Shown here: piece after piece, positions 1-64,000 of the stretch
Numbering within the stretch: the first letter of the stretch is position 1
How the letters are laid out: every line of letters begins with the position of its first letter
From: an uncultured Lactobacillus sp.
GTDB lineage: Bacteria; Bacillota; Bacilli; Lactobacillales; Lactobacillaceae
Assembly (NCBI RefSeq): GCF_944327175.1
Contig: NZ_CALVGT010000017.1
Location: 106,072 to 170,071 of the forward strand
Direction: 5' to 3'
DNA: 64,000 nucleotides
Made by a program: the position numbers and the translations under genes
The notes under the pieces: model-generated
What the model was told of the DNA's origin: nothing
The model's database searches: none
What the model saw: only the letters and a program-made list of their open reading frames with translations

Positions 1-1046
1 AGGTCCCAGTAGGACAGGTGCTTGTCGCCACCGATGTCCATGGTTCTGATGATAACCTGCTTGCCGTTCATGCCTTCCAGAACCTTCTTGTAGGCTTCAA
101 ACTGGTCTTCTTCAGTTGGGAAGTCGTTTGAGTTCATGTACAAGAATTCAGTTCTGAACAGGCCGACTGCTTCAGCACCGTTTTCCAAAACGCCAGCCAG
201 GTCGTCTGGAGTACCGATGTTGGCAGCGATCGTGAAGTGCTTGCCGTCAGCAGTTACTGATGGTTCATCCTTCAACTTCCGCCATTCAGCCTTTTGCTTA
301 GCGAAGTCGTCGCCCTTCTTGCGGTAGTCAGCCACTTGTTCTTCACTAGGTTCAACAATGGCAACCCCATCCAAACCGTCAGCAATCAGCATTTGGCCGT
401 TTTCTACAGAAGTGGTGATCTTTTCAGTCCCGACAACAGCTGGGATTTCCAAAGACCGGGCCATGATGGCTGAGTGGGCAGTCCGGCCGCCCAAGTCAGT
501 TACGAAACCCTTAACGTACTTCTTGTTCAATTGTGCCGTGTCACTTGGCGTCAAGTCTTCAGCAACCAGAACTACTTCGTGGTCGATGCTTGCCAAGTTA
601 GGCAACTCCTTGCCCAGCAAGTGCGCCATGATTCGCTTTGAAACGTCGCGAACGTCAGCGGCACGTTCTTGCATGTAGGCATTGTCAGTCATACTTTGGA
701 AAATAGTAATGAAGTTTTGGGCAACTTCGTCCAAAGCTGCTTCACTGTTGACAGCATCGCTCTTGATCTTGGCGCTAATCTGACCAGTGAATTCAGGGTC
801 TGACAGGAACATCAAGTGGGCGTCAAAGACTTGCGCTTCTTCTTCACCCAAGCTTTCAGCTGCAACCTTGCGGATGCTTTCCAATTCAGCTTGTGATTCG
901 GCAACTGCCTTGTCAAAGCGGGCTACTTCAGCTTCCGCGTCGGCAACGGACTTCTTTTCAAAAGAAAGGTCCGGTTCGACCAGGAGGTAGGCTGGAGCAA
1001 CAGCAACGCCGTCACTGGCTGCGATACCCTTCAAAGTTTCAGTCAT
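1..1046 (-). CDS. ptsI: PTS phosphoenolpyruvate-protein phosphotransferase (enzyme I), 3' part outside window
   Basis: Enzyme I takes phosphate from PEP and passes it to HPr, the first step of all PTS sugar uptake in the cytosol. The first 348 codons are visible; the C-terminal PEP-binding barrel runs off the left edge. The phosphohistidine motif [14 protein letters not shown] is present with its His near residue 191, followed by the [11 protein letters not shown] segment of the family. The ATG overlaps the last base of the ptsH stop codon (TAATG), so the two genes are translationally coupled. Identification is secure; completeness cannot be judged from this window. Confidence 0.97.
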
Positions 1047-1312
1047 TATTCAGCCAAACCTTCTTTTGACATAGTTTCAGCAACAGCTGCGATAGCTTCC
1101 TTTTCGTCATCGCCTTCAGCGCTGATAGTTACGTCTGCACCTTGGCCAACACCCAATGACATTACGCCCATAATTGACTTAAGGTTAACTGACTTGCCGT
1201 TGTATTCAAGGTTGATGTCTGAACCAAACTTTGAAGCAGCTTGTACCAACAAGGTAGCTGGACGAGCGTGAATACCAGTTTCAGCGATAATGTGAAATTC
1301 TTTCTTTTCCAT
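1046..1312 (-). CDS. ptsH: Phosphocarrier protein HPr
   Basis: HPr shuttles phosphate from enzyme I to the sugar-specific EIIA proteins. In Firmicutes it is also phosphorylated on Ser46 and then acts as the CcpA corepressor. The 88-residue length is normal. His15 lies in GIHARPA and Ser46 in [11 protein letters not shown], so both regulatory sites are intact. A GGAG Shine-Dalgarno precedes the ATG. It is first in an operon with ptsI and overlaps that start by one base. The presence of Ser46 supports CcpA-type catabolite control, relevant to the cre-like sites elsewhere in the window. Confidence 0.98.
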
Positions 1313-1369
1313 CGTAAATTATCTCCTTTAAAAATCAAGAATTGGGTACCAAAGTACCGTTTCTCTTAA

Positions 1370-1398
1370 AGAATAACATGTTTTCGAGGTCAATACAA
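1370..1398 (-). promoter_or_regulatory. Probable ptsHI promoter
   Basis: On the minus strand a TTGTAT hexamer (1398-1393) is followed after 17 bp by TATTCT (1375-1370), about 60 bp upstream of the ptsH ATG. The leader contains a small GGTAC/GTACC hairpin near 1347-1360. Assigned by consensus match and position only. Confidence 0.5.
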
Positions 1399-1419
1399 CT
1401 TAATTTGTAAATGTTTTCA

Positions 1420-1620
1420 TTAATACTTGGGCTTATTCTCTATCGAAGTATAGGTAATAACCCCGCCGCGGCCAGCCCGGCCGGTGATTTTCTTGTTTTT
1501 TCCGTAATTGCGCAGGCTTTGCTGGAAGGCAAAAGCATCTTCCGGGTCCTTCTGCGGGTCGATCTGGTACTCAAGCAAGTCGCCTGAAACCAATTGCTCC
1601 AAAATATCAGTATAGTCCAT
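1420..1620 (-). CDS. Small conserved-type hypothetical protein, 66 aa
   Basis: I do not recognise this protein. It is a short charged, soluble product ending in a glycine-rich GRAGRGGVITYTS segment and a lysine-containing tail, with no membrane segment or signal peptide. A strong AGGAGG sits about 12 bases upstream of the ATG, and a TTGACA-like hexamer (1670-1665) with a weak -10 lies just before it, so it probably has its own promoter. It is divergent from clpE and upstream of ptsHI. The longer overlapping frame at 1440-1724 lacks such a ribosome-binding site and is treated as a shadow. Confidence 0.65.
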   Translation of the reverse strand: MDYTDILEQLVSGDLLEYQIDPQKDPEDAFAFQQSLRNYGKNKKITGRAGRGGVITYTSIENKPKY

Positions 1621-1717
1621 ATTAATGTCACAAACCTCCTAACCATTATTTTAGCGCAATTTTTTGTCAAAATAAAAGGAAGAAATCTCAAAGGCCGACT
1701 ATTTTCTCCCCTAAGGC

Positions 1718-1754
1718 TTAGCACTTGACTAATCAGAGTGCTAAGCCCTATAAT
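1718..1754 (+). promoter_or_regulatory. CIRCE operator overlapping the clpE promoter
   Basis: TTAGCACTT (1718-1726), a 9-bp spacer, and GAGTGCTAA (1736-1744) match the HrcA operator CIRCE (TTAGCACTC-N9-GAGTGCTAA) with one mismatch. The -35 TTGACT (1725-1730) lies inside the operator and is followed after 18 bp by TATAAT (1749-1754). HrcA bound here would block RNA polymerase, so clpE should be heat-inducible through HrcA. I see no CtsR heptamer pair at this promoter. Confidence 0.9.
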
Positions 1755-1789
1755 TTAGGCAGAACTTTGATGAAAGGCGGTATTTTAAC

Positions 1790-3985
1790 ATGTTGTGTCA
1801 AAACTGCCACCAACGGCAGGCCTCGATACATCTTTACACGAAGATCAACGGCCAAAACAAAGAAATCGACTTATGTCAGCAATGCTACCAAGAACTAAGG
1901 AACCAACAAGGCAATCAAATGAATAATGACAACTTTTTCGGCGACTTTGACGACCTCTTCAACGCTTTGAACGGGCGGTCAAATGGCGCAAACCGTGACA
2001 ATAACCAAAATCCCGGCGGCCCAACCCCGGGCTGGGGCGGCAATGGCGGTGGCCAGTCCCTGCTTGACCAGTTCGGGACGGACTTGACCGCTTTGGCCAA
2101 GAAGGGCAAGATCGACCCTGTTATCGGCCGGGACCGGGAAATCGCCCGGGTAATCGAAATCCTCAACCGGCGGACCAAGAACAACCCGGTCCTCATCGGG
2201 GAAGCCGGGGTCGGTAAGACCGCGGTTGTAGAAGGCCTGGCCCAGGACATCGTGGACGGGTCCGTTCCAGCCAAATTGCAAAACAAGCGGATCATCTCCC
2301 TCAACATGGTTTCCATGGTGCAAGGGACCGGGATCCGGGGCCAGTTTGAACAAAGAATGCAGCAGCTGGTCAAGGAACTGCAAAGCCAGCCGGACATCAT
2401 CCTCTTTATCGATGAAATCCATCAAATCGTCGGCGCCGGCAATTCTGAGGGCGGCATGGACGCCGGCAACATCATCAAGCCAGCTCTGGCCAGAGGCGAG
2501 CTGCAGTTAGTCGGGGCCACGACCATCAAGGAATTCCGGGAAATCGAAAAGGACTCCGCCCTGGCCCGGCGTTTCCAGCCAGTTGAAGTCAAGGAACCAA
2601 GCATCGACGAGACGATCAAGATTCTTAAGGGGATCCAGAAGCGCTACGAGGACTACCACCACGTCAAATACACTGACGACGCCATCGAAGCCGCTGTCAA
2701 GCTGTCTGCACGCTACATCCAGGACCGCTTCCTGCCAGACAAGGCCATCGACCTTCTAGACGAAGCCGGGTCAAGAATGAACCTAACCATTCCTTACATC
2801 GACAAGGAAAAGATCCAGGAAAGAATCGACGCGGCTGAGAAGCTCAAGCAGGACGCCTTGAAGAACGAAGACTACGAAAAAGCTGCCTACTACCGCGACC
2901 AGATTGAAAAATACGAAAAGCTGAAGGACCAAAACGTTGACCCGGACAAGAGCCCGACCATTACGGCCAAGGTCATGGACAAGATCGTCGAAGAAAAGAC
3001 CAACATCCCGGTCGGCGACATCCAGGCCCAGGAAGAAAACCAGCTGGCCAACCTGGCCAGCGACCTCAAGGCCAAGGTCATCGGCCAGGACGAGGCCGTT
3101 GACAAGGTAGCCCGGGCTATCAGAAGAAACCGAATCGGCTTCAACAAGTCCGGCCGGCCAATCGGCTCCTTCCTCTTTGTCGGCCCGACCGGGGTCGGCA
3201 AGACCGAGCTGGCCAAGCAGCTGGCCTTGAAGATGTTCGGCAGCGAAGACGCCATGATCCGCTTCGACATGTCCGAATTCATGGAGCAATACTCCGTCTC
3301 CAAATTAATCGGGTCTGCCCCGGGCTATGTCGGCTATGAAGAAGCCGGGCAATTGACCGAACGGGTCCGCCACAACCCTTACAGCTTGATCCTTCTGGAT
3401 GAAGTTGAAAAGGCCCACCCAGATGTTTTGAACCTCTTTTTGCAGATTCTTGACGATGGCCGCTTGACTGATTCACAAGGGCGGACTGTTTCCTTCAAGG
3501 ACACGATCATCATCATGACCTCAAACGCCGGCCAGGGGATCAAGACGGCCAGCGTGGGCTTCGCGGCAGAAAACAACAAGAATGAAGCTGAAGAAACACG
3601 CAAGGTGATGAGCCAGTACTTCAAGCCGGAATTCTTGAACCGCTTTGACGACATCATCCAGTTCCACCCATTGACCAAGGGCAACCTCCTGCAGATCGTC
3701 AACCTCCTTTTAGGCAAGACCAACGCCATGGTCAGCGACCAGGGCCTGCACATCACGGTTACCGACGCGGCCAAGGACAAACTGGTTGAAGAAGGCTACG
3801 ATCCAGAAATGGGCGCTCGTCCGCTTCGCCGGGTAATCCAGGAAGAAATTGAAGACAAGGTGGCCGACTACAAGCTGGACCACACTGAAGCCAAGCAATT
3901 AGTGGCTGACTTAAAGGACGGGGAAATCACGATTTCCGAAGAAGTTCCTGCCCTGCCAACCGCTGAAACTAGCGAAGAAAAATAA
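1790..3985 (+). CDS. clpE: ATP-dependent Clp ATPase ClpE
   Basis: Class I Clp/Hsp100 AAA+ unfoldase that disaggregates proteins and feeds ClpP in the cytosol. The ClpE-specific N-terminal zinc finger is complete (C3xxC6 and C29xxC32). Next come a glycine/asparagine-rich linker, first AAA module with Walker A GEAGVGKT, a UVR-like coiled segment (around residues 345-380), and second AAA module with GPTGVGKT and [12 protein letters not shown]. Length (731 aa) is typical. The start is the ATG directly before the Zn-finger cysteine. A CIRCE operator controls the promoter and a terminator follows at 4001-4038. Confidence 0.97.
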
Positions 3986-4000
3986 CTATCTCTGAGCAGA

Positions 4001-4038
4001 AAAAACAAGGATTATCCAAAAAGAATCCTTGTTTTTTT
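4001..4038 (+). terminator. Rho-independent terminator of clpE
   Basis: A 13-bp stem (4001-4013 with 4024-4036) is followed by a T run. Confidence 0.9.
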
Positions 4039-4101
4039 CTTGAATGCGCTATAATGAAAGCGAGGGGAATATCAGAGATAAATAGAAACGGGTGAAGTTT
4101 T

Positions 4102-4380
4102 ATGCACTTAATTGATGTCACTAATAGCTATGCCGAATTAGTTCACAGTCAGCTAAATACTACGAGCGTGAACTACGTTAAAGTTTACTCCTTAGGCAAC
4201 ACTACCGTAGTTTATACCGAAAGCCCAATCGCCATCGGGATTGTATTAGAAAACCACCACCGCAAGATCCGCGAAGAAGAACTCGAATTCGTGGTCAAGC
4301 GGCTGATTCCCGACCGGACCAGTTACCAGCTCACGGTTGACAAGCACCGCCGGGTGGTTGAAATCCACGTTGACAAGTAG
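4102..4380 (+). CDS. DUF1827 family protein
   Basis: A 92-residue soluble protein of unknown function. The sequence (MHLIDVTNSYAELVHSQ..., ending in EIHVDK) resembles the DUF1827 family of Lactobacillales, whose genes are commonly next to clpE, as here. That neighbourhood suggests a link to protein quality control, but no activity can be read from the sequence. It lies between the clpE terminator and its own terminator, so it is transcribed separately. A GGGTGA ribosome-binding site precedes the ATG. Confidence 0.75.
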   Translation: MHLIDVTNSYAELVHSQLNTTSVNYVKVYSLGNTTVVYTESPIAIGIVLENHHRKIREEELEFVVKRLIPDRTSYQLTVDKHRRVVEIHVDK

Positions 4381-4386
4381 TTTCTC

Positions 4387-4412
4387 AAAAGAGCCCTGCC
4401 GGGCTCTTTTTT
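4387..4412 (+). terminator. Terminator after the DUF1827 gene
   Basis: GAGCCC (4391-4396) pairs with GGGCTC (4401-4406) around a TGCC loop, followed by six T. Confidence 0.9.
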
Positions 4413-4481
4413 CATGCCTCTATCTTTTCTCTTTCTTTCCTTATCTTTTTCAGTAAAATTCAAAAAATACCTGTTTTTTTG

Positions 4482-4606
4482 CAAAATTGTAGATTTACTT
4501 GTGAAAAATAGCCTTTTTTTCAAAAAATCCGGCAGAATTGATCTATGTCAATTTTTTATTAAAAAATAGTTCTACAATTTTGTTTGAGCACTGGAAAGCG
4601 CTTTTA
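4482..4606 (+). promoter_or_regulatory. Candidate operator region upstream of the multicopper oxidase gene
   Basis: The A/T-rich gap 4413-4678 holds several symmetric elements. A perfect 12-bp inverted repeat has arms CAAAATTGTAGA (4482-4493) and TCTACAATTTTG (4571-4582), 77 bp apart. Between them TTGAT-CTAT-GTCAA (4538-4551) differs by one base from an FNR-type box. A cre-like palindrome with core AAAGCGCTTT spans 4593-4606. I cannot place a convincing -35/-10 pair, so which elements are operators is inference. Confidence 0.4.
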
Positions 4607-4678
4607 GGAAAGAAAGTGAATGTGTAAAAAGCAGCAATTTTAAACTGTTGATTTAGTAAAAATAAGGAGGCACTGATC

Positions 4679-6316
4679 ATGACAGTTTATCCGGATTACT
4701 TTTATGCTGAAAAAGACTTTGACAAGAGCCACATGGGCTACAAGCCGCTGACAATTCCAGCAGGCGTAGAGGCCCAGCCTTTGGCCGTTCCCCCGCTTTT
4801 AGCGCCGGACAAGGTTGACGGCAATGATATCTACTACACCATTGAGGCTCAGGAAGGCGAAAGCCAAATCTTGCCAGGTAAGAAGACCAAGACTTGGGGC
4901 TACAATGCACCGCTGCTCGGCCAAACCATGGTGGTCAAGACAGGCCAGCACGTCCACGTCCATTTGAAAAATAGCCTGCCGGTTTTGACTACCTTCCACT
5001 GGCACGGCATGGAAGTGCCAGGCCCGATCGCTGACGGCGCCTGCCACTCCCCTGTTTACCCAGGCGAAGAAAAGGATATCGAGTTTACGGTCGAGCAGCC
5101 AGCTGCCTTAACCTGGCTTCACGCCCACCCATGCCCATCAACGGCCATGCAGGTCTGGATGGGCCTAGCTATGGGGGTTGTGGTTACTGACGACAACGAA
5201 GCCCGCCTGCCGATTCCAAAGAACTACGGTGTTGACGAATTCCCGATCATCCTGCAAGACCGGACCTTCCACGACAACCAGCTCGACTACCGGGCTGACT
5301 ATGACCCGATGGGCGTCTTTGGTGAAGTGCCTTTGATCAACGGCGTGGTCCGCCCTTACGTTGACGTGACGACCCAAAAGGTCCGCCTGCTCTTCTTGGG
5401 CGGGTCTAACCGCCGGGAATGGCGCCTGCACTTTGAAAACGACCTGACCATGACCCAGATCGCCGGGGACGACTCCTTCCTCAGACACCCGATTGACGTT
5501 AAGAAGCTTTTGATCGGGCCAGGGGAAAGACAACAAGTCATCGTTGACTTTGCCGGCTACAAGGAAGGCGACGTTGTCAGCCTCTACACTGACGACTTCA
5601 AGCTGGTTGAATTCCGCATCCACGCCTTTGAAAAAGACGACCGTAAACTGCCATTCAACATCTTTACTCCGGACGACCCGGCCGTAAACAGCGAAGCACC
5701 GGTCCGCCACGTAACCATGGACGACCACGACAAGATCAACGGTCTCCGCTTCTCCATGGAAAGAATCGACATGAAGCAGACCTTGAACTCAGTTGAATAC
5801 TGGGACGTAACCAACACCAACAACTCTGCTTCAGGGATGCTGCACCCCTTCCACATCCACGGGGCTCACTTCCTGGTCGTTTCCCGCAACGGGCAAAAGC
5901 CGAACCCGAACGAAATCAATGTCTACAAGGACACCATTGAAGTCGGCCCAGGCGAAACTGTCCGCCTGAAGGTATACTTCCAAAACACCGGGGTCTTCAT
6001 GTACCACTGCCACATCATCGAACACGAAGATGCCGGCATGATGGCCCAGATCCAAATCGTTGACCCAAAGGATCCGGACAAGACCTACAAGCTGATGGAC
6101 ATGGAAACCATCACCAACGCCTTTGCAGAAGAAATGGGCGTTGAACCAGGCGAAGTCTTCATGCCAGGGATGGACGTTGAAGATATGGACATGGGTGCCT
6201 GCTTCCATGCGGCTGAAGCCGAAACCAGCCGCCGCTTGGTCGAAGCCGTTACTGCCGCTTCAAGAGCAGGACATGAAGGCCACCACGATGCGACCAGCGG
6301 GGCCAGCCATCACTAA
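4679..6316 (+). CDS. Multicopper oxidase (cupredoxin family)
   Basis: Laccase/CueO-type oxidase that couples one-electron oxidation of a substrate (Cu(I), phenols or amines) to O2 reduction. All four copper motifs are present: HWH (107-109), HAH (148-150), HPFHIH (389-394) and HCHIIEH...M (443-454), the last with the axial Met of the type 1 site. No signal peptide or Tat motif is visible, so the product should be cytosolic. The C-terminal tail is rich in Met and His (MPGMDVEDMDMGACFH; HEGHHD), as expected for copper binding. AAGGAGG precedes the ATG. A 62-aa membrane protein follows 21 bp later, probably co-transcribed. Confidence 0.93.
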   Translation: MTVYPDYFYAEKDFDKSHMGYKPLTIPAGVEAQPLAVPPLLAPDKVDGNDIYYTIEAQEGESQILPGKKTKTWGYNAPLLGQTMVVKTGQHVHVHLKNSLPVLTTFHWHGMEVPGPIADGACHSPVYPGEEKDIEFTVEQPAALTWLHAHPCPSTAMQVWMGLAMGVVVTDDNEARLPIPKNYGVDEFPIILQDRTFHDNQLDYRADYDPMGVFGEVPLINGVVRPYVDVTTQKVRLLFLGGSNRREWRLHFENDLTMTQIAGDDSFLRHPIDVKKLLIGPGERQQVIVDFAGYKEGDVVSLYTDDFKLVEFRIHAFEKDDRKLPFNIFTPDDPAVNSEAPVRHVTMDDHDKINGLRFSMERIDMKQTLNSVEYWDVTNTNNSASGMLHPFHIHGAHFLVVSRNGQKPNPNEINVYKDTIEVGPGETVRLKVYFQNTGVFMYHCHIIEHEDAGMMAQIQIVDPKDPDKTYKLMDMETITNAFAEEMGVEPGEVFMPGMDVEDMDMGACFHAAEAETSRRLVEAVTAASRAGHEGHHDATSGASHH

Positions 6317-6337
6317 AAAATTTGGAGTAAAAGAATC

Positions 6338-6526
6338 ATGATGAACAACAACCTTTACTTGAAGATTTTATGGGTCTTGCTGTACGGTATCGTCGCCTTC
6401 TACACTTTTACTAACAAGATGATGATGGCCATGTACTGGATGGCCGGGGTAATGTTTGCCCAGTCCGTCATTGACCTCATTTACTACTTTTTGCCAAAAA
6501 GCAAAACAGAAATGACTGAATGTTAA
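6338..6526 (+). CDS. Small membrane protein, 62 aa
   Basis: Not recognised. Two hydrophobic segments (about residues 8-25 and 30-50) are separated by a short Met-rich turn (NKMMMAMYWMAGVM), and the protein ends in a charged tail. GGAG lies 12 bases before tandem ATG codons; the second ATG (6341) is equally possible. It follows the multicopper oxidase closely and precedes a shared terminator. The cluster of Met residues and the neighbour suggest a copper-related role, which is inference. Confidence 0.7.
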   Translation: MMNNNLYLKILWVLLYGIVAFYTFTNKMMMAMYWMAGVMFAQSVIDLIYYFLPKSKTEMTEC

Positions 6527-6549
6527 GCAGTCAAAACAATCATGCGCAA

Positions 6550-6578
6550 AAAAACGATGCCTCGCGGCATCGTTTTTC
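6550..6578. terminator. Bidirectional terminator between the oxidase operon and prfC
   Basis: A stem of about 11 bp with core ACGATGCC/GGCATCGT is flanked by A and T runs on both sides, so it can serve both convergent units. Confidence 0.88.
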
Positions 6579-6600
6579 TTGTTTGCTATTTTCTTTTGCA

Positions 6601-8172
6601 TTACAGCTTTTCCGTCAGTTCCACATCCGGGTACTTGTCGTGGAACCAGCGCTCAGCAAAGGCATTCTCAAAGAGGAAGAGAGGATTGCCGAAGCGGTCC
6701 TTGACCAAAAGGTTCCGGCTAGAAGACATCTTCGGGTCCAGCTGGTCAGGGTTGATCCAGCGGGCTACCCGGTGGCCGATGGAAGTCATTTCAACTTCAG
6801 AGTTGTATTCGTTCTTCATCCGGTACTGGAAGACTTCAAACTGCAACTGGCCGACTGCCCCCAAAATGTAATCATCGGTCTGGTAGTTGCGGTAGAGCTG
6901 GACAGCCCCTTCTTGAACCAGCTGGTTCATCCCCTTGTGGAAGGACTTCTGCTTCATGACGTTCTTTGGTGAAACCCGCATGAAGAGTTCTGGGGTAAAT
7001 TCCGGCAGCGGCGGGAATTCCAGCTTGCGCTTGCCAGCGTAGATGGAGTCCCCGATCTGGAAGTTGCCAGTATCGTACAAACCGACAATGTCCCCGGCCA
7101 CGGCTTCAGAAACCTGGACCCGGGCACTGGATTCAAATTCAACGGCATTGTTCAAGCGGACCGGCTTGCCGGTTCTGGCCAGGGTTACATCCAGGCCCTT
7201 GCTGAATTCCCCGCTGCAGACCCGGACAAAGGCGATCCGGTCTCTGTGCTGGGGGTTCATGTTGGCCTGGATCTTGAAGATAAAGCCGGAGAATTCGTCA
7301 TCATCTGGCTTTAGTTCTTCATCCCCGTTGACTTCGTGCTCACCTGGCGCTGGTGCCAGGTCTACGAATTGTTCCAGGAAGGTCTCCACCCCGAAGTTGG
7401 TCAAGGCTGACCCGAAGAAGACTGGAGTCTGCTGGCCGGCTAAAATCTTTTCCCGGTCAAAGCTGGCTCCGGCCCCTTCCAAAAGCTCGATTTCACCCAA
7501 GGTTTCTTCAAACTGGGGATCATCGGCCAAAGAGCTGCCGGCTGGCGCCTTCCCGGCCTCTAAAGCGATAAAGCGGTCCTGCCCTTCTTCCGGGTGGTAG
7601 AGTTCAACCCGCTGGTTAACCAGGTCGTAGAGGCCCAGCAGGCTCTGCCCCATCCCGATCGGCCAGTTCATGGCCACGCCTTCAATGCCCAGGACTTCTT
7701 CCAGTTCAGCAACCAGGTCCAAAGGCTCCCGGCCGTCTCGGTCCAGCTTGTTCATAAAGGTAAAGACCGGGATCCCTCTTTGCCGCACGACCTTGAAGAG
7801 CTTCTTGGTCTGCGGCTCAATCCCGCGGGCGGAGTCGATGACCATGACCGCGGCATCAACTGCCATCAAGGTCCGGTAGGTGTCTTCGGAGAAGTCCTGG
7901 TGGCCAGGGGTGTCCAGGATGTTGATCCGCTTGCCCTGGTATTCAAACTGCATAACGGATGAGGTAACGGAAATCCCACGCTTCTTTTCGATTTCCATCC
8001 AGTCACTGGTGGCGTAGTTCCCGGTCTTCCGGGCCTTAACCGTCCCGGCGCTCCGGATCACCCCACCCAAGAGCAGCATTTGTTCCGTAATCGTCGTCTT
8101 ACCGGCGTCGGGGTGGGAGATGATCGCGAAAGTCCGCCGCTTGTTTACTTTGTCTAAAAGTTCTTTGTTCAT
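6601..8172 (-). CDS. prfC: Peptide chain release factor 3
   Basis: Translational GTPase that recycles RF1/RF2 from the ribosome after termination. The 523-residue length is normal. The G1 loop is SHPDAGKTT, with [12 protein letters not shown] (G3) and MNKLDRD (G4) following in order, as in RF3 rather than EF-G. The ATG overlaps the stop of the upstream CBS/CorC-type gene by one base (TAATG), so it is second in a two-gene operon. Transcription ends at the bidirectional hairpin near 6560. Confidence 0.96.
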
Positions 8173-9035
8173 TATTCTTCAGTTTCTTCCTCGTAATTTT
8201 CTTCTGGTAGGGTCAATAAGACCGTCAAGAGCCGCGACCCCCGCATTCTTCTGGTTGTCAAAACCATGCCGTTGTCCAGGGGCACTTCCAGCTGCTCGCC
8301 TCTGCCCGGGATCACGCCTAATTTAGTGATCATATAGCCGGCCAAGGTGTCAACGTCTTCCATTTCCAGGTCGGTGCCAAAGCGATCGTTGAAGTCGGTC
8401 AAAGACATCTTGCCATAAATGACAAATTGCCGGTCATTCAGCTGCCGGACCAAAACTTCCGCCTTGTCGACCTCGTCGTCAATGTCGCCGACAATTTCTT
8501 CCAGCAAGTCTTCGATGCTGGCCAGGCCGGTCACCCCGCCGTATTCATCGGTCAAGATAGCCAATTGCTGCTGGCTGGTCTGCATCTGCACCAGCAAATC
8601 GTCCAGCTCGATCGTTTCCGGGGCAAAAAGGGGCGGAGAGATCAAGCGGTCGTAAGTCAGCTGGTCAAAGCCGTGCTGGCGGGCCTCTCTAAGAATGGTG
8701 CGGATGTGGATGACGCCCACGATCTGGTCTTTGTCCTGGCGGTAGACGGGAATTCTTGAATAAGGCTGGCGGAGGATGTCATCCAGTTTTTCCTCCAGGT
8801 CGTCCTCAATATCGATCATGAAGGCGTCAGTCCGCGGCACCATGACTTCCCGGGCTACTTTATCGTGGAAAGCCATGCTGCCCTCAATCATCGAATATTC
8901 GGTATCAGTCAAAACATTGCCGGCATGCAGCTGGTCAATTTCTGCCTGCAGCTGGTCCTTGCCGCCTTCTTCATTGCTGGAAAAACGGCTTCTCAGTTTG
9001 TCAAACAGGCTGCCGGTCGCAGGGTCGCTTGTCAT
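8172..9035 (-). CDS. CBS-pair / CorC_HlyC domain protein (soluble hemolysin-like)
   Basis: The 287-residue protein has two CBS motifs (roughly residues 60-190, including VPRTD and [25 protein letters not shown]) and a C-terminal CorC_HlyC domain. It lacks the N-terminal DUF21/CNNM membrane domain found in the related protein at 33878-35224, so it resembles the short CorC-like form. Such proteins are linked to Mg/Co efflux or nucleotide sensing; the actual role here is unknown. It is first in an operon with prfC. ATG start and family are clear. Confidence 0.88.
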
Positions 9036-9136
9036 TTTCTTAACTCTCTTTCGTAAAATCCTTAAATATTTACATTATAGCATATGACCTTACTGTAATA
9101 TGTTAAAATACCCCAGTAGAAAGAGGTGTTTTACCA

Positions 9137-9604
9137 ATGAAAATGCGCCGCATTATGTTAGTTTTCGTCTTCCTGCTCTTGATCCCCTACATCTGCAGCC
9201 TGGCCATCATCGGGATTGGCTACAACGCCCTGGTCCTGCACTCGACTGACCCCTTCCGCACGGCTGTAGGTGCCTTTGTCGGGGCCATCATCATGTTGGC
9301 CGTCAAGGCCACCATCCAGCGGCCCTTGAATTTGCTGGCCGGAGACATCTATGACAGCTTCCTGCAGCAGATTCTCCGCTTCTTCAGCATCCGCCGCCGG
9401 CCGCTCTTGCAGGTAGCCAACTTTATCCTGGACTTTGTCCTCTGCACCCTGGCCACGATCGTGATCCGTCTGTTTTTGCCCCTGGAATGGATCGTCGGCA
9501 CCTCCATGGGCTTCGTCATCTTGGTCATGTTCATTTCAACTTGCCTGGGGGCCTATATCGAATACGACAACTTGTCCATTGACGCTGAAATCAAGCAATC
9601 CTAA
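9137..9604 (+). CDS. Putative membrane protein, 155 aa
   Basis: Not recognised. Four hydrophobic segments are visible (about residues 6-30, 42-60, 95-115 and 118-140), with a basic cytoplasmic-type loop (FFSIRRRP) in the middle. AGAGGTG lies 8-13 bases before the ATG. Its stop overlaps the stop of the convergent 9601-10077 gene by four bases, so no separate terminator fits between them. Confidence 0.75.
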   Translation: MKMRRIMLVFVFLLLIPYICSLAIIGIGYNALVLHSTDPFRTAVGAFVGAIIMLAVKATIQRPLNLLAGDIYDSFLQQILRFFSIRRRPLLQVANFILDFVLCTLATIVIRLFLPLEWIVGTSMGFVILVMFISTCLGAYIEYDNLSIDAEIKQS

Positions 9605-10077
9605 TTCTGACTGACCGGGAGGTAAAGGCTCTTGGTCAGTTTTTTACTGCCTAAATCCAGCTGGCGGAGGATGTAAGGGTTAGGATTCTCCTCCAGATGA
9701 GCCTGGAAGTCGCTGCCTAAGTCGCCGGCTTCATCCAAAAAGCGGGGCAGTTCGAAGTTCAGCGGCAGGTCAAAGTATGCCGCGTTGGCTGTCTCTTCTT
9801 TTTGGAAAACCCGGGCGCTTGGCAGGGAAAACTTGAGCAGGCCGCTAACTTCGCTATCCTTAGGCGCGATCACTCCGTACCAGTACATGAAGTTTTCCGG
9901 GCCAAAAACGATCAAGGAAGCCCGCTGCCCGGCAAGGCCGGCTGCTTTAACAAAGTCTTGAAAGGCCGGGTGGGCTTCCAGTTCCTGGTTGGCAGCCGCA
10001 AAGGTCCCATTTGCGTCCATCATCCGGTCGGGAAAGGCCTTGCCGATAAAAGTAAGTTCGTTGATTTCTGTCTGCAT
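9601..10077 (-). CDS. Hypothetical protein, 158 aa
   Basis: Not recognised. A soluble protein with alternating hydrophobic strands (LIVFGPENFMYWYGVIAP, TKSLYLPVSQ) and no signal or membrane segment. It starts 21 bases after recX on the same strand, so it is probably the second gene of a recX operon; the ribosome-binding site (GAAAGAAG) is only moderate. It converges with the 9137 gene with a 4-bp overlap at the stops. Confidence 0.7.
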   Translation of the reverse strand: MQTEINELTFIGKAFPDRMMDANGTFAAANQELEAHPAFQDFVKAAGLAGQRASLIVFGPENFMYWYGVIAPKDSEVSGLLKFSLPSARVFQKEETANAAYFDLPLNFELPRFLDEAGDLGSDFQAHLEENPNPYILRQLDLGSKKLTKSLYLPVSQN

Positions 10078-10098
10078 CTCTTTGCTTCTTTCTATTTT

Positions 10099-10914
10099 CT
10101 AGTATTCTTCCAGTTCTTCTAAGGGAATGATTTCCCCAGCCAAAAAGGCGCTGATTTCATCCCCGGAAAAGCCATGGCTGTACAGGTACTGCCGCATCTT
10201 CTGCTCCCTTACGCCCGGCTCATAGCGCTTAAAGCGCTTGTAAGCCTTGAGGCCCTGCTTGGCCAGAGCCTCTCTTTCCTGGTCTTCGTCAGCTTCCGGG
10301 ACTAATTCTTGGATCACGGCTTGGGCCAGGGAACCGGAGAAACCGTGGCTGAGCAGTTTAGTCTGCATCTTGCGGTCAACTTCCCGCTTGGCAATCTTCC
10401 CCTGCTGGCCCAAAAGTGACTTGACCAGGCGCTTGCCAACCCTGGCCCATTCCTCATCAGTCACGTCTGCCAGGGCGGCTTCGATTAAGTCATCGTCAAC
10501 GCCCTTTTTCTTTAAGTCCCGGCGGACAGCCCCTGATCCGTTCTTGCCGACCTGGAGGTTATTTTTGACAAAAAGGCGGGCATAAGCCGCGTCGTCCAGG
10601 TAGCCCAGCTGGGTCAGCTCGGCAACGGCGCGCTTAGCCGCTGACTGGGAAATTTCATGCTGGCTGAGATAGTCAGTCACTTCCTTGACCGTCCGGGGCT
10701 GGTAGGACAGGTATCTGGCCGCCAGGTCGCTGGCCTTGGCGCTGGCTTCATAGTCCAAGATTTCATTGATCTTCTGGGGGTTAAGCTCCTGGCCCTTGAG
10801 CAGGACAAATTCCGCCAGGGTCTTCTCACTGACGGAAAAAGCATATTCCTGGTCCAAAAAAATATTGTAGCGCCCCTGCCGCTTTTGTGCACTAACTTTC
10901 GTGATAATAGCCAT
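10099..10914 (-). CDS. recX: Regulatory protein RecX
   Basis: RecX binds RecA filaments and modulates recombination and the SOS response. I place the start at the ATG at 10914 (MAIITKVSAQKRQGRYNIFLD), giving 271 aa, because GGAGG lies directly upstream. An in-frame extension to 11097 would overlap the divergent rlmD gene and has no ribosome-binding site. Repeated three-helix modules (YLSYQPRTVKEVTDYLSQHEIS; FSGSLAQAVI; FSGDEISAFLAG) match the RecX fold and usual length for lactobacilli. Divergent from rlmD. Confidence 0.92.
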   Translation of the reverse strand: MAIITKVSAQKRQGRYNIFLDQEYAFSVSEKTLAEFVLLKGQELNPQKINEILDYEASAKASDLAARYLSYQPRTVKEVTDYLSQHEISQSAAKRAVAELTQLGYLDDAAYARLFVKNNLQVGKNGSGAVRRDLKKKGVDDDLIEAALADVTDEEWARVGKRLVKSLLGQQGKIAKREVDRKMQTKLLSHGFSGSLAQAVIQELVPEADEDQEREALAKQGLKAYKRFKRYEPGVREQKMRQYLYSHGFSGDEISAFLAGEIIPLEELEEY

Positions 10915-11075
10915 TTTTTCCTCCTTATTTGGCAAATCTGGCAACTCTATCTTAGCAAATTGCCGCAAAAGCTGCGAAAAACTTGCGTCCCTTTTAAAAA
11001 GCCCTGTATAATAGTATGTCGCGAAGTTTCCAGTTATTTTTATTGTAGAAAGAATAGACAAAGAAGAAGGCTCAA

Positions 11076-12458
11076 ATGCAGAAAAAACATTTTTCAAAAA
11101 ACGCTCCGAAAGAGCGGCACGTCATCATCACCATCAAGCGGCTGGGGATCAACGGTGAAGGGATCGGCTACTACAAGCGCAAGATCATCTTCATCCCCGG
11201 CGCCCTGCCAGACGAAGTCGTGGTGGCCAAGATCATCAAGGACCACCCCCAATACCTGGAAGGTGAGTTAGTACGGATCAAGGAAGCCAGCCCTGACCGG
11301 GTTCCCTTCCCATCCGGCGTTGACCCGAGAATCGGGGGCCTGGAACTGGCCCACCTCTCTTACGAAGGCCAGCTCAAGTTCAAGAAGGACAACCTGCTTT
11401 CCGCCCTTGAAAAGTACCACCCGCGCGGCTACAAGAACTACAAGATCAAGAACACCATCCCGGCCCCAGACCAGTGGCACTACCGGGCCAAGGCTCAGTA
11501 CCAGATCGAACGGGAAAACCACCATATTTCCCTGGGTCTGTACGCGCCCAACTCCCACCAATTGATCGACCTGCCGGAAATGCCGACCCAGAGCAAGGAT
11601 ACCCAGGCAACTGAACGGGCCATCCGGGATCTGATCATCAAATTCCGCGTGCCAATCGCCAACCGCCGGCGGAACTTGCCAGGCGTTAAAACCATCGTCG
11701 TCCGGCAGGCAGAAGCCAGCCAGGAGATGCAGGTTACCTTGATCACTGTTGGCCACAAGCTGGACAATCTGCTGCAGCTGGCTGACGAAATCATGTGCTT
11801 GCCAAAGGTCGTTTCCGTCTACCAAAACGAAACCGACTGGCAGAACCCGCAAGTCTGGGGGAACAAGACCAGCAAACTCCGGGGCAAGAACCAGATCACG
11901 GAAGAAATCATGGGCAAGAAGTTTGCCTTGAGCCCCCGGGCCTTCTTCCAGCTGAACCCGGTCCAGACGGCTACCCTGTATTCTGAAGCCTTGAAGCTGC
12001 TCAGCTTAACGCCAGACATGACCTTGATCGATGCTTACTCCGGGGTCGGCACCCTGGGTATTTTGGCCGCTGACCAGGTCAAGCAGGTGGTCGGGATTGA
12101 AAGCATCCCTGAAGCTGTTTTGGACGCCCAGCACAATGTCGAGCTCAACCATGTCAGAAACGCAGAATACCTGCAGGGCAGCGTGGAAAAGCTCCTCCCC
12201 CGCTTAAAGGAAGACGGCCTGCCGATCGACGCCTTGATTGTCGACCCGCCGCGGACCGGCCTGGCCAAGTCCTTGATTAAGACCCTGCTCAGAGTCAAGC
12301 CAGCCAGCTTCGTTTACATTTCCTGCAACCCGTCCACCCTGGCCCAGGACCTGGTCCTTTTGGGCGAGGCTTACGACGTCCGGGTCATCGAAAACGTCGA
12401 CATGCTGCCGCAGACCCCGCGCTGCGAGTGCATCGCCAAGCTGACCCTGCGCAAGTAG
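11076..12458 (+). CDS. rlmD: 23S rRNA (uracil-C5)-methyltransferase, RumA/RlmD family
   Basis: SAM-dependent methyltransferase of the RumA family, which makes m5U in 23S rRNA. An N-terminal TRAM domain spans about residues 12-70. The catalytic part shows FFQLNP, the SAM loop DAYSGVGTLG, DPPRTGL, and the nucleophile motif SCNPSTLAQDL, then MLPQTPRCEC. The usual [4Fe-4S] cysteines are missing: where the family has CGGCQLQHLSYE, this protein has IGGLELAHLSYE, and no Cys occurs in the first ~230 residues. Length (460 aa) is otherwise full. Substrate position (U747/U1939 type) cannot be told from sequence. Confidence 0.93.
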   Translation: MQKKHFSKNAPKERHVIITIKRLGINGEGIGYYKRKIIFIPGALPDEVVVAKIIKDHPQYLEGELVRIKEASPDRVPFPSGVDPRIGGLELAHLSYEGQLKFKKDNLLSALEKYHPRGYKNYKIKNTIPAPDQWHYRAKAQYQIERENHHISLGLYAPNSHQLIDLPEMPTQSKDTQATERAIRDLIIKFRVPIANRRRNLPGVKTIVVRQAEASQEMQVTLITVGHKLDNLLQLADEIMCLPKVVSVYQNETDWQNPQVWGNKTSKLRGKNQITEEIMGKKFALSPRAFFQLNPVQTATLYSEALKLLSLTPDMTLIDAYSGVGTLGILAADQVKQVVGIESIPEAVLDAQHNVELNHVRNAEYLQGSVEKLLPRLKEDGLPIDALIVDPPRTGLAKSLIKTLLRVKPASFVYISCNPSTLAQDLVLLGEAYDVRVIENVDMLPQTPRCECIAKLTLRK

Positions 12459-12479
12459 GAACACAAAAAAATAAGCATT

Positions 12480-12794
12480 AGAAAAGGCGAGAAGATCAAA
12501 TCTTCTCGCCTTTAAACTGCTCTCGGCAGTCTTTCCAAGTGGATGAGGTAGCTCATCAAATTAATAGTCACGATATTCAATTTTAAGAATTCACCAATGG
12601 CTAATACCGGCTAAGATAAAACAGTCACTTGTTCGAGTTTTACGTGCTAGCGTATGAAATGAATTAGACTATTGTGTATCGCCACTTGGTTAAAAGCTTC
12701 AAGCCTTTATTATGGTCTCAATAAGAGAGACAACGAATAATAATTACAATCTGGAGATAAAAACTTCTGTTTAGTTGTTTTCTACCTCTTCCAC
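12480..12794 (-). ncRNA. Candidate structured non-coding RNA of about 315 nt
   Basis: The gap between rlmD and the hydrolase gene has no credible ORF but carries a full transcription unit on the minus strand: TTGCAA-N17-TATACT, then about 310 nt ending in a 14-bp hairpin followed by TTTTC and, a little further, TTTTTTT. Internal pairing includes GATGAG/CTCATC (around 12543-12558), ACTGC/GCAGT (around 12517-12531), GTCTC/GAGAC (12715-12731), and a perfect long-range 8-bp pair (12535-12542 with 12682-12689). It lacks conserved motifs of RNase P RNA, tmRNA or SRP RNA. Identity unknown; 6S-like or a regulatory RNA are options. Confidence 0.5.
12483..12513. terminator. Hairpin terminator shared by rlmD and the minus-strand RNA
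   Basis: Arms 12483-12496 and 12500-12513 pair over 14 bp around a CAA loop. The T tract is better on the minus strand; on the plus strand only TTT ends the stem. Confidence 0.75.
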
Positions 12795-12800
12795 GCCTTC

Positions 12801-12829
12801 AGTATAGCATGATATGCAAACGCTTGCAA
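12801..12829 (-). promoter_or_regulatory. Promoter with overlapping cre-like palindrome
   Basis: On the minus strand TTGCAA (12829-12824), 17 bp, TATACT (12806-12801). The perfect palindrome TGCAAACGCTTGCA (12815-12828) covers the -35 and spacer and matches the cre consensus TGWAARCGYTWNCW at 13 of 14 positions. CcpA with Ser46-phosphorylated HPr could therefore repress it. It points away from the hydrolase gene, into the candidate RNA. Confidence 0.65.
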
Positions 12830-12833
12830 GAGA

Positions 12834-13805
12834 TTATTTAACGTATTTTGCTAAAAATTGCTTGACCGTGCGTGCATATAAAGCCGGATTGTGCTCATAG
12901 GACTTGGCGTGCTGGGCTCCCCTGACGATCAAGAGCTGCTTTGGCCCCCGGCTGGCCCGGTAATTTTTATAAACCATTTCGGTTGGGACAAAAGTATCCT
13001 TGCTGCCGTGGATAAAGAGCATGGGCCGGGTATTCTTCTTCAGCTGCGCAAGGCTTGAGACCTGGGCCAAAAAGTAGCTGGCTTTTAACTTGGTAATCCC
13101 GCTCAAGATTTCCACCAGGGGAAAACGGGGAAAGGCCGGCATATTATAGAGGACCTTGGCTTCGTGCTCGATTTCGTTTTTGGCATTGGTGTAGCCGCAG
13201 TCTTCAATAAAGCATTTGACCTGCTTAGGCAGTTTTAAGCCGGAAGTCATCATGGTCGTGGCTCCGCCCATAGAAACCCCGAAAATCACGATCTTGCTCT
13301 TTTGGCCATTTTTCTTAATCACCTGCTCGGCCCACTTTTTGACGTCGTTTTTCTCCAGCCAGCCGTAGCCGACATACTTGCCCTGGCTTTGCCCATGAGC
13401 TTCCGCGTCTGGCAAAAGGGTATTATAGCCCAGGGAGTGGAAAAGCTGGGCATAGGCCCCCATATTTTCCTTGTTGGACATGTAGCCATGCAGGATGATC
13501 ACAGTTTTGGCTGAATTTTTAGCTGGAATATAATTAGCCTGGAGGAGATAATTGTTCTTAGCCGACCGCAGTTGCCAGTGCTGCTTTGTCACCTGCTTGT
13601 ACCAGAGCTTCTGCTTATACTGGGGGGTGGACTTGGTCAACTTCACCGTTCCGTTGGTCACGAAGCTTTTCTTGCCCGGCACCACAGCAATGTTGAAAAA
13701 GTAGTAGCCGGCTCCGGCCAGGGCCATGGCTAAGACAGCCAAGAGGCCTCCTAAAATTTTGACCAGCCGGCTGGACTTGCTTCTCTTTTGATTCTTCTTT
13801 TCCAC
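12834..13805 (-). CDS. Membrane-anchored alpha/beta hydrolase
   Basis: Serine hydrolase of the alpha/beta fold, outside the cytoplasmic membrane. A basic N-terminus and a single hydrophobic segment (about residues 15-37) act as an uncleaved anchor. Oxyanion segment ILHGYMSNKEN, nucleophile GVSMGG, acid in FIHGSKDTFVP and His in GAQHAKSY complete the triad. Start is GTG, preceded by GGAGAG; no in-frame ATG lies near. Related proteins in lactobacilli are annotated as cell-surface hydrolases; the substrate is unknown. Single-gene unit; the RNA promoter begins within its 3' flank. Confidence 0.88.
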   Translation of the reverse strand: MEKKNQKRSKSSRLVKILGGLLAVLAMALAGAGYYFFNIAVVPGKKSFVTNGTVKLTKSTPQYKQKLWYKQVTKQHWQLRSAKNNYLLQANYIPAKNSAKTVIILHGYMSNKENMGAYAQLFHSLGYNTLLPDAEAHGQSQGKYVGYGWLEKNDVKKWAEQVIKKNGQKSKIVIFGVSMGGATTMMTSGLKLPKQVKCFIEDCGYTNAKNEIEHEAKVLYNMPAFPRFPLVEILSGITKLKASYFLAQVSSLAQLKKNTRPMLFIHGSKDTFVPTEMVYKNYRASRGPKQLLIVRGAQHAKSYEHNPALYARTVKQFLAKYVK

Positions 13806-13920
13806 CTATTCTCTCTCCTCTTTCTCTCTTTATCTATAGTTTCTGTCATTTCTATCGCTTTGTTGCTTTATTTTTAGCAATATGAACAGTATACCACAAT
13901 AAAAAAAGAAAGGATTACCC

Positions 13921-14202
13921 ATGTTGCTCGAAGATTTTTTACAGCTCTTGACTGATCTGGGCGGGCAAAATGTCCTCTACCTGCAGGTAAAAGACCAGAC
14001 CCTTCCCCTCAGCAAGTTTGTCTTAGCCCGGGAAGACTGCCAGCTCTTGTGCGGCAAGACGCCCATGACCCTGGCCAAATTCCGCCAGCTGACCGGCAAG
14101 GGGAGCAAGTCCATCCCCCTCAGCTTCTGCTGGCAGGTAGAAGAAATTCCCGTCTACGGGGTCCAGATCCTGCCAGCTGAGGGCAAGATCGTCTGCAAGT
14201 AA
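13921..14202 (+). CDS. Hypothetical protein, 93 aa
   Basis: Not recognised. A short soluble protein with three Cys (two in EDCQLLCGK, one near the C-terminus) but no complete metal-binding pattern. GAAAGGA precedes the ATG by a normal distance and a strong bidirectional terminator follows, so it is a believable monocistronic gene. Confidence 0.65.
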   Translation: MLLEDFLQLLTDLGGQNVLYLQVKDQTLPLSKFVLAREDCQLLCGKTPMTLAKFRQLTGKGSKSIPLSFCWQVEEIPVYGVQILPAEGKIVCK

Positions 14203-14220
14203 CAAGAAAGCGTAGAAAAA

Positions 14221-14251
14221 AGAAGCTGTCTGATCTTCAGACAGCTTCTTT
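14221..14251. terminator. Bidirectional terminator
   Basis: Perfect 13-bp stem (14221-14233 with 14237-14249) around TCT, with T-rich flank on plus and A/T-rich flank on minus, between convergent genes. Confidence 0.88.
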
Positions 14252-14262
14252 CTTTACGTATT

Positions 14263-15177
14263 TTACTTGCCGGCTGGCTTCTTCTTGCCTTCGCTTTCCA
14301 GCTTCTTGCCCAAGTCAATGATGTACTTGCGCAAAGCATCCTTGGTTTCTGGGTGACGGAGGCCGTATTGGATGGAAGTTTCCATGTAGCCTTCCTTGTT
14401 GCCGACGTCAAAGCGCTGGCCCTTGAATTCGTGGGCGAAGACCCGTTGGGTCTTGTTCAAGGCGTCGATGGCGTCAGTCAATTGGATTTCACCGCCGGCA
14501 CCGGCCTTTTGCTTGTCCAGCATGTCAAAAATTTCCGGAGTCAGCAGATAGCGGCCGATGATGGCCAGGTCACTTGGAGCCTTGTCGACGTCTGGCTTTT
14601 CCACAAAGGCCTTAACGTTGTACAGGTCAGGAGCAGTTTCGCCGATTGGGTCGATGACACCATACTTGTTGACTTCTTCATGCGGCACCTTCATAACCGC
14701 GATGGTGGAAGCGTGTGTTTCATCATAGCGGTTGATCAGCTGCTTAGTCAAAGGAACTTTGTCTCTCATCAAGTCGTCGCCCAGCATAACCACAAAAGGT
14801 TCACCGGCGATGAAGCTGCGGGCCCGGTTTACGGCATCCCCCAAGCCGTTTGGATGCGGCTGACGGGTGAAGTACAGGTTGACCTTCATGTTGGACATGG
14901 TGGTTTCCCGCACTAACTTCAGCAAAGCATCCTTGTGCTTTTCAGTCAAGTTGTCTTCCAGTTCTGGGTTTGAGTCGAAGTGGTCTTCGATTGACCGCTT
15001 GCTTCTGCCAGTAACGATCAGAATGTCTTCAATCCCTGAAGCGATGGCTTCTTCAACGATAAATTGAATAGTTGGCTTGTCAACGATTGGCAGCATTTCC
15101 TTAGGCATAGCCTTGGTTGCTGGCAAAAATCTGGTTCCCAAACCGGCAGCTGGGATGATCGCTTTTCTGACTTTCAT
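14263..15177 (-). CDS. galU: UTP-glucose-1-phosphate uridylyltransferase
   Basis: Makes UDP-glucose from UTP and glucose-1-P for cell-wall glycans, exopolysaccharide and galactose metabolism. N-terminal nucleotide loop [20 protein letters not shown] is present, with [17 protein letters not shown] and FVVMLGDDL following, and the length (304 aa) is usual. I chose the ATG at 15177 because GAGG lies about 10 bases upstream and the family begins [12 protein letters not shown]; the 15-residue upstream extension is not conserved-looking. Monocistronic. Confidence 0.96.
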
Positions 15178-15300
15178 GTATTTACATCCTCTTTTCTTAA
15201 CTTCGCACATTAATGAAAGCATTTTAAATGCAAGCGTATAATAACATATTTCTAGAGAAGAATCTAGTAAACTTAGACCAATCTTCCAGAAATAGGGAAA

Positions 15301-16215
15301 TTACTTTTTCCGCCGCTTGGCGATAAACTCAGCCAAAGGGCCGTTGGAATAGGTCGCTGGCCCATAGCGCAGCTGGTCCAAGCTGACATTGACCGCCGTG
15401 CCAAAAAGCAAAAGGATGGCTAGGAGGTTGAGCCAAAGCATAAAAATGATAAAAGTTCCAACTATACCATAATTTTCCCACTTGACCGGGAATTTTTTCA
15501 AATAGAAGGAAAAAAGATAAGCCAGGGCTTCCCAGCCGGCCACCGTCACGATGGTCCCGGGCAAAAGCGACTTCTTGAAGTGGACATTGGGCGCTACAGC
15601 GTTTAAATAATAAACACCGATCAGCATCAAGACCAGCAAAACCAGCCAGCGGTAGCTGAAGAGCTTGTCAATCCGGACCAGAGACAGGTTGAGGTAAGGA
15701 GCCAGAAAGTGCAGGACCTCCTGGCCAAAGACCACGACCAGGGCCAAAAGGATAAACATAGTGACCATCAAAGCGCTGAAGATCACCGTCAAGGTCCGGT
15801 TCCAGATAAAGTGCCAGAAGCCCAGCTTCAGTTCCTTATTGTGGACGCCATAGAGGCGGTTCATCCCGATTCTGACCGCGTTCACCATACAGGACATGGA
15901 CCACAAGGCCATGATCGCACCGAAGGAGATGTAGCTGGTCGAATTCGACTTAAGCAGGGTATCGACGATCGGGATGATATAGCGGGCCACGTCACTTGGG
16001 AAGATCATCTCCAAATAGTCGGCAATCGGTCCGGTGTCCAGGTGAAACCAGGGCAGGGCGTTACCGACAATGATGACGATGGGAAAAATTGAAAACAGGA
16101 TGTAGTAGGCAATCACGATGGAACTTTGAAAAATCTCCCCCTGGGAAACAACCGAGGAAAGAGTTGCAAAAAAGCGCCGGACTCCCTTTTGTCCTGGCTC
16201 AACTTTTTCCGTCAT
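15301..16215 (-). CDS. YihY/BrkB family membrane protein
   Basis: Integral membrane protein with about six hydrophobic segments, family motifs FSIFPIVIIVGN, SFGAIMALWSMS and ENYGIVGTFIIFMLWLNLLAILLLFG, and a basic C-terminal tail (IAKRRKK). YihY/BrkB proteins were once called ribonuclease BN; their transport role is unsettled. The ATG lies two bases after the map stop codon, so it is co-transcribed with map. Confidence 0.92.
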   Translation of the reverse strand: MTEKVEPGQKGVRRFFATLSSVVSQGEIFQSSIVIAYYILFSIFPIVIIVGNALPWFHLDTGPIADYLEMIFPSDVARYIIPIVDTLLKSNSTSYISFGAIMALWSMSCMVNAVRIGMNRLYGVHNKELKLGFWHFIWNRTLTVIFSALMVTMFILLALVVVFGQEVLHFLAPYLNLSLVRIDKLFSYRWLVLLVLMLIGVYYLNAVAPNVHFKKSLLPGTIVTVAGWEALAYLFSFYLKKFPVKWENYGIVGTFIIFMLWLNLLAILLLFGTAVNVSLDQLRYGPATYSNGPLAEFIAKRRKK

Positions 16216-16217
16216 GC

Positions 16218-17045
16218 TTAGTCTTCCATTTCGTCAAAGTGCGGGATGTACTTTTCCAGGCCGTCGTATGGCTTTTGCAAAGTCAAGATCTTCGGGCCGT
16301 CCTTGGTGATGGCAAAAGTGTGCTCGAACTGGGCTGACTTTGACCCGTCCGGAGTAGCGTAGAAAACCCAGTCGTCATTCGGGTCATCAACCGTCTTTTG
16401 CAAAATCCGCCAGTCCCCACCGGCTTCAACCATCGGCTCAACGGTAATCGTCATCCCTTCCCGCAGACGCAGGCCGTGGCCGGCCTTGCCCCAGTGAGGA
16501 ACTTCCGGATCTTCGTGGATGGATGGCTGGATGCCGTGGCCGATCAGTTCCCGGACGTCGCCATAGCCTTCTTCATCTTCAACATAGTGCTGGATAACAG
16601 CGCCGATGTCCCCGATCCGGTTGCCGACAACCGCCTGGTCGATCCCCATGTACATGGCCTTCTTGGTCACGTCCATCAAGTGCTGGTCTTCTTCTGAGAT
16701 CTGGCCAACCCCGTAAGTGGTGCAGGAGTCTGATTCATAGCCATTCAAGTTGCAGGTTACGTCAACCTTGACCAAGTCCCCTTCCTTTAAAAAGACATTC
16801 TTACGCGGGATGTTGTGGGCAATTTCGTCGTTGACGGAGATGCAGGTACCGTACTTGTAGCCTTCAAAACCTTGTTCTGACAAGCGGCCGCCCCGGCTGG
16901 AAACGAATTCCTGGCAGAATTCTTCAATGTCCCAGGTGGAGATGCCTGGCTTGATCACGTCACGCAGGGCCTCGAACATGGTTGCCAGCAAGTGGCCTGA
17001 AGCCTGCATGCCCTTCAATTCACGAACAGATTTAATAGTAATCAA
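16218..17045 (-). CDS. map: Methionine aminopeptidase, type I
   Basis: Removes the initiator Met from nascent proteins in the cytosol. The five metal ligands are visible in order: Asp in VKVDVTCN, Asp in YESDSCTT, His in IGHGIQPSIHE, Glu in TVEPMVE and Glu in AQFEHTFAI. The 275-residue length is slightly longer than the ~250 of many bacterial type I enzymes because of an insertion around DDPNDDWVF and a C-terminal extension. ATG start; first gene of a map-yihY pair. Confidence 0.95.
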   Translation of the reverse strand: MITIKSVRELKGMQASGHLLATMFEALRDVIKPGISTWDIEEFCQEFVSSRGGRLSEQGFEGYKYGTCISVNDEIAHNIPRKNVFLKEGDLVKVDVTCNLNGYESDSCTTYGVGQISEEDQHLMDVTKKAMYMGIDQAVVGNRIGDIGAVIQHYVEDEEGYGDVRELIGHGIQPSIHEDPEVPHWGKAGHGLRLREGMTITVEPMVEAGGDWRILQKTVDDPNDDWVFYATPDGSKSAQFEHTFAITKDGPKILTLQKPYDGLEKYIPHFDEMED

Positions 17046-17191
17046 TTTGTTTTTCCTTTCATAATGAAGTAGTTTGTCTTCACTATTATAACCTTTTTTA
17101 AAAGTTTGCTAAAGTAGCAAAGCGCTGGATTCGCCAAGCCGGGGCAAATCGTGTATAATACTCTAGAAATTATTTTTTGGGAGCTTAACTT

Positions 17192-17638
17192 ATGAGAGCA
17201 AAGATTGTTTTTGCCAGCATGACCGGCAACGACGAGGATATGGCCGAAATCCTGGAGGAAGACCTGCTGGACCAAGGCCTGGAAGTAGATTCTTCTGACG
17301 TCAGCTTTACCGACGCCAGCGATTATTTAGACAGCGACCTGTGCGTCTTTATCACCTACACTTACGGCGAAGGCGCCATGACTGACGAAATTGCTGACTT
17401 TTACGACCAACTCAAGGAGCTGGACTTGACCGGCAAGTCTTTTGCCGTCATGGGTTCTGGCGACAAGACCTATAAGGAACACTACTGCGAGAACGTTTTT
17501 GACTTTGAGAAGGCCTTCCTGGCTTGCGGGGCCAAGGAACTGATTCCACCGCTCACGGTTGAAAACGCTCCTGACGATGACGATATCGCGCGCATCGATC
17601 AAGCTGCTGAGGAGTTGGCGGACAAATTAAATGGATAA
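17192..17638 (+). CDS. Flavodoxin
   Basis: Small FMN electron carrier. The phosphate-binding loop ASMTGNDEDMAE (residues 9-20), TYTYGEGAMTDE and VMGSGDKTYKEHYC fit the long-chain-like flavodoxin fold at 148 aa. The protein is strongly acidic, typical of flavodoxins. A TATAAT (near 17154) lies about 30 bases upstream. The last codons overlap the start of the GtrA-like gene by eight bases, so the two are coupled. Confidence 0.93.
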   Translation: MRAKIVFASMTGNDEDMAEILEEDLLDQGLEVDSSDVSFTDASDYLDSDLCVFITYTYGEGAMTDEIADFYDQLKELDLTGKSFAVMGSGDKTYKEHYCENVFDFEKAFLACGAKELIPPLTVENAPDDDDIARIDQAAEELADKLNG

Positions 17639-18110
17639 AAATTTAAACCGGCGGCGGGCTTTAGGTGAACGGATCTTCAAGCGCCACCGCAATTTATGGG
17701 TCTACATGTTCTTTGGCTTCGTCGCGGCCCTAATCAACACGGTTGTCTTCATGTTCATGCATGACGTTTTACACACCGTTCTGGTCATCGACAACACGGT
17801 TGCCTTTATCGTATCCAACCTGGCCTCCTTCTGGTTCAACCACAAGGCGGTCTTCACCAAGAACGTGGACCATGAGCACAGTTTGTGGCAGAAGCTGCTG
17901 TCCTTTTTCGCCTACCGGATCATTAGTCTGCTGCCGGACACCTTGATCATGTGGCTGGGGATGAGTATCTTCGGCTGGCCGGCCTTGATCGTCAAGATCA
18001 TCGACCAGGTCCTGGTCGGCATCTTCAACTACCTGACCACCAAATCCGTCTTTGAACAGCAGGAAAGAAGCCTCAGACGGAAGCTGGAGAAGAAAATTAA
18101 AAAGCGGTGA
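17631..18110 (+). CDS. GtrA-like membrane protein
   Basis: A 159-residue protein with four hydrophobic segments and the GtrA family pattern (FFGFVAALINTVVF; SNLASFWFNHKAVF; KIIDQVLVGIFNYLTTKSVF). GtrA-type proteins are thought to help move undecaprenyl-linked sugars across the membrane. It overlaps the flavodoxin gene by eight bases. The hairpin terminator starts within its last codons, and the C-terminus is very basic. Confidence 0.9.
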   Translation: MDKNLNRRRALGERIFKRHRNLWVYMFFGFVAALINTVVFMFMHDVLHTVLVIDNTVAFIVSNLASFWFNHKAVFTKNVDHEHSLWQKLLSFFAYRIISLLPDTLIMWLGMSIFGWPALIVKIIDQVLVGIFNYLTTKSVFEQQERSLRRKLEKKIKKR

Positions 18111-18132
18111 AGCTGAGCTTCACTGCTTTTTT
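18099..18132 (+). terminator. Terminator of the flavodoxin-gtrA operon
   Basis: Stem with core GTGAAGCT/AGCTTCAC and flanking AAAAGC/GCTTTTTT; the stop codon lies inside the stem. Confidence 0.85.
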
Positions 18133-18156
18133 CATTCATGCAAGTTATTTAATTAA

Positions 18157-19299
18157 TTAAGAAAAGTCGGCTGGCTTGGGATCCTTTTTGCCGGCAAAGT
18201 ACCAGGCAATGTCATTTAAGATCCGGTCGCTGGCCTGGCCGTCGCCGTATGGGTTCTTGGCTTCAGCCATCTGCTTGTAGGCAGCTTTGTCAGTCAAAAG
18301 CTCCAGCATGGCTGTCTTAACTGCGTCTTCTTCAGTACCGACCAGTTTCAAGGTTCCGGCCTTAACCCCTTCCGGCCGCTCGGTCGTGTCCCGCAAGACC
18401 AAGACCGGCTTGCCCAAAGACGGGGCTTCTTCCTGGACGCCGCCAGAGTCGGTCATGATAAAGTAGCTGCGCTTGGCCAGGTTGTGAAAATCGACCACGT
18501 CCAAAGGCCTGATCAAGTGAATCCGGGGGTCGCCGCCTAAAACTTCCTTGGCCGCTTCCTGGACTCTTGGCGAGAGGTGAACCGGGTAGACGATTTCAAC
18601 GTTGTCAGTTTGATCGACCACGTCCTTCATCACCTTGAAGACCCGTCGCATTGGTTCGCCCTGGTTTTCCCGCCGGTGCATGGTGACTAGGATGATCCGC
18701 TTACCCTGGCCGATCTTGTCTAAGACTTCATGCTGGTAGTCAGCCTGGACGGTCTGGGCCAGGGCATCGATGGCCGTGTTGCCCGTGACAAAAATATTTT
18801 CTTCCGGGTGCCCTTCTTTTAAGATGTTAGCCCGGCTGACAGAGGTCGGGGCAAAGTAGAGGTCGGACAAGACGTCGGTCAGCTGCCGGTTCATCTCTTC
18901 CGGGAAAGGAGAATATTTATTCCAGGTTCTGAGGCCCGCTTCAACGTGGCCTAAGGGAGTCTGCTGGTAAAAGGCAGCCAGGCTGGCAGCAAAGGAAGTC
19001 GTCGTATCCCCATGGACCAGGACGATGTCCGGCTTTTCTTCCTGGATGATCTGACTTAAAGCGGTCAAAACCCGGGTGGTGATGTCAGCCAAGGTCTGCT
19101 GGGGCCGCATGATGTTTAAGTCGTAGTCTGGCTTGATTTTAAAAATCTCCAGGACCTGGTCCAGCATTTCCCGGTGCTGGGCGGTAACCACAGTAACTGC
19201 CTGGAAGCGGTCGTCACTGATTAGCTTGAGCACCAGGGGGGCCATCTTGATAGCTTCTGGTCTGGTGCCGAAAACGGTCATTACTTTAATTTTTTGCAT
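18157..19299 (-). CDS. wecB: UDP-N-acetylglucosamine 2-epimerase (non-hydrolysing)
   Basis: Interconverts UDP-GlcNAc and UDP-ManNAc for teichoic acid linkage units and other surface glycans. Motifs FGTRPEAIKMAPL, VLVHGDTTTSFAASLAAFY, GHVEAGLRT, FPEEMNRQ and DSGGVQEEAPSLGKPVLVLR are all present. I start at the ATG at 19299 (AAGGAGA upstream), giving 380 aa; a six-residue upstream extension is possible but lacks a site. Monocistronic and divergent from a small plus-strand gene. Confidence 0.95.
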   Translation of the reverse strand: MQKIKVMTVFGTRPEAIKMAPLVLKLISDDRFQAVTVVTAQHREMLDQVLEIFKIKPDYDLNIMRPQQTLADITTRVLTALSQIIQEEKPDIVLVHGDTTTSFAASLAAFYQQTPLGHVEAGLRTWNKYSPFPEEMNRQLTDVLSDLYFAPTSVSRANILKEGHPEENIFVTGNTAIDALAQTVQADYQHEVLDKIGQGKRIILVTMHRRENQGEPMRRVFKVMKDVVDQTDNVEIVYPVHLSPRVQEAAKEVLGGDPRIHLIRPLDVVDFHNLAKRSYFIMTDSGGVQEEAPSLGKPVLVLRDTTERPEGVKAGTLKLVGTEEDAVKTAMLELLTDKAAYKQMAEAKNPYGDGQASDRILNDIAWYFAGKKDPKPADFS

Positions 19300-19401
19300 A
19301 CTTGGTCTCCTTAGCAAATTGCTAACTTAATCATAGCAAAAAGGCGGCAATACCGGCGATTTTTTTATAAAATAATTAGAAAAACTAGTTTGAGGTACTC
19401 T

Positions 19402-19596
19402 ATGACAGTCAACATTTTCCCCCTCCTGGGTGACAGCCTCTTGATCATCCTGGCGGGCTTCAGCCTGGTCTACTCCTTTGACGGGTCCTTGGGGCAAAAG
19501 ATGCGGCGGATTTTAAGAATTACCAGCCTCCTTTTGCTCCTGGCCATCATCCTCTTGACCATTTGGATCCTGCAGCATCCCCTGCTTATCAATTGA
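19402..19596 (+). CDS. Small membrane protein, 64 aa
   Basis: Not recognised. Two hydrophobic segments (about residues 8-26 and 40-60) separated by a basic loop. GAGG six bases before the ATG at 19402 decides the start; an in-frame TTG at 19390 is less likely. A terminator follows. Confidence 0.6.
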   Translation: MTVNIFPLLGDSLLIILAGFSLVYSFDGSLGQKMRRILRITSLLLLLAIILLTIWILQHPLLIN

Positions 19597-19621
19597 TGAG
19601 GCGGAAAAACTGAATAGCACA

Positions 19622-19660
19622 AAAAAATAAGGAATCAGTCCAGCTGATCCCTTATTTCTT
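19622..19660. terminator. Bidirectional terminator
   Basis: Interrupted stem (AAATAAGG-AATCAG with CTGATC-CCTTATTT) flanked by A and T runs between convergent genes. Confidence 0.75.
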
Positions 19661-19679
19661 TACTCTTTTTACTGCATTA

Positions 19680-21134
19680 TTAGCTGTTCGCCTTGGCTTG
19701 GTGCTTTAATTCCAGCTTTCTGAGCCATGGCAAGAGGAAGCCAGTCCCGAAGAGGACGATAACGGTGATGATGTTCATCCAGAGCTGCTTGGTCCATTGC
19801 GGACTTTCAAAAGTAACGTCTTGCGGCAGGAAGCCCATCGTCGCGCAGATGAAGGTGAAGATGAAGCACCACCAGCCGACCGCCAGGGCCCCTTTGTTGT
19901 TTCTGATGAAGACGAAGTCGTCCTTGGCAAAAGTCTTGTGCCGGTAGCGGAAGGCTAAGAAGGCCAGGAAGACTACGGAAGTCTTGTACGGGGATACGAT
20001 CCCGTTCAAGTTCAAGAGCCAGTTAAAGATATCGTTGATTTCCGGCAAGGTCCCTGACAAAAGCAAAAGGAAGAGAGTGATGCTGCAAGTCAGCACGTAA
20101 CTGTTAACGGGCAGCCCATCCTTGTTCTTCTTTCTGAGCCAGCTTGGCATGTACTTTTCAGAAGTGTCAGAGGCAAAGACCCGGCTGGCGGCGTCGATTA
20201 AGGCGGCCAGGTCGGCCATGAAGTTCAAGAGGCAGACGATGGCGTACATATACAAGAGGCTCTTGCCCATGCCGGCTTCTTCACCCAGAAGCTGGAAGGC
20301 ATAGAAGGCCCCGTTCATCTTAAAGTCGTGCGGGATGTGTTTAGCGTCAAAGAGGACGGCCAGACCAAGAGTTTCGGTCAAGGTCATGAAGACCGTCATG
20401 GCAAAAAGCATCCACATTGACTTCGGGAATTCCTTGCGGGGGTTCTTCAGCCGGGTAACGTAAGGCGCGGCCAGTTCCGCCCCGGACATGGCAAAGATCA
20501 AAAGGCCAGTCGTGGAGAAATAGTGGACGCTGAAGTTCGGCTTAAAGCTGGACCATTCCATCTTGGTGGCGATGTGGCCGCCGTGCATGAGAGCCCAGAT
20601 GATCAGGATCACGAAGATCACGGACATGGCGAACATGGCAATCCCCCCGATCAAGGACAGAAGGTCCAGGGAGTTTTTATATGCACTTTCGCACAAGATA
20701 AAGATCAAGATGATGACAAAGGTCAAAAGGCCGAACATGAAAGGTGACATGTGCTTGCCTAAAGTGTTGTTGCCCAGGATCATCCAGGAAATGGAAACGA
20801 TGATGGAGTTGGACACGTCCACCAGGTAGGGCACGGTTTGGGCCCAGTACATCCAGCTGGTAGCGTAGCCTAATACGTCGCTGCCCGTCCCCCGCCGGAT
20901 CCAGGAGGCCAGGCCCCCTTCTTCAGTATCCTTGTAGGCCAGGCCCAATTGGGTGGCGATCAAGGTATATGGCAATTGGTAGCAAATCAAAAGGAAAATC
21001 CATGAAAAGATTACGGACAGACCTTGGTTTTGGTATGGGTAGAAAACATCTTCAAAGCGGATGATGGTGACGAAGTCGAGCATCGCCAAGGTCATCCAGG
21101 CCATGTAGTGCTTTTTTGGGGTTTCTTCAATCAT
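19680..21134 (-). CDS. APC superfamily amino acid antiporter (GadC-like group)
   Basis: A 484-residue, ~12-segment membrane transporter. The N-terminal MAWMTLAMLDFVTIIRFEDV and the SGAELAAPYVTRLKNPRKEFPKSMWM segment are characteristic of the glutamate/GABA-antiporter-like branch of APC transporters. It is divergent from a small membrane gene and the ornithine decarboxylase, so an ornithine/putrescine exchange is the natural hypothesis: import of the amino acid, export of the decarboxylated amine. Substrate is inferred from context only. ATG start. Confidence 0.85.
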   Translation of the reverse strand: MIEETPKKHYMAWMTLAMLDFVTIIRFEDVFYPYQNQGLSVIFSWIFLLICYQLPYTLIATQLGLAYKDTEEGGLASWIRRGTGSDVLGYATSWMYWAQTVPYLVDVSNSIIVSISWMILGNNTLGKHMSPFMFGLLTFVIILIFILCESAYKNSLDLLSLIGGIAMFAMSVIFVILIIWALMHGGHIATKMEWSSFKPNFSVHYFSTTGLLIFAMSGAELAAPYVTRLKNPRKEFPKSMWMLFAMTVFMTLTETLGLAVLFDAKHIPHDFKMNGAFYAFQLLGEEAGMGKSLLYMYAIVCLLNFMADLAALIDAASRVFASDTSEKYMPSWLRKKNKDGLPVNSYVLTCSITLFLLLLSGTLPEINDIFNWLLNLNGIVSPYKTSVVFLAFLAFRYRHKTFAKDDFVFIRNNKGALAVGWWCFIFTFICATMGFLPQDVTFESPQWTKQLWMNIITVIVLFGTGFLLPWLRKLELKHQAKANS

Positions 21135-21592
21135 TCTGTAAATCGAGCTCCTTATTGGTCAAATTGTCTTAAGCGGCAATTTGCCTGGACGGGGGCTTAT
21201 TTTGGCGCTTTAAAAAGCTGGTCACTGCACCGTCTCCAATCAAAAAAGTGTCGTTTTCATTTTATTCCTATTGTTTTGAAAATTCTATAGTTTTTTCAAT
21301 TTGATAAAAATTCTTTCAATCGTTAAGTGAAAGTTATCCGCATACCGGTCATTAGCCAGCTTTTAGTAAAAAATATTTGGTTAATTTGCTCTTGGCAAGA
21401 ACAGCAGACCTTTTTCGTGTAAGTAAATGCGCAAAAAGTAAACATCACTCAATGCGGCAATTAAGAATGCTTTTAGGCAAAAAAAGCTTGAAAGTGTATA
21501 ATTTACCTATGCCTACTACAGATTTTTAAAAAGGTACCTAATTCGGTGGTAAGCGATTTTATAAAAATACTAAGTAACAGAAAGGAATAGAT
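21135..21592. other. Divergent intergenic region of the antiporter/decarboxylase genes
   Basis: 458 bp, A/T-rich, no credible ORF. A TATAAT at 21497-21502 sits about 90 bp before the small plus-strand gene, with only a weak -35. An inverted repeat CTTTCA-N9-TGAAAG (21313-21333) is a possible operator. No riboswitch or terminator is evident. Confidence 0.4.
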
Positions 21593-21835
21593 ATGAAAAA
21601 GTTTTTGCGAGTAACCGCGACACTTTTGTCCGCTGCAGCTATTCTCGACGCTTTGTATTGGCTCTTTGTTGGCCATTCCTACTTGAGAGTTGCTTTTCTT
21701 AAGCTGACCAGCGATTACGATATCCCGGTCTGGCTTCAAGTCGCGGCTATCGTCGGCATCCTCTTGTTTCTCTCTCAATACGACTGGTTCTTTGATCACT
21801 TTTTCCGCGATGAACGTAACCGCAAGTATAAGTAG
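21593..21835 (+). CDS. Small membrane protein upstream of ornithine decarboxylase, 80 aa
   Basis: Not recognised. Two hydrophobic segments (about residues 5-27 and 45-62), followed by a charged tail rich in D, R and K (FRDERNRKYK). GAAAGGA precedes the ATG. It lies 39 bp upstream of the decarboxylase in the same direction, so the two are likely co-transcribed; any role in decarboxylation or amine transport is inference. Confidence 0.7.
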   Translation: MKKFLRVTATLLSAAAILDALYWLFVGHSYLRVAFLKLTSDYDIPVWLQVAAIVGILLFLSQYDWFFDHFFRDERNRKYK

Positions 21836-21874
21836 CAACTTCCGTCAACCCATGAAACAGAAAGGAATTTTTCA

Positions 21875-23962
21875 ATGCATTATCTAGCAATCGCTGCTAA
21901 AAAGGAGCTTCTGCCCTATCTGCCAATCGACTGGCCCAAAACTGAACTGACCGAGCTGGTCAACCCAGCCAGCCTGGCTGCCGTGGTCATCGATGAAAAA
22001 GACAGCCGGTCCCGGGGCATCTACCAGACCATGAAGGAAAAACTGAGCTTGGACTTGCCCTTGATCGAATTTACTCCTGAGACCTCTCCAGCTGAAATCA
22101 GCCGCTTGGCCCAGGCCTACGAAGAAGCAAATGTTCCCCGCTTCATCCGGGAGCTGACGGCTTTTTCTGACCAAGACGACCTGGTCTTCGATACTCCTGG
22201 CCACCACAACGGCCGCTTCTATGACCGCCACCCAGCCGGAGCAGTCTTGCGCAACTTCTTCGGTGACAACTACTTCAGAGCCGATACTTCTGACTGCGTT
22301 TCAGAACTCGGCGATATGATGAACCACACTGGCGGACCCTTAGAAGCCCAGCAAGAAGCTGCTAAGGCTTTCAACGCCGACAAGGTCTACTTCTGCACCA
22401 ACGGGACAACCAGCGCCAACACTATCTGCACGACCGCCCTTTTAGATGAAGGCGACCTGGTCCTTTTTGACCGCAATAACCACAAGTCCATCTACAACAG
22501 CGCCCTGGTCATGACCGGAGCCAAGCCGGTCTACCTGCCGACTGACCGGAACGCTGACGGCTTGATCGGGCCTTTGACTGCTGCTAGTCTTGATGAAGAC
22601 CTAATCCGCCAGGAAATCGCCAAAGTTGACCCTGACCGCGCCAAGGCTGACCGCCCCTTCCGCCTGGCGGTTCTGCAGCTGGAAACCTACGACGGCATTT
22701 TCTATGACGCCAAGCTTATCTTGAAAAAGCTCGGCCACCTCTGTGACTACATCCTCTTTGACTGCGCCTGGGGCGGCTATGAACAATTTGTCGACGTCCT
22801 CAGAGACTATTCTCCTTTCCAGCAGACCTACGGCCCCGATGACCCAGGCATCCTGGTCACCCAGTCTGTACACAAGCAGCAAGCCGGCGTAGGCCAGGCC
22901 TCCCAGATTTTGAAAAAAGACAGCCACATCAAGGGGCAAAAGCGCTACGTCGACCACAAGCACTTCAACCACGCCTACATGAAGTACGTTACGACCAGCT
23001 ACTCCTACCCGGTCTACGCTTCCCTTGTCGCTAACAGCGCCATGGCTTCTTCACCGGCCGTTAACAACTGGTGGAATGACACCGTTAAATTAGGCATCGA
23101 CTTCCGCAAGCGCCTTTTAAAGGAAAGCAAGCTCTTTAAGCCCCTCGTTCCCCCAACTGTCCGCGGGCAAAAGTGGGAGGACCTGCCAACTGATGTCTTG
23201 GCCCAGGAACCGGAAGCCTGGAAACTGTCCCCAGATGAGCCTTGGCACGGCTTCAAACTGATCGCTCAAGGTGAAGTTGCCCTAAGCCCGGTAAAAGTCA
23301 CCCTGATGACACCTGGCATTGACTTGGCAAAAGCCACCTTCACCGAAGAAGGCATCCCCGGCGCCATCGTTTCCCTCTACCTGCACGAAAAGCACATCAT
23401 CCCTGAAAAGTCCGACAGCTACTCCACCCTCTACCTGCTCACGCCAGGCGAAGGGCAAGTCGACATGAACGGCCTTTTCTCTGCCTTGCTGGCCTTTGAA
23501 GAAGCCTACTTGACTAAGGCTCCCCTGTCTTCCATCATGCCGGAATTAGTGGCCCAGTACCCTGACCGCTACAAAGATTACACCCTCTACCAGCTCTGCC
23601 AGGAGCTCCACCACTACTACCAAGACCATGACATCTTTAAGCTCCAGCAGGCTCTCTTCCTAAAGGACAGCTTCCAAAATTACGAGCTGACGCCAAAAGA
23701 AGCTGACCGCGAATTCGTCCACGGCAACAGCGAACTGGTCAAACTGGCCGACGCCAAGGGCCGGGTAGCCTTAGAAGGCGCCCTCCCTTACCCGCCTGGC
23801 GTCTTCATCGTGGCACCGGGTGAACGCTGGCAGGATCTGGATATTTCCTACTTCCAAGTCTTGATCGGCGCTGCCCAAAAGTTCCCGGGCCTGGATCCAG
23901 AAATCCAAGGGGTCTACCAAGAAGGCGGCGAAGTCTGGGCTGAAGTCCTCAAAGAATCATAA
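21875..23962 (+). CDS. odc: Ornithine decarboxylase, PLP-dependent (Orn/Lys/Arg fold III)
   Basis: Converts ornithine to putrescine and CO2, consuming a proton. The 695-residue protein follows the Orn/Lys/Arg decarboxylase layout: N-terminal wing domain, PLP domain with FDTPGHHNG and CTNGTTSANT, cofactor Asp in ILFDCAWGGYE, and the Schiff-base Lys334 in QSVHKQQAG, then a C-terminal domain. The pattern resembles the inducible Lactobacillus 30a enzyme. Lysine decarboxylase is an alternative, but the HKQQAG context favours ornithine. A GAAAGGA site precedes the ATG; a strong terminator follows. Confidence 0.92.
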   Translation: MHYLAIAAKKELLPYLPIDWPKTELTELVNPASLAAVVIDEKDSRSRGIYQTMKEKLSLDLPLIEFTPETSPAEISRLAQAYEEANVPRFIRELTAFSDQDDLVFDTPGHHNGRFYDRHPAGAVLRNFFGDNYFRADTSDCVSELGDMMNHTGGPLEAQQEAAKAFNADKVYFCTNGTTSANTICTTALLDEGDLVLFDRNNHKSIYNSALVMTGAKPVYLPTDRNADGLIGPLTAASLDEDLIRQEIAKVDPDRAKADRPFRLAVLQLETYDGIFYDAKLILKKLGHLCDYILFDCAWGGYEQFVDVLRDYSPFQQTYGPDDPGILVTQSVHKQQAGVGQASQILKKDSHIKGQKRYVDHKHFNHAYMKYVTTSYSYPVYASLVANSAMASSPAVNNWWNDTVKLGIDFRKRLLKESKLFKPLVPPTVRGQKWEDLPTDVLAQEPEAWKLSPDEPWHGFKLIAQGEVALSPVKVTLMTPGIDLAKATFTEEGIPGAIVSLYLHEKHIIPEKSDSYSTLYLLTPGEGQVDMNGLFSALLAFEEAYLTKAPLSSIMPELVAQYPDRYKDYTLYQLCQELHHYYQDHDIFKLQQALFLKDSFQNYELTPKEADREFVHGNSELVKLADAKGRVALEGALPYPPGVFIVAPGERWQDLDISYFQVLIGAAQKFPGLDPEIQGVYQEGGEVWAEVLKES

Positions 23963-23970
23963 AATGACAA

Positions 23971-24006
23971 AAAACGTTGACACAAGCTCGTGTCAACGTT
24001 TTTTCG
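23971..24006 (+). terminator. Terminator of the ornithine decarboxylase operon
   Basis: Perfect 13-bp stem with core AACGTTGACAC/GTGTCAACGTT, then TTTTTT. Confidence 0.92.
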
Positions 24007-24046
24007 TTATCTGGTTTTATATCTTTCTTTATTTTGCCTTTTTCCC

Positions 24047-25297
24047 TTAGTCGCCAAAGAGAACTGCCTTGACTGCGTTGGTCACAGCGATCTTGTCATG
24101 GGCGTAGGTCAAACCGCCCTGCATGTAGACAGCGTAAGGCGGACGGATCGGGCCGTCAGCTGAGAATTCAACCGTTGACCCGGAGACAAAGGTCCCCCCG
24201 GCCATAATGACTTCATCTTCATAGCCCCGCATGTGGCTTGGAATTGGGGTAACGAAGGAGTCAACCGGTGAGTTCTTCTGCACTTCCTGGCAGAACTTGA
24301 TCATCTTTTCCTTGTCGTTGAAGGTGATCAGTTCGATCAGGTCAGTCCGCGGGGCATCCCACTTAGGAGACACGTCGAAGCCCAGCTTTTCCATCAAGGC
24401 TGCTGAGTAGATCATCCCCTTGATGGCTTCCCCGGTCACGTTTGGCGCCAGGAAGAAGCCTTCGTAGAACTCATGCAGGCTGTTTAAGGTTGGTCCTTCT
24501 GAGTCGCTGATCCCCGGTGCAAAAAGCCGGCTAGCTGCCCGGTGGATCAAGTCTTTTCTGCCGACGATGTAGCCACCAGTTTGGGCAATCCCGCCCCCGG
24601 CATTCTTGATCAAAGAACCGGCCATGAAGTCGGCCCCGTATTCAGTCGGCTCATGCTTTTCCGAAAACTCACCATAGCAGTTGTCAACGAAGATCAAGGA
24701 CTGGGGACTGACTTCCTTGATAAAGTCGATCATTTCCTTGACCTTGGCAACCGGGAAGCTTTCCCGGGTGTCGTAGCCCCGGGACCGCTGGATAGCCACG
24801 ATCTTCGGCTGGTCCCGCTTTAAGATCTTTTCTCCCTCTTCAAAGTCGACGCTGCCGTCTTCTTTTAGCGGCACGTAGGAGAACTTGACCCCCTTTTCAA
24901 TCAAGGTGCCGGCCTTGTCTGGGGTAAGGCCGATAGCGTGCTGCAGGGTGTCGTAAGGCATCCCCGTCAGGTAAGTCAAAGTGTCGCCTGGCACCAGGTT
25001 GCCGTCAAGAGCGGTTGCCAGGGTGTGGGTCCCGGAAACGAATTGCGGCCGCACCAGGGCGTCTTCAGTATGGAAGACCTGGGCGTAGACCCGCTCCAGC
25101 TTATCCCGGCCTTCATCATCGTCCCCGTAGCCGTTGGTCCCCTTCAAGTCAGATTCAGCGACCGCGTTGTCCACGAAGGCTTCCAGGACCTTGGCCTGGT
25201 TGTAAATAACCTGTTCGTCGATTTCATGCAGGCGGCCGGCGATCTGCTCATCGACTTCCTTAACAATTTTTGCTAATTCTTCTGGTAAATTGTTCAT
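24047..25297 (-). CDS. Methionine gamma-lyase / aluminium resistance family PLP enzyme
   Basis: PLP-dependent protein of the YnbB group (often annotated as aluminium resistance protein). The cofactor Lys lies in MAGSLIKNAGGGIAQTGGYI, preceded by FVDNCYGEFSE, and RPQFVSGTHTL is conserved in the group. 416 residues is normal. The biochemical reaction is not established; it resembles Cys/Met-metabolism lyases. I choose ATG 25297 with GAGGG eight bases upstream; the adjacent in-frame TTG at 25300 is an artefact. Monocistronic. Confidence 0.85.
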   Translation of the reverse strand: MNNLPEELAKIVKEVDEQIAGRLHEIDEQVIYNQAKVLEAFVDNAVAESDLKGTNGYGDDDEGRDKLERVYAQVFHTEDALVRPQFVSGTHTLATALDGNLVPGDTLTYLTGMPYDTLQHAIGLTPDKAGTLIEKGVKFSYVPLKEDGSVDFEEGEKILKRDQPKIVAIQRSRGYDTRESFPVAKVKEMIDFIKEVSPQSLIFVDNCYGEFSEKHEPTEYGADFMAGSLIKNAGGGIAQTGGYIVGRKDLIHRAASRLFAPGISDSEGPTLNSLHEFYEGFFLAPNVTGEAIKGMIYSAALMEKLGFDVSPKWDAPRTDLIELITFNDKEKMIKFCQEVQKNSPVDSFVTPIPSHMRGYEDEVIMAGGTFVSGSTVEFSADGPIRPPYAVYMQGGLTYAHDKIAVTNAVKAVLFGD

Positions 25298-25361
25298 CAA
25301 AAAATCCCTCTGTTTGTTTTGGTTTACTTACTTATCTTAAACCAAAAAGGCAGCTATTTAA

Positions 25362-25402
25362 ATAAAAAATAGCCTTCCATGCAATTATAGAAAGCTATTT
25401 GC
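25362..25402 (-). terminator. Probable terminator of the uracil permease gene
   Basis: On the minus strand AAATAGC...GCTATTT with an inner TTTC/GGAA pairing precedes a T-rich tract. Imperfect stem. Confidence 0.55.
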
Positions 25403-25409
25403 AAAAATT

Positions 25410-26693
25410 CTACTGTTCACTGGCCGCCTTTTCCGGCAAGATCAAGTTCAAGAGAATCCCGAAGACCGTAGCCAAAGCGATGCTGGTCAGCTGGAAAGAA
25501 CCGATCTTGAGGTAGGTGCCCCCGATCCCGATAACCAGGATGACGGAAGCAATGACCAGGTTCCGCTTCTTTTCAAAGTCGACCTTGTTGTCAACCAGGA
25601 TCCGCAGGCCGTTAGCCGCGATCATCCCGAAGAGCAGGAAGGAAATCCCCCCGATGACCGGAGTTGGAATAGATTCAATCACCGCTGATACCTTGCCGAC
25701 GAAGGAGAAGACGATGGCGAAGAAGGCCGCCCCGCCCAAGACGAAGACGCTGTGGACCTTGGTCATGGCCAAAACGCCGATGTTTTCCCCGTAGGAGGTA
25801 GTTGGCGGACCACCCAAGAAGCCGGCGATGATACTGGAGAGACCGTCGCCCAGCAGGGTCCGGTGCAGGCCCGGGTCTTCAAAGAAGTTCCGTTTGGTCA
25901 ATTTGTTTAAGACCATGATGTGGCCCATGTGCTCAGTCATGGTGACAAAAGCGATCGGGGCCATGGTGATGATGGCGGCCGGATACCACTTGAACTTGTA
26001 GCTCCCGCCTAAAACGTCAAAGGCGGGCAAAGATAACCACTTGGTGCTTTCAACGCCGGACAGGTCAACGATCCCGCAGAAGAGGGCCATCAAGTAGCCG
26101 CAGACGATCCCCAGCAAAACTGGGATCATGCTTGGGAAGCCTTTTAAGAACATGTTGAAGATGATGGTGATGATCAGGGTAAAAATGGCAACCCCGAAGT
26201 AAGTCAAGCTGTATTTGCCGCTGGCGTTGAACATGGCGTCGTTGGCCGCGGTCGTCGCCAGGGACAGGCCGATAACGATGATGATCGGACCAACCACGAT
26301 TGGCGGCAAGATCTTGTCCAGCCAACGGGAGCCGAAGCGGGCAATCAAAAGGGCCACGATAACGTAGACCAGACCAGCCGCGATGGCCCCCTGCCCTACG
26401 GCCGGGTAGCCATAATTTTTCATCAAGGCCTGCATCGTGGCGATAAAGGCAAAAGATGAGCCCAGGTAGGCCGGGATCTTCGCCTGGGTGCAGAGGATGT
26501 AGACCAGGGTCCCCACCCCTGAACAGAAAAGGGCAATGCTTGGCTTTAAGCCGATTAAGAGCGGAACCAGGACGGTCGAGCCGAACATGGTAAAGAGGTG
26601 CTGGATTGAGAGCAGCAGCCAGGGACCGAACTTCGGCTTGTCCTGAACGTCCAAAACCGCTTCAGGGTTCCGGAATGTTTTGTCTTCCTTCAA
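25410..26693 (-). CDS. pyrP: Uracil permease (NCS2 family)
   Basis: Proton-linked uracil importer with about 12-14 membrane segments. Family motifs include QHLFTMFGSTVLVPLLIG at the N-terminus, YLGSSFAFIATM, and FGGPPTTSYGENIGVLA-like sequence (here FLGGPPTTSYGENIGVLA) in the transport core. Start is TTG, preceded by AAAGGAAG; the next in-frame Met is inside the first helix, so TTG is real. The leader carries a PyrR-type RNA element, tying it to pyrimidine supply. Confidence 0.95.
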   Translation of the reverse strand: MKEDKTFRNPEAVLDVQDKPKFGPWLLLSIQHLFTMFGSTVLVPLLIGLKPSIALFCSGVGTLVYILCTQAKIPAYLGSSFAFIATMQALMKNYGYPAVGQGAIAAGLVYVIVALLIARFGSRWLDKILPPIVVGPIIIVIGLSLATTAANDAMFNASGKYSLTYFGVAIFTLIITIIFNMFLKGFPSMIPVLLGIVCGYLMALFCGIVDLSGVESTKWLSLPAFDVLGGSYKFKWYPAAIITMAPIAFVTMTEHMGHIMVLNKLTKRNFFEDPGLHRTLLGDGLSSIIAGFLGGPPTTSYGENIGVLAMTKVHSVFVLGGAAFFAIVFSFVGKVSAVIESIPTPVIGGISFLLFGMIAANGLRILVDNKVDFEKKRNLVIASVILVIGIGGTYLKIGSFQLTSIALATVFGILLNLILPEKAASEQ

Positions 26694-26735
26694 AAGAAAT
26701 CTTCCTTTCCAAATACTGGAACCCGGAACGAAATG

Positions 26736-26763
26736 TCCTTGTCAGCCTCACGGGACTGAATTT
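26736..26763 (-). promoter_or_regulatory. PyrR-binding RNA element in the pyrP leader
   Basis: The minus-strand leader reads TTCAGTCCCGTGAGGCTGAC and continues ...AAGG, matching the PyrR anti-antiterminator loop (AGTCCnGnGAGGCTnnCAAGG). PyrR-UMP binding lowers expression when pyrimidines are plentiful. I do not see a classic T-tract terminator between it and the TTG; CCAGTATTTGG lies next to the Shine-Dalgarno, so control may be at translation. Confidence 0.8.
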
Positions 26764-26791
26764 AAAGGCTCCTTAACAATTGACTTACTTT

Positions 26792-26820
26792 AGCCTACTA
26801 ATAATATTATTTTTTGTCAA
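26792..26820 (-). promoter_or_regulatory. pyrP promoter
   Basis: TTGACA (26820-26815), 17 bp, TAGGCT (26797-26792) on the minus strand, just upstream of the PyrR element. Confidence 0.65.
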
Positions 26821-26827
26821 GGAAGAC

Positions 26828-26860
26828 AAAAAACCGCGGCTGACAAAGCTTCAGTCGCGG
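26828..26860 (-). terminator. Terminator of the PTS IIC gene
   Basis: 10-bp stem with one G-T pair (26834-26843 with 26851-26860), followed by TTTTTT on the minus strand. Confidence 0.88.
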
Positions 26861-26929
26861 ACTTATTTGTATAAGGAAAAATATGGTTTATTGGAATAGA
26901 TTAAGGAGTATTTTAATGACAATTAACAA

Positions 26930-28003
26930 TTAACGGGTCGGAGTGATGAAGTATTCCGGCTTGCAGACCTTGGTCCAGTCAACGAAGATCTTCTTCATCA
27001 GGTAGCCAACCGCGAATGGTACGACTACCCAGACGATTACCAGCACCAGCACATTGTGGAAACCAGCATTGTAGGCTGCTAAAGGAGAAACCGCCCCGAT
27101 TAGGCCAAAACCACCGGAAGCCGGGGTCCCCTTAAGGCCAAGGATTGGCACGGACAAAGTTGAGATAGCCGCCGTTAAAGCGATCGGGATCCCGACTACC
27201 GGGTATCTCAGGAAGTTTGGCATCATCATCTTGATAGCGCCTAAGAAGATGGCAACTTGCACACCAGGCTTGTCAACCTTGAGGGTTGCCCAGATAAGGA
27301 AGGCAGCGGTACTTGCCAGACCAAAACCAGCAGCGGCAGAACCCATGCCGGCCAGGCCGATAGCCACGGAGATGGCTACAGTTGACAGCGGGGTAACGAT
27401 GATGATCGCGAAGGACATGGCGATCAGGATACACATTGGGTATGGAGCCAGCTTGGTGAAGGTGTTGATGACGTCACCGATAGCCGTCGTTACCAGGGAT
27501 ACGTAAGGCTTGGTCAGGCTACCCAGGAAACCTACGCCGGTCCCGGCCAGGACTGGGAAGAAGACGATCCCCAGTGAGCCGAAGCGGTTGCCGACCCACT
27601 TGATGAAGAGAACAGCGACGGCTGCCGTCAGCATGGTGTTGATAACGTCACCCATCCCGGCTAATTGGAAACTGGTAGTAGTCACACCTTTAACAGTGGT
27701 GGTTACGGCAGTAACACAGCCGGAGCCCAGAAAGGCTGCCCCACCCACGCAGGCAGCTTCAGTGTAGCCCAGGTCAAACTGCTTGGCGGTTGAGAACCCA
27801 CACATTACAGCGAAGAAGTATTGGAAGACGGTCACAATGTGCAAAAGATTGGCCACAATCGCGTTGCTCCCGGCAAAGGGGGTCAAGAATGTTGACAAAA
27901 TGGCACTTGGAAGAAGTGACACGATAATGGCAGTCGCTGAACCATTAAGGACTTTCATCGTAAATGATCCAACTGTTTCTTTTGTTTGAGTTGTTTCAGA
28001 CAT
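26930..28003 (-). CDS. PTS sugar transporter subunit IIC, PTS_EIIC_2 type (PfoR-like)
   Basis: Polytopic membrane protein (357 aa, about ten hydrophobic segments) with many Gly/Ala/Thr-rich helices, e.g. GCVTAVTTTVKGVTTTSFQLAGMGDVINTM and PSAILSTFLTPF at the N-terminus. This resembles the stand-alone EIIC_2/PfoR family. No IIA or IIB domain is fused or adjacent, so it may not be a functional sugar PTS on its own; a transport or regulatory role is possible. An excellent AGGAGG and a strong promoter precede it. Confidence 0.8.
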   Translation of the reverse strand: MSETTQTKETVGSFTMKVLNGSATAIIVSLLPSAILSTFLTPFAGSNAIVANLLHIVTVFQYFFAVMCGFSTAKQFDLGYTEAACVGGAAFLGSGCVTAVTTTVKGVTTTSFQLAGMGDVINTMLTAAVAVLFIKWVGNRFGSLGIVFFPVLAGTGVGFLGSLTKPYVSLVTTAIGDVINTFTKLAPYPMCILIAMSFAIIIVTPLSTVAISVAIGLAGMGSAAAGFGLASTAAFLIWATLKVDKPGVQVAIFLGAIKMMMPNFLRYPVVGIPIALTAAISTLSVPILGLKGTPASGGFGLIGAVSPLAAYNAGFHNVLVLVIVWVVVPFAVGYLMKKIFVDWTKVCKPEYFITPTR

Positions 28004-28054
28004 ATAGTCTCCGCCTCCTAACGGTAGAAAATTATAATTACATTGACGCAGATC

Positions 28055-28133
28055 ATGAGATATTCAATAGCGTTTAATTTGTCTCTCATAAACTGGTGTC
28101 TTGAATTATAGAGAAAGATTCAGCCCTTTGCAA
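28055..28133 (-). promoter_or_regulatory. Promoter and leader hairpin of the EIIC_2 gene
   Basis: TTGCAA (28133-28128), 17 bp, TATAAT (28110-28105) on the minus strand is a near-perfect promoter. In the ~95-nt leader ATGAGA/TCTCAT (28055-28060 with 28084-28089) can form a hairpin. The remaining gap to 28289 is A/T-rich and shows nothing else. Confidence 0.7.
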
Positions 28134-28289
28134 CACTTTTCGCCAACACTTCCATAATTTTCTTGTCGAAAAGGAAAAATCCGCTTTCTTTTTCAGTACA
28201 CTTTATTTTCTTTAATTTTTTATTAAAAAGATGTTTGCTTTTGCCAAAGTTAAAAGCAAAGAGCAATAAAAGTAGCAGAAAAAAGGCAA

Positions 28290-28317
28290 AAAGAAAACCC
28301 CTCACTTCCGTGAGGGG
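28290..28317 (-). terminator. Terminator after tRNA-Arg
   Basis: CCCCTCAC (28298-28305) pairs with GTGAGGGG (28310-28317) around a four-base loop, followed on the minus strand by TTTTCTTTTT. Confidence 0.9.
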
Positions 28318-28324
28318 CAGATAT

Positions 28325-28398
28325 GACCCGGGCGAGATTTGAACTCGCGACAACCTGGTTTAGGAAACCAGTGCTCTATCCAACTGAGCTACCAGGCC
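28325..28398 (-). tRNA. tRNA-Arg (anticodon CCT)
   Basis: A complete 74-nt cloverleaf on the minus strand. Acceptor GGCCTGG pairs with CCGGGTC using two G-U pairs; D-arm TAGCTCAGTTGGATAGAGC; anticodon stem CTGGT/ACCAG with loop TTCCTAA, giving anticodon CCT, which reads AGG; T-arm GCGAG-TTCGAAC-CTCGC. CCA is not encoded. It has its own terminator and stands alone. Confidence 0.96.
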
Positions 28399-28459
28399 AT
28401 GCAACACATTTTATTCTACAAAAAATGTGTTAAAAAAGCTAGTGCTTTCGCTTAAGTCA

Positions 28460-29779
28460 TTAGTATTGCGGCATGAAAAAGCGGCGGGGTTCATCCGTAT
28501 AACCAATCCGGTCAGCCGCCTTGACAAAAGGCAGCCAGATCAAGACCGCGATGACCAGGTTGACCAGGGACAAAACCAGGGCCCGCCAGTCATAGTTAGT
28601 GGCCAGATAGGGGCCGATGACCGGGGGCATGATATTGGGCACCGAGGCCTGGACCTGGTTGATCCAGCCCAGCCTGGTCGCCAGATAAGCCAAGGAAATA
28701 TTGGCTAAAGGGGCCAGGGTAAAGGGCAAAAAGCAGACCGGGTTCAAGATGATCGGCAGCCCGTACAGCATGGGCTCATTGATGTTGAAGACAGCCGGAG
28801 CCAGGGCCACCTTGGCCAAAGTCCGGTGGTCGCCGCGCTTGGAGGTCAGCAAAATCGCGATGACTAAAGGCAGGCAGGCCCCGCTGACCCCAAAGACCAC
28901 AAAAGAAGTGTTGGTCCACAAATACGGGATCTTGTGGCCGTTAGCCGCCGCCAAAAGGTTGGCATTTTGGGCCGTGGCCCAGATTGAACCGACAACCGGA
29001 GCCAAGACACTGGCCCCGTTAATGCCGAAGAACCAGAAGAGCTGGGTTAAAGCCGTAATGGCAATCACCATGATAAAACCTTGGCCCAGCTTCAAGAGGG
29101 GCAGCTGGATGATCTCTAAGAGCCAGTCGCCGAAATACTGGCCGGTGATGGCCTGGAAGAGATAGTTCAGCCCACCCACGATAAAGAGGGACAACATGAC
29201 CGGAATCGCCGCTTCAAAGGCCAAGGTCTGGGCCGGGTGCATGGCCGTCTGGATATGCAGGCCCAGCCGGCCCTTGACCCCTAGGATGTACAGGGCCACG
29301 CCCAGGCCGCCAAAGAGAATGGCCGTAAACATCCCTGTCGTTGACAGCTGCTTGATGTTAAAAGCCTGGTCCAGCTTAATCCGATTATTCCCCTGCATGA
29401 GATAGGAATAGTTGGCGATGCTCATCATGAAAGAACAAAGGGCCGTCATCGCTCCGGCCAAGGGGTCCACCTCACAGGCCTTGGCCAACTGGTAGCCCCA
29501 GCTGAGGACGAAGAAGAGGGCAAACATGGCCACGCTCCCCCGCCAGACGAAGTTGCAGATGGAGATCAAGGGCTGCATGAGCTGGTAAAAAACATGCCAG
29601 CCCCAGTTGCGGTTGGCGGCAATGATGAGGCTCTTGATTAAAACCGCCACCGATCCAGTCAAACTGATCGGCAGGGTGGAAATAAAAGCATCCCTGAGGG
29701 CCACCAGCCAGCGGACCGAGGCCAGATTATTGGCCAAGGGCAGCAGGTGCCGCTCCAGCCAGTCAATCACGCTATTCAC
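28460..29779 (-). CDS. PTS cellobiose-type transporter subunit IIC (lactose/cellobiose family)
   Basis: Membrane channel subunit of a Lac-family PTS, about 439 aa with ten or so hydrophobic segments. Typical family stretches are the N-terminal LERHLLPLANNLASVRWLVALRD-like helix, FWFFGINGASVLAPV and AVFNINEPMLYGLPIILNP, the last being the sugar-binding signature. No IIA/IIB genes lie adjacent. GTG start with GGGGAAG upstream; it overlaps the end of the helicase gene by eight bases, so it is probably co-transcribed with it. Confidence 0.92.
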   Translation of the reverse strand: MNSVIDWLERHLLPLANNLASVRWLVALRDAFISTLPISLTGSVAVLIKSLIIAANRNWGWHVFYQLMQPLISICNFVWRGSVAMFALFFVLSWGYQLAKACEVDPLAGAMTALCSFMMSIANYSYLMQGNNRIKLDQAFNIKQLSTTGMFTAILFGGLGVALYILGVKGRLGLHIQTAMHPAQTLAFEAAIPVMLSLFIVGGLNYLFQAITGQYFGDWLLEIIQLPLLKLGQGFIMVIAITALTQLFWFFGINGASVLAPVVGSIWATAQNANLLAAANGHKIPYLWTNTSFVVFGVSGACLPLVIAILLTSKRGDHRTLAKVALAPAVFNINEPMLYGLPIILNPVCFLPFTLAPLANISLAYLATRLGWINQVQASVPNIMPPVIGPYLATNYDWRALVLSLVNLVIAVLIWLPFVKAADRIGYTDEPRRFFMPQY

Positions 29780-31028
29780 TTTGCTTCTTCCCCTTCAGAT
29801 AATGCGGGTGATAACCCTTATTCTTGTTTTTCTTCTTGGACTTCTTTTTCTTCTTAACTGGCTGCTCAATTACAGCAGACTTTTTATCCGTCTTGTCTTT
29901 GCCTGCAGCCTTTTCCTTCTTGACCGGCTTTTCTTTACTCAAGTGGTAGCCGGCAAAGTAGACCCGGTCGACGGTCACTTCCCCTTCCAAAAGCTTCTTC
30001 AGCTTGCGCAGGTCGTGGTCGTTACCCAGAGACACCACCTTGCCTTCCTGCTGCATCCGGCCGGTCCGGCCTGCCCGGTGCATATAGGTGTTGGCATCAG
30101 TCGGGATTTCATAGTTGACTACGTAGGTTAGTTTTGGAATGTCCAAACCGCGCGCGGCCAGGTCAGTGGCTAAGAGCAGCTTGACCTTGCCTTTGGCCAG
30201 GTCCCGGATGGCCTGCTGGCGCTTGTCTTTTGAGAAATTGTTGGCCAGGACTTCAAAGCGGGTCTTGCTGTGGGCAAAAATCCTGGCAAAGCGCAGCATC
30301 CCCTCATTTGAGTCAAAGAAGAGCAGGCCCCGGAAGCCGTCCAGCTTGCACAAGCGCTGCAGGTATTCCAGCTTGTGCTCATTGTCTACCTGCAAAAAGA
30401 CGTGTTCAGTCCGGCTGCCCTGGTCGGGGCGGACGTCGACTAACAGGAAGTGGCAGGCAAAAATTTCTTCTGCCTCCTGGGTAATCTGGGATTCAGTGGC
30501 CCCAAAGAGGAGGATCTGGCTGAAAGAAGGCAGGTTCTGCCCTAAAGAACTCAAAAGCTCCAGCTTGGCGAATTCCAAAATGTCGTCAGCTTCATCGATC
30601 ACCAGGGTCTTGATCTGGACTAGTTTGATCCGGCCCGAGGAGAAGAAGTCAAAGAAGCGACCCGGAGTGCAAACCAGGACCTCACAATTGTCCTTCTTCA
30701 GCCGCTCGTCCTGTCTTTGCCGGTTGCCGGCCCCAACCAAGGCTAAAGTCTTCAGACCCAGAGCCTTGGCAAAAGGCAGGATGGCATTTCTGATCTGGAC
30801 GGCCAGTTCAGTCGTTGGGGCCAAAATCACCAGGGAATTTTTCTCCCCTGGGATGACCCGCTCTAAAGCCGGCAGAGCATAGGCCAGGGTCTTGCCTGTC
30901 CCCGTCTTGGCCAAAGCGACCAGGCTGGCCCCGTTCTTAATGGCCTCATAAGTCTCTTTCTGGATCAAGGTCGGCTGGCTCTTGCCTTCCTTTTGCAAAA
31001 CTGCTTGAATTTGTTCTGTATAAATCAT
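29772..31028 (-). CDS. DEAD-box ATP-dependent RNA helicase
   Basis: RNA-remodelling ATPase. Motif Q (PTLIQKETYEAI), Walker A AKTGTGKT, PTTELAVQ, TPGR, VIDEADD, ATDLAARGLDIP and HRAGRTGR are in the right order. Motif III reads GAT rather than the usual SAT. The C-terminus is a Lys-rich disordered tail (PVKKKKKSKKKNKNKGYHPHYLKG), likely RNA-binding. It overlaps the upstream 31025-31711 gene by four bases (ATGA) and the downstream IIC gene by eight. Confidence 0.93.
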   Translation of the reverse strand: MIYTEQIQAVLQKEGKSQPTLIQKETYEAIKNGASLVALAKTGTGKTLAYALPALERVIPGEKNSLVILAPTTELAVQIRNAILPFAKALGLKTLALVGAGNRQRQDERLKKDNCEVLVCTPGRFFDFFSSGRIKLVQIKTLVIDEADDILEFAKLELLSSLGQNLPSFSQILLFGATESQITQEAEEIFACHFLLVDVRPDQGSRTEHVFLQVDNEHKLEYLQRLCKLDGFRGLLFFDSNEGMLRFARIFAHSKTRFEVLANNFSKDKRQQAIRDLAKGKVKLLLATDLAARGLDIPKLTYVVNYEIPTDANTYMHRAGRTGRMQQEGKVVSLGNDHDLRKLKKLLEGEVTVDRVYFAGYHLSKEKPVKKEKAAGKDKTDKKSAVIEQPVKKKKKSKKKNKNKGYHPHYLKGKKQSE

Positions 31029-31711
31029 TGTGCTAATTGTCCATACTTTTCTTTATATTGCTGGCTGGTCCCGATATAGGCATACATGACATTCTTGCAG
31101 CCACTCCCGCTGACCCCGGCCACGTGGCCCTTTTCCGTATAGCGCCAGAAGCAGTAGTCCAGCTTGCTTGGCGCTGACGACGAGGTGGCCAAGAACTTGC
31201 ATCCCGCTGGAAAAAGCTGCTTGTACTTGACCGGGGCGTTGACCATGACCTCATGACTCTTGACTAGGGAATAGGCCAGCTTGCTCATGGCGGTTAAATT
31301 GGCGGCGCTGGGGTCATCTTGCCCGCTGTCCAGCAGGATGGGCAAGGCCCCCCAATGTCCAGCCGACAAGCGCTTGGCCCGGGATAATTGCTTTGCTGCA
31401 TTTTTCTCCCCGGCCACCGCAATGATGCTGCCATAGGCCAATTTGGTCCTGGCCACTTGCTTTCGCTTGGCGGCAAAATTCTGGTCAACTGGCAGATAAA
31501 CGAAAGACAAACCGCCCTTTTCCAGGCGGCTGAGGTCAATATCTGCCTGGCTGACCTTTAGGCCGACCGCGCTCTGGCTGGCTCCTTTTGGCAGGGTCGT
31601 CTGATTAGCGTAATTGTACAAACCATAAGCCATGAAACCGATAATCGCGGCCAGCAGAATCAAAAGGGCCGGCAGAGTTGCCGGATGCTGGAAATGCTTC
31701 TTTTGCCCCAT
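31025..31711 (-). CDS. Membrane-anchored GH25 lysozyme-like protein, apparently non-catalytic
   Basis: After a basic start and one membrane segment (about residues 14-33) the extracytoplasmic part resembles glycoside hydrolase family 25: GLKVSQADIDLSRLEKGGLSFVYL near the start and WRYTEKGHVAGVSG near the end. The residues expected for catalysis are gone: DVS has become KVS, and the usual LDxE is LLDSGQDD. It may bind cell-wall glycan without cutting it. First of a three-gene overlapping set with the helicase and IIC genes. The GH25 assignment is by motif and is moderately sure. Confidence 0.65.
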   Translation of the reverse strand: MGQKKHFQHPATLPALLILLAAIIGFMAYGLYNYANQTTLPKGASQSAVGLKVSQADIDLSRLEKGGLSFVYLPVDQNFAAKRKQVARTKLAYGSIIAVAGEKNAAKQLSRAKRLSAGHWGALPILLDSGQDDPSAANLTAMSKLAYSLVKSHEVMVNAPVKYKQLFPAGCKFLATSSSAPSKLDYCFWRYTEKGHVAGVSGSGCKNVMYAYIGTSQQYKEKYGQLAQ

Positions 31712-31817
31712 CGCCCAAAACCTCCTTCTACCATTTTAGCCGAGAAATCCGCCTAGACCAAGCACAAAGATTTTTTGTATAATTTAAGGGTTAGACTTGT
31801 TTTACTGGAGGGATTTC

Positions 31818-33110
31818 GTGAAAAAACAGATTTCTTTTGGCCAGGCACTGGCAACCGTTATTGGCTCAGTTATCGGGGCCGGGGTCTTTTTTAAGATCGG
31901 CAGCATTTCCCAAAGCACCGGGTCAGCCTCAGCCACCATCTTGGTCTGGCTTTTAGCTGGCGCCATCTCGATCTGCTCGGGCTTGACCGTGTCAGAAATC
32001 GCGGCCGCCTTGAATGTCAACGGAGCCATTGAATACCTGGACTACAGCTATGGCAATATCTGGGGCTTTCTCTTCGGCTGGGCGGAAATGACCGTCTACT
32101 TCCCCGCCCAGATCGCGGCTTTAGCTTCAATTTTTGGCCAGCAGTTCGTGGTTTTAGCGGGCCTGCCTGCCGCCAGCAGCAAGTGGATCGCGGCCGGCGT
32201 GGTTCTTTTGCTCTTTTTGATCAATATGCTGGGGACCAAGGCTTCAGCCTGGATGCAGTCGGTGATCACGGTCATCAAGCTCATCCCTCTCTTTTTGATC
32301 ATCGTCTTTGCAATCATCCGCCCGCAAGTTTCCGTCAGCCTCTGGCCAGTTACGGTGGATAACAGCGGCGACTGGCTGGCCGGGATCAGCCAAGGGCTCT
32401 TGTCTGCCCTCTTTGCCTTTGAAGGCTGGATCGTGGTAACCAACCTGGCTAAAGAGATGAAGAATCCGAAAAAGGACCTGGCCCGGGCCATCATCCTTGG
32501 CCTCTCCTTGGTCACGGTCGTTTACGTCCTGGTCAATTACGCCTTTATGGCGGTTTTGCCTTTTGACAAGATCATCGGCAACGACAATACCGCCTACTAC
32601 GCTTCCCTTAAGCTCTTTGGCCAGGCCGGGGGCAAAATCGTCACGGTCGGCATTCTCCTGTCGGTTTACGGAGCCTGCAACGGCTTTATGCTGACGGGGA
32701 TGCGGACGCCATATATCCTGGCCCAGGCCAACCGCCTGCCCGGCTCTGAGAAATTGGCCAAGACTTCTGTCAGGAGCGGGGTCCCGGTCTTCTCCGCCCT
32801 TTTGGTCAATGCCATCGCTTTGATCATGATCTCCCTGGGCAACTTTGAAATCTTGACCGACATGCTGGTTTTCGTCATGTGGACCTTCACCACCCTCCTG
32901 TCAGTGGCCGTCATTTTACTGAGAAAAAGAGAGCCCGACCTGGCCCGGCCTTTCATCACGCCGGCTTACCCGGTCATTCCTTTGATTTCCATCATCGGTG
33001 GTCTCTTCATCATCGTGATGACCGTCATCAACCAGTTCGCCCTCTCCGTAATCGGCCTGGGCATCACCCTCCTGGGCCTGCCGGTCTACTACTGGAAAAA
33101 GCTTCATTAG
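31818..33110 (+). CDS. APC family amino acid permease (LAT-like, SteT type)
   Basis: 430-residue transporter with about 12 membrane segments. The first-helix motif GSVIGAGVFFKIGSIS and FAFEGWIVVTNLAKEMKNPKKDLARAI are typical of the amino-acid exchangers of the LAT/SteT group. Start is GTG at 31818, set by GGAGGG six bases upstream; an in-frame earlier codon lacks a site. Substrate cannot be told. Monocistronic with a bidirectional terminator. Confidence 0.9.
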   Translation: MKKQISFGQALATVIGSVIGAGVFFKIGSISQSTGSASATILVWLLAGAISICSGLTVSEIAAALNVNGAIEYLDYSYGNIWGFLFGWAEMTVYFPAQIAALASIFGQQFVVLAGLPAASSKWIAAGVVLLLFLINMLGTKASAWMQSVITVIKLIPLFLIIVFAIIRPQVSVSLWPVTVDNSGDWLAGISQGLLSALFAFEGWIVVTNLAKEMKNPKKDLARAIILGLSLVTVVYVLVNYAFMAVLPFDKIIGNDNTAYYASLKLFGQAGGKIVTVGILLSVYGACNGFMLTGMRTPYILAQANRLPGSEKLAKTSVRSGVPVFSALLVNAIALIMISLGNFEILTDMLVFVMWTFTTLLSVAVILLRKREPDLARPFITPAYPVIPLISIIGGLFIIVMTVINQFALSVIGLGITLLGLPVYYWKKLH

Positions 33111-33150
33111 AGCAAAAGAAAATAACAGACAAAATAAAAGAAAATTAAAC

Positions 33151-33185
33151 AAAAATGGACCATCCGTTTGGATGATCCATTTTCT
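33151..33185. terminator. Bidirectional terminator between the permease and hpt
   Basis: 14-bp stem AAAATGGACCATCC / GGATGATCCATTTT around GTTT with A and T runs outside. Confidence 0.88.
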
Positions 33186-33196
33186 TTTAGGAAAAA

Positions 33197-33769
33197 TTAG
33201 TCGTGTTCATGCTTGCTGCTGAATTCTTCAACGACTTCTGGCTTGATCACGCCGATGTAAGGCAGGTTCCGGTAAAGACCCGCAAAGTCCATCCCGTAGC
33301 CGATGACGAATTCGTTGCCCACGTGGGTGCCGTAGTATTCAACATCTACTTCAGTCGTCCGGCGAGCCGTCTTGTTCAGCAAGACGCAGCACTTGACTGA
33401 GTTGGCGCCGCGGCTGAGCAGTTCGTCCTTCATGAACTTCAAAGTCAAACCAGTGTCCACGATGTCTTCAACGATCAAAACGTCCCGGCCGGTCACGTCA
33501 GCTTCCAGGTCATGGGTTACCGTGATCTTACCGCTGGATTCAGTCCCGTTGCCATAGCTGGAAACGTCGATGAAGTCAATGTCGCAAGCCAGGTCCATTT
33601 CCCGCAGGAGGTCAGTCAAGAAGAAGATAGCTCCCTTTAAGGCACCGACAACCAGGACCCGCTTGCCAGCGTAGTCCTTGGTCAATTGCTGGCCAAGCCG
33701 CTTGGTCATTTCCGCGATGTCTTCTTCGCTGTACAACTTGTGATCAACTGCGTCATGAATACTTTTCAT
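33197..33769 (-). CDS. hpt: Hypoxanthine phosphoribosyltransferase
   Basis: Purine salvage enzyme joining hypoxanthine or guanine to PRPP. The PRPP loop VLIVEDIVDTGLTL, the GALKGAIFFLTDLLRE segment and the C-terminal NEFVIGYGMDFAGLYRNLPYIGVIKPEV signature are all present. 190 aa is slightly longer than average. ATG start, apparently monocistronic. Confidence 0.96.
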   Translation of the reverse strand: MKSIHDAVDHKLYSEEDIAEMTKRLGQQLTKDYAGKRVLVVGALKGAIFFLTDLLREMDLACDIDFIDVSSYGNGTESSGKITVTHDLEADVTGRDVLIVEDIVDTGLTLKFMKDELLSRGANSVKCCVLLNKTARRTTEVDVEYYGTHVGNEFVIGYGMDFAGLYRNLPYIGVIKPEVVEEFSSKHEHD

Positions 33770-33833
33770 TAGGTTTCCTCGATTACTAATTGCTTTTAAA
33801 ATGATATATCAAGATTATACCATTATTTTAACA

Positions 33834-33866
33834 AAAAAGAACGGCTTTTGCCTAAAAGCCGTTCCT
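33834..33866 (-). terminator. Terminator of the CNNM/CBS gene
   Basis: GAACGGCTTTT / AAAAGCCGTTC stem with a T tract on the minus strand. Confidence 0.85.
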
Positions 33867-33877
33867 TTTTCTGAATC

Positions 33878-35224
33878 TTATTCTTCTTTTTTGGCTTGAT
33901 CGTTTGTCTTTGGGACTTCAACAATAAACCAGCGCATGAAACCTTGCTGGATATCGTCTAGGGTAAAGCGGAAGCCTTCCAGTTCTATTGACTCTTCCTT
34001 CTTCAAGTCCGGGTACCGCTCCATCATGTAGCCACCGATGGTGATGATGTCGCTGTTTTGGAAGCTCTTGAGGTTCTGGTGGAAGTAGCGCTCAAAGTCA
34101 TACAAGGTCGTCTTGCCGGAAACATGGATGTTGCCCTCGGCGTCCTTGATAATGTAGTCGTCAGAAACGTCATCGATTTCGTCCTTGACTGACCCGAAGA
34201 GTTCTTCGTAAATGTCCTTGTCAGTCACGATCCCGCTGGTGCCGCCGTATTCATCAACAACCAGCACGATTGGGGTGTGCTTACTGATCATCAAGCGGAG
34301 GATGTCTTGGATCGGCATGGATTCCGGCACGGTGATGATGGTCCGGTTGACCCGGGTCACCGGCACCTTGTCATCCAGCCGGCTCTGCTGGACGATATCA
34401 TAAGCGTAGACATAGCCAACCACGTCATCCTTGTCGTTTTCCCGGACAACCGGGAAGCGGCTGTAGCCGTCTTCCAGGTACTTGTCCAGGGCAGTCTTGA
34501 TGTTTTCACTGGCATCTAACACCGTCAGCCGGGTCCGGTCAGTCATGATGTCCTTGGCCGTCTTGTCATTTAACTGGAAGGCTCTTTCCATGTAGGTCAG
34601 GTCTTCTTTGTCCAAGGCCCCGCCATGCACCGCGTTCTTGCTCAAACGGATGATTTCTGACTGGGAGTAGACCTGGTTTTCTTCATCGGCCGGGTTAAAG
34701 CCCAGCATCTTTAAGATGCCAGAAGAGCTGACGTTCAAAAGCCAGACGAAAGGATAAACCAGAGTGTGGAAGAGCTGAAGGGGGTTGACGATCCACATCA
34801 GCATCTTGACTGGGGCGTCGATGGCAATGTTTTTCGGTACGACTTCCGTCAAAACCACTTCCAGGTAGGTTAAGGCAATAACCCCGATCAAGGCTCCGAC
34901 CGAGTTGACCAGATTCTTCGACATGGGGGTCAGGACCAGCAGCCTTTCAAAAATGCTGGCGATGGTGTCCGCCCCGAACCAGCCCAGGATAACTCCGACC
35001 AAGGTGGTCCCGACCTGGGTGGTTGACAGGTACTCATTTAAATTATGCGACATGTGCAGGGCCCGCTTAAGTTTCTTTACGTTCCCCTGCCCGTTGGCGA
35101 TCATGTCCTCCAACTGGCTGGGCCGGACTTGCACCAGGGCAAACTCCGCCGCGACAAAGAAGGAGGCAAAAACAAAGATCACAACGATTGCTAGTAAATT
35201 AATCCAAATTTGTGTTGTCGTCAC
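33878..35224 (-). CDS. Hemolysin family protein: CNNM (DUF21) membrane domain, CBS pair, CorC_HlyC domain
   Basis: 448 aa. The N-terminal DUF21 domain has three or four membrane segments (FASFFVAAEFALVQVR; GVILGWFGAD; LTEVVPKNIAID). A CBS pair follows (VMTDRT-like DIMTDRTRLTVL, and LVVDEYGGTSGIVTDKDIYEELFG), then the CorC_HlyC domain. Related to Mg/Co efflux-associated CorB/CNNM proteins. Start is GTG with AGGTGA upstream. It is the full-length relative of the soluble protein at 8172-9035. Confidence 0.9.
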   Translation of the reverse strand: MTTTQIWINLLAIVVIFVFASFFVAAEFALVQVRPSQLEDMIANGQGNVKKLKRALHMSHNLNEYLSTTQVGTTLVGVILGWFGADTIASIFERLLVLTPMSKNLVNSVGALIGVIALTYLEVVLTEVVPKNIAIDAPVKMLMWIVNPLQLFHTLVYPFVWLLNVSSSGILKMLGFNPADEENQVYSQSEIIRLSKNAVHGGALDKEDLTYMERAFQLNDKTAKDIMTDRTRLTVLDASENIKTALDKYLEDGYSRFPVVRENDKDDVVGYVYAYDIVQQSRLDDKVPVTRVNRTIITVPESMPIQDILRLMISKHTPIVLVVDEYGGTSGIVTDKDIYEELFGSVKDEIDDVSDDYIIKDAEGNIHVSGKTTLYDFERYFHQNLKSFQNSDIITIGGYMMERYPDLKKEESIELEGFRFTLDDIQQGFMRWFIVEVPKTNDQAKKEE

Positions 35225-35301
35225 TTTAATTCACCTATTACTCCAATTGAACTATTTACCTTTATTCTATCATCATTTGCAGAGTTTTTTCACAAACTAC
35301 A

Positions 35302-35448
35302 TTAATCCCGAAAAAACATTAAACGGGCTGTCCGGGAAAATCCGGACGGCCCGTTTTGCCTGCTTATTCTTGTTGGAAGCAAAATAAGCTGCAGAATCAA
35401 CACTGCAGCCAGCAAAAAAGCTCTGGATTTTTTCATAATCTGCATCAT
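35302..35448 (-). CDS. Possible small hydrophobic peptide, 48 codons
   Basis: Reading from ATG ATG at 35448 with GGGAGA upstream, the product begins MMQIMKKSRAFLLAAVLIL, then QLILLPTRI and a polar tail. It has one membrane segment or a signal-like N-terminus. A 15-bp hairpin (35321-35356) with a downstream T6 falls inside the 3' part, so transcripts may end before the stop; a one-base slip near LILLP would stop at ...CFQQE just before the hairpin. It could be a small peptide gene, a toxin-like peptide, or a decayed gene. Low certainty. Confidence 0.35.
   Translation of the reverse strand: MMQIMKKSRAFLLAAVLILQLILLPTRISRQNGPSGFSRTARLMFFRD
35321..35356. terminator. Strong GC-rich hairpin in the 35.2-35.7 kb gap
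   Basis: 15-bp stem (35321-35335 with 35342-35356, one G-T pair), loop GAAAAT. On plus it ends GTTTTGCC; on minus GTTTAATGTTTTTT. It looks like a terminator but there is no annotated gene to end on either strand except the small peptide frame. Confidence 0.6.
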
Positions 35449-35620
35449 GTTAGGTTCTCCCGTTGCAATTTAATATTTTCCGCACCGATAGGTACTATTA
35501 ATTGCATCCTTCCATCGAGATGCCAGATCCGTTTGCTATTCCTTATTCAAAAAGTTCAAATAATAATATAGCTATCTTGTTCGGATCTTATTCTATCATG
35601 TTTTCGCTTTTTTAGCTAGT

Positions 35621-35657
35621 CAAAAGAAAAAATGCCGTCCCTCGCGGAACGACATTT
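35621..35657 (-). terminator. Terminator of the phosphoketolase gene
   Basis: 12-bp stem on the minus strand (two G-U pairs) with loop GCGA and tail TTTTTTCTTTT. Confidence 0.88.
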
Positions 35658-35685
35658 AATCTTTTACTTGATTATCTTGTTCTTC

Positions 35686-38088
35686 TTACTTGTCCAGGCC
35701 AGTCCACTTCCAGGAAGTTACTTCTGGAATGTCTTCACCGTGGTCCCGGATGTAAGCGTGGTGCTTGGACAGCAGGCTGTCCATCTTGTCGATGAAGGCA
35801 GCACTCTTGTCCTTCAAGGCAGGAATTTGTTCAACCGCGTCCTTGGCCAGGTCGAAACGGTCAAGGTGGTTCAAGACCCGCATGTCAAATGGCGTGGTAA
35901 TGTCACCATTTTCTTCATAGCAGTGGATTGAAACGTTGTAACGCTTGCGGGCAAACCAAATAGATTCCATCATGGTCTTGTAGCCGTGCCATGCAAAAAT
36001 AGTTGGCACGTCAGTTGGGAAGAGGCGGTCGAATTCTTCCTGGGAAATAGCTGCTGGGTTATCCTTTGGCGCCATCAGCTTCATCACGTCAACCACGTTG
36101 ATGTAACGGATCTTCAAGTCTGGGAAGTTCTGGTGCAGGATGTCGATAGCTGCCAGGGTTTCCATGGTCGGTTCAGTTTCAGTTGAAGCAAAGACCACGT
36201 CTGGCTTGGCATCCTTGTCAGTTGAAGCCCAGTCGATGTAGCCCAGGCCATTGTCAACCAACTTGGCTGCTTCTTCAGGAGTGAACCATTGCGGCCGTTC
36301 CTGCTTGGAAGTTACCAGCAAGTTGATCCCCTCCCGGTCCCGGAAGGCCTTGTCAGCAACAGCCAGCAAAGTGTTGGTGTCACTTGGCAGGTATTCGTGG
36401 ATCATGTCCGGCCGGTTCTTTTCAAACAAGTGAGTCAAAAGACCTGGATCCTGGTGGGTGTAGCCGTTGTGGTCCTGCTGGAAGACAGTTGACGTAGCTA
36501 CAAAGTTCAATGATGGGTAATCGCGGCGCCAGTATTGTTCCTTAGCCTTCCGCAGCCACTTCATGTGCTGGGTCAGCATGGAGTCAACCACCCGGCCAAA
36601 AGCTTCGTAAGTAGCGAAGAAGCCGTGCCGGCCAGTCAAAACATAGCCTTCCAGCATCCCTTCATCTTGGTGCTCTGACAATTGTGAGTCAATCAAGCGG
36701 CCTTGCGCAGCCAGATTTTCATCGTTTGGTTCGTGGATTTCACTTTCCCATTGCCGCTTTTCGCTGTCCAGGAAGTCAAAGAGCCGGTTGGACTTGGATT
36801 CGTCCGGGCCAAAGCCCCGGAAAGTAGTCGGGTTCAGTTCTGCCACCTTGGTTAGGTACTTGGCCCATTCCACCATATCCTGGGCGTTCTTGGAGCCCGG
36901 CTTGCCAACTTCAAAGGCAAAGTCGCGCCAGTCCGGCAGGTTCAAGCGCTTAGGATTGATCCCCCCGTTAGTAACTGGGTTCATGGCCATTCTTTGGTCA
37001 CCGTGAACCGCGTTTTCCAGGACCAAGTCAGTCGGGTAGCCGTTTTCGTCAAACAGTTCTTCCGGCTTGTAGCTCTTCAGCCAATCCAGCAACAGTTCCT
37101 TGTGGTCCATGTGCTTCTGGTCAACCGGAAGCGGAATCTGGTGGGCCCGGAAGGAGTTTTCAATTGGGTTGCCGTCCAAATCAACCTTAGGACCAGTCCA
37201 GCCCTTCGGGCATTGGAAGATCAAAAGCGGCCAGTGGGCAAATGATTCATCGCCGTTTTCCCGGGCATTCTTTTGAATAGCCTTGATGTCTTCGATAATG
37301 GCGTCCAGGGTCTTGGCCATTTCTTCGTGGATCTGGTCAATGTCCTTCATCCCGTCAAAGCGGCCGCCCTTGAAAGTTGAAACGAAGTAAGGCTTCCAGC
37401 CCATGCCTTCAAAGTACTTAGTCAGTTCTTCATCGCTCATGCGGGCAGTAATGGTTGGGTTGGAGATCTTAAAACCGTTGATCTGCAGGATTGGCAAGAC
37501 AGCCCCGTCCTTGACCGGGTTGATAAAGCGGTTGGAGAACCAGCCAGCAGCCAGCGGGCCGGTTTCAGCTTCCCCGTCACCGATTTCAGCCGCGGCAATC
37601 ACGTCCGGGTTGTCCAAAATCGCGCCAGTCGCGTGCGACAAAGTGTAGCCCAGTTCCCCGCCTTCATGGATTGAGCCAGGGGTTTCCGGAGCCGCGTGGG
37701 AAGCTACCCCGCCCGGGAAGCTGAAGCGCTTGAAGAGCTTGGCCATCCCAGCTTCGTCTTGGCTAATTTCCGGGTAGATTTCAGAGTAAGACCCGTCCAG
37801 GTATGAGTTGGAAACCATCACCTGGCCGCCGTGACCGGAACCTTCAATGTAGAACATGTTCAAGTCATACTTCTTGATAACCCGGTTTAAGTGGGCGTAG
37901 ATAAAGTTCTGCGGCGCGATCGTGCCCCAGTGGCCAACCGGCTTGATCTTGACGTCGTCTGCCGTCAGTTCTTCCTTAAGCAAGGGGTTCTTGAGCAGGA
38001 ACAACTGGCCGACTGACAAGTAGTTGGCGGCCCGCCACCAGGCGTCAACGCTCTTTAAGTAGTCTTGTGAATCATAATTTACAACCAT
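35686..38088 (-). CDS. xpk: Phosphoketolase (xylulose-5-P / fructose-6-P)
   Basis: TPP enzyme that splits xylulose-5-P with phosphate into acetyl-P and glyceraldehyde-3-P. The 800-residue length and motifs [55 protein letters not shown] and [12 protein letters not shown] match the family. AAAGGAG precedes the ATG. Its own promoter (38129-38157) lies behind a repeat array and the GntR gene. With rbsK, rpe, rpiA and nucleoside hydrolase upstream it completes a route from nucleoside ribose to acetyl-P. Confidence 0.97.
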
Positions 38089-38128
38089 TTTAGTTTTCTC
38101 CTTTAAGCACTTGCTCTATTCCACTATT

Positions 38129-38157
38129 ATCATATCCAGTTTCTAGTGTGATGTCAA
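38129..38157 (-). promoter_or_regulatory. Phosphoketolase promoter
   Basis: TTGACA (38157-38152), 17 bp, TATGAT (38134-38129) on the minus strand, about 40 bp before the ATG. Confidence 0.75.
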
Positions 38158-38183
38158 CCATTTAGATAATTGGTAGGATCCAA

Positions 38184-38215
38184 TTTAGCGGAACTTTTAC
38201 TTAGTTTAGTGGAAC
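38184..38215 (-). promoter_or_regulatory. Pair of 11-bp direct repeats upstream of the phosphoketolase promoter
   Basis: TTTAGCGGAAC (38184-38194) and TTTAGTGGAAC (38205-38215) differ at one base and are exactly 21 bp apart (two helical turns), starting 27 bp upstream of the -35. That is a typical spot for an activator. The protein is unknown. Confidence 0.5.
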
Positions 38216-38237
38216 GCGGGAATTTTTAGGGAGCTGG

Positions 38238-38540
38238 TGCACAAGAGTTGACTCAACTGGAAGCCTTTTAAAAAAATCATACTCACGATCTTACTCAACT
38301 AGCGAAAATCGTGCTCACAAACTTACTCAAGTAAAAAAATGGTTGCACACGAATTTACTCAACTAGAAGCTTTTTTAAGAAATAATGCTCACGATCTTAC
38401 TCAACTAGCGAAAATCGTGCTCACAAACTTACTCAAGTAAAAATAGATGAGTAAGTTTCTGAGTTACATTTCTGCAATTTTGTAAACAGTTGAGTAAGTT
38501 TCGGGTTGGGACAGTCGTTACTTGAGTAATTTTCTGTGCA
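38238..38540. repeat. Array of nine ~19-bp repeats with helical phasing
   Basis: Consensus TTGAGTAAGTTTGTGAGCA. Six copies on the minus strand lie at 38238-38256, 38280-38298, 38312-38330, 38344-38362, 38386-38404 and 38418-38436; three on the plus strand lie at 38447-38465, 38490-38508 and 38522-38540. Start-to-start distances are 42, 32, 32, 42, 32 and then 43, 32 bp, close to 4 and 3 helical turns. Spacers differ, though copies 2-3 and 5-6 belong to a 106-bp tandem duplication. A degenerate tenth copy may lie at 38545-38563. No ORF fits. Confidence 0.85.
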
Positions 38541-38640
38541 TCCCATCCCCCGACTCGACTCAACCAAGCCTAGTTTACATACTTCGGGGGCAAATTTCGC
38601 CAAAAATTAGACCGGTTGACATACTCCGACTTCACCAAAA

Positions 38641-38671
38641 CAAAAAGACCAAGATCTTCCGATCTTGGTCT
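38641..38671 (-). terminator. Terminator of the gntR-type gene
   Basis: Perfect 11-bp stem AGACCAAGATC / GATCTTGGTCT, loop TTCC, T5 on the minus strand. Confidence 0.88.
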
Positions 38672-38676
38672 AATAC

Positions 38677-39399
38677 TTAATTCAAATTGACGAAGCTGTT
38701 GAAGCGCATGTACTTGTAGTGAACCCGCATGCTAGAGACTTCAAATGGCGTGCCATCATCCAAAAAGAAGATCCCGTCCATCACGCCGACCGGCTCTGTA
38801 GCCTTGAGCTGCAGCTCTTCTTGGTCTTCCGCGCTTGAAGGGGAAACCGTAATGGTCAAATAAGACCGGGTAACCGCCTTGTTTTGCGCGTCTTCCAGGT
38901 AATTGAACAAGGACCCCTGCAGAATTTCCTCTTTAAGCTCCGGCAGGATCTTGATCGGCACGAAGCCCTCTTCAATCAAGAAGGGCTGTCCGTCCAAAAG
39001 GCGGAGGCGCTTGAACTGGTAGACAAAGTCATTTTCACTCAAGAAGAGGTCCTGGGCCGTTTCCGGGCTGGCCTTAACCACCTTGAAGTCCAGCAGCTTG
39101 ATCCCCTGCTTCTTGCCTGGCGCTAAAAAGCTGTCCGTCAGACCCAGGTTTGACCCTTCATAACGGAACATGGCCTGGTTCTTCAAGTACAAGGGATTGA
39201 TAAAAGTCCCGCTGCCCCGCTTCTTAAACACAATGCCTTGCTGGGCGAGGAGTTCCAGGGCCCGCTTCATCGACGACCGGCTGACCTGATACTGTTCGGC
39301 CAGGCTGCGCTCGTCGGGCAGCCGCATCCCCTCATATTCGCCCGCTAAAATCCGGCGTTTGATGTCATGCATGACCGTCCGGTAAACATAATCAGCCAT
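38677..39399 (-). CDS. GntR family transcriptional regulator (HutC/UTRA type)
   Basis: 240 aa. N-terminal winged helix (residues 1-70: DERSLAEQYQVSRSSMKRALELLAQQGIVFKKRGSGTFINP) and a C-terminal UTRA ligand domain (ending in PFEVSSMRVHYKYMRFNSF). Its ATG begins 8 bp after the nucleoside hydrolase stop, so both are one transcript. It lies between nucleoside/ribose genes and phosphoketolase, suggesting that it controls this pathway with a sugar phosphate or nucleoside as signal; this is inference. Confidence 0.92.
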   Translation of the reverse strand: MADYVYRTVMHDIKRRILAGEYEGMRLPDERSLAEQYQVSRSSMKRALELLAQQGIVFKKRGSGTFINPLYLKNQAMFRYEGSNLGLTDSFLAPGKKQGIKLLDFKVVKASPETAQDLFLSENDFVYQFKRLRLLDGQPFLIEEGFVPIKILPELKEEILQGSLFNYLEDAQNKAVTRSYLTITVSPSSAEDQEELQLKATEPVGVMDGIFFLDDGTPFEVSSMRVHYKYMRFNSFVNLN

Positions 39400-39407
39400 T
39401 CAGCCAC

Positions 39408-40343
39408 CTACTTTGCTTGCGCGATTGCAGCCAGGAACCAGTCCTTGAAGGCCTGGCGGTCAACCTTGACCGCGATCTTGGCGTTGGCCTTTTGGCCAAA
39501 GAAGCCGTCAAAGTCCATGACTGAAGCCCCGTAAGTATAAGGGCCCTTGGTGTCAACCGCCACATAAGCTTCCTTGACTTCAAACAGATCCGGAGCCAGC
39601 AGCATGGCTGCCGTCAAGGCGTCATAGATCCGCTTGCCGGCGTCGGCGTCAGCGTCGTTTAATTCATACTGGGAGTTGAGCCCGTAGATCATTTCCCCGA
39701 CCCGGCCCAAAGCCTTGATTTCTTCCAGGCTGGCCGCGTCAACGAAGGCCTGGTTGCCGACTTCCAGAGGAGCCACGTAGATATCCAGGCCCTTGGCGCC
39801 CAAGTCAAAGACGATCTTGGCTGCTTCCGGGTCCCCGGAAACATTGTATTCGTCGTAAGGACCGTAGTTACCCCGGCCCAGGGCCCCGCCCATGATGTAA
39901 AGGCGGTCAATCTTGTCCAGGTCTTCCGGGTATTGGCGGAAGTAAAGGGCAAAGTCCGTGGCTGGCCCGATCTGCATCAAGGTCACCTTTTCCGGGCTTT
40001 GGCTGACTACTTCGTGGATCTTGGTAGCAGCCAAGCCTTCGACCAAAAGGCTCTGGTCAGCTTCCGGGAAGTCAAAGCCATCCATCCCGCTGGCCCCGTG
40101 CACTTCAGAAGCATCGATGGCTTCCTTAACCAAAGGCAGCTTGGCCCCGGCCACAACTGGCACCTTGGTGCCCAGGAAGGCCTGTAGGCGCAGGGTGTTG
40201 TTCAAGGTCTTCTCCAAAGAAACGTTGCCCCAAGTTGGCACGATCAGCTTCACGTCCAGTTCCTTGGCGAACAGGGCGATCGTTAAGCAGACCGCGTCGT
40301 CGATCCCGGGATCAGTTGAAATAATTAAGGGTTTCTTGTTCAT
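39408..40343 (-). CDS. Nucleoside hydrolase (IunH/Rih family)
   Basis: Cleaves ribonucleosides into base and ribose. The calcium-site motif STDPGIDDA (residues 9-17) opens the protein, and YIMGGALGRGNYGPYDEYNVSGDPEAA and DALTAAMLLAPDLF match the family. 311 aa is normal. GGAG precedes the ATG. It is followed by the GntR gene and preceded by a terminator after rpiA, so it forms its own unit with the regulator. Confidence 0.94.
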   Translation of the reverse strand: MNKKPLIISTDPGIDDAVCLTIALFAKELDVKLIVPTWGNVSLEKTLNNTLRLQAFLGTKVPVVAGAKLPLVKEAIDASEVHGASGMDGFDFPEADQSLLVEGLAATKIHEVVSQSPEKVTLMQIGPATDFALYFRQYPEDLDKIDRLYIMGGALGRGNYGPYDEYNVSGDPEAAKIVFDLGAKGLDIYVAPLEVGNQAFVDAASLEEIKALGRVGEMIYGLNSQYELNDADADAGKRIYDALTAAMLLAPDLFEVKEAYVAVDTKGPYTYGASVMDFDGFFGQKANAKIAVKVDRQAFKDWFLAAIAQAK

Positions 40344-40395
40344 TAATCGTTCTCCATTTTTCAGAATAGCTTTATTCTATCATTTCACCCGGCAA

Positions 40396-40427
40396 ATAAA
40401 AAGAAAAGAAGCGGTTTGCTTCTTTTC
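40396..40427 (-). terminator. Terminator of the rbsK-rpe-rpiA operon
   Basis: 10-bp stem GAAAAGAAGC / GCTTCTTTTC with TTTTTATTT following on the minus strand. Confidence 0.85.
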
Positions 40428-40439
40428 CAAAGAATTTCT

Positions 40440-41132
40440 TTAGCGGCTGCGGACTTCGATCTCCCCGTTGTCGCGGGCAATGATAACCTGGTCGCAGATG
40501 TTCAAAAAGAGGCCGTGTTCAACCACCCCGACCGTGTGGTCCAGATAGTCAGCCAGACCGCTTGGCACCGGAATCCGGTCTAGCTTGAGGTCCAGAATGT
40601 AGTTGCCGTAGTGGGTCTTAAGACGATGACCGTCTTCCGTTAAACGGAATTCCGGCTTAAGCCCTTCGTCTGCCAAGCGCTTTTCCACCTGCATGCAGGA
40701 GATTGGCAAAACTTCCACTGGTAGGGCGAAACCGCTGAGGTGGTCAACTACCTTGCTTTCGTCAACGATCCAGACATTCTTCTTGGAGTTGACAGCCACG
40801 TTCTTTTCCAAGGTCAAGGCGGCCCCGCCCCCCTTGATCCCGTTTAATTGACTGTCCACTCTGTCGGCCCCGTCAACCGTCAGGTCAACCTGGTCAACTG
40901 CGCTGAGGGGGCTGACGGTAAAGCCGTAGCCTTCCAGCTGCTTTTGGCTGCGGCTGGAGGTGGTCACGACTGCCTTAAGAGTCAAGCCTGCTGCTTTCTT
41001 CTTGCCCAGTTCATCGATAAAAAACTTCACCGTTGACCCGGTACCGACGCCCAAAACCATTCCGTCTTCCACCAAGGCAGCTGCTTTCTTGGCAGCAGCC
41101 TTTTTCAATTCATCTTGCTTTGCTTGGTCCAT
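40440..41132 (-). CDS. rpiA: Ribose-5-phosphate isomerase A
   Basis: Interconverts ribose-5-P and ribulose-5-P. Motifs GVGTGSTVKFFIDEL, TSSRSQ, VDGADRVDSQLNGIKGGGAALTLEKNVA and the C-terminal HTVGVVEHGLFLNICD are complete; 230 aa is normal. CGGAGG precedes the ATG. Third gene of rbsK-rpe-rpiA. Confidence 0.97.
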   Translation of the reverse strand: MDQAKQDELKKAAAKKAAALVEDGMVLGVGTGSTVKFFIDELGKKKAAGLTLKAVVTTSSRSQKQLEGYGFTVSPLSAVDQVDLTVDGADRVDSQLNGIKGGGAALTLEKNVAVNSKKNVWIVDESKVVDHLSGFALPVEVLPISCMQVEKRLADEGLKPEFRLTEDGHRLKTHYGNYILDLKLDRIPVPSGLADYLDHTVGVVEHGLFLNICDQVIIARDNGEIEVRSR

Positions 41133-41144
41133 TTTTTGCCTCCG

Positions 41145-41795
41145 CTATTTTTCCAAAATGCTTGTCAGCTCAGCTACCTGCTTAGCTACTGAGTCACGGC
41201 CAAAGATATAAGAGCCGGCCACAAAAACATTAGCTCCGGCATCTTTGGCAATTTTTGCCGTCTGATCATTGATCCCGCCATCAACTTCAATTGGAAGGTC
41301 CGGCAGAATTGCCCGGGCGGCCTTGACCCGGTCTGGTGCACTTTCCATGAACTTCTGCCCGCCAAAGCCCGGGTAGACCGTCATCAAGAGAACCTGGTCG
41401 ATCTTGTCCTTGTAGCGCTCCAGCACCTTAATGTCTGTGTCTGGACTAAGGACTAAGCCGCGGGAGACACCATTTTCCTTTAAATAGTCCAGCCAGTGGT
41501 CGATTCTTGCCGGGTAGTCGGCTTCATAGTGAATTTCAATCAAGTCGCTGCCTGCCTTGACAAAAGCCGGCAAAAGGTCTGGCAGCTTGTTGCTCATGAG
41601 GTGGACTTCCGCGGTCAAGTTCGGGAACTGCTTTTTAAAATCACTCACCAGCTGGGGGCCATATGAGAGGTTAGGCACGAAATGCCCGTCCATCACGTCG
41701 ATGTGGAAGCGGCGAATTCCGCTGTCGGCTGCTTCCTGGATCTGCTGGCCTAGGTGCAGGTTGTCAGCGTTGAGGATTGATGGTGCAATAATCAT
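41145..41795 (-). CDS. rpe: Ribulose-phosphate 3-epimerase
   Basis: Converts ribulose-5-P to xylulose-5-P, the phosphoketolase substrate. IAPSILNADNLHL, HIDVMDGHFVPNLSYGP, LLMTVYPGFGGQKFM and VDGGINDQTAKIAKDAGANVFVAGS carry the metal and catalytic residues. 216 aa. Thirteen base pairs separate it from both neighbours in the operon. Confidence 0.97.
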   Translation of the reverse strand: MIIAPSILNADNLHLGQQIQEAADSGIRRFHIDVMDGHFVPNLSYGPQLVSDFKKQFPNLTAEVHLMSNKLPDLLPAFVKAGSDLIEIHYEADYPARIDHWLDYLKENGVSRGLVLSPDTDIKVLERYKDKIDQVLLMTVYPGFGGQKFMESAPDRVKAARAILPDLPIEVDGGINDQTAKIAKDAGANVFVAGSYIFGRDSVAKQVAELTSILEK

Positions 41796-41808
41796 CTAGT
41801 CACATCCT

Positions 41809-42729
41809 TTACTCAGCTAAAGCTGCCGCAACGCTTGCCCAGTCAGGGATGGACGGCTGGGCCCCCATCTTCTGCACAGCTAAAGACGATGCCCGGTTGG
41901 CAAAGCGGGCAGCTTCATGCAGGTTGCTGAAATCGCTGGCTAAAGATCCAGCCAAAAAGCCTAAGAAGGTGTCGCCAGCCGCCGTCGTGTCCACGGCCTT
42001 GACCTTGAAGGCTGGTACAAGACCGGTAAAAACTGGAGAAGACAGGTAGGCCCCCTTGCTGCCATAGGTGATGATCACGTGCTTAACGCCTAGCTCATGC
42101 AGCTTAGTGGCGTTCTTTTCCAAGTCAGCCTCTTCTGCAACTGGCAGTGAAGTCAACAGGGCACTTTCCGTTTCGTTTGGCGTGACCAAGTCAGTTACGG
42201 CCAAAAGGTCTGCCGGCAAGTCCTTAATAGCGGGAGCCGGGTTCAAAATAGTCACCTTGCCAGCGGCTTTAGCCAATTTGAAGGCTGCTGTGGTCGCCTC
42301 CAGGGGAGTTTCCAGCTGGGCAATAACGCAGTCAGCCGCTTCAATGACGTCTTTAGCCGCCAAAATATCGGCTTCCGTTAAGTAGTAGTTAGCCCCATGG
42401 TCGATGATGATGTCGTTTTGCCCTTCCGCGTTCAAGGTAATGTAGGCATGGCCAGTCTTAACGCCAGCGGTTGGCAAGACATAGTCAGTCTTGACCCCGT
42501 AGCCGGCCAGTTGCTCTTTCATCCAGCTCCCGTAGGAGTCTTCGCCGACTCTAGAGATGAAGATGGTCTCCGCCCCGCTCTTAGCAGCCGCGACTGCCTG
42601 GTTGGCCCCCTTACCGCCGCCAGCCTCGCTGACTTTGTGGGCGTTGATGGTTTCGCCAGGCTTGGGGAAGTTTTCTACATGCAGGGTCGTGTCCACGTTG
42701 CTGGACCCGATTACTACGATTTTTTTCAT
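41809..42729 (-). CDS. rbsK: Ribokinase
   Basis: Phosphorylates ribose to ribose-5-P. PfkB-family signatures are KKIVVIGSSNVDTTL at the start, GGKGANQAVAAAKSG, and VKAVDTTAAGDTFLGFLAGSL with the catalytic Asp. The Thr-Ala-Ala-Gly-Asp anion hole is intact. 306 aa. AAGGAG precedes the ATG. First gene of the operon; no ribose transporter lies nearby, so ribose probably comes from the nucleoside hydrolase in this window. Confidence 0.96.
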   Translation of the reverse strand: MKKIVVIGSSNVDTTLHVENFPKPGETINAHKVSEAGGGKGANQAVAAAKSGAETIFISRVGEDSYGSWMKEQLAGYGVKTDYVLPTAGVKTGHAYITLNAEGQNDIIIDHGANYYLTEADILAAKDVIEAADCVIAQLETPLEATTAAFKLAKAAGKVTILNPAPAIKDLPADLLAVTDLVTPNETESALLTSLPVAEEADLEKNATKLHELGVKHVIITYGSKGAYLSSPVFTGLVPAFKVKAVDTTAAGDTFLGFLAGSLASDFSNLHEAARFANRASSLAVQKMGAQPSIPDWASVAAALAE

Positions 42730-42796
42730 AGCATTTTCTCCTTAACTTTAATTCCTATGTCAATTATAACTATTCCCGTCCTTTTAAAAAAGCGCT

Positions 42797-43294
42797 TTAG
42801 CCAAGCAGCTGGTAGGCCGTCTTGAAGCGGCTGAGATTATAGCGGTCGTAAAGGTCGGCCAGGACGACGTTAAAGTTCTGGATCCTGGTATTTGGGTCTA
42901 GATTCTTGGAATCAAAACGTTCTGCCAAAGAAGCTAAGGCCTGGCTTCTGACGGCTTCATAGTCGCTCAGCTGGTCCACCCGCCCCCGCAAGTCCCGGCA
43001 AAGGGCGCTGAGGGTGAAGTCTGACTCCGCCGCTAAAAAGTTGAGCTGGCTGTCAAAGACTAACTTGTAACGGTAAGCCTTCCGGCCCGGGAAGTCCTGG
43101 GAATTGAACAAGTCTAGGTACAGGACCAGTTTCTGCTTTTCTAAGCTGGCCAGGGCCTTACCTTGACTGAGGCACTTAAACTTCAGAAAGTTGACAAAAT
43201 AGTCGTAAAAGTCCCCATAAAAATCTTCTTGAAAATGTTCAATGCTTGGATCTTCAGCCAGCAACTGCTTTTCCAGCACTTCTTCAATCGTCAT
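42797..43294 (-). CDS. Hypothetical protein, 165 aa
   Basis: Not recognised. Soluble, acidic at the N-terminus, rich in aromatic residues (FQEDFYGDFYDYFVNFLKFK), mostly helical in appearance, with no signal peptide. A GAGGTG lies about 10 bases upstream of the ATG. It stands alone between the rbsK and lipase units. Confidence 0.65.
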   Translation of the reverse strand: MTIEEVLEKQLLAEDPSIEHFQEDFYGDFYDYFVNFLKFKCLSQGKALASLEKQKLVLYLDLFNSQDFPGRKAYRYKLVFDSQLNFLAAESDFTLSALCRDLRGRVDQLSDYEAVRSQALASLAERFDSKNLDPNTRIQNFNVVLADLYDRYNLSRFKTAYQLLG

Positions 43295-43397
43295 TTTCTC
43301 TGCACCTCTTCTATTTTTTACCTTCTACGGCCTTTATAGCCTTCCAAGAAAAATTATACCCGGGCTGCTGCTTGAAATATAGTTGCAATTTTTCAAC

Positions 43398-43427
43398 AAA
43401 AAAGACGCGTCACTTGACGCGCCTTTT
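43398..43427 (-). terminator. Terminator of the ppx-ppk-lipase operon
   Basis: GGCGCGTC / GACGCGTC stem, loop AAGT, TTTTTTG on the minus strand. Confidence 0.88.
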
Positions 43428-43438
43428 GAGCAACTGCT

Positions 43439-44356
43439 TTATTGTTCTTGATCATCTTTTGAATTTTTGTCCTGTTCATTGAAATCTTGCAAAAAGCTGC
43501 TGTTAAACAGTAGCTCTTTAACCTGGCTGGTCCATGAGCTGGATTGCTTCTGCCAGTCGGCCGGCAGGTTCTTGCGATATTTCAGATAGCCAGCCATTTG
43601 CCCGGTCCGGCTTAAGAAAGCCTGCTGCATTTTACTGGAGTCCAGAAAACGCTGGTCCACTTCTTTTTCCAGCAAATTCCCATTTTCATCAAAGCGGTAG
43701 CCGCCCCACATGTGCTGCTTAATCGGGTTCATGGGCAGACTGTCCACATAATGCAGCTTGCCGACCATCCGCTGGCTGGCCGTATAGCCTAAAGTCACCG
43801 GATCATAGATGTCAACATATGTGTTGATCCGGCCCCGCATTTCCACCACTCGCTGCCGCTCTTTATGAGTCAAGAGGCGCCAGATATTAGTCCCCTCATA
43901 AAGGTAAGCCGCCGCGATCCGATCTGGATGGCGGCAGTTGGCCAGGGCATACTCAGCATTAATCGCACCCAAGGAATGCCCATAGATGTAGAAGCGGCCA
44001 TCTGGGAATTCCTCCAGCCAACGGTTTAAGTACTTGCTGGCTGAAATCAAGGCACTTGGTACCTGCCTTTGGTCGGTCAGCATGGCCAGAAAAATCGGCC
44101 AGTTGGTCTTCAGCCACTCGTCCCGCCAGGTTGTCGCGTTGCCTTTCTTAAAACCATAAGAGCCCTTGAACAAAACCGTGATCTCGTTGTTATTTTCGAG
44201 CAAAAAAGCCTGCATCCCGTCCTTGGCATAAACGTCCCGGGTTAATTGCCCGATCCTTTTGCCGGCGACCACAACTGTCTCGCCCACATTCAGCGCCTCA
44301 TAAGACAGCTTGGTCAGTTCAACCCGGTCCCGGTCGGTCAATTCTTCATTGATCAT
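43439..44356 (-). CDS. Lipase-like alpha/beta hydrolase (lipase 3 / DUF2974-like)
   Basis: 305-residue cytosolic-looking protein. Nucleophile elbow YIYGHSLGAINAEYALANC (GHSLG), a downstream Asp in YVDIYDPVTLG and a His in NPIKQHMWGGY can form the triad. The C-terminus is highly charged. The ATG overlaps the ppk stop by four bases, so it is the third gene of a ppx-ppk operon; a link to polyphosphate is not obvious. Substrate unknown. Confidence 0.75.
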   Translation of the reverse strand: MINEELTDRDRVELTKLSYEALNVGETVVVAGKRIGQLTRDVYAKDGMQAFLLENNNEITVLFKGSYGFKKGNATTWRDEWLKTNWPIFLAMLTDQRQVPSALISASKYLNRWLEEFPDGRFYIYGHSLGAINAEYALANCRHPDRIAAAYLYEGTNIWRLLTHKERQRVVEMRGRINTYVDIYDPVTLGYTASQRMVGKLHYVDSLPMNPIKQHMWGGYRFDENGNLLEKEVDQRFLDSSKMQQAFLSRTGQMAGYLKYRKNLPADWQKQSSSWTSQVKELLFNSSFLQDFNEQDKNSKDDQEQ

Positions 44357-46521
44357 TCGTCGTCTTCCAATTCGCTTTCCTGCGGCTTCATCGCCTCAAA
44401 AGCGTCCTTCTTCTTCGCCTCTTCTTCTTCTTCCTCTTCTTTAACGATCCGCACCTTTTCAGCGGCTTCAGCGATGAAGTATTCCTGGCTGTTGAATGGG
44501 GTCTGTCCCCGCCGGTCGGCGTGCACCCATTCTGTCTTGTGCAGGATCCGGGCTTGAACATTGTCCTGCCACATCTTGGCAAAAATGTCCAAAACTCTTT
44601 CCCGCAAGTCTTCCTGCAGAACCGGGAAGAGGGTTTCCACCCGCCGGTTCAAGTTCCGCCGCATCATGTCTGCACTGGCCAGGTAGACTTCTTCCTTGCC
44701 GTCATTGTAGAAGTAGTAGATCCGGCTGTGTTCCAGGAAACGGCCGACAATCGAGTGTACTTCAATATTGTCGCTGACGCCAGGAATTTCTGTCTTCAAG
44801 CAGCAGATCCCCCGGACGATCAAGTGAATCTTGACCCCGGCCGCGGAAGCTTCATAGAGCTTGGCAATCACATCTTGATCTGACAAGGAATTCATCTTCA
44901 TGTGGATTTCAGCATGCCGGCCAGCCTTGGCAATAGCAATTTCATTGTTGATCTTTTCATAGATAAACTGCCGAATCAGTTTTGGCGAAATTCGCAATTT
45001 ACTAAAGTAAGGGGGCTTAGAATAACCTGACAGCATGTTGAAAAGGTTGGTGGCGTCAACGCCCAGGTCCCGGTCACAGGTGAAGAGGCCCAAGTCAGTG
45101 TAGAAGTGGGCAGTCACATCGTTGTAGTTACCAGTCCCAAGGTGCAGGTAGCGGCGGATCCCGTCTTCATCGCGGCGGATAACCAAAGTCACCTTGGTGT
45201 GCGTCTTCAGGCCTACCAGCCCGTAGATAACGTGGCAGCCCATCTGTTCCAGGGTTCTGGCCCAGTGCACGTTGTTTGATTCATCAAAGCGGGCCTTGAC
45301 TTCTACCAAGACAGTAACCTGCTTGCCAGCTTTAGCCGCCTGGCCCAGGTACTTGATGATCGGGGAGTTGCCGGAAACCCGGTACAGGGTCATCTTGATG
45401 GCCAGAACATCAGGGTCCTTGGCGGCCTGCTTGACAAAGTTCAAAACAGCATCAAAGCTATCGTAAGGGTGCTGAACCAGGTAGTCCTTTTCCCGGATTG
45501 AATCAAAAATGTTGTGGTCACTTCTCAAAGCCGGGTCAATAAAGGCCTGCATTGGCTTGTAGCGGAGGTCTTCATGGCCTTCCACCACCCCTGGCAGCTT
45601 CTTGAGGAAGGTCAAGTCAATTGGGCCGTTGATGCTGAAGACGCTGCCTTCTTCAACGTTCAGCCGCTTCATCAAGTGCTTGAGCAGTTTGGTGTTCATG
45701 CTGCTTTCCACTTCCAAGCGGGTCACGTGCCCGTGTTCCCGGTCTTCCAGCTGCTTTTTAACCGCCAAAAGGAAGTCGGAAGTGTCGCTTTCTGAAACGT
45801 CCAAGTCCATGTCCCGGGTTACCCGGTAGCAGGCTGCCTGGCGGATTTCGTAGCCGTCAAAGAGGCGGTCGGCAAAGACCTTGATAATGTCTTCCAGCAT
45901 GATGAAGTCATTGTCGCCATCTGGCAATTTAACCAGGCGCGGGAAGATGTTCGGCACTCTGACCGTGGCAAACTTGTGCTCGCCGCTTTCCCGGTCCTTA
46001 AGGCGCAGGGCGATGTTCAAGGAGTCGTTGTTGATGAATGGGAATGGCCGGGACTGGTCGTCAGCCATCGGGGTCAAAACCGGGTAGAGTTCGTTTGAGA
46101 AGTAGCGGCGGATGTATTCTTCCTGGTCTTCAGACAGTTCGTCGCTTTCCAAAATGTTGATCCCGTTCTTCCGTAAAAGCGGCAGCAATGACCGGGAGTA
46201 AGTTGAGTAGCGCTTTTCAACGACTTCGTGTTCCTTATGGTTGATGGCCGTCAACTGTTCAAGTGGCGTAAGCCCGCTGGCATCGTGGCTCTTAACCCCG
46301 GCAGCTACCAGCTTGCTCAAAGAAGCCACCCGGACCATGTAGAATTCGTCAACGTTGGACTGGGTGATCCCCAGGAAGTTGGCTCTTTCCAAAAGCGGCT
46401 CATCCGGGTTTCTGGCTTCGTCCAGGCAGCGGTCGTTGAAGTCCAGCCAGCTCAGTTCCCGGTTGACGTAATAACTAGGATCGGTGAATTTATTCTTGTT
46501 CTTGTTCTTGGCAATTGTCAT
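44353..46521 (-). CDS. ppk: Polyphosphate kinase 1
   Basis: Makes polyphosphate from ATP, reversibly. 722 aa. The N domain begins YYVNRELSWLDFNDRCLDEA; the two phosphotransfer His regions are GLVGLKTHTKVTLVIRRDEDG and GRFLEHSRIYYFYNDGKEEVYLASADMMRRNLNRRVE. The C-terminus ends in an acidic-basic repeat (KEEEEEEEAKKKDAFEA). The ATG lies three bases after the ppx stop, so the two are coupled. Confidence 0.97.
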   Translation of the reverse strand: MTIAKNKNKNKFTDPSYYVNRELSWLDFNDRCLDEARNPDEPLLERANFLGITQSNVDEFYMVRVASLSKLVAAGVKSHDASGLTPLEQLTAINHKEHEVVEKRYSTYSRSLLPLLRKNGINILESDELSEDQEEYIRRYFSNELYPVLTPMADDQSRPFPFINNDSLNIALRLKDRESGEHKFATVRVPNIFPRLVKLPDGDNDFIMLEDIIKVFADRLFDGYEIRQAACYRVTRDMDLDVSESDTSDFLLAVKKQLEDREHGHVTRLEVESSMNTKLLKHLMKRLNVEEGSVFSINGPIDLTFLKKLPGVVEGHEDLRYKPMQAFIDPALRSDHNIFDSIREKDYLVQHPYDSFDAVLNFVKQAAKDPDVLAIKMTLYRVSGNSPIIKYLGQAAKAGKQVTVLVEVKARFDESNNVHWARTLEQMGCHVIYGLVGLKTHTKVTLVIRRDEDGIRRYLHLGTGNYNDVTAHFYTDLGLFTCDRDLGVDATNLFNMLSGYSKPPYFSKLRISPKLIRQFIYEKINNEIAIAKAGRHAEIHMKMNSLSDQDVIAKLYEASAAGVKIHLIVRGICCLKTEIPGVSDNIEVHSIVGRFLEHSRIYYFYNDGKEEVYLASADMMRRNLNRRVETLFPVLQEDLRERVLDIFAKMWQDNVQARILHKTEWVHADRRGQTPFNSQEYFIAEAAEKVRIVKEEEEEEEAKKKDAFEAMKPQESELEDDE

Positions 46522-46524
46522 TTT

Positions 46525-48036
46525 TTACTTTCCCCTCTTCTGCTTCATGGCAATCTTCATGCCGAAGACGGCTTCAGCCAAATTGACATTCTTTTCAAAA
46601 ACCCAGCGTTCCAAGGTCAGGTCCCGTTTGCTGGTCACCGTGATCAGCATCTGGTCATCCTTGATGGAAACCACAATCTTGCTGATCTTCTGCTTGCGGG
46701 AGGCGTCCAGGCTGTTAGCCAGGCGCAGGATGGCAGCTAGCTTAGCTACCCGGACCTGCAGGGCCGGGTCAAGGTGGCGGTATTCGCGTTCATCAGCGTT
46801 CAAGCTGGTGATGTCCTGGTGCTTCAAAATGCTCAAGAGCATTTCGTTTTCCCGGTCAGACAGGCCGATGATCTGGTTGGCCCCCACGATGTAGGCAGCG
46901 TGTTCGTAGTGGTTGTGGAAGTTGACGAAGTTGCCGATGTCGTGCAGGCGGGCAGCGATTTCCAGCAATTGCCGGTCTTCGCGGTCAACCATGCCGGCGT
47001 GGGCCAGACGGTCAAAAATGTGCAGGGCAAACTTGTTGGACAAGTTGCTGTGCTTGCCGCCTGATTCGTAGCGGCGGGCAATGTTCTTGGTCGCCGTCAA
47101 GACGATGGTTGAGTATTCATCAGGCCGGTACTTCAACTTGGCGGCTTCTTGGATCATCAAGCCGGTGATGGCTGAAGACTGGGTCAAAGTCATCATGTGC
47201 GGCTTGATAATCTTGACCAGCTGGTTGATCAAAACGATGGTTGGCTTCATCCGGGCCAAAGAGTCGGTATCCAGCTGGTATTTCTCCATCAGGTACTGGT
47301 CCGGGGCTTCTCTGAATTCAGAGTAAATGCCGGCAAATTGCTTGAGGTCGATGACCCGGGCCTTTTCCTGGGGCCGCAGACTCTGCTCACCCCGGCCGGA
47401 GACGTGCTGGATGATGATCCGGGCCTTGCCAGTCGGCTTCTCAATGGTCTTAAAGCTGACCAGCTTGCGGGAGATGTAGTCGCCGATGATGTCGATCGGG
47501 TCGCTTGGCGTGTCCCGGGTCATGGCTGACATTTCTTCGATTTCTTCAGGGCCTAGGGCAAAGTTCCAGGTTGACAGGTAGTGCTGGCCCTTGAACAAGG
47601 TGAGGTTGAGCATGGCACTACCCATGCTGAGCAGGTAAGTAAATTCATCATCTTTCAGTTCTGAGAACTGCTGCAAGGCCATCCCGGCAATGATCTTGTA
47701 GTAAGCGATCTGGGCCCCATTCAGCCATTCAATTTCCAGGCCGGTTCTGACCTTGATCTGGTCGGCCAGGTAGCGGGCGGAAATCTTATCCAAAAGCTGC
47801 CGGTTGCCGTAAACCTTGTAATTGTCAATCCCATATTCCGCGATCTTCCGCTTGAAGCCGATCAAGGCATCAGTCAAGCGGGGCAGTTCGTTTTCATAAA
47901 CTTCAAACTTCTTGCCGCCCTGTACAAATTGGGCCGAGCTCAGCTGTTCAATGATGGCCAGTTTCTTCAAGTCAACGATAAACAGACGGGCCTGGTATGA
48001 TGATATGTAAATTAGACCAAATTGTCTTTTGCTCAT
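46525..48036 (-). CDS. ppx: Ppx/GppA family phosphatase with HD domain
   Basis: Exopolyphosphatase or guanosine pentaphosphatase. The N-terminal actin-like fold is divergent (FGLIYISSYQARLFIVD; FTYLLSMGSAMLNLTLFKG in place of the usual DxGS/ GGxS loops). A C-terminal HD-type domain carries ARLHDIGNFVNFHNHYEHAAYIV. 503 aa. Being first in an operon with ppk supports a polyphosphate role. The degenerate nucleotide-binding loops leave catalytic activity uncertain. Confidence 0.85.
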   Translation of the reverse strand: MSKRQFGLIYISSYQARLFIVDLKKLAIIEQLSSAQFVQGGKKFEVYENELPRLTDALIGFKRKIAEYGIDNYKVYGNRQLLDKISARYLADQIKVRTGLEIEWLNGAQIAYYKIIAGMALQQFSELKDDEFTYLLSMGSAMLNLTLFKGQHYLSTWNFALGPEEIEEMSAMTRDTPSDPIDIIGDYISRKLVSFKTIEKPTGKARIIIQHVSGRGEQSLRPQEKARVIDLKQFAGIYSEFREAPDQYLMEKYQLDTDSLARMKPTIVLINQLVKIIKPHMMTLTQSSAITGLMIQEAAKLKYRPDEYSTIVLTATKNIARRYESGGKHSNLSNKFALHIFDRLAHAGMVDREDRQLLEIAARLHDIGNFVNFHNHYEHAAYIVGANQIIGLSDRENEMLLSILKHQDITSLNADEREYRHLDPALQVRVAKLAAILRLANSLDASRKQKISKIVVSIKDDQMLITVTSKRDLTLERWVFEKNVNLAEAVFGMKIAMKQKRGK

Positions 48037-48192
48037 ATGTCTCTCCTCTGGTTGTTCTCACATAGTTAAAAATGAGCCTTAAAGCTCAGCTGTAAGCGCT
48101 GAGCCACCTATTTCAATTGTACAAAAAATCTGCCCCTTCGGCTTATTTTTACAGGCAAAAATCCATTTTTTAACACAATTTTACCTAAAACT

Positions 48193-48229
48193 AAAAAAGC
48201 AGCCGGTTCAAAAACGAACTTGCTGCTTA
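48193..48229 (-). terminator. Terminator of the amino-acid ABC operon
   Basis: Stem AAGCAGC..GTTC / GAAC..GCTGCTT with an internal mismatch and TTTTTT on the minus strand. Confidence 0.82.
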
Positions 48230-48241
48230 AATCGATAAAAA

Positions 48242-49087
48242 TTATTCGCTTGCCTTTAAGCGAGAAGAGGCCTTGATGTTGAAACCAGGCACACCATTGA
48301 ACCACTTCTTCATCAAGCGGGCGTAAGTCCCGTTTTTCCGGAGCACTTTCAAGGCCTGGTTGACCTCAGCCGTAAACTTGTCTTCCCCCTTCTTGATGCC
48401 GATCCCGTATGGTTCAACCGTAAAGGTGTTAGACAGCATCTTGAACTTGTCCTTGTCATTAGAAATCAAGCCGGCCAAAACGGCGTTGTCGCTGACCATG
48501 GCGTTAGCCTTGCCGGCCTTTAAGGCATTGTAGCAAGAGCCATAGTCGTCATAGAAGATAACCCGGGCCTTCGGGGCGTACTTGTGGACGTCGCTGTCAG
48601 CAGTTGATCCTTTAACGGCGGCAATGGAGTACTTGGAGTTGTTAAAGTCCTTGATGGAGTTCAGCTTGCTCTTTTTGGGCACGATCAAGGTTTCCCCGGC
48701 CATGAAGTAAGTATCAGAAAAATTGATGATCTTGCGCCGGTCGGGTGTGTTGGTCATGGTAGCCATGACGGCATCAACGTTGCCGATCTTTAAGTCCATG
48801 ATCCGGGACTTTTCACTGATGTATTCAATTTTCATCTTGCCTTTAGGGCCAAGGATCTGCTTGGTAATGGCCCGGGCCAGGTCGACTTCAAAGCCGGTGG
48901 CCTTGCCGCTGTCCACGTCCATCATGCTGAACAGACGGGTGTCAGCCCGCATCCCCCAGGTAATGGTCTTTGTTTGCTTGACCCGGTCATAGCTGCTGCT
49001 AGATTGACTGTGTGAACAAGCTGTAAAAACTAATGATAACAGCAAGACCGCCATAAAGGCGGTCAGCTCCCTCAGTTTACGTGCCAT
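48242..49087 (-). CDS. Amino-acid ABC transporter substrate-binding lipoprotein (second)
   Basis: Family 3 solute-binding protein. A hydrophobic signal with lipobox SLVFTAC predicts a lipid anchor at Cys24 or so on the outer face. ATGFEVDLARAITKQILG, VDAVMATMTNTPDRR and FSDTYFMAGETL are typical of polar amino-acid receptors. 281 aa. Last gene of the operon, and clearly paralogous to the protein at 50450-51289. Confidence 0.92.
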   Translation of the reverse strand: MARKLRELTAFMAVLLLSLVFTACSHSQSSSSYDRVKQTKTITWGMRADTRLFSMMDVDSGKATGFEVDLARAITKQILGPKGKMKIEYISEKSRIMDLKIGNVDAVMATMTNTPDRRKIINFSDTYFMAGETLIVPKKSKLNSIKDFNNSKYSIAAVKGSTADSDVHKYAPKARVIFYDDYGSCYNALKAGKANAMVSDNAVLAGLISNDKDKFKMLSNTFTVEPYGIGIKKGEDKFTAEVNQALKVLRKNGTYARLMKKWFNGVPGFNIKASSRLKASE

Positions 49088-49128
49088 TTTTCCTCCTTGG
49101 CAATAAACGCGGTTTAATTCCTTCTTGC

Positions 49129-49797
49129 TTAGTACTTGATGCGCTTGCTCAAGTAGTTGGCAAAACTGGACAAGGCAAAGCAGATGATAAAGTACATCAC
49201 TGCCACGGCCAGATACATCGGAATCATGTAATTGGTGTTTTGGTTGTAAATAATTTCAGCGTGGTAAAGCAGTTCCGGCAAAACGATGATCGTGGCCAGA
49301 GAAGTATCCTTGATCAAGGACACGAACTGGGACAAAAGTGCCGGAATCATTTTGGTCAGGGCCTGGGGCAAAACCACGTGGGTCATGGCCTGCATATAGG
49401 TCATCCCGTTTGACCGGGCCCCTTCCATCTGGCCAGGATCGACGGCCATGATCCCTGAGCGGACAACTTCCGCGATCATGGCTGATTCAAAGACCACCAT
49501 GGCAATTACTGAAGCCTGGAAGGCATCAACTCTGATCCCTATGACCGGCAGGCCAAAGTAGGAGAAGAAGATGATCAGCAAAAGCGGCAGGTTTCTGATA
49601 ATGTCGATGATCACCCCGACCACTTTGGAAATCCGGGTGGTCTTGACGTCGATTCTGGTAAAGCGGATCAGACCCAGGGCCAGGCCGATCACAAAGCTCA
49701 GGATGATTGAAATCACTGAAACTTCGATCGTAACCCAGAAACCCTGCAGCAAAAAGCGGAGGTTGATCCAGGATAATGCTTCTGTAAGATTTTCCAT
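49129..49797 (-). CDS. Amino-acid ABC transporter permease (His/Glu/Gln/Arg/opine type)
   Basis: 222-residue membrane subunit with about five segments. The EAA loop is VDPGQMEGARSNGMTYMQAMTHVVLPQAL. Twelve base pairs downstream of the other permease gene, with which it should form a heterodimer. Confidence 0.94.
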   Translation of the reverse strand: MENLTEALSWINLRFLLQGFWVTIEVSVISIILSFVIGLALGLIRFTRIDVKTTRISKVVGVIIDIIRNLPLLLIIFFSYFGLPVIGIRVDAFQASVIAMVVFESAMIAEVVRSGIMAVDPGQMEGARSNGMTYMQAMTHVVLPQALTKMIPALLSQFVSLIKDTSLATIIVLPELLYHAEIIYNQNTNYMIPMYLAVAVMYFIICFALSSFANYLSKRIKY

Positions 49798-49808
49798 TTA
49801 TGTGCCTC

Positions 49809-50450
49809 CTAAACGCCCTTCTTTTCCAGATACTGCATATAGTAGCTGAGCGGCAGGGTCAAAACCAGGTAGAACAGGCCGACCAAGACATAACTTGGGA
49901 TGGTCTGGAAAGTGTTGGATGCCACGATGTCCCCTTGATACATCAGGTCAAAGCCGGCCACGAAGGCCAGGATGCTGGAGTTCTTAATCAAGTTGACAAA
50001 CTGGTTACCCAATGGCGGAATCACGATTCTGAAGGCCTGGGGCAGGATAACGTAGCGCATGGCCTGCCAGTAGGTCATCCCGTTTGACCGGGCCCCTTCC
50101 ATCTGGCCGGTCCCGACGGACTGGATCCCGGAACGGACAGTTTCAGCGATGAAGGCTGATGAGTAGATGGACAAGCCGATTGTCCCTGCCTGGAAGCCAG
50201 TCAGCTTCAGCGGCGTGTAGGTTGGCAAAACCAGGTAAAAGACCATGGTGACAACCAGGAGGGGGATGTTCCGGAAGATTTCGACATAGACATTGGCAAC
50301 CCCGCGCCAGAACTTGTTAGGCACGGTTTCCAAGATAGCAAAGCCGGACCCGATGATCAAACTGAAAAATAAGGAAATCAGACTGCAGAGAATCGTATTC
50401 CAAAAACCGAGCAAAAAGGTGGACCAGTTTGCTCCAAGTAAACTCAACAT
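49809..50450 (-). CDS. Amino-acid ABC transporter permease
   Basis: 213 aa, about five membrane segments; EAA loop VGTGQMEGARSNGMTYWQAMRYVILPQAF. The ATG overlaps the stop of the upstream binding-protein gene (TAATG). Partner of the permease at 49129-49797. Confidence 0.94.
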   Translation of the reverse strand: MLSLLGANWSTFLLGFWNTILCSLISLFFSLIIGSGFAILETVPNKFWRGVANVYVEIFRNIPLLVVTMVFYLVLPTYTPLKLTGFQAGTIGLSIYSSAFIAETVRSGIQSVGTGQMEGARSNGMTYWQAMRYVILPQAFRIVIPPLGNQFVNLIKNSSILAFVAGFDLMYQGDIVASNTFQTIPSYVLVGLFYLVLTLPLSYYMQYLEKKGV

Positions 50451-51289
50451 TAATATTCAGCCTCCTTAACACTGAATCCTGGGATGTTGCCAAACCATTT
50501 CTTGACAAGCTTGTGGTAGCTGCCGTCTGCCTTAGCTTCTTTCAAAGCCTTGTTGATAGCTTCCAGCATCTTGGTTTGCCCCTTTTCAACGGCGATCCCG
50601 TAAGGTTCAACGGCAACTGTGCCGCCAACCAGGTGCAGGCTCTTGTGCTGCTTGGCAATCCCAGCCAAAATCCCGTTGTCAGTGGCGACCGCGTCCCCTT
50701 GCCCGGCTAAGAGGGCATTACTGCAGGCACCGTAGTCATTGTACTGGCGGATCTTGGCCTTGGGGGCCAGGCGGGCAATATCGTCCGCGGCCGTTGTCCC
50801 CTTAACCACGATGACCACCCGGCCCTTGCGGTTTAAGTCCTTGATCGATTTGATTGGACTGCTGGTTTTGGTCATGAGGGATGTCCCCGCCTTGAAGTAA
50901 GGAGTGGAGAAGTCAACCGACTTCTTTCTCTCATTCGTAATGGTCATGGTGGCCAGAACCGCGTCCAGGTTGTTGTTCTTAAGCTGCGGGATCTTGGTTT
51001 GGGCCGTAACTTCAATGAATTTTGCCTTGCCGTCCTTGCCCAGGATCTCCTTGGTCAAAAGACGGGCCAGGTCGATTTCAAAACCTTCCAGCTTGTTGGT
51101 CTTGACGCTCTTGATCCCAAACAAAGTCGTATCAAATTTGACGCCCCAGGTAATCGTCTTGCTGCTCTTGACTTGGTTGTAGACACGCACTGAGTTGTCA
51201 CTTTCAACAGCACAGGCAGAAAGTGAAACAGCGGTCAGCAGCAGAAAAAGCAGGGCGGCAACTTTGCGGAATAGTTTCGTGCGTTTCAT
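50450..51289 (-). CDS. Amino-acid ABC transporter substrate-binding lipoprotein (first)
   Basis: Family 3 binding protein with signal peptide and a good lipobox (VSLSAC, Cys about residue 26). LEGFEIDLARLLTKEILG, LDAVLATMTITNERK and DFSTPYFKAGTSL match glutamate/glutamine-type receptors. I start at ATG 51289 with GGGAG upstream; the 11-codon longer frame overlaps the ATPase gene. 279 aa. Confidence 0.93.
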   Translation of the reverse strand: MKRTKLFRKVAALLFLLLTAVSLSACAVESDNSVRVYNQVKSSKTITWGVKFDTTLFGIKSVKTNKLEGFEIDLARLLTKEILGKDGKAKFIEVTAQTKIPQLKNNNLDAVLATMTITNERKKSVDFSTPYFKAGTSLMTKTSSPIKSIKDLNRKGRVVIVVKGTTAADDIARLAPKAKIRQYNDYGACSNALLAGQGDAVATDNGILAGIAKQHKSLHLVGGTVAVEPYGIAVEKGQTKMLEAINKALKEAKADGSYHKLVKKWFGNIPGFSVKEAEY

Positions 51290-51311
51290 GTAACCGCTCC
51301 CTTCCTTGTTG

Positions 51312-52052
51312 TTAGTGGTCAATTACCTTGCTGAGGAATTCCTGGGCCCGCAGGTTGCGCGGGTGTTCGAAGAAGTCCTTCGGGTTGTGGGAGTCTTCAA
51401 GGACCTGGCCCTGGTCAAAGAAGATGACCCGGTCGCTCACTTCTCTGGCAAAGCCCATTTCGTGGGTCACGACCACCATGGTCATCCCTTCAGCGGCGAT
51501 GGATTGCATAACGTCCAAAACGTCCTGGATCATTTCCGGGTCAAGGGCACTGGTTGGTTCGTCAAACAAGAGCACCTTGGGCTTCATGGCCAAAGATCTG
51601 GCGATGGCTACCCGCTGCTTTTGCCCGCCGGACAGCTGTCTTGGGTAAGAGTCTTCCTTGTCCAAAAGGCCAACCTGCTTGAGCAGCTTTTCAGCGATTT
51701 CCCGGTTTTCCTTTTCGTCCCGGTGCAAAACGATTCTTGGGGCCAGCATGACATTTTCCAAAACGGTGTGGTTTTCGTAGAGGTTAAAGTGCTGGAAAAC
51801 CATGCCGACGTCCCGGCGGATCTTGTTCAAGTCAGTCTTCTTGTCTCCCAGGTCATAGCCGTCCACGTCCAAGACGCCGGAAGAAATGCCTTCCAAGCCG
51901 TTCATGGTTCTGATCAAGGTACTCTTGCCCGCGCCAGAAGGGCCGATGATGGAAACGACTTCGCCTTCGTCAATGCTCAAGTTGACGTCTTTTAAGGCAT
52001 GGTAGTTACCGTAGAACTTGTTGACTTTCTTGAATTCGATAATTGCTGCCAT
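51312..52052 (-). CDS. Polar amino-acid ABC transporter ATP-binding protein (GlnQ type)
   Basis: 246-residue ATPase. Walker [11 protein letters not shown]-loop [18 protein letters not shown], signature [16 protein letters not shown], Walker [15 protein letters not shown] and the switch His in VTHEMGFA are intact. First gene of a five-gene operon with two binding proteins and two permeases. AAGGAGG precedes the ATG. Confidence 0.96.
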
Positions 52053-52614
52053 AGTGGTCCTCCTTATTTTTATTAATGCTTAATTAAATCACCGCCAGTT
52101 TGACTCAGTTTCCGCACTTTAAGGCTTGTTAATCAAGCAGAACTTCTTGCTGAAAAAAGTTCGATTATCGGTCGGCGGTCTGGCAAATATACCAGGACTT
52201 TTTCTTCTTTCAAGCTAGGAGCCGAATCATCTAAAAAAGAGTATTATTTTTCCTTTTCCAGAGCGGTTGTTTTTTATTTAAGTATGATTAATTTTTTATT
52301 AAATTTACCAGAAAACAGGCTTGCACGCAAGCATTTTGACAGTTCCGGTTCAGTTTTTTACTTTTTTTTAATAAAAAAGTAAAGGGCTGCCTTGTTTATC
52401 TTAACTAGCTGCCAGTTTTCGCTTCATTTTCTTTTGTTTCATTTGGGATATTCTTAATTATATTAGATCTTACCCAATTTAGCAACAACTGTTTCTGAAT
52501 CAGGAACGCGAAACCGCTTTTCACGCGTAACTGCTTTTAAAGACTGATTTTTCACGCTTTGACTAGACCAGGCCCCGGCTGGCCTCTATAATTAATAACT
52601 AAAGGAGTTTTACA
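52053..52614. other. Divergent intergenic region between the ABC operon and udk
   Basis: 562 bp, A/T-rich, no credible ORF. It holds small palindromes (GCTTG/CAAGC near 52122-52137; GCTTGCACGCAAGC near 52320-52334; TTACTTTTTT/AAAAAAGTAA near 52360-52384). Before udk a TATAAT (around 52587) has a TTGACT 22 bp upstream, too far for a standard promoter, with a CCAG/CTGG palindrome between. I see no riboswitch. Confidence 0.4.
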
Positions 52615-53271
52615 ATGTCAAAAAAGCAACATCCCATCATTATTGGTATCGCCGGCGGCAGTGGGTCGGGGAAGACGACCATTGCCCACGAATTATATGA
52701 CCAGTTCAAAAACGACCGGATCCGGATCATTACGGAAGACTCTTATTATAAGAACCACCCGGAAATGACCATGGCCGAAAGAAACAAAATTAATTTCGAC
52801 CACCCGGATGCTTTTGATACTGAGCTCTTGATCAGCCAGCTGCAGGACCTGCTGAGCGGAAAGGCTATCGAGATGCCGATCTATGACTTCACCACCCACC
52901 TGCGCAGCCCGGAAACAGTCCACGTTGAGCCAGCTGATATCATCATCCTGGAAGGAATCCTGGTTCTGGCTTCAGAAGAACTGCGGAACTTGATGGACAT
53001 CAAGATCTTCGTCGACACTGACGACGATATCCGCTTGATCCGCCGCCAGCGCCGGGACATGGCTGAACGGGGCCGGTCCTTTGACTCAATCATCGACCAG
53101 TACCTGGCCACGGTTAAGCCAAGCTACCACCAGTTTGTTGAGCCAAGCAAGCGCTACGCCAACATCATCGTGCCGGAAGGCGGGGCCAACGACGTCGCTT
53201 TGGACATGCTGACCACGAAAGTCCGCGACATCCTCCGCCGTAATGATTTAGCAGAAAAAGGGGAAGAATAA
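52615..53271 (+). CDS. udk: Uridine kinase (first copy)
   Basis: Phosphorylates uridine or cytidine in pyrimidine salvage. Walker A GIAGGSGSGKTT, ITEDSYYKNHPEMT, FDHPDAFDT, and EPADIIILEGILVLASEELR with RRDMAERGRS are all present. 218 aa. AAAGGAG precedes the ATG. Its stop overlaps the ATG of a second udk gene by one base. Confidence 0.95.
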   Translation: MSKKQHPIIIGIAGGSGSGKTTIAHELYDQFKNDRIRIITEDSYYKNHPEMTMAERNKINFDHPDAFDTELLISQLQDLLSGKAIEMPIYDFTTHLRSPETVHVEPADIIILEGILVLASEELRNLMDIKIFVDTDDDIRLIRRQRRDMAERGRSFDSIIDQYLATVKPSYHQFVEPSKRYANIIVPEGGANDVALDMLTTKVRDILRRNDLAEKGEE

Positions 53272-53897
53272 TGGCTAAGCAGAAACCACTCGTCATTGGG
53301 ATTGCCGGCGGGTCAGGCTCAGGCAAGACGACAGTCTCCAAGGAAATCAGCAAGCGCCTGCCAGCTGACCGGGTGCTCATTCTGACTGAAGATGCCTACT
53401 ACAACGACAATTCAGCCCTCAGCATGGATGAACGCAAGAAGATCAACTACGACCACCCCAATGCCTACGACACTGATCTTTTGATTGAGCAGCTGCAGGA
53501 CCTGCTGGACGGCACGGCAGTCGAAATGCCGACCTACAATTTCAACATTCTCTCCCGGGCCAAGGACACCATCCACGTTGAGCCCGCCGACATCATCATC
53601 CTAGAAGGGATCCTGGTTTTGGCTTCAGAAGAATTGCGGAAGTTCATGGACATCAAGCTTTTTGTCGATGCTGACGACGACATCCGCTTCATCCGCCGCT
53701 TGCAACGGGACACCCAGGAACGGGGCCGGTCAATTGACTGGATCATCTCCCAGTACCTGGCTACGGTTAAGCCAAGCTACAATCAGTTTGTCGAGCCAAG
53801 CAAGAAGTATGCTGACATCATCATCCCCCAGGGCGGGGAAAATCAGGTCGCCATCGACATGGTCTCTTCCAAGCTCTTGTCTATTATCAACGGCTAA
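53271..53897 (+). CDS. udk: Uridine kinase (second, tandem copy)
   Basis: 208 aa, same domain layout as the preceding gene: GIAGGSGSGKTT, LTEDAYYNDNSALS, YDHPNAYDT and EPADIIILEGILVLASEELR. The two differ mostly around residues 20-40 and 85-95 and at the C-terminus. Both keep all visible catalytic motifs, so both may be active. TAATG coupling shows they are made together; substrate preference may have diverged. Confidence 0.95.
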   Translation: MAKQKPLVIGIAGGSGSGKTTVSKEISKRLPADRVLILTEDAYYNDNSALSMDERKKINYDHPNAYDTDLLIEQLQDLLDGTAVEMPTYNFNILSRAKDTIHVEPADIIILEGILVLASEELRKFMDIKLFVDADDDIRFIRRLQRDTQERGRSIDWIISQYLATVKPSYNQFVEPSKKYADIIIPQGGENQVAIDMVSSKLLSIING

Positions 53898-53931
53898 GAG
53901 AGCGAAATAATATCAATATTTTGAAGTATAC

Positions 53932-53966
53932 AAAAACGCGTGAACTTGCAGGTTCACGCGTTTTTT
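53932..53966. terminator. Bidirectional terminator after udk and the 43-aa gene
   Basis: 14-bp stem with core AACGCGTGAAC / GTTCACGCGTT, A5 and T6 flanks. Confidence 0.9.
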
Positions 53967-53982
53967 CTGGCAAATTTTAATT

Positions 53983-54114
53983 TTAGAGATTCAGGTAAGC
54001 AAAGGTATGCAGGCCAATCCAGGCAGTCAGCAGAATCAAGGCCAGCAAGAGGCCGACCGTGCTCCAGTAAGCCCGGTTCATCTTCTTTGGTCTGCTTAAA
54101 ATTAAGTGCGTCAT
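53983..54114 (-). CDS. Small membrane protein, 43 aa
   Basis: Begins MTHLILSRPKKMNRAYWS, followed by one strongly hydrophobic segment (VGLLLALILLTAWIGLHTFA) and a short tail. GGGGGGAG lies 4-5 bases before the ATG at 54114, and a bidirectional terminator follows the stop, so it looks like a real short gene. Function unknown. It is convergent with udk and downstream of the ykoE-like gene on the same strand. Confidence 0.65.
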   Translation of the reverse strand: MTHLILSRPKKMNRAYWSTVGLLLALILLTAWIGLHTFAYLNL

Positions 54115-54223
54115 TTTGCTCCCCCCTTGAAAGATAATTAATAATGTTTTCCATCATACAACTTCAAGGAGGGCTTGTCACGCTTTTTGATTATTTTTAT
54201 CAAAAAATGATAACTTTACGAAA

Positions 54224-54793
54224 CTACTTGGCCATAACCCGGTCGAAAAGCTTGGTGATCAGCTTGACCAAAACCGCGTCAAAGACAACGGATGAGATCA
54301 AACCGGCAATGAACATTTCAATCAAGAGGGCCGGCTTGTAGGCGCTCCAGCCATAAGTAAAGTAGCACATTACAAAAGCAGCCACATGGCAGCAGATGGC
54401 CCCGATGATCAGGCTGCCCCAGCCGAAGCGGTCATAGTTTTCCTTCTTCGGGAAGAAACCGATTTCGTTGAAGGCCCCTTGCACCAGCCCTTGCAGGATG
54501 GTCATTGCCCCCCACTGACCGCCAAAGGCCATTTCAACCGTGGCGGCCAGGGTTTCACCGACAATCCCGGAGCCGAAGGTCGGCACGAAGTACATGGCCA
54601 AAGGAGCAGCCATGTACCAAAGGCCAGAATAGATTTCATCAGCCAGGGGTCCCAGGCCGACGAAGTTCAAGGCAAACTTGGTCGAGTTGTAAAGGGGGTT
54701 GAAGACGTAGGTGTAGATAACCCCCATGATAATCCCAATCAAAGCCATCAAGATAATGGCTTTCACATTCCACTTGCTCTCTCTTTTAAGCAT
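54224..54793 (-). CDS. ECF transporter S-component, YkoE type (thiamine precursor)
   Basis: 189-residue membrane protein with about five or six segments; GSGIVGETLAATVEMAFGGQWG and LQGLVQGAFNEIGFF resemble YkoE, the substrate subunit of a hydroxymethylpyrimidine/thiamine importer. A TPP riboswitch upstream independently supports thiamine transport. No ATPase or T-subunit lies next to it, so it probably shares a general ECF module. ATG 54793 follows AGGAG by seven bases; the in-frame TTG at 54814 falls inside the leader hairpin. Confidence 0.85.
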   Translation of the reverse strand: MLKRESKWNVKAIILMALIGIIMGVIYTYVFNPLYNSTKFALNFVGLGPLADEIYSGLWYMAAPLAMYFVPTFGSGIVGETLAATVEMAFGGQWGAMTILQGLVQGAFNEIGFFPKKENYDRFGWGSLIIGAICCHVAAFVMCYFTYGWSAYKPALLIEMFIAGLISSVVFDAVLVKLITKLFDRVMAK

Positions 54794-54831
54794 AAAAAAA
54801 CTCCTATCCAACAATTGCCGGCTAGGAGTTT
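54794..54831 (-). terminator. Riboswitch expression platform: terminator hairpin containing the Shine-Dalgarno
   Basis: AAACTCCTA (54831-54823) pairs with TAGGAGTTT (54806-54798), directly followed by four more T. The 3' arm contains the AGGAG used by the S-component gene, so the same hairpin could stop transcription and hide the ribosome-binding site. Confidence 0.75.
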
Positions 54832-54849
54832 GAAATCACGTTTAAGAAA

Positions 54850-54927
54850 CACTTCCCTTGCGCAAGAATTACCTTGTTCAGGTTCAAAGGGTCGACTTTC
54901 GTCATCTCAGCTTTCGCTCCCCTAGTG
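54850..54927 (-). promoter_or_regulatory. TPP riboswitch (THI element)
   Basis: The minus strand reads CTAGGGGAGC...GCTGAGATGAC, ...GACCCTTTGAACCTGAAC, ...GGTAATTCTTGCGCAAGGGAAG, i.e. the conserved P2, P4 and P5 segments of the TPP aptamer in order with a short P3. It is placed directly before a terminator-like hairpin and the YkoE-type gene. TPP binding should switch expression off. Confidence 0.95.
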
Positions 54928-54999
54928 GCATTTATTCAATTTTACTTAATCCAGTCTAGCATATCCTTAAAGCGTTAACAAGGCAAAAAGCTCCCTTAA

Positions 55000-56085
55000 T
55001 TAATTAAAGCTTTTAAATGATTCCAGTTTTTCCTTATCGATATCTCTAATAATCGCCAAGGCCAGGTCAACAGCTGCCTTGTAATCCTTGTAGCTGCTGA
55101 AGCAGTACGGGGAGTGCTCATAGCGGACCGGAATCCCGATCACAATGGTCGGGGCCCCGTTTTCGTAGTAGATGGCCGCCCCGTCTTGCCCGCCACCAGT
55201 TCTGACTGACCGGGTGTAAGGAATCCCGTTTTGGTCAGCCAAGTCGCAGGCGTATTGCTGGAACTTGGGGTTTGGCAGGAAGGTGACGTCCATGTCCCGC
55301 AGCATCGGTCCCCGCTTAAGGCCGGTCTGAGACAGCCAGTCCGGTTCAAAAGTATCATCAGCCGGGCAGCTTTCCAGAACCAGGCAGAGGTCGGGCTTGA
55401 TCTTGCGGGCCATGACATAGGCCCCCCGCAGGCCGACTTCTTCCTGGCTGGACAAGGCGGCAACCAAGTCAAAGTTGACTTCTTCATCCTTCAAGTTTTC
55501 GAGGATATCGGCCATGGCAGCGGCACCGAAGCGGTCGTCAAAGTCCTTGCCGAAGAAGAGTCCGGTCTTTTCATTGTATTCGCAGTCCACGTCGACGAAA
55601 ATCGGGCAGCCGGTGTCGATCTTGTAGTCGTTGATCGTTTCTTCCCGGCTGGAAGAACCAACATCGATGGACAGATCAGCGACCTGCGGGACAGACTTTC
55701 TTTCCGCTTCCGACATGAAGTGAGGTGGCTTTAAGGCCACAACGCCGGGGATGTATTCCCCGTCCCGGTTTCTGACCTTGACCTTGAGGGCCGGCAGAAC
55801 TACATTGTTCCAGCCGCCCAGGGTCACGAACTTGATCAAGCCATTTGGCCGGATAGCCTGGGTCAAGAAACCAACGGCGTCTGAGTGGGCGTCCAGCTGG
55901 ATCACCGGCCGCTTGCCGGTGTTCTGCTTCTTGGAAGCGTAGACGTTCAGCATCCCGTCGACTTCAAGGTCGGCATAGTCCTTGACCGTCTTAGTAAAAA
56001 GGTTAACGAATTCATTTTCAAAGCCAGAAGTGGCGTTGGCATTTGAAAAATCCTTCAGCATTTGAATTTCAGCAGCTTTTTCCAT
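55000..56085 (-). CDS. pepA: M42 family metallo-aminopeptidase (glutamyl aminopeptidase type)
   Basis: Co-catalytic zinc aminopeptidase of the M42 family. Metal and catalytic residues appear in QLDAHSDAVGF, GKDFDDRFGA, SSQEEVGLRGA, CLVLESCPADD and RYEHSP. 361 aa. Many lactic acid bacterial members are PepA, which releases N-terminal Glu/Asp; specificity is inferred. It follows the pepD gene by 13 bp in the same direction. Confidence 0.9.
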   Translation of the reverse strand: MEKAAEIQMLKDFSNANATSGFENEFVNLFTKTVKDYADLEVDGMLNVYASKKQNTGKRPVIQLDAHSDAVGFLTQAIRPNGLIKFVTLGGWNNVVLPALKVKVRNRDGEYIPGVVALKPPHFMSEAERKSVPQVADLSIDVGSSSREETINDYKIDTGCPIFVDVDCEYNEKTGLFFGKDFDDRFGAAAMADILENLKDEEVNFDLVAALSSQEEVGLRGAYVMARKIKPDLCLVLESCPADDTFEPDWLSQTGLKRGPMLRDMDVTFLPNPKFQQYACDLADQNGIPYTRSVRTGGGQDGAAIYYENGAPTIVIGIPVRYEHSPYCFSSYKDYKAAVDLALAIIRDIDKEKLESFKSFN

Positions 56086-56098
56086 TAATAATCTCCAA

Positions 56099-57520
56099 TT
56101 AATCCAGCAGGTCGTACTTCAGCTTCATCAAGGTGTGACCGTCCTTGACCATTTCCCCGGTCAAGGCCACCGTCTGCTTGTAAGTCAAGTCAGCCATCTT
56201 CTGGTTGGCTTCTTCCAGCTTCTCTTGCAAGTCGCGGCCGGTCAAGCCCTTAACGGCGCGGTCAGTTTCGTTTTCGATCTGGCGCAGTTTAGCCATGGTC
56301 TTTTCTTCAAAAGCCTGCTCCAGAGCGCTGTAGACCTTGTAGTTGGTGTCACCGAGCTGGGCATTCAGCTTGTTGAGCCAGTAGATCTTGGTCAAGTCAA
56401 AGTCCGGACCGGTTTGGAAGCTGGCTGGAGTAGTCGTGACATTGGTGTAGAAAGGCACGAAGCAGTTAAAAGTGTTCGGGCCAAAGGCCAGCCATTGCAC
56501 GCCGGCGATACCTTCTTCAACATCATTTCTGATCTGCAGGATGTGGGTTTCAAAGTTCCGGTTGATCCCGATCGGACGGAAGAGCTTCTTTTCAGCTTCT
56601 GTGTTAGTGGTGCTGTAGACATCGTACTTGGTGTCCTGGTAGTGGGAGCTTTCCAGGAACTTGATGTCTTCCGGGCTGATCTTCTTCTTGGCGTAAGTGA
56701 TGAAAGGCTGCTCCTGGTCCCCTGGCTCGCCTTCCCATTCAGGGTCGAAGTAGCGGTGGATGTACCAGGCCCGCGGGTTGTTGTAGTGGGCGTCCTTGAT
56801 CGTGGATGAGCCAAAGATGTGACGCAAGTTGTAGCCTTGGTAGTCCGGGTTCAAGTGGTATTCATTGATGATGTCCAGCAAGTCACTTGAGCACATGAAG
56901 TTTTCTTCGTCGTTAAAGTCGAAGAAGTCGATGTTCAAGCGGTTTGGCGCTGCCACGTAGGCATCGTCCGGAATCCGGCGGGCAGCCCAGTGGTGGCCGC
57001 CGATGGTTTCGATGTACCAGACTTCGTCATGGTCGGCAAAGGCTGACCCGTTCATTTCGTAGGTCCCGTACTTTTCCACCAGGTAGCCCAGGCGCTTAAC
57101 CCCTTCTCTGGCTGAGTGGATGTATGGCAAAGTCAAAGTGACAAAGTCTTCTTCACCCAGCCCGCCCTTTTCAACTAGGGGGTCAATCCCTTGGATCCGG
57201 CTGTTGGTAGTGATGGTTTCCGTGGCCGTCATGGCTACCGTTGCGTCGTTAATGCCGGCAGCGGCCCAGATGCCGCGCTTGCCGGAAGCATCTGGAGCGC
57301 TGGTGTAGCGCATAGGATTTGGCAGCAGGTCTTCATCATCAATTTCCTGGCCGCTGATCACAGCCTTGTAGTGCTTTGGCTGCTCTTCCGGGTTAACCGC
57401 GATAAAGGCTTCAGGGACAATGGTGCTGCCGCCGTCTTCACTGCGGGCAATCATCGTGGAGCCATCAATGGTGGCGTCCTTGCCGACTAAAATGGTCGTG
57501 CATTCTGCTGGCTTTTGCAT
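56099..57520 (-). CDS. pepD: C69 family dipeptidase
   Basis: N-terminal-nucleophile dipeptidase. The start MQKPAECTTILVGKDATIDGSTMIARSEDGG places the nucleophile Cys at residue 7, which needs little or no processing. WYIETIGGHHWAARRIPDDAYVAAPNR is typical. 473 aa. Cytosolic peptide breakdown, in a two-gene unit with the M42 aminopeptidase; such peptidases process casein-derived peptides in dairy lactobacilli. ATG with a GGAGG upstream. Confidence 0.95.
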   Translation of the reverse strand: MQKPAECTTILVGKDATIDGSTMIARSEDGGSTIVPEAFIAVNPEEQPKHYKAVISGQEIDDEDLLPNPMRYTSAPDASGKRGIWAAAGINDATVAMTATETITTNSRIQGIDPLVEKGGLGEEDFVTLTLPYIHSAREGVKRLGYLVEKYGTYEMNGSAFADHDEVWYIETIGGHHWAARRIPDDAYVAAPNRLNIDFFDFNDEENFMCSSDLLDIINEYHLNPDYQGYNLRHIFGSSTIKDAHYNNPRAWYIHRYFDPEWEGEPGDQEQPFITYAKKKISPEDIKFLESSHYQDTKYDVYSTTNTEAEKKLFRPIGINRNFETHILQIRNDVEEGIAGVQWLAFGPNTFNCFVPFYTNVTTTPASFQTGPDFDLTKIYWLNKLNAQLGDTNYKVYSALEQAFEEKTMAKLRQIENETDRAVKGLTGRDLQEKLEEANQKMADLTYKQTVALTGEMVKDGHTLMKLKYDLLD

Positions 57521-57603
57521 AAGTCCTCCTCTAATAATCTAAAACTAATTGTCTGCTTTCTTACTATTATTCTAGCTGAAAAAACGCCTTTTGCTAGCTA
57601 TTG

Positions 57604-58380
57604 CTACCGGTAAAGGGCATAGAGGCGCTGGCTCAAATCGGCGCCAGCCGGGGCACTGTTTTCAAACAGGATCTTGCCAGGCTGGCTGCTTTCATTCAGT
57701 TCGTCCCGGCTGGCCAGTTGCCGCTTGACTTCAGCAGCGGCCCCGAAGGCTCCGTCATAGACCTTGGCCTGGGGGCCTAAGATCTTCTGGATGGCCTGCT
57801 TGGCAAAAGGAAAGTGGGTGCAGCCCAGGACTACCCCGGCAGCCTTGCCGGCATATGGGGCCAGTAAGTCTTCCAGGTACTGGTAAATGGCCGGGCTGTC
57901 AGTTTGCCCTTCTTCGATCAATTCGACCAGTTTTGGGGCTGGCACCTTGACCACTTGGCCAGGTTCAGCACATTCGGCGACCAGCTGGTTGAACTTTTCC
58001 TGCTCCAGGGTCAAAGGGGTAGCCATGGCAACTATCTGCTGGCCGGGATTTTCTTCAGCTGCCGGCTTGACGGCCGGTTCGATCCCGATGATCGGCAGGG
58101 AGTATTCCTGGCGCAGGCGGTCAGCCGCCGCGCTGGTTGCCGTGTTGCAGGCAATCATGACGGCCTTGACCTGGTGCTTGTCAATCAGTTCATCAACTAC
58201 CCGCTTGGCCAGCTGGTAGACTTCTTCCTTGCTCTTTACCCCGTAAGGAGCATTGGCGGAGTCGCCATAGAAGACATAGTCTTCGTTTGGCATCAGATCA
58301 ACCAGACGGCTGAGGACCGTTAAGCCCCCTTGGCCGGAATCAAAAACGCCGATTGGCCGATCAGCATATTCTTTTGACAT
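57604..58380 (-). CDS. murI: Glutamate racemase
   Basis: Makes D-glutamate for peptidoglycan. FDSGQGGLTVL, YGDSANAPYG, and the two catalytic-cysteine motifs ACNTATSAA and LGCTHFPF are intact. 258 aa, slightly short but complete. GAGG precedes the ATG. Monocistronic and divergent from the BI-1 family gene. Confidence 0.95.
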   Translation of the reverse strand: MSKEYADRPIGVFDSGQGGLTVLSRLVDLMPNEDYVFYGDSANAPYGVKSKEEVYQLAKRVVDELIDKHQVKAVMIACNTATSAAADRLRQEYSLPIIGIEPAVKPAAEENPGQQIVAMATPLTLEQEKFNQLVAECAEPGQVVKVPAPKLVELIEEGQTDSPAIYQYLEDLLAPYAGKAAGVVLGCTHFPFAKQAIQKILGPQAKVYDGAFGAAAEVKRQLASRDELNESSQPGKILFENSAPAGADLSQRLYALYR

Positions 58381-58456
58381 ATTTTTGCCTCCTCTAGCTA
58401 TTAATTTTGAACTTTTTACCCGCTTTCTTCAATCGATACGCCACTTTATTTTTCCT

Positions 58457-58523
58457 GCAAGCCGGACTTTCTTGATTTTTTCTTTAGTTTTTTGCCGGAA
58501 AAACCGTCCGGCTTGCTTTTTTT
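58457..58523 (+). promoter_or_regulatory. Candidate attenuator: competing hairpins before the BI-1 family gene
   Basis: GCCGGA (58494-58499) pairs with TCCGGC (58507-58512), followed by TTGCTTTTTTT, a plus-strand terminator with no gene upstream. The same 3' arm can instead pair over 11 bp with GCAAGCCGGAC (58457-58467) and GTCCGGCTTGC (58506-58516). Two exclusive structures suggest a leader attenuator or a short RNA. No promoter is certain. Confidence 0.4.
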
Positions 58524-58644
58524 AGGGGCTATGTTATTGTTATATCTAAACCCTGGATATCACGTTGATTACTGGAATAAAACCGCAATCTAGGAATAAT
58601 TATGTACACAGTTTTTTTAGTTTTTAGAAAGAGCAAAAGAAATT

Positions 58645-59358
58645 ATGTTTAACGTTTCGCCTGAACAAGAGCGCCGCCACATCGTTGACGACTCAGCGCT
58701 CAATGGCTTTTTAACGAAAATGTATTCCATCATGGGCCTGGCGGTTCTGGTCTCAGCCTTGACCGCCTACCTGACCTTGACGGTCTTCTCTGGCAGCTTG
58801 CTGCCGCTACTCACCAACCGGGTCTTCCTCTGGATCCTGCTGTTACTGCCTTTGATCTTGAGCGTGGGCATCAGCTTTAAGGCTACCCGCAAGCCAACGA
58901 CGGCCTTCTTCATGTTGATGGCTATCGCGGTTATCTACGGGCTGGAATTCTCTCTTTTGGCCTTTGCCTACACGGGCGCCCAAATCGGCGGGGCCTTCAT
59001 CTCGGCTTCAGCCGTCTTCATCGGTATGGCAGCTTACGGCAGCGTGACTAAGAAGAACCTGGACACCATCGGAGCTTACGCTTCAGCTGCCATCTGGGGC
59101 TTGATCGTGGCCAGCCTGGTCAACATCTTCTTAAAGAGCACGCCAGCCAGCTTCATCTTCTCCATCATCGGGGTCATCATCTTCACGATCTTGACTGCCT
59201 GGGATGCCCAGAAGATGAAGACCATCTACGCTAACTACGGCGACCAGCTGCCAGAACTTGGCCTGGCTGTTAACGGGGCTTTGATGCTGTACCTGGACTT
59301 CATCAACCTCTTCCTGCAATTCCTGCAGATCTTCGGGATCGCTGACAACGACAACTAA
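58645..59358 (+). CDS. Bax inhibitor-1 / YccA-YetJ family membrane protein
   Basis: 237 aa with seven hydrophobic segments. The family C-terminus (TAWDAQKMKTIYANYGD...LGLAVNGALMLYLDFINLFLQFLQIFG) is clear, and the two Asp of the pH/Ca sensor region (TAWDAQ, LYLDFIN) are present. Homologues such as YetJ behave as pH-sensitive calcium leak channels. ATG start with a moderate AGAAAGAG site. Terminator at 59379. Confidence 0.93.
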   Translation: MFNVSPEQERRHIVDDSALNGFLTKMYSIMGLAVLVSALTAYLTLTVFSGSLLPLLTNRVFLWILLLLPLILSVGISFKATRKPTTAFFMLMAIAVIYGLEFSLLAFAYTGAQIGGAFISASAVFIGMAAYGSVTKKNLDTIGAYASAAIWGLIVASLVNIFLKSTPASFIFSIIGVIIFTILTAWDAQKMKTIYANYGDQLPELGLAVNGALMLYLDFINLFLQFLQIFGIADNDN

Positions 59359-59378
59359 AATTTAAGATTTATTTTTTG

Positions 59379-59412
59379 AAAAGGCTCTCTTCCTATTAGA
59401 GAGCTTTTTTTC
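59379..59412 (+). terminator. Terminator of the BI-1 family gene
   Basis: AAGGCTCTCT / AGAGAGCTTTT stem followed by T8. Confidence 0.88.
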
Positions 59413-59487
59413 TTGACTATTTTTCCTGCAAGAGTAAGGTAAAAGATATGTAAAGTATTTATTAGTAATTGTAAAGAAGGTCTTAGA

Positions 59488-60687
59488 GTGCAAAAGAAAC
59501 CGGTATGGAAAAGAAATCTGCAAGTTTCAACGGTCAGCGTCTTTTTGGCGGGGATTGCCTTTTCAGAAGTTACCCCCTTTTTATCCCTGTACATTGACAG
59601 TTTGGGCAAGTTCAGTCACCAACAGCTCAGCTTTTGGTCCGGGATCGTCTTTTCAGCGGTTTTCGTGGTTGCCGCGCTAGTATCGCCGATCTGGGGCAAG
59701 CTGGCTGACAAAAAGGGCCGTAAACCGATGATTCTGCGGGCTTCTTTGGGGATGGCGGTTGTCTTTACCTGCATGGGCCTGGCCCAGAATGTCTGGCAGC
59801 TGCTGTTCTTGAGAGGGATGCAGGGGGTTTTTGCCGGCTTTATCTCCAATTCCAACGCTCTAATCGCGGCAGAAACGCCAAAAAACAAGGCGGGCAAGGC
59901 CTTAGGGATCATGAGCTCAGCCACGACCGGGGGACAATTGCTAGGGCCATTTGCCGGCGGAGCACTCTCCCAAGCTTTTAGCTACCGAGTAACCTTCTTT
60001 ATCACCGGTGCCCTACTCTTTGCCTGCTTTGTTTTATCGATTCTTTTTATCCATGAAGACGACTTCGTACCGCTCAAAAGCGAGGAGCGGGGCAATTTCA
60101 AGGACACTATCAAGCAGTTTAAGAGCGGCCAGCTGATTGTGGGCCTGCTGCTGACGACCTTGATCATTCAAGCAGCCAACAACTCCATCAACCCGATTGT
60201 TTCTTTGTATGTCAGAAGCTTGATGCACGATTCAGGGCAGGTTGTCTTTGCCAGCGGGATAATCGCGGCTTTGCCGGGGATTGCTACGGTGGCCGCGGCT
60301 TCTTACTTTGGCGGTTTAGGTGACCGGATCGGGACCCACAAGATCATCTTAGGCGGCTTAATTGGTTCGATCATCCTCTTCTTCTTGACGGCTTTTGTCC
60401 GCAACACGATTGAACTTGGTGTCTGCCGCTTCTTGATTGGTTTTACCGACGCCTGCCTCTTCCCGCAGGTGCAGACCATGTTGACCAAGCACAGCCCGAA
60501 ACAATTGACCAGCCGGGTCTTCAGCTGGAACCAAAGCGCCATGTACGTCGGCAACATTTTCGGGCCGCTTTTGGGTTCAACAGTTTCCGCCCACCTCGGC
60601 TACAGCGCCGTCTTCCTGGTAACCAGCGGGATCGTCGTGATCAACCTGCTTCTTTACCGAACCAACATTTTGAAAAATATTGCCTAG
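59488..60687 (+). CDS. MFS drug efflux transporter (DHA1 type)
   Basis: 399 aa, 12 membrane segments. Motif A between helices 2 and 3 reads GKLADKKGRKPMIL, and motif C-like SATTGGQLLGPFAGGAL marks drug/proton antiporters. Start is GTG at 59488 with AGAAGG seven bases upstream; no ATG is near. Resembles the lactic acid bacterial PmrA/MdtG group; the drug range is unknown. Monocistronic. Confidence 0.9.
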   Translation: MQKKPVWKRNLQVSTVSVFLAGIAFSEVTPFLSLYIDSLGKFSHQQLSFWSGIVFSAVFVVAALVSPIWGKLADKKGRKPMILRASLGMAVVFTCMGLAQNVWQLLFLRGMQGVFAGFISNSNALIAAETPKNKAGKALGIMSSATTGGQLLGPFAGGALSQAFSYRVTFFITGALLFACFVLSILFIHEDDFVPLKSEERGNFKDTIKQFKSGQLIVGLLLTTLIIQAANNSINPIVSLYVRSLMHDSGQVVFASGIIAALPGIATVAAASYFGGLGDRIGTHKIILGGLIGSIILFFLTAFVRNTIELGVCRFLIGFTDACLFPQVQTMLTKHSPKQLTSRVFSWNQSAMYVGNIFGPLLGSTVSAHLGYSAVFLVTSGIVVINLLLYRTNILKNIA

Positions 60688-60696
60688 TGCAGGCGC

Positions 60697-60732
60697 AAAA
60701 AAAGCTCCAAGATTCATTCTTGGGGCTTTTTG
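60697..60732 (+). terminator. Terminator of the MFS gene
   Basis: AAGCTCCAAGA / TCTTGGGGCTT stem (one G-T pair), T5 tail. Confidence 0.85.
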
Positions 60733-60866
60733 CTTGGGGATTATTCTTGACTATCTTAAAGAGCAAGCGCTTCTTTGTCTGTGTTTTTGCCCTAATTAAT
60801 TCATTTTTTTACCAAAATAAGGATGTCCTTAAGTGAAAATAACAAATTTTAACAAAATCTATGCGT

Positions 60867-60895
60867 TTGCTCAAAAAAATTCTTCGCATTATACT
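60867..60895 (+). promoter_or_regulatory. Promoter of the 121-aa membrane protein gene
   Basis: TTGCTC (60867-60872), 17 bp, TATACT (60890-60895). Its position rules out the longer GTG-started frame from 60833, which would begin upstream of the promoter. Confidence 0.7.
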
Positions 60896-60931
60896 GAAGG
60901 AAAAATATTCTTTGAGAATCGAGGTGTTCTT

Positions 60932-61297
60932 TTGAAAGTCATTACCAAAATTTTGCAAGCTGTCAGCTTTCTGCTCAGCCTCTTTCTTCTTTGGGCCGGC
61001 CTAGCCAGTTTAATTGACGTCTGCAACTCTGCCAGATTAATGGGCTGGTCCTCTTTTATCCCTTCAATTGTCGCCGGCCTGGTCTTCATCGTCATGCTCA
61101 TCTGCGAAGCCTGGCTCAGCCTGCGAATAAACAAGCTGGACGACCGGGGAATCTTCTTCTTCCTGGCCGCCCTCCTGCTTTTAACAGCTGGCGAAATGGT
61201 CGCCCCTGTTGCTTTAGGCTCTGGCTTTCTCTGGCTGAACCTCTTGCAGCTTTTGCTGATCCTTCTGGCCCGTTTTGCCATCGATTTTCATGAATAG
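60932..61297 (+). CDS. Putative membrane protein, 121 aa
   Basis: Not recognised. Four hydrophobic segments (about residues 5-25, 44-60, 73-90 and 97-117) joined by short charged loops (SLRINKLDDRG). I start at TTG 60932, preceded by GAGGTG and by a promoter 40 bp upstream. The topology resembles small regulators or transporter partners, but no family is evident. Confidence 0.65.
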   Translation: MKVITKILQAVSFLLSLFLLWAGLASLIDVCNSARLMGWSSFIPSIVAGLVFIVMLICEAWLSLRINKLDDRGIFFFLAALLLLTAGEMVAPVALGSGFLWLNLLQLLLILLARFAIDFHE

Positions 61298-61422
61298 TGG
61301 CCAAAAATTACACATACCAAAAATGGTGAAACTCATTCGCGGTCTTTATTTCCCTTATAGTCTACGTCTTTGCCTTAAAAGGTCACCGGTCAGCACTTGA
61401 CGATGAAGTATAAGGCGAATGC

Positions 61423-61455
61423 AAAAAAGCTTATCCTCCACGGATAAGCTTTTTT
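61423..61455. terminator. Bidirectional terminator
   Basis: 14-bp stem AAAAAAGCTTATCC / GGATAAGCTTTTTT between convergent genes. Confidence 0.9.
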
Positions 61456-61476
61456 GTCTGCATATAAATATTGCTT

Positions 61477-63099
61477 CTAGTAAATCTTCGCCACTTGTTC
61501 CTGAACAGTCGGGTGGGCCAGGAAATCGTCGTAGCTGATGTCGGCCCGGGCCACCACACCCTTTGGACCAACTTCAATAATGTGGTTGGCAATGGTCTGG
61601 ATAAACTCGTGGTCGTGGGAAGTAAAGAGAATTGAGCCAGGGTAATTTTCCATGGCTTCGTTCAAGGCGGTGATGGATTCCAGGTCCAAGTGGTTGGTTG
61701 GATCGTCCATGACCAGCACGTTGGCTGCTTCCAGCATCATTCTGGACAGCTGGCAGCGGACCTTTTCACCCCCGGACAGGACCTTGATCTGCTTGTTGAT
61801 CTCGTCGCCACTAAAGAGCATTCTGCCCAAGAAGCCCCGCAAGAAGGTGTTGTCGTCATGTTCCTTGTCAGCGTATTGGCGCAGCCAGTCAAGGATGGTC
61901 AATTCATCATTGTCGAAGTTGGCGTTAAGGTCTCTGGACATGTAGTTAAAGGAAGTCGTCTGCCCCCAAGTAACAGTCCCGGAGTCTGGTTCCAGGCGGC
62001 CGGCGATGATTTCCATCAAGGCTGTGGTTGCCCGGGTGTTTCTGGACAAGAAGGCCACCTTGTCACCTGGCCGGATGATAAAGGACACATTGTCCAAAAG
62101 CTGCTCATCACCGGACTTGTAGGACACATTGTCCACTCTCAACAAGTCATTTCCCAAGTCCCGGTTCATCTCAAACTTGATGTAGGGGTACTTGCGGCTA
62201 GATGGCTTGATGTCGTCCAAGCTGATCTTGTCCAGCTGCTTCTTTCTGGAAGTAGCCTGCTTGGACTTGGAAGCGTTGGCTGAGAAACGGGCGATGAATT
62301 CCTGCAGCTGCTTGATCTGTTCTTCCTTCTTGGCATTTTGCTGGCGGGCCAGTTCCGTAGCCAGCTTACTTGATTCGTACCAGAAGTCGTAGTTGCCGAC
62401 GTAGAGCTTGATTTGCCCGCGGTCAACGTCACACATCTGGGTGCAGACCTGGTTCAAGAAGTGACGGTCGTGGGAAACGACCAGGACGATGTTTTCGTAG
62501 TCAGCCAGGAAGTTTTCCAGCCAGGCCGTGGTATGCACGTCCAGACCGTTGGTCGGTTCGTCCAAAAGAAGGATGTCCGGGTTGCCAAAAAGGGCCTGGG
62601 CCAAAAGGACCTTAACCTTGTCGCTTTCCGCCAGCTCGCTCATCTGCTTTTGGTGCATGTCTTCCGGAATGCTCATGGACTGGAGAAGCTGGGCAGCATC
62701 GGCTTCCGCGTTCCAGCCGTCCAGTTCCGCAAATTCCGTTTCCAGTTCAGCCGCCTTGACCCCGTCTTCTTCACTGAAATCAGCCTTGGCGTAAAGGGCG
62801 TCACGCTCCTTCATGACCCGGTAGAGCTTTTGGTGGCCTTGAATCACAGTTTCCATAACGGAAAAATCTTCAAAGGCAAAGTGGTCCTGGTTCAGGCTGG
62901 ACATTCTTTCGTTAGGGCCCATGCTGATTGAGCCCGTGGTCGGTTCCATTTTTCCTTCCAGCAGCTTTAAGAAAGTCGACTTGCCGGCCCCGTTGGCCCC
63001 AATGATGCCGTAGCAGTTGCCCGGCGTGAACTTAAGGTTGACGTCGCTGTAAAGGGTGCGACTGCCGATTTGCAAACTTAAATCTGTTACTGTGATCAA
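61477..63099 (-). CDS. ABC-F family ATPase (YkpA/YbiT-like)
   Basis: Soluble protein with two ABC modules, 540 aa, acting on ribosomes in related proteins. Module 1: Walker A GANGAGKST, Walker B ILLLDEPTNGLD. Module 2: signature LSGGEKVRCQLSRMML, Walker B VLVMDDPTNHLD. The linker is KQATSRKKQLDKI-rich. Odd points: module 1 signature reads MSELAESDKVK instead of LSGG, and module 2 Walker A reads SRNTRATTA without the GK[ST]. Start is TTG with AGAGG upstream. Some degeneracy may be normal for this subfamily. Confidence 0.88.
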   Translation of the reverse strand: MITVTDLSLQIGSRTLYSDVNLKFTPGNCYGIIGANGAGKSTFLKLLEGKMEPTTGSISMGPNERMSSLNQDHFAFEDFSVMETVIQGHQKLYRVMKERDALYAKADFSEEDGVKAAELETEFAELDGWNAEADAAQLLQSMSIPEDMHQKQMSELAESDKVKVLLAQALFGNPDILLLDEPTNGLDVHTTAWLENFLADYENIVLVVSHDRHFLNQVCTQMCDVDRGQIKLYVGNYDFWYESSKLATELARQQNAKKEEQIKQLQEFIARFSANASKSKQATSRKKQLDKISLDDIKPSSRKYPYIKFEMNRDLGNDLLRVDNVSYKSGDEQLLDNVSFIIRPGDKVAFLSRNTRATTALMEIIAGRLEPDSGTVTWGQTTSFNYMSRDLNANFDNDELTILDWLRQYADKEHDDNTFLRGFLGRMLFSGDEINKQIKVLSGGEKVRCQLSRMMLEAANVLVMDDPTNHLDLESITALNEAMENYPGSILFTSHDHEFIQTIANHIIEVGPKGVVARADISYDDFLAHPTVQEQVAKIY

Positions 63100-63215
63100 T
63101 AGATTTTCCTCTGTTTCTTAAATTTTCTACTGCAATTATGACTAAATCAGTATAACAGGTTTAGCCTTTTCCCACCAAGCTTTTCACCTATTTTCTCCCC
63201 CTTTTTTAAAGTTCT

Positions 63216-63244
63216 TTCTTTTTAAGAAAAAATTAGCTTATAAT
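63216..63244 (+). promoter_or_regulatory. Promoter of the truncated AEC gene
   Basis: TTCTTT (63216-63221), 17 bp, TATAAT (63239-63244), about 35 bp before the start codon. Confidence 0.6.
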
Positions 63245-63278
63245 CTTTTAATAAGAACTTATTGATAGGAGCATGCTT

Positions 63279-63587
63279 ATGGCATTTTTCATCTCACTGG
63301 AGCAGATTTGCATCATGTTCATCCTCATGGCCATCGGCTTCCTCTGCCGGAAAAAGGGCATGATCCATGAAGAAACCAGCAAGGACTTGACTGCCATCCT
63401 AGTCTACATCGTCGTCCCCTGCCTGATCATCAACGCCTTTGAGCGCCCGGCCAGCGCCAGCTTAATCAAGGACTTCGGCTTGACCTTCCTGGCGGGCTCT
63501 CTCAACTACCTCTTCCCCATCGCCTTCAGCAGCCTTTTGCTCCGCCTGCCCCGTTTAAAAAACGACCCGGACAAGCAGCTGCTATAG
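63279..63587 (+). pseudogene. AEC (auxin efflux carrier) family transporter, 5' fragment
   Basis: The ~102 codons encode the first helices of an AEC permease (LMAIGFLCRKKGMIHEETSKDLTAILVYIVVPCLIINAF). Full-length members have about 310 aa and ten segments, so two thirds are missing. The frame stops right after DPDKQLL, where the family continues into the next helix, and 44 bp later an IS element begins. ATG 63279 has GGAG seven bases upstream; ATG 63273 is too close to it. Likely non-functional. Confidence 0.82.
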
Positions 63588-63630
63588 TTCTCCCTTAAGC
63601 AAAAAGGCTACTTTTTGTCAAGAAGATGAT

Positions 63631-64000
63631 ATGACCCCCGAAATTAGGACACTAATTTCGGGGGTTATTTTCATTACTAAATACACTAAAGAAATCAAAC
63701 TTGCTATCTACCACGAATGGGTAGACGATCACAGAAGAGGCACCTACCTTAGGCGGAAGTATGGGATGGGGCGTGGAGAAATCCGATATTTGGTGGACTT
63801 GATTCAAAAACATGGTGAAGATATTCTGGATCGCCCTCAACAGAAATATACTGCTGATTTCAAGCTTGCTGCCATTGATAGAGTTCTGCTAGGCGGTGAA
63901 GCACTTAGCCAGGTTTCTCTAGACTTAGGGCTTACAAATACAGGCATTCTTGCAAATTGGCTTCGCTCTTTTAAAGAAAACGGGTATACTGTCATTACCA
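63631..64000 (+). CDS. IS3-type element ORF A-like helix-turn-helix protein, partial
   Basis: The frame is open from ATG 63631 to the edge. Residues from ITKYTKEIKLAIYHEWVDD onward show two helix-turn-helix segments (TYLRRKYGMGRGEIRYLVDLI; SQVSLDLGLTNTGILANWL), as in OrfA of IS150-group IS3 elements. The ATG probably straddles the element end; a likelier native start is the ATT at 63673, eight bases after GGGGG. Codon use is A/T-richer than in neighbouring genes. The rest lies outside the window. Confidence 0.75.
   Translation, partial: MTPEIRTLISGVIFITKYTKEIKLAIYHEWVDDHRRGTYLRRKYGMGRGEIRYLVDLIQKHGEDILDRPQQKYTADFKLAAIDRVLLGGEALSQVSLDLGLTNTGILANWLRSFKENGYTVIT
63632..64000 (+). mobile_element. 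Insertion sequence, IS3 family (IS150 group), left end
   Basis: The presumed end begins TGACCCCCGAAATTAGGACA and runs into the transposase ORF A. A 14-bp stem (63634-63647 with 63652-63665) forms at this end. The neighbouring AEC gene is cut short. The exact terminus and any target duplication cannot be set without the other end. Confidence 0.7.

Follow-up and report, generated by a model that had tools for sequence, protein, structure and literature searches.

Phased site arrays in the chromosomes of some closely related lactobacilli, probable docking sites for an unusual initiator-nuclease fusion protein

Regularly spaced sites of one family are dispersed in the chromosomes of a small group of closely related lactobacilli, and these sites are probably docking sites for an unusual fusion protein that combines a plasmid-copying part with a DNA-cutting part. 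One array of the family lies in the 64-kb stretch of DNA analysed here (the window), in which an earlier note had described nine 19-bp repeats between the genes of a GntR-family regulator and a phosphoketolase (xfp). We consider it rather likely that this array is a gene-less solo copy of a chromosomal iteron element, with docking sites for a NERD-Rep3 protein on one helix face. That sites of this kind are bound by a NERD-Rep3 protein is, judging from sequence comparison, likely. Iterons and a Rep_3 initiator form a classic combination in plasmids. If the reading is true, iterons linked to a nuclease fusion and distributed as ordered chromosomal arrays would represent a new way for components of plasmid replication to turn into elements of the chromosome, and the NERD-Rep3/iteron system would be a non-transposase counterpart of REP-RAYT. 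Since the site-protein pairs are short and defined, their binding, cutting and spread are directly testable. Among the papers listed by literature searches on L. delbrueckii or L. equicursoris repeats and on NERD domains with iterons or initiators, none described this system, and the available passages of two L. delbrueckii genome papers (PMC4082628, PMC5345009) do not mention these arrays.

Sites and layout of the window array

The nine 19-bp sites are present as the earlier note described them. Six lie on the minus strand (sites 1 to 6, at 38238-38256, 38280-38298, 38312-38330, 38344-38362, 38386-38404 and 38418-38436) and three on the plus strand (sites 7 to 9, at 38447-38465, 38490-38508 and 38522-38540), with steps of 32 or 42/43 bp and one of 29 bp; the successive start-to-start distances are 42, 32, 32, 42, 32, 29, 43 and 32. 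Sites 2 to 6 belong to the alpha class (classes are introduced below). Sites 3 and 6 are exact copies of the consensus, and the 19-mer of site 5 occurs twice in identical form in the array beside a NERD-Rep3 gene on contig C14. Site 7 opens the inverted block, and site 8 is of the beta class. Sites 1, 8 and 7 are degenerate, having 5, 6 and 4 mismatches, respectively, when compared with whichever of two consensuses is closer. With 10.5 bp to the turn, the nine sites fall at 0, 4.0, 7.05, 10.1, 14.1, 17.14, 19.9, 24.0 and 27.05 turns, which bears out the helical phasing that had been proposed.

At up to three mismatches, the consensus occurs six times in the window, always inside the array, while 100 shuffles gave a mean of 0.03 and a maximum of 1 copy, none equalling six. 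The nine sites are not independent of one another, because sites 1 to 6 sit in a tandem duplication (38238-38443) made of two 100-nt copies that are 91% identical and 106 bp apart. The element also extends beyond the nine sites to about 38634, adding sites of two further classes: a gamma site from the site scan (site 10, 38545-38563, minus), which the earlier list lacked, and two degenerate epsilon sites on the plus strand, one 29 bp from site 10 (site 11, 38574-38592) and one seen by eye 42 bp past site 11 (site 12, 38616-38634). The 29-bp step from site 10 to site 11 is the one found in 17 of 18 gamma/epsilon junctions. The step from site 6 to site 7 is likewise 29 bp, as in the L. equicursoris counterpart, which is about one turn less than the 40 bp of 14 of the 15 alpha/beta junctions.

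Two open reading frames on the minus strand flank the element and lie outside it, xfp (35686-38088), whose start codon is 150 bp from the array start, and the GntR-family regulator (38677-39399). A hairpin with a T-run, found by script and in the sequence (38642-38671, minus), stands 3' of the GntR gene and is directed into the array. There is no Rep_3 initiator gene beside the window array itself. The exclusion of CRISPR in the earlier note holds, as spacers recur between units and the array direction inverts. An RNA element was also considered and rejected, Rfam having given no match at gathering score within arrays at 11 loci. As RNA, the window array folds better than its shuffles on both strands (z -4.15 and -3.73), as inverted repeats usually tend to do.

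Architecture and distribution of the arrays

Scanning of the fetched stretches with hand-typed consensuses, which favour the motif, gave 548 units in five classes (alpha, beta, gamma, delta and epsilon). The fullest elements run from alpha sites on the minus strand through alternating beta and delta sites on the plus strand to gamma sites on the minus and epsilon sites on the plus strand. Up to four blocks of alternating direction thus follow one another, joined at almost constant distances; many arrays carry just some of these blocks. The longest unbroken block has 23 sites. Neighbouring sites are 42 bp apart in 138 of 150 epsilon and 120 of 123 gamma steps, and 32 bp apart in 71 of 88 alpha steps and in all 23 beta-to-delta steps; from delta to beta the step is 43 bp in nine of 12 cases and 42 bp in three. 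All 12 alpha steps of 33 bp belong to one array (L093:3462-4222), where they replace the 32-bp step over 12 successive intervals. Tandem copying by itself keeps a period, and spacing also varies, as in this array. In the first 20 positions, gamma and epsilon units carry 1.62 and 1.68 bits per column, versus 0.88 and 0.79 in the remainder, values to be read with the bias of typed consensuses towards the motif. Two period-42 arrays (L086:4124-4744 and L087:1241-1513) yield open frames with a 14-residue repeat, which could be mistaken for genes.

Arrays of this kind might be an ordinary minisatellite or a non-autonomous transposon (MITE or BOX-like) that fills intergenic DNA without a binding protein. 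Homogenised units and three-unit (126-bp) higher-order repeats are indeed present, and among 12 arrays whose two neighbours are clear, three are set between convergent genes and none between divergent ones. The MITE-borne minisatellite BrickBuilt is a precedent in the part of PMC4596501 that was available. BOX of pneumococcus and BrickBuilt of Porphyromonas are likewise modular and intergenic, with variable numbers of tandem core units; however, the passages and abstract at hand (PMC3049150, PMC4596501) give no linked initiator-nuclease gene, and the elements described here have up to four alternately inverted blocks joined at near-constant distances. Against a minisatellite or MITE stand junction lengths that hold while the sequence changes, a motif conserved above its spacer (although the scan itself favours the motif), and the linkage of arrays to all eight Rep_3 fusion genes described in the next section; we give it little probability. 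In a few flanks read by eye, which offered no clean empty site for comparison, no target-site duplication was seen.

Epsilon sites were suspected to resemble the ends of IS3-type elements. An IS3-type transposase-like frame does lie by one array of genome G001, but by eye its ends differ from the repeats, and this candidate was rejected. Three elements of the same genome (L177, L179 and L180) terminate in inverted epsilon sites.

The array is not private to phosphoketolase. In the 1.72-Mb genome of the window (G000), the same consensus at up to three mismatches occurs in 26 places, compared with none for the reversed control. These places make up five arrays of the window class: two on contig C14, one after murC and one after the next gene; one between tyrS and tRNA-Thr; one between thrB and tRNA-Lys; and the window array (the names murC, tyrS and thrB come from reading translations). 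A regulatory role as an enhancer or operator array for phosphoketolase or GntR, the proposal of that note, agrees with the position between the two genes and so close to the xfp start. However, the same class of array stands at the unrelated genes just named, the same xfp-GntR pair lacks an array in G011, G032 and G001, and the window array lies just past the terminator-like hairpin after GntR. Neither the enhancer nor the tie to the adjacent GntR protein survives these comparisons well, and we hold a regulatory array to be very improbable. By eye, within 90-600 bp, no array was seen at murC in G011, G032 and G001, or at tyrS or thrB in G011 and G001.

L. equicursoris DSM 19284 (G012) has many more arrays of this class than G000. 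The near-consensus pattern at up to two mismatches matches in 11 of 75 Lactobacillus genomes, with more than two matches just in G000 (23) and G012 (46). In the genome_contigs collection, which may lack records of the window's genome or of one very close to it, the tandem alpha pattern was found in L. equicursoris only. Epsilon sites at up to two mismatches number 221 in G012, 42 in G001, 2 in G011, 1 in G000 and none in the other 71 genomes. G011 holds only a remnant (two gamma and two epsilon sites, with no NERD-Rep3 gene), and in G032 sites occur only at the level of chance matches. The earlier note had named two things that would speak against its proposal, unconserved spacing and copies scattered as random filler. 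The spacing is kept in L. equicursoris; copies do occur in several unrelated intergenic regions, yet they are ordered, unlike random filler.

The fetched G012 stretches contain 28 clusters, some of which may be the two ends of one array split at a contig end. Contigs C104, C119, C127, C140, C157 and others of G012 start or stop inside an array. Arrays break draft assemblies of this clade, and draft genomes may in consequence undercount them.

The NERD-Rep3 genes and their linkage to arrays

Between the two C14 arrays of G000 lies a gene (L009:6587-8188) for a 534-aa protein in which a NERD nuclease domain (residues 86-194, E 2.4e-11) is fused to a Rep_3 initiator. In this alpha-linked protein, Rep3 WH1 covers 294-419 (E 2.7e-14), and WH2 is weak (433-489, E 0.0014, under the Pfam cut-off). 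Rep_3 initiators are a family that binds plasmid iterons. Full- or near-full-length relatives occur in three of the 75 Lactobacillus genomes only, G000 (2), G001 (2) and G012 (4), one G012 member having a shorter frame of 490 aa. The eight fusions are 35-97% identical to one another; at E 0.01, NERD (PF08378) is detected in all, Rep3 WH1 (PF01051) in seven and WH2 (PF21205) in four. Among the matches listed from a second sample of 397 family genomes, which do not include G001, such relatives occur just in G000 and G012, and the 17 other matching genomes were NERD-only or Rep-only. E90, D129, E142 and K144 are invariant in all eight fusions, and we take them to be the nuclease core of the NERD fold. 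Comparison of the fusion by sequence with solved structures gave no match at E 0.01.

All eight fusion genes lie by a phased tandem array with a period of 31, 32/42-43 or 42. Within 450 bp, self-matching of seven of them peaks at 31, 32 or 42 on at least one side, higher than any control value (at most 0.38); at the eighth (G001 C12), array and gene are separated by a repeated segment of 1.6 kb that contains a transposase-like frame. The array comes within about 30 bp 3' of the stop codon in six genes and about 165-210 bp before the start in four. The repeat types differ between genes: alpha/beta/delta arrays on both sides of the C14 gene of G000; epsilon/gamma arrays by the G012 C150 gene and, beyond the insertion, the G001 C12 gene; period-31 repeats by the G012 C104 gene; a type named zeta plus a second period-42 repeat by the G000 C5 and G001 C15 genes; and two further period-42 types, on both sides, by the G012 C143 and C130 genes. 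In each of two cross-species gene pairs that are 97% identical, both members have the same type of repeat. At up to three mismatches, zeta sites number 60 in G001 (about ten places, one by the gene) and 6 in G000 (five by the gene, the sixth a lone match with three mismatches away from it). None was found in G011, G012, G032, G035, G043 and G004, although the reversed pattern, used as a control, matched 0-3 times there, and none of these six genomes has the zeta-linked gene type.

Genes with only one half of the fusion served for comparison. The stretches fetched for nine relatives whose match is confined to the NERD part contain no phased array; three of these stretches have a short two-copy repeat. 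At Rep_3-only loci, 22-bp iterons stand beside the gene in 11 of 16 cases, and three of the five genes without iterons are no more than about 110 bp away from a contig end. As the three gene-bearing genomes are near relatives, co-occurrence of gene and array is weak evidence by itself. The suggestion in the earlier note of a dedicated DNA-binding protein or iteron-like element is favoured by arrays of the same class flanking a gene with a Rep_3 domain and by spacing held across loci and species, so far as sequence alone can indicate. Cognacy of the alpha type in L. equicursoris is only putative: this species has most alpha sites, yet no NERD-Rep3 protein closer than 52% to that of the alpha-flanked G000 gene. 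In the proposed mechanism, a NERD-Rep3 protein (an iteron-binding Rep_3 initiator preceded by a NERD nuclease domain) would dock on the window sites, with a stoichiometry that is equally presumptive; bound arrays may pair or loop by handcuffing, like Rep-iteron complexes; and the NERD domain may nick or cut DNA.

The nearest known arrangement is the origin of Rep_3/pUCL287-type theta plasmids, where a Rep_3-type initiator likewise stands beside helically phased direct repeats. In the lactic-acid plasmid pRC12, for example, a passage of PMC7117683 describes 4.5 repeats of a 22-bp motif. Such origins have a period of about 20-22 bp (two turns) and 3-5 copies, whereas the periods here are 31, 32 and 42-43 bp (three to four turns) and blocks reach 23 sites. 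The arrays also differ in their chromosomal neighbours, inverted multi-class blocks, the N-terminal NERD domain on the protein, and the existence of gene-less solo arrays; a Rep_3 initiator is present at the gene loci only, with the WH1 and WH2 detection given above.

An anti-plasmid or incompatibility system would use the same parts differently: the protein would recognise and cut the iterons of incoming Rep_3 plasmids, and the chromosomal arrays would titrate or handcuff the protein and invading initiators. The conserved nuclease-type residues would suit this role, a genome whose paralogues each have different repeats would gain more than one specificity, and DNA homologous to the Rep part occurs in 1334 plasmid records (annotated rows among those shown are labelled replication initiation protein). 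By BLAST within set limits, neither the window array nor three gene-adjacent array types matched any of 72,556 plasmid records, PADLOC returned nothing for two of the fusion proteins, and many self-sites would invite self-cutting; we consider defence against plasmids unlikely. Carriage of the arrays by phages or plasmids was also rejected, the window array having no match in phages either and three array patterns none in viral contigs. Viral contigs contained no NERD-Rep3 relative, the Rep part gave one match in phages, and in no plasmid record does one place cover 80% of the fusion. The neighbouring genes look chromosomal.

Alternatively, arrays at many loci could be an architectural scaffold that organises chromosome loops, either through bridges formed by paired Rep-iteron complexes or through binding of gyrase or a nucleoid protein, as in BIMEs. 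They are ordered, phased and dispersed, and often lie by terminator-like hairpins; a hairpin and T-run directed at the array stands within 200 bp at 41 of 56 ends, by a simple script run without a control and with some weak cases. Handcuffing by RepA and binding of gyrase by BIME-2 are described in passages of PMC4857107 and PMC2817692, respectively. Yet G032 lacks sites beyond chance and G011 has a remnant only, and a general protein would leave the gene linkage and the matching of types unexplained. A scaffold is rather improbable in our estimate. Both the anti-plasmid and the scaffold role are compatible with binding by NERD-Rep3.

Dispersal and exchange

Among dispersed repeats, the arrays are most readily compared with REP/BIME-RAYT, in which a gene is also flanked by repeats on which it presumably acts and copies are dispersed in extragenic DNA. 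Hybrid arrays that mix the repeats of two paralogues are known there too, from a passage of PMC2817692. REP/BIME units are palindromic and alternate, whereas here each block consists of direct phased sites and the blocks alternate instead; the REP partner is an IS200/IS605-like RAYT transposase of the Y1 type, the linked gene here is NERD-Rep3. By analogy with REPs around the RAYT gene, arrays flanking the gene may have seeded the dispersed arrays, and recombination would then preserve or spread these. That the many copies are due chiefly to selfish or REP-like dispersal has, in our view, somewhat less than an even chance. More tentative still is a fuller scheme, in which plasmid-type initiators armed with NERD maintain and copy iteron arrays of their own and spread them through the chromosome and between species, each paralogue having its own repeat type, and arrays diversify by duplication of gene and iterons and co-assemble into composites.

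In G000, the flanks next to the arrays differ in their likeness from the DNA farther away. Away from the array, 100-bp windows of murC, tyrS and xfp in G000 are 91-100% identical to G011 and 72-93% to G012. The window closest to the array reverses this, with 98% identity to G012 and 67% to G011 on the tyrS side, and 96% and 62% on the xfp side; beyond the stop codons G011 is largely unrelated, and low values there mean only that G000 and G012 share something absent from G011. At thrB the shift is gradual, G000-G011 identity falling from 97% to 82% and 65% and G000-G012 ending at 90% and 96%. In murC, the final G011-like site lies 8 bp before the gene end, and every later informative site is G012-like. 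The array-side part common to G000 and G012 is more alike than their coding DNA, and right of C14 the two are 89-100% identical over 2 kb. The flank of G000 thus turns L. equicursoris-like beside the array at all four loci. Co-conversion of flanks during allelic spread of a homing-endonuclease-like element might leave such a pattern, but ordinary recombination also explains it, and the likeness extends at least 2 kb to the right of C14. The G012-like flanks in G000 make it probable that lineages have exchanged both arrays and flanks.

Some solo arrays may be remnants. After murC, L. equicursoris has one array only, which matches the first C14 array at its left end (200/208) and the second at its right end (105/114). 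Recombination between the two flanking arrays would produce this arrangement, or it may be the state that preceded an insertion. The flank of a G001 solo array is identical at 106 of 117 positions to the DNA that separates array and gene in L. equicursoris. A fixed polarity of arrays relative to genes, suggested by the five G000 arrays, is broken by L088, L091 and L093 of L. equicursoris and was dropped. Close by two gamma/epsilon arrays of G001, whose flanks are common to both loci, Rfam places the COG3610-DE RNA (RF03066; L177:4318-4434 and L180:3272-3388). Past the second C14 array (L009:8720-9800), G000 genes that read as MarR-like and transporter-like seem broken, the frames in L. equicursoris being longer.
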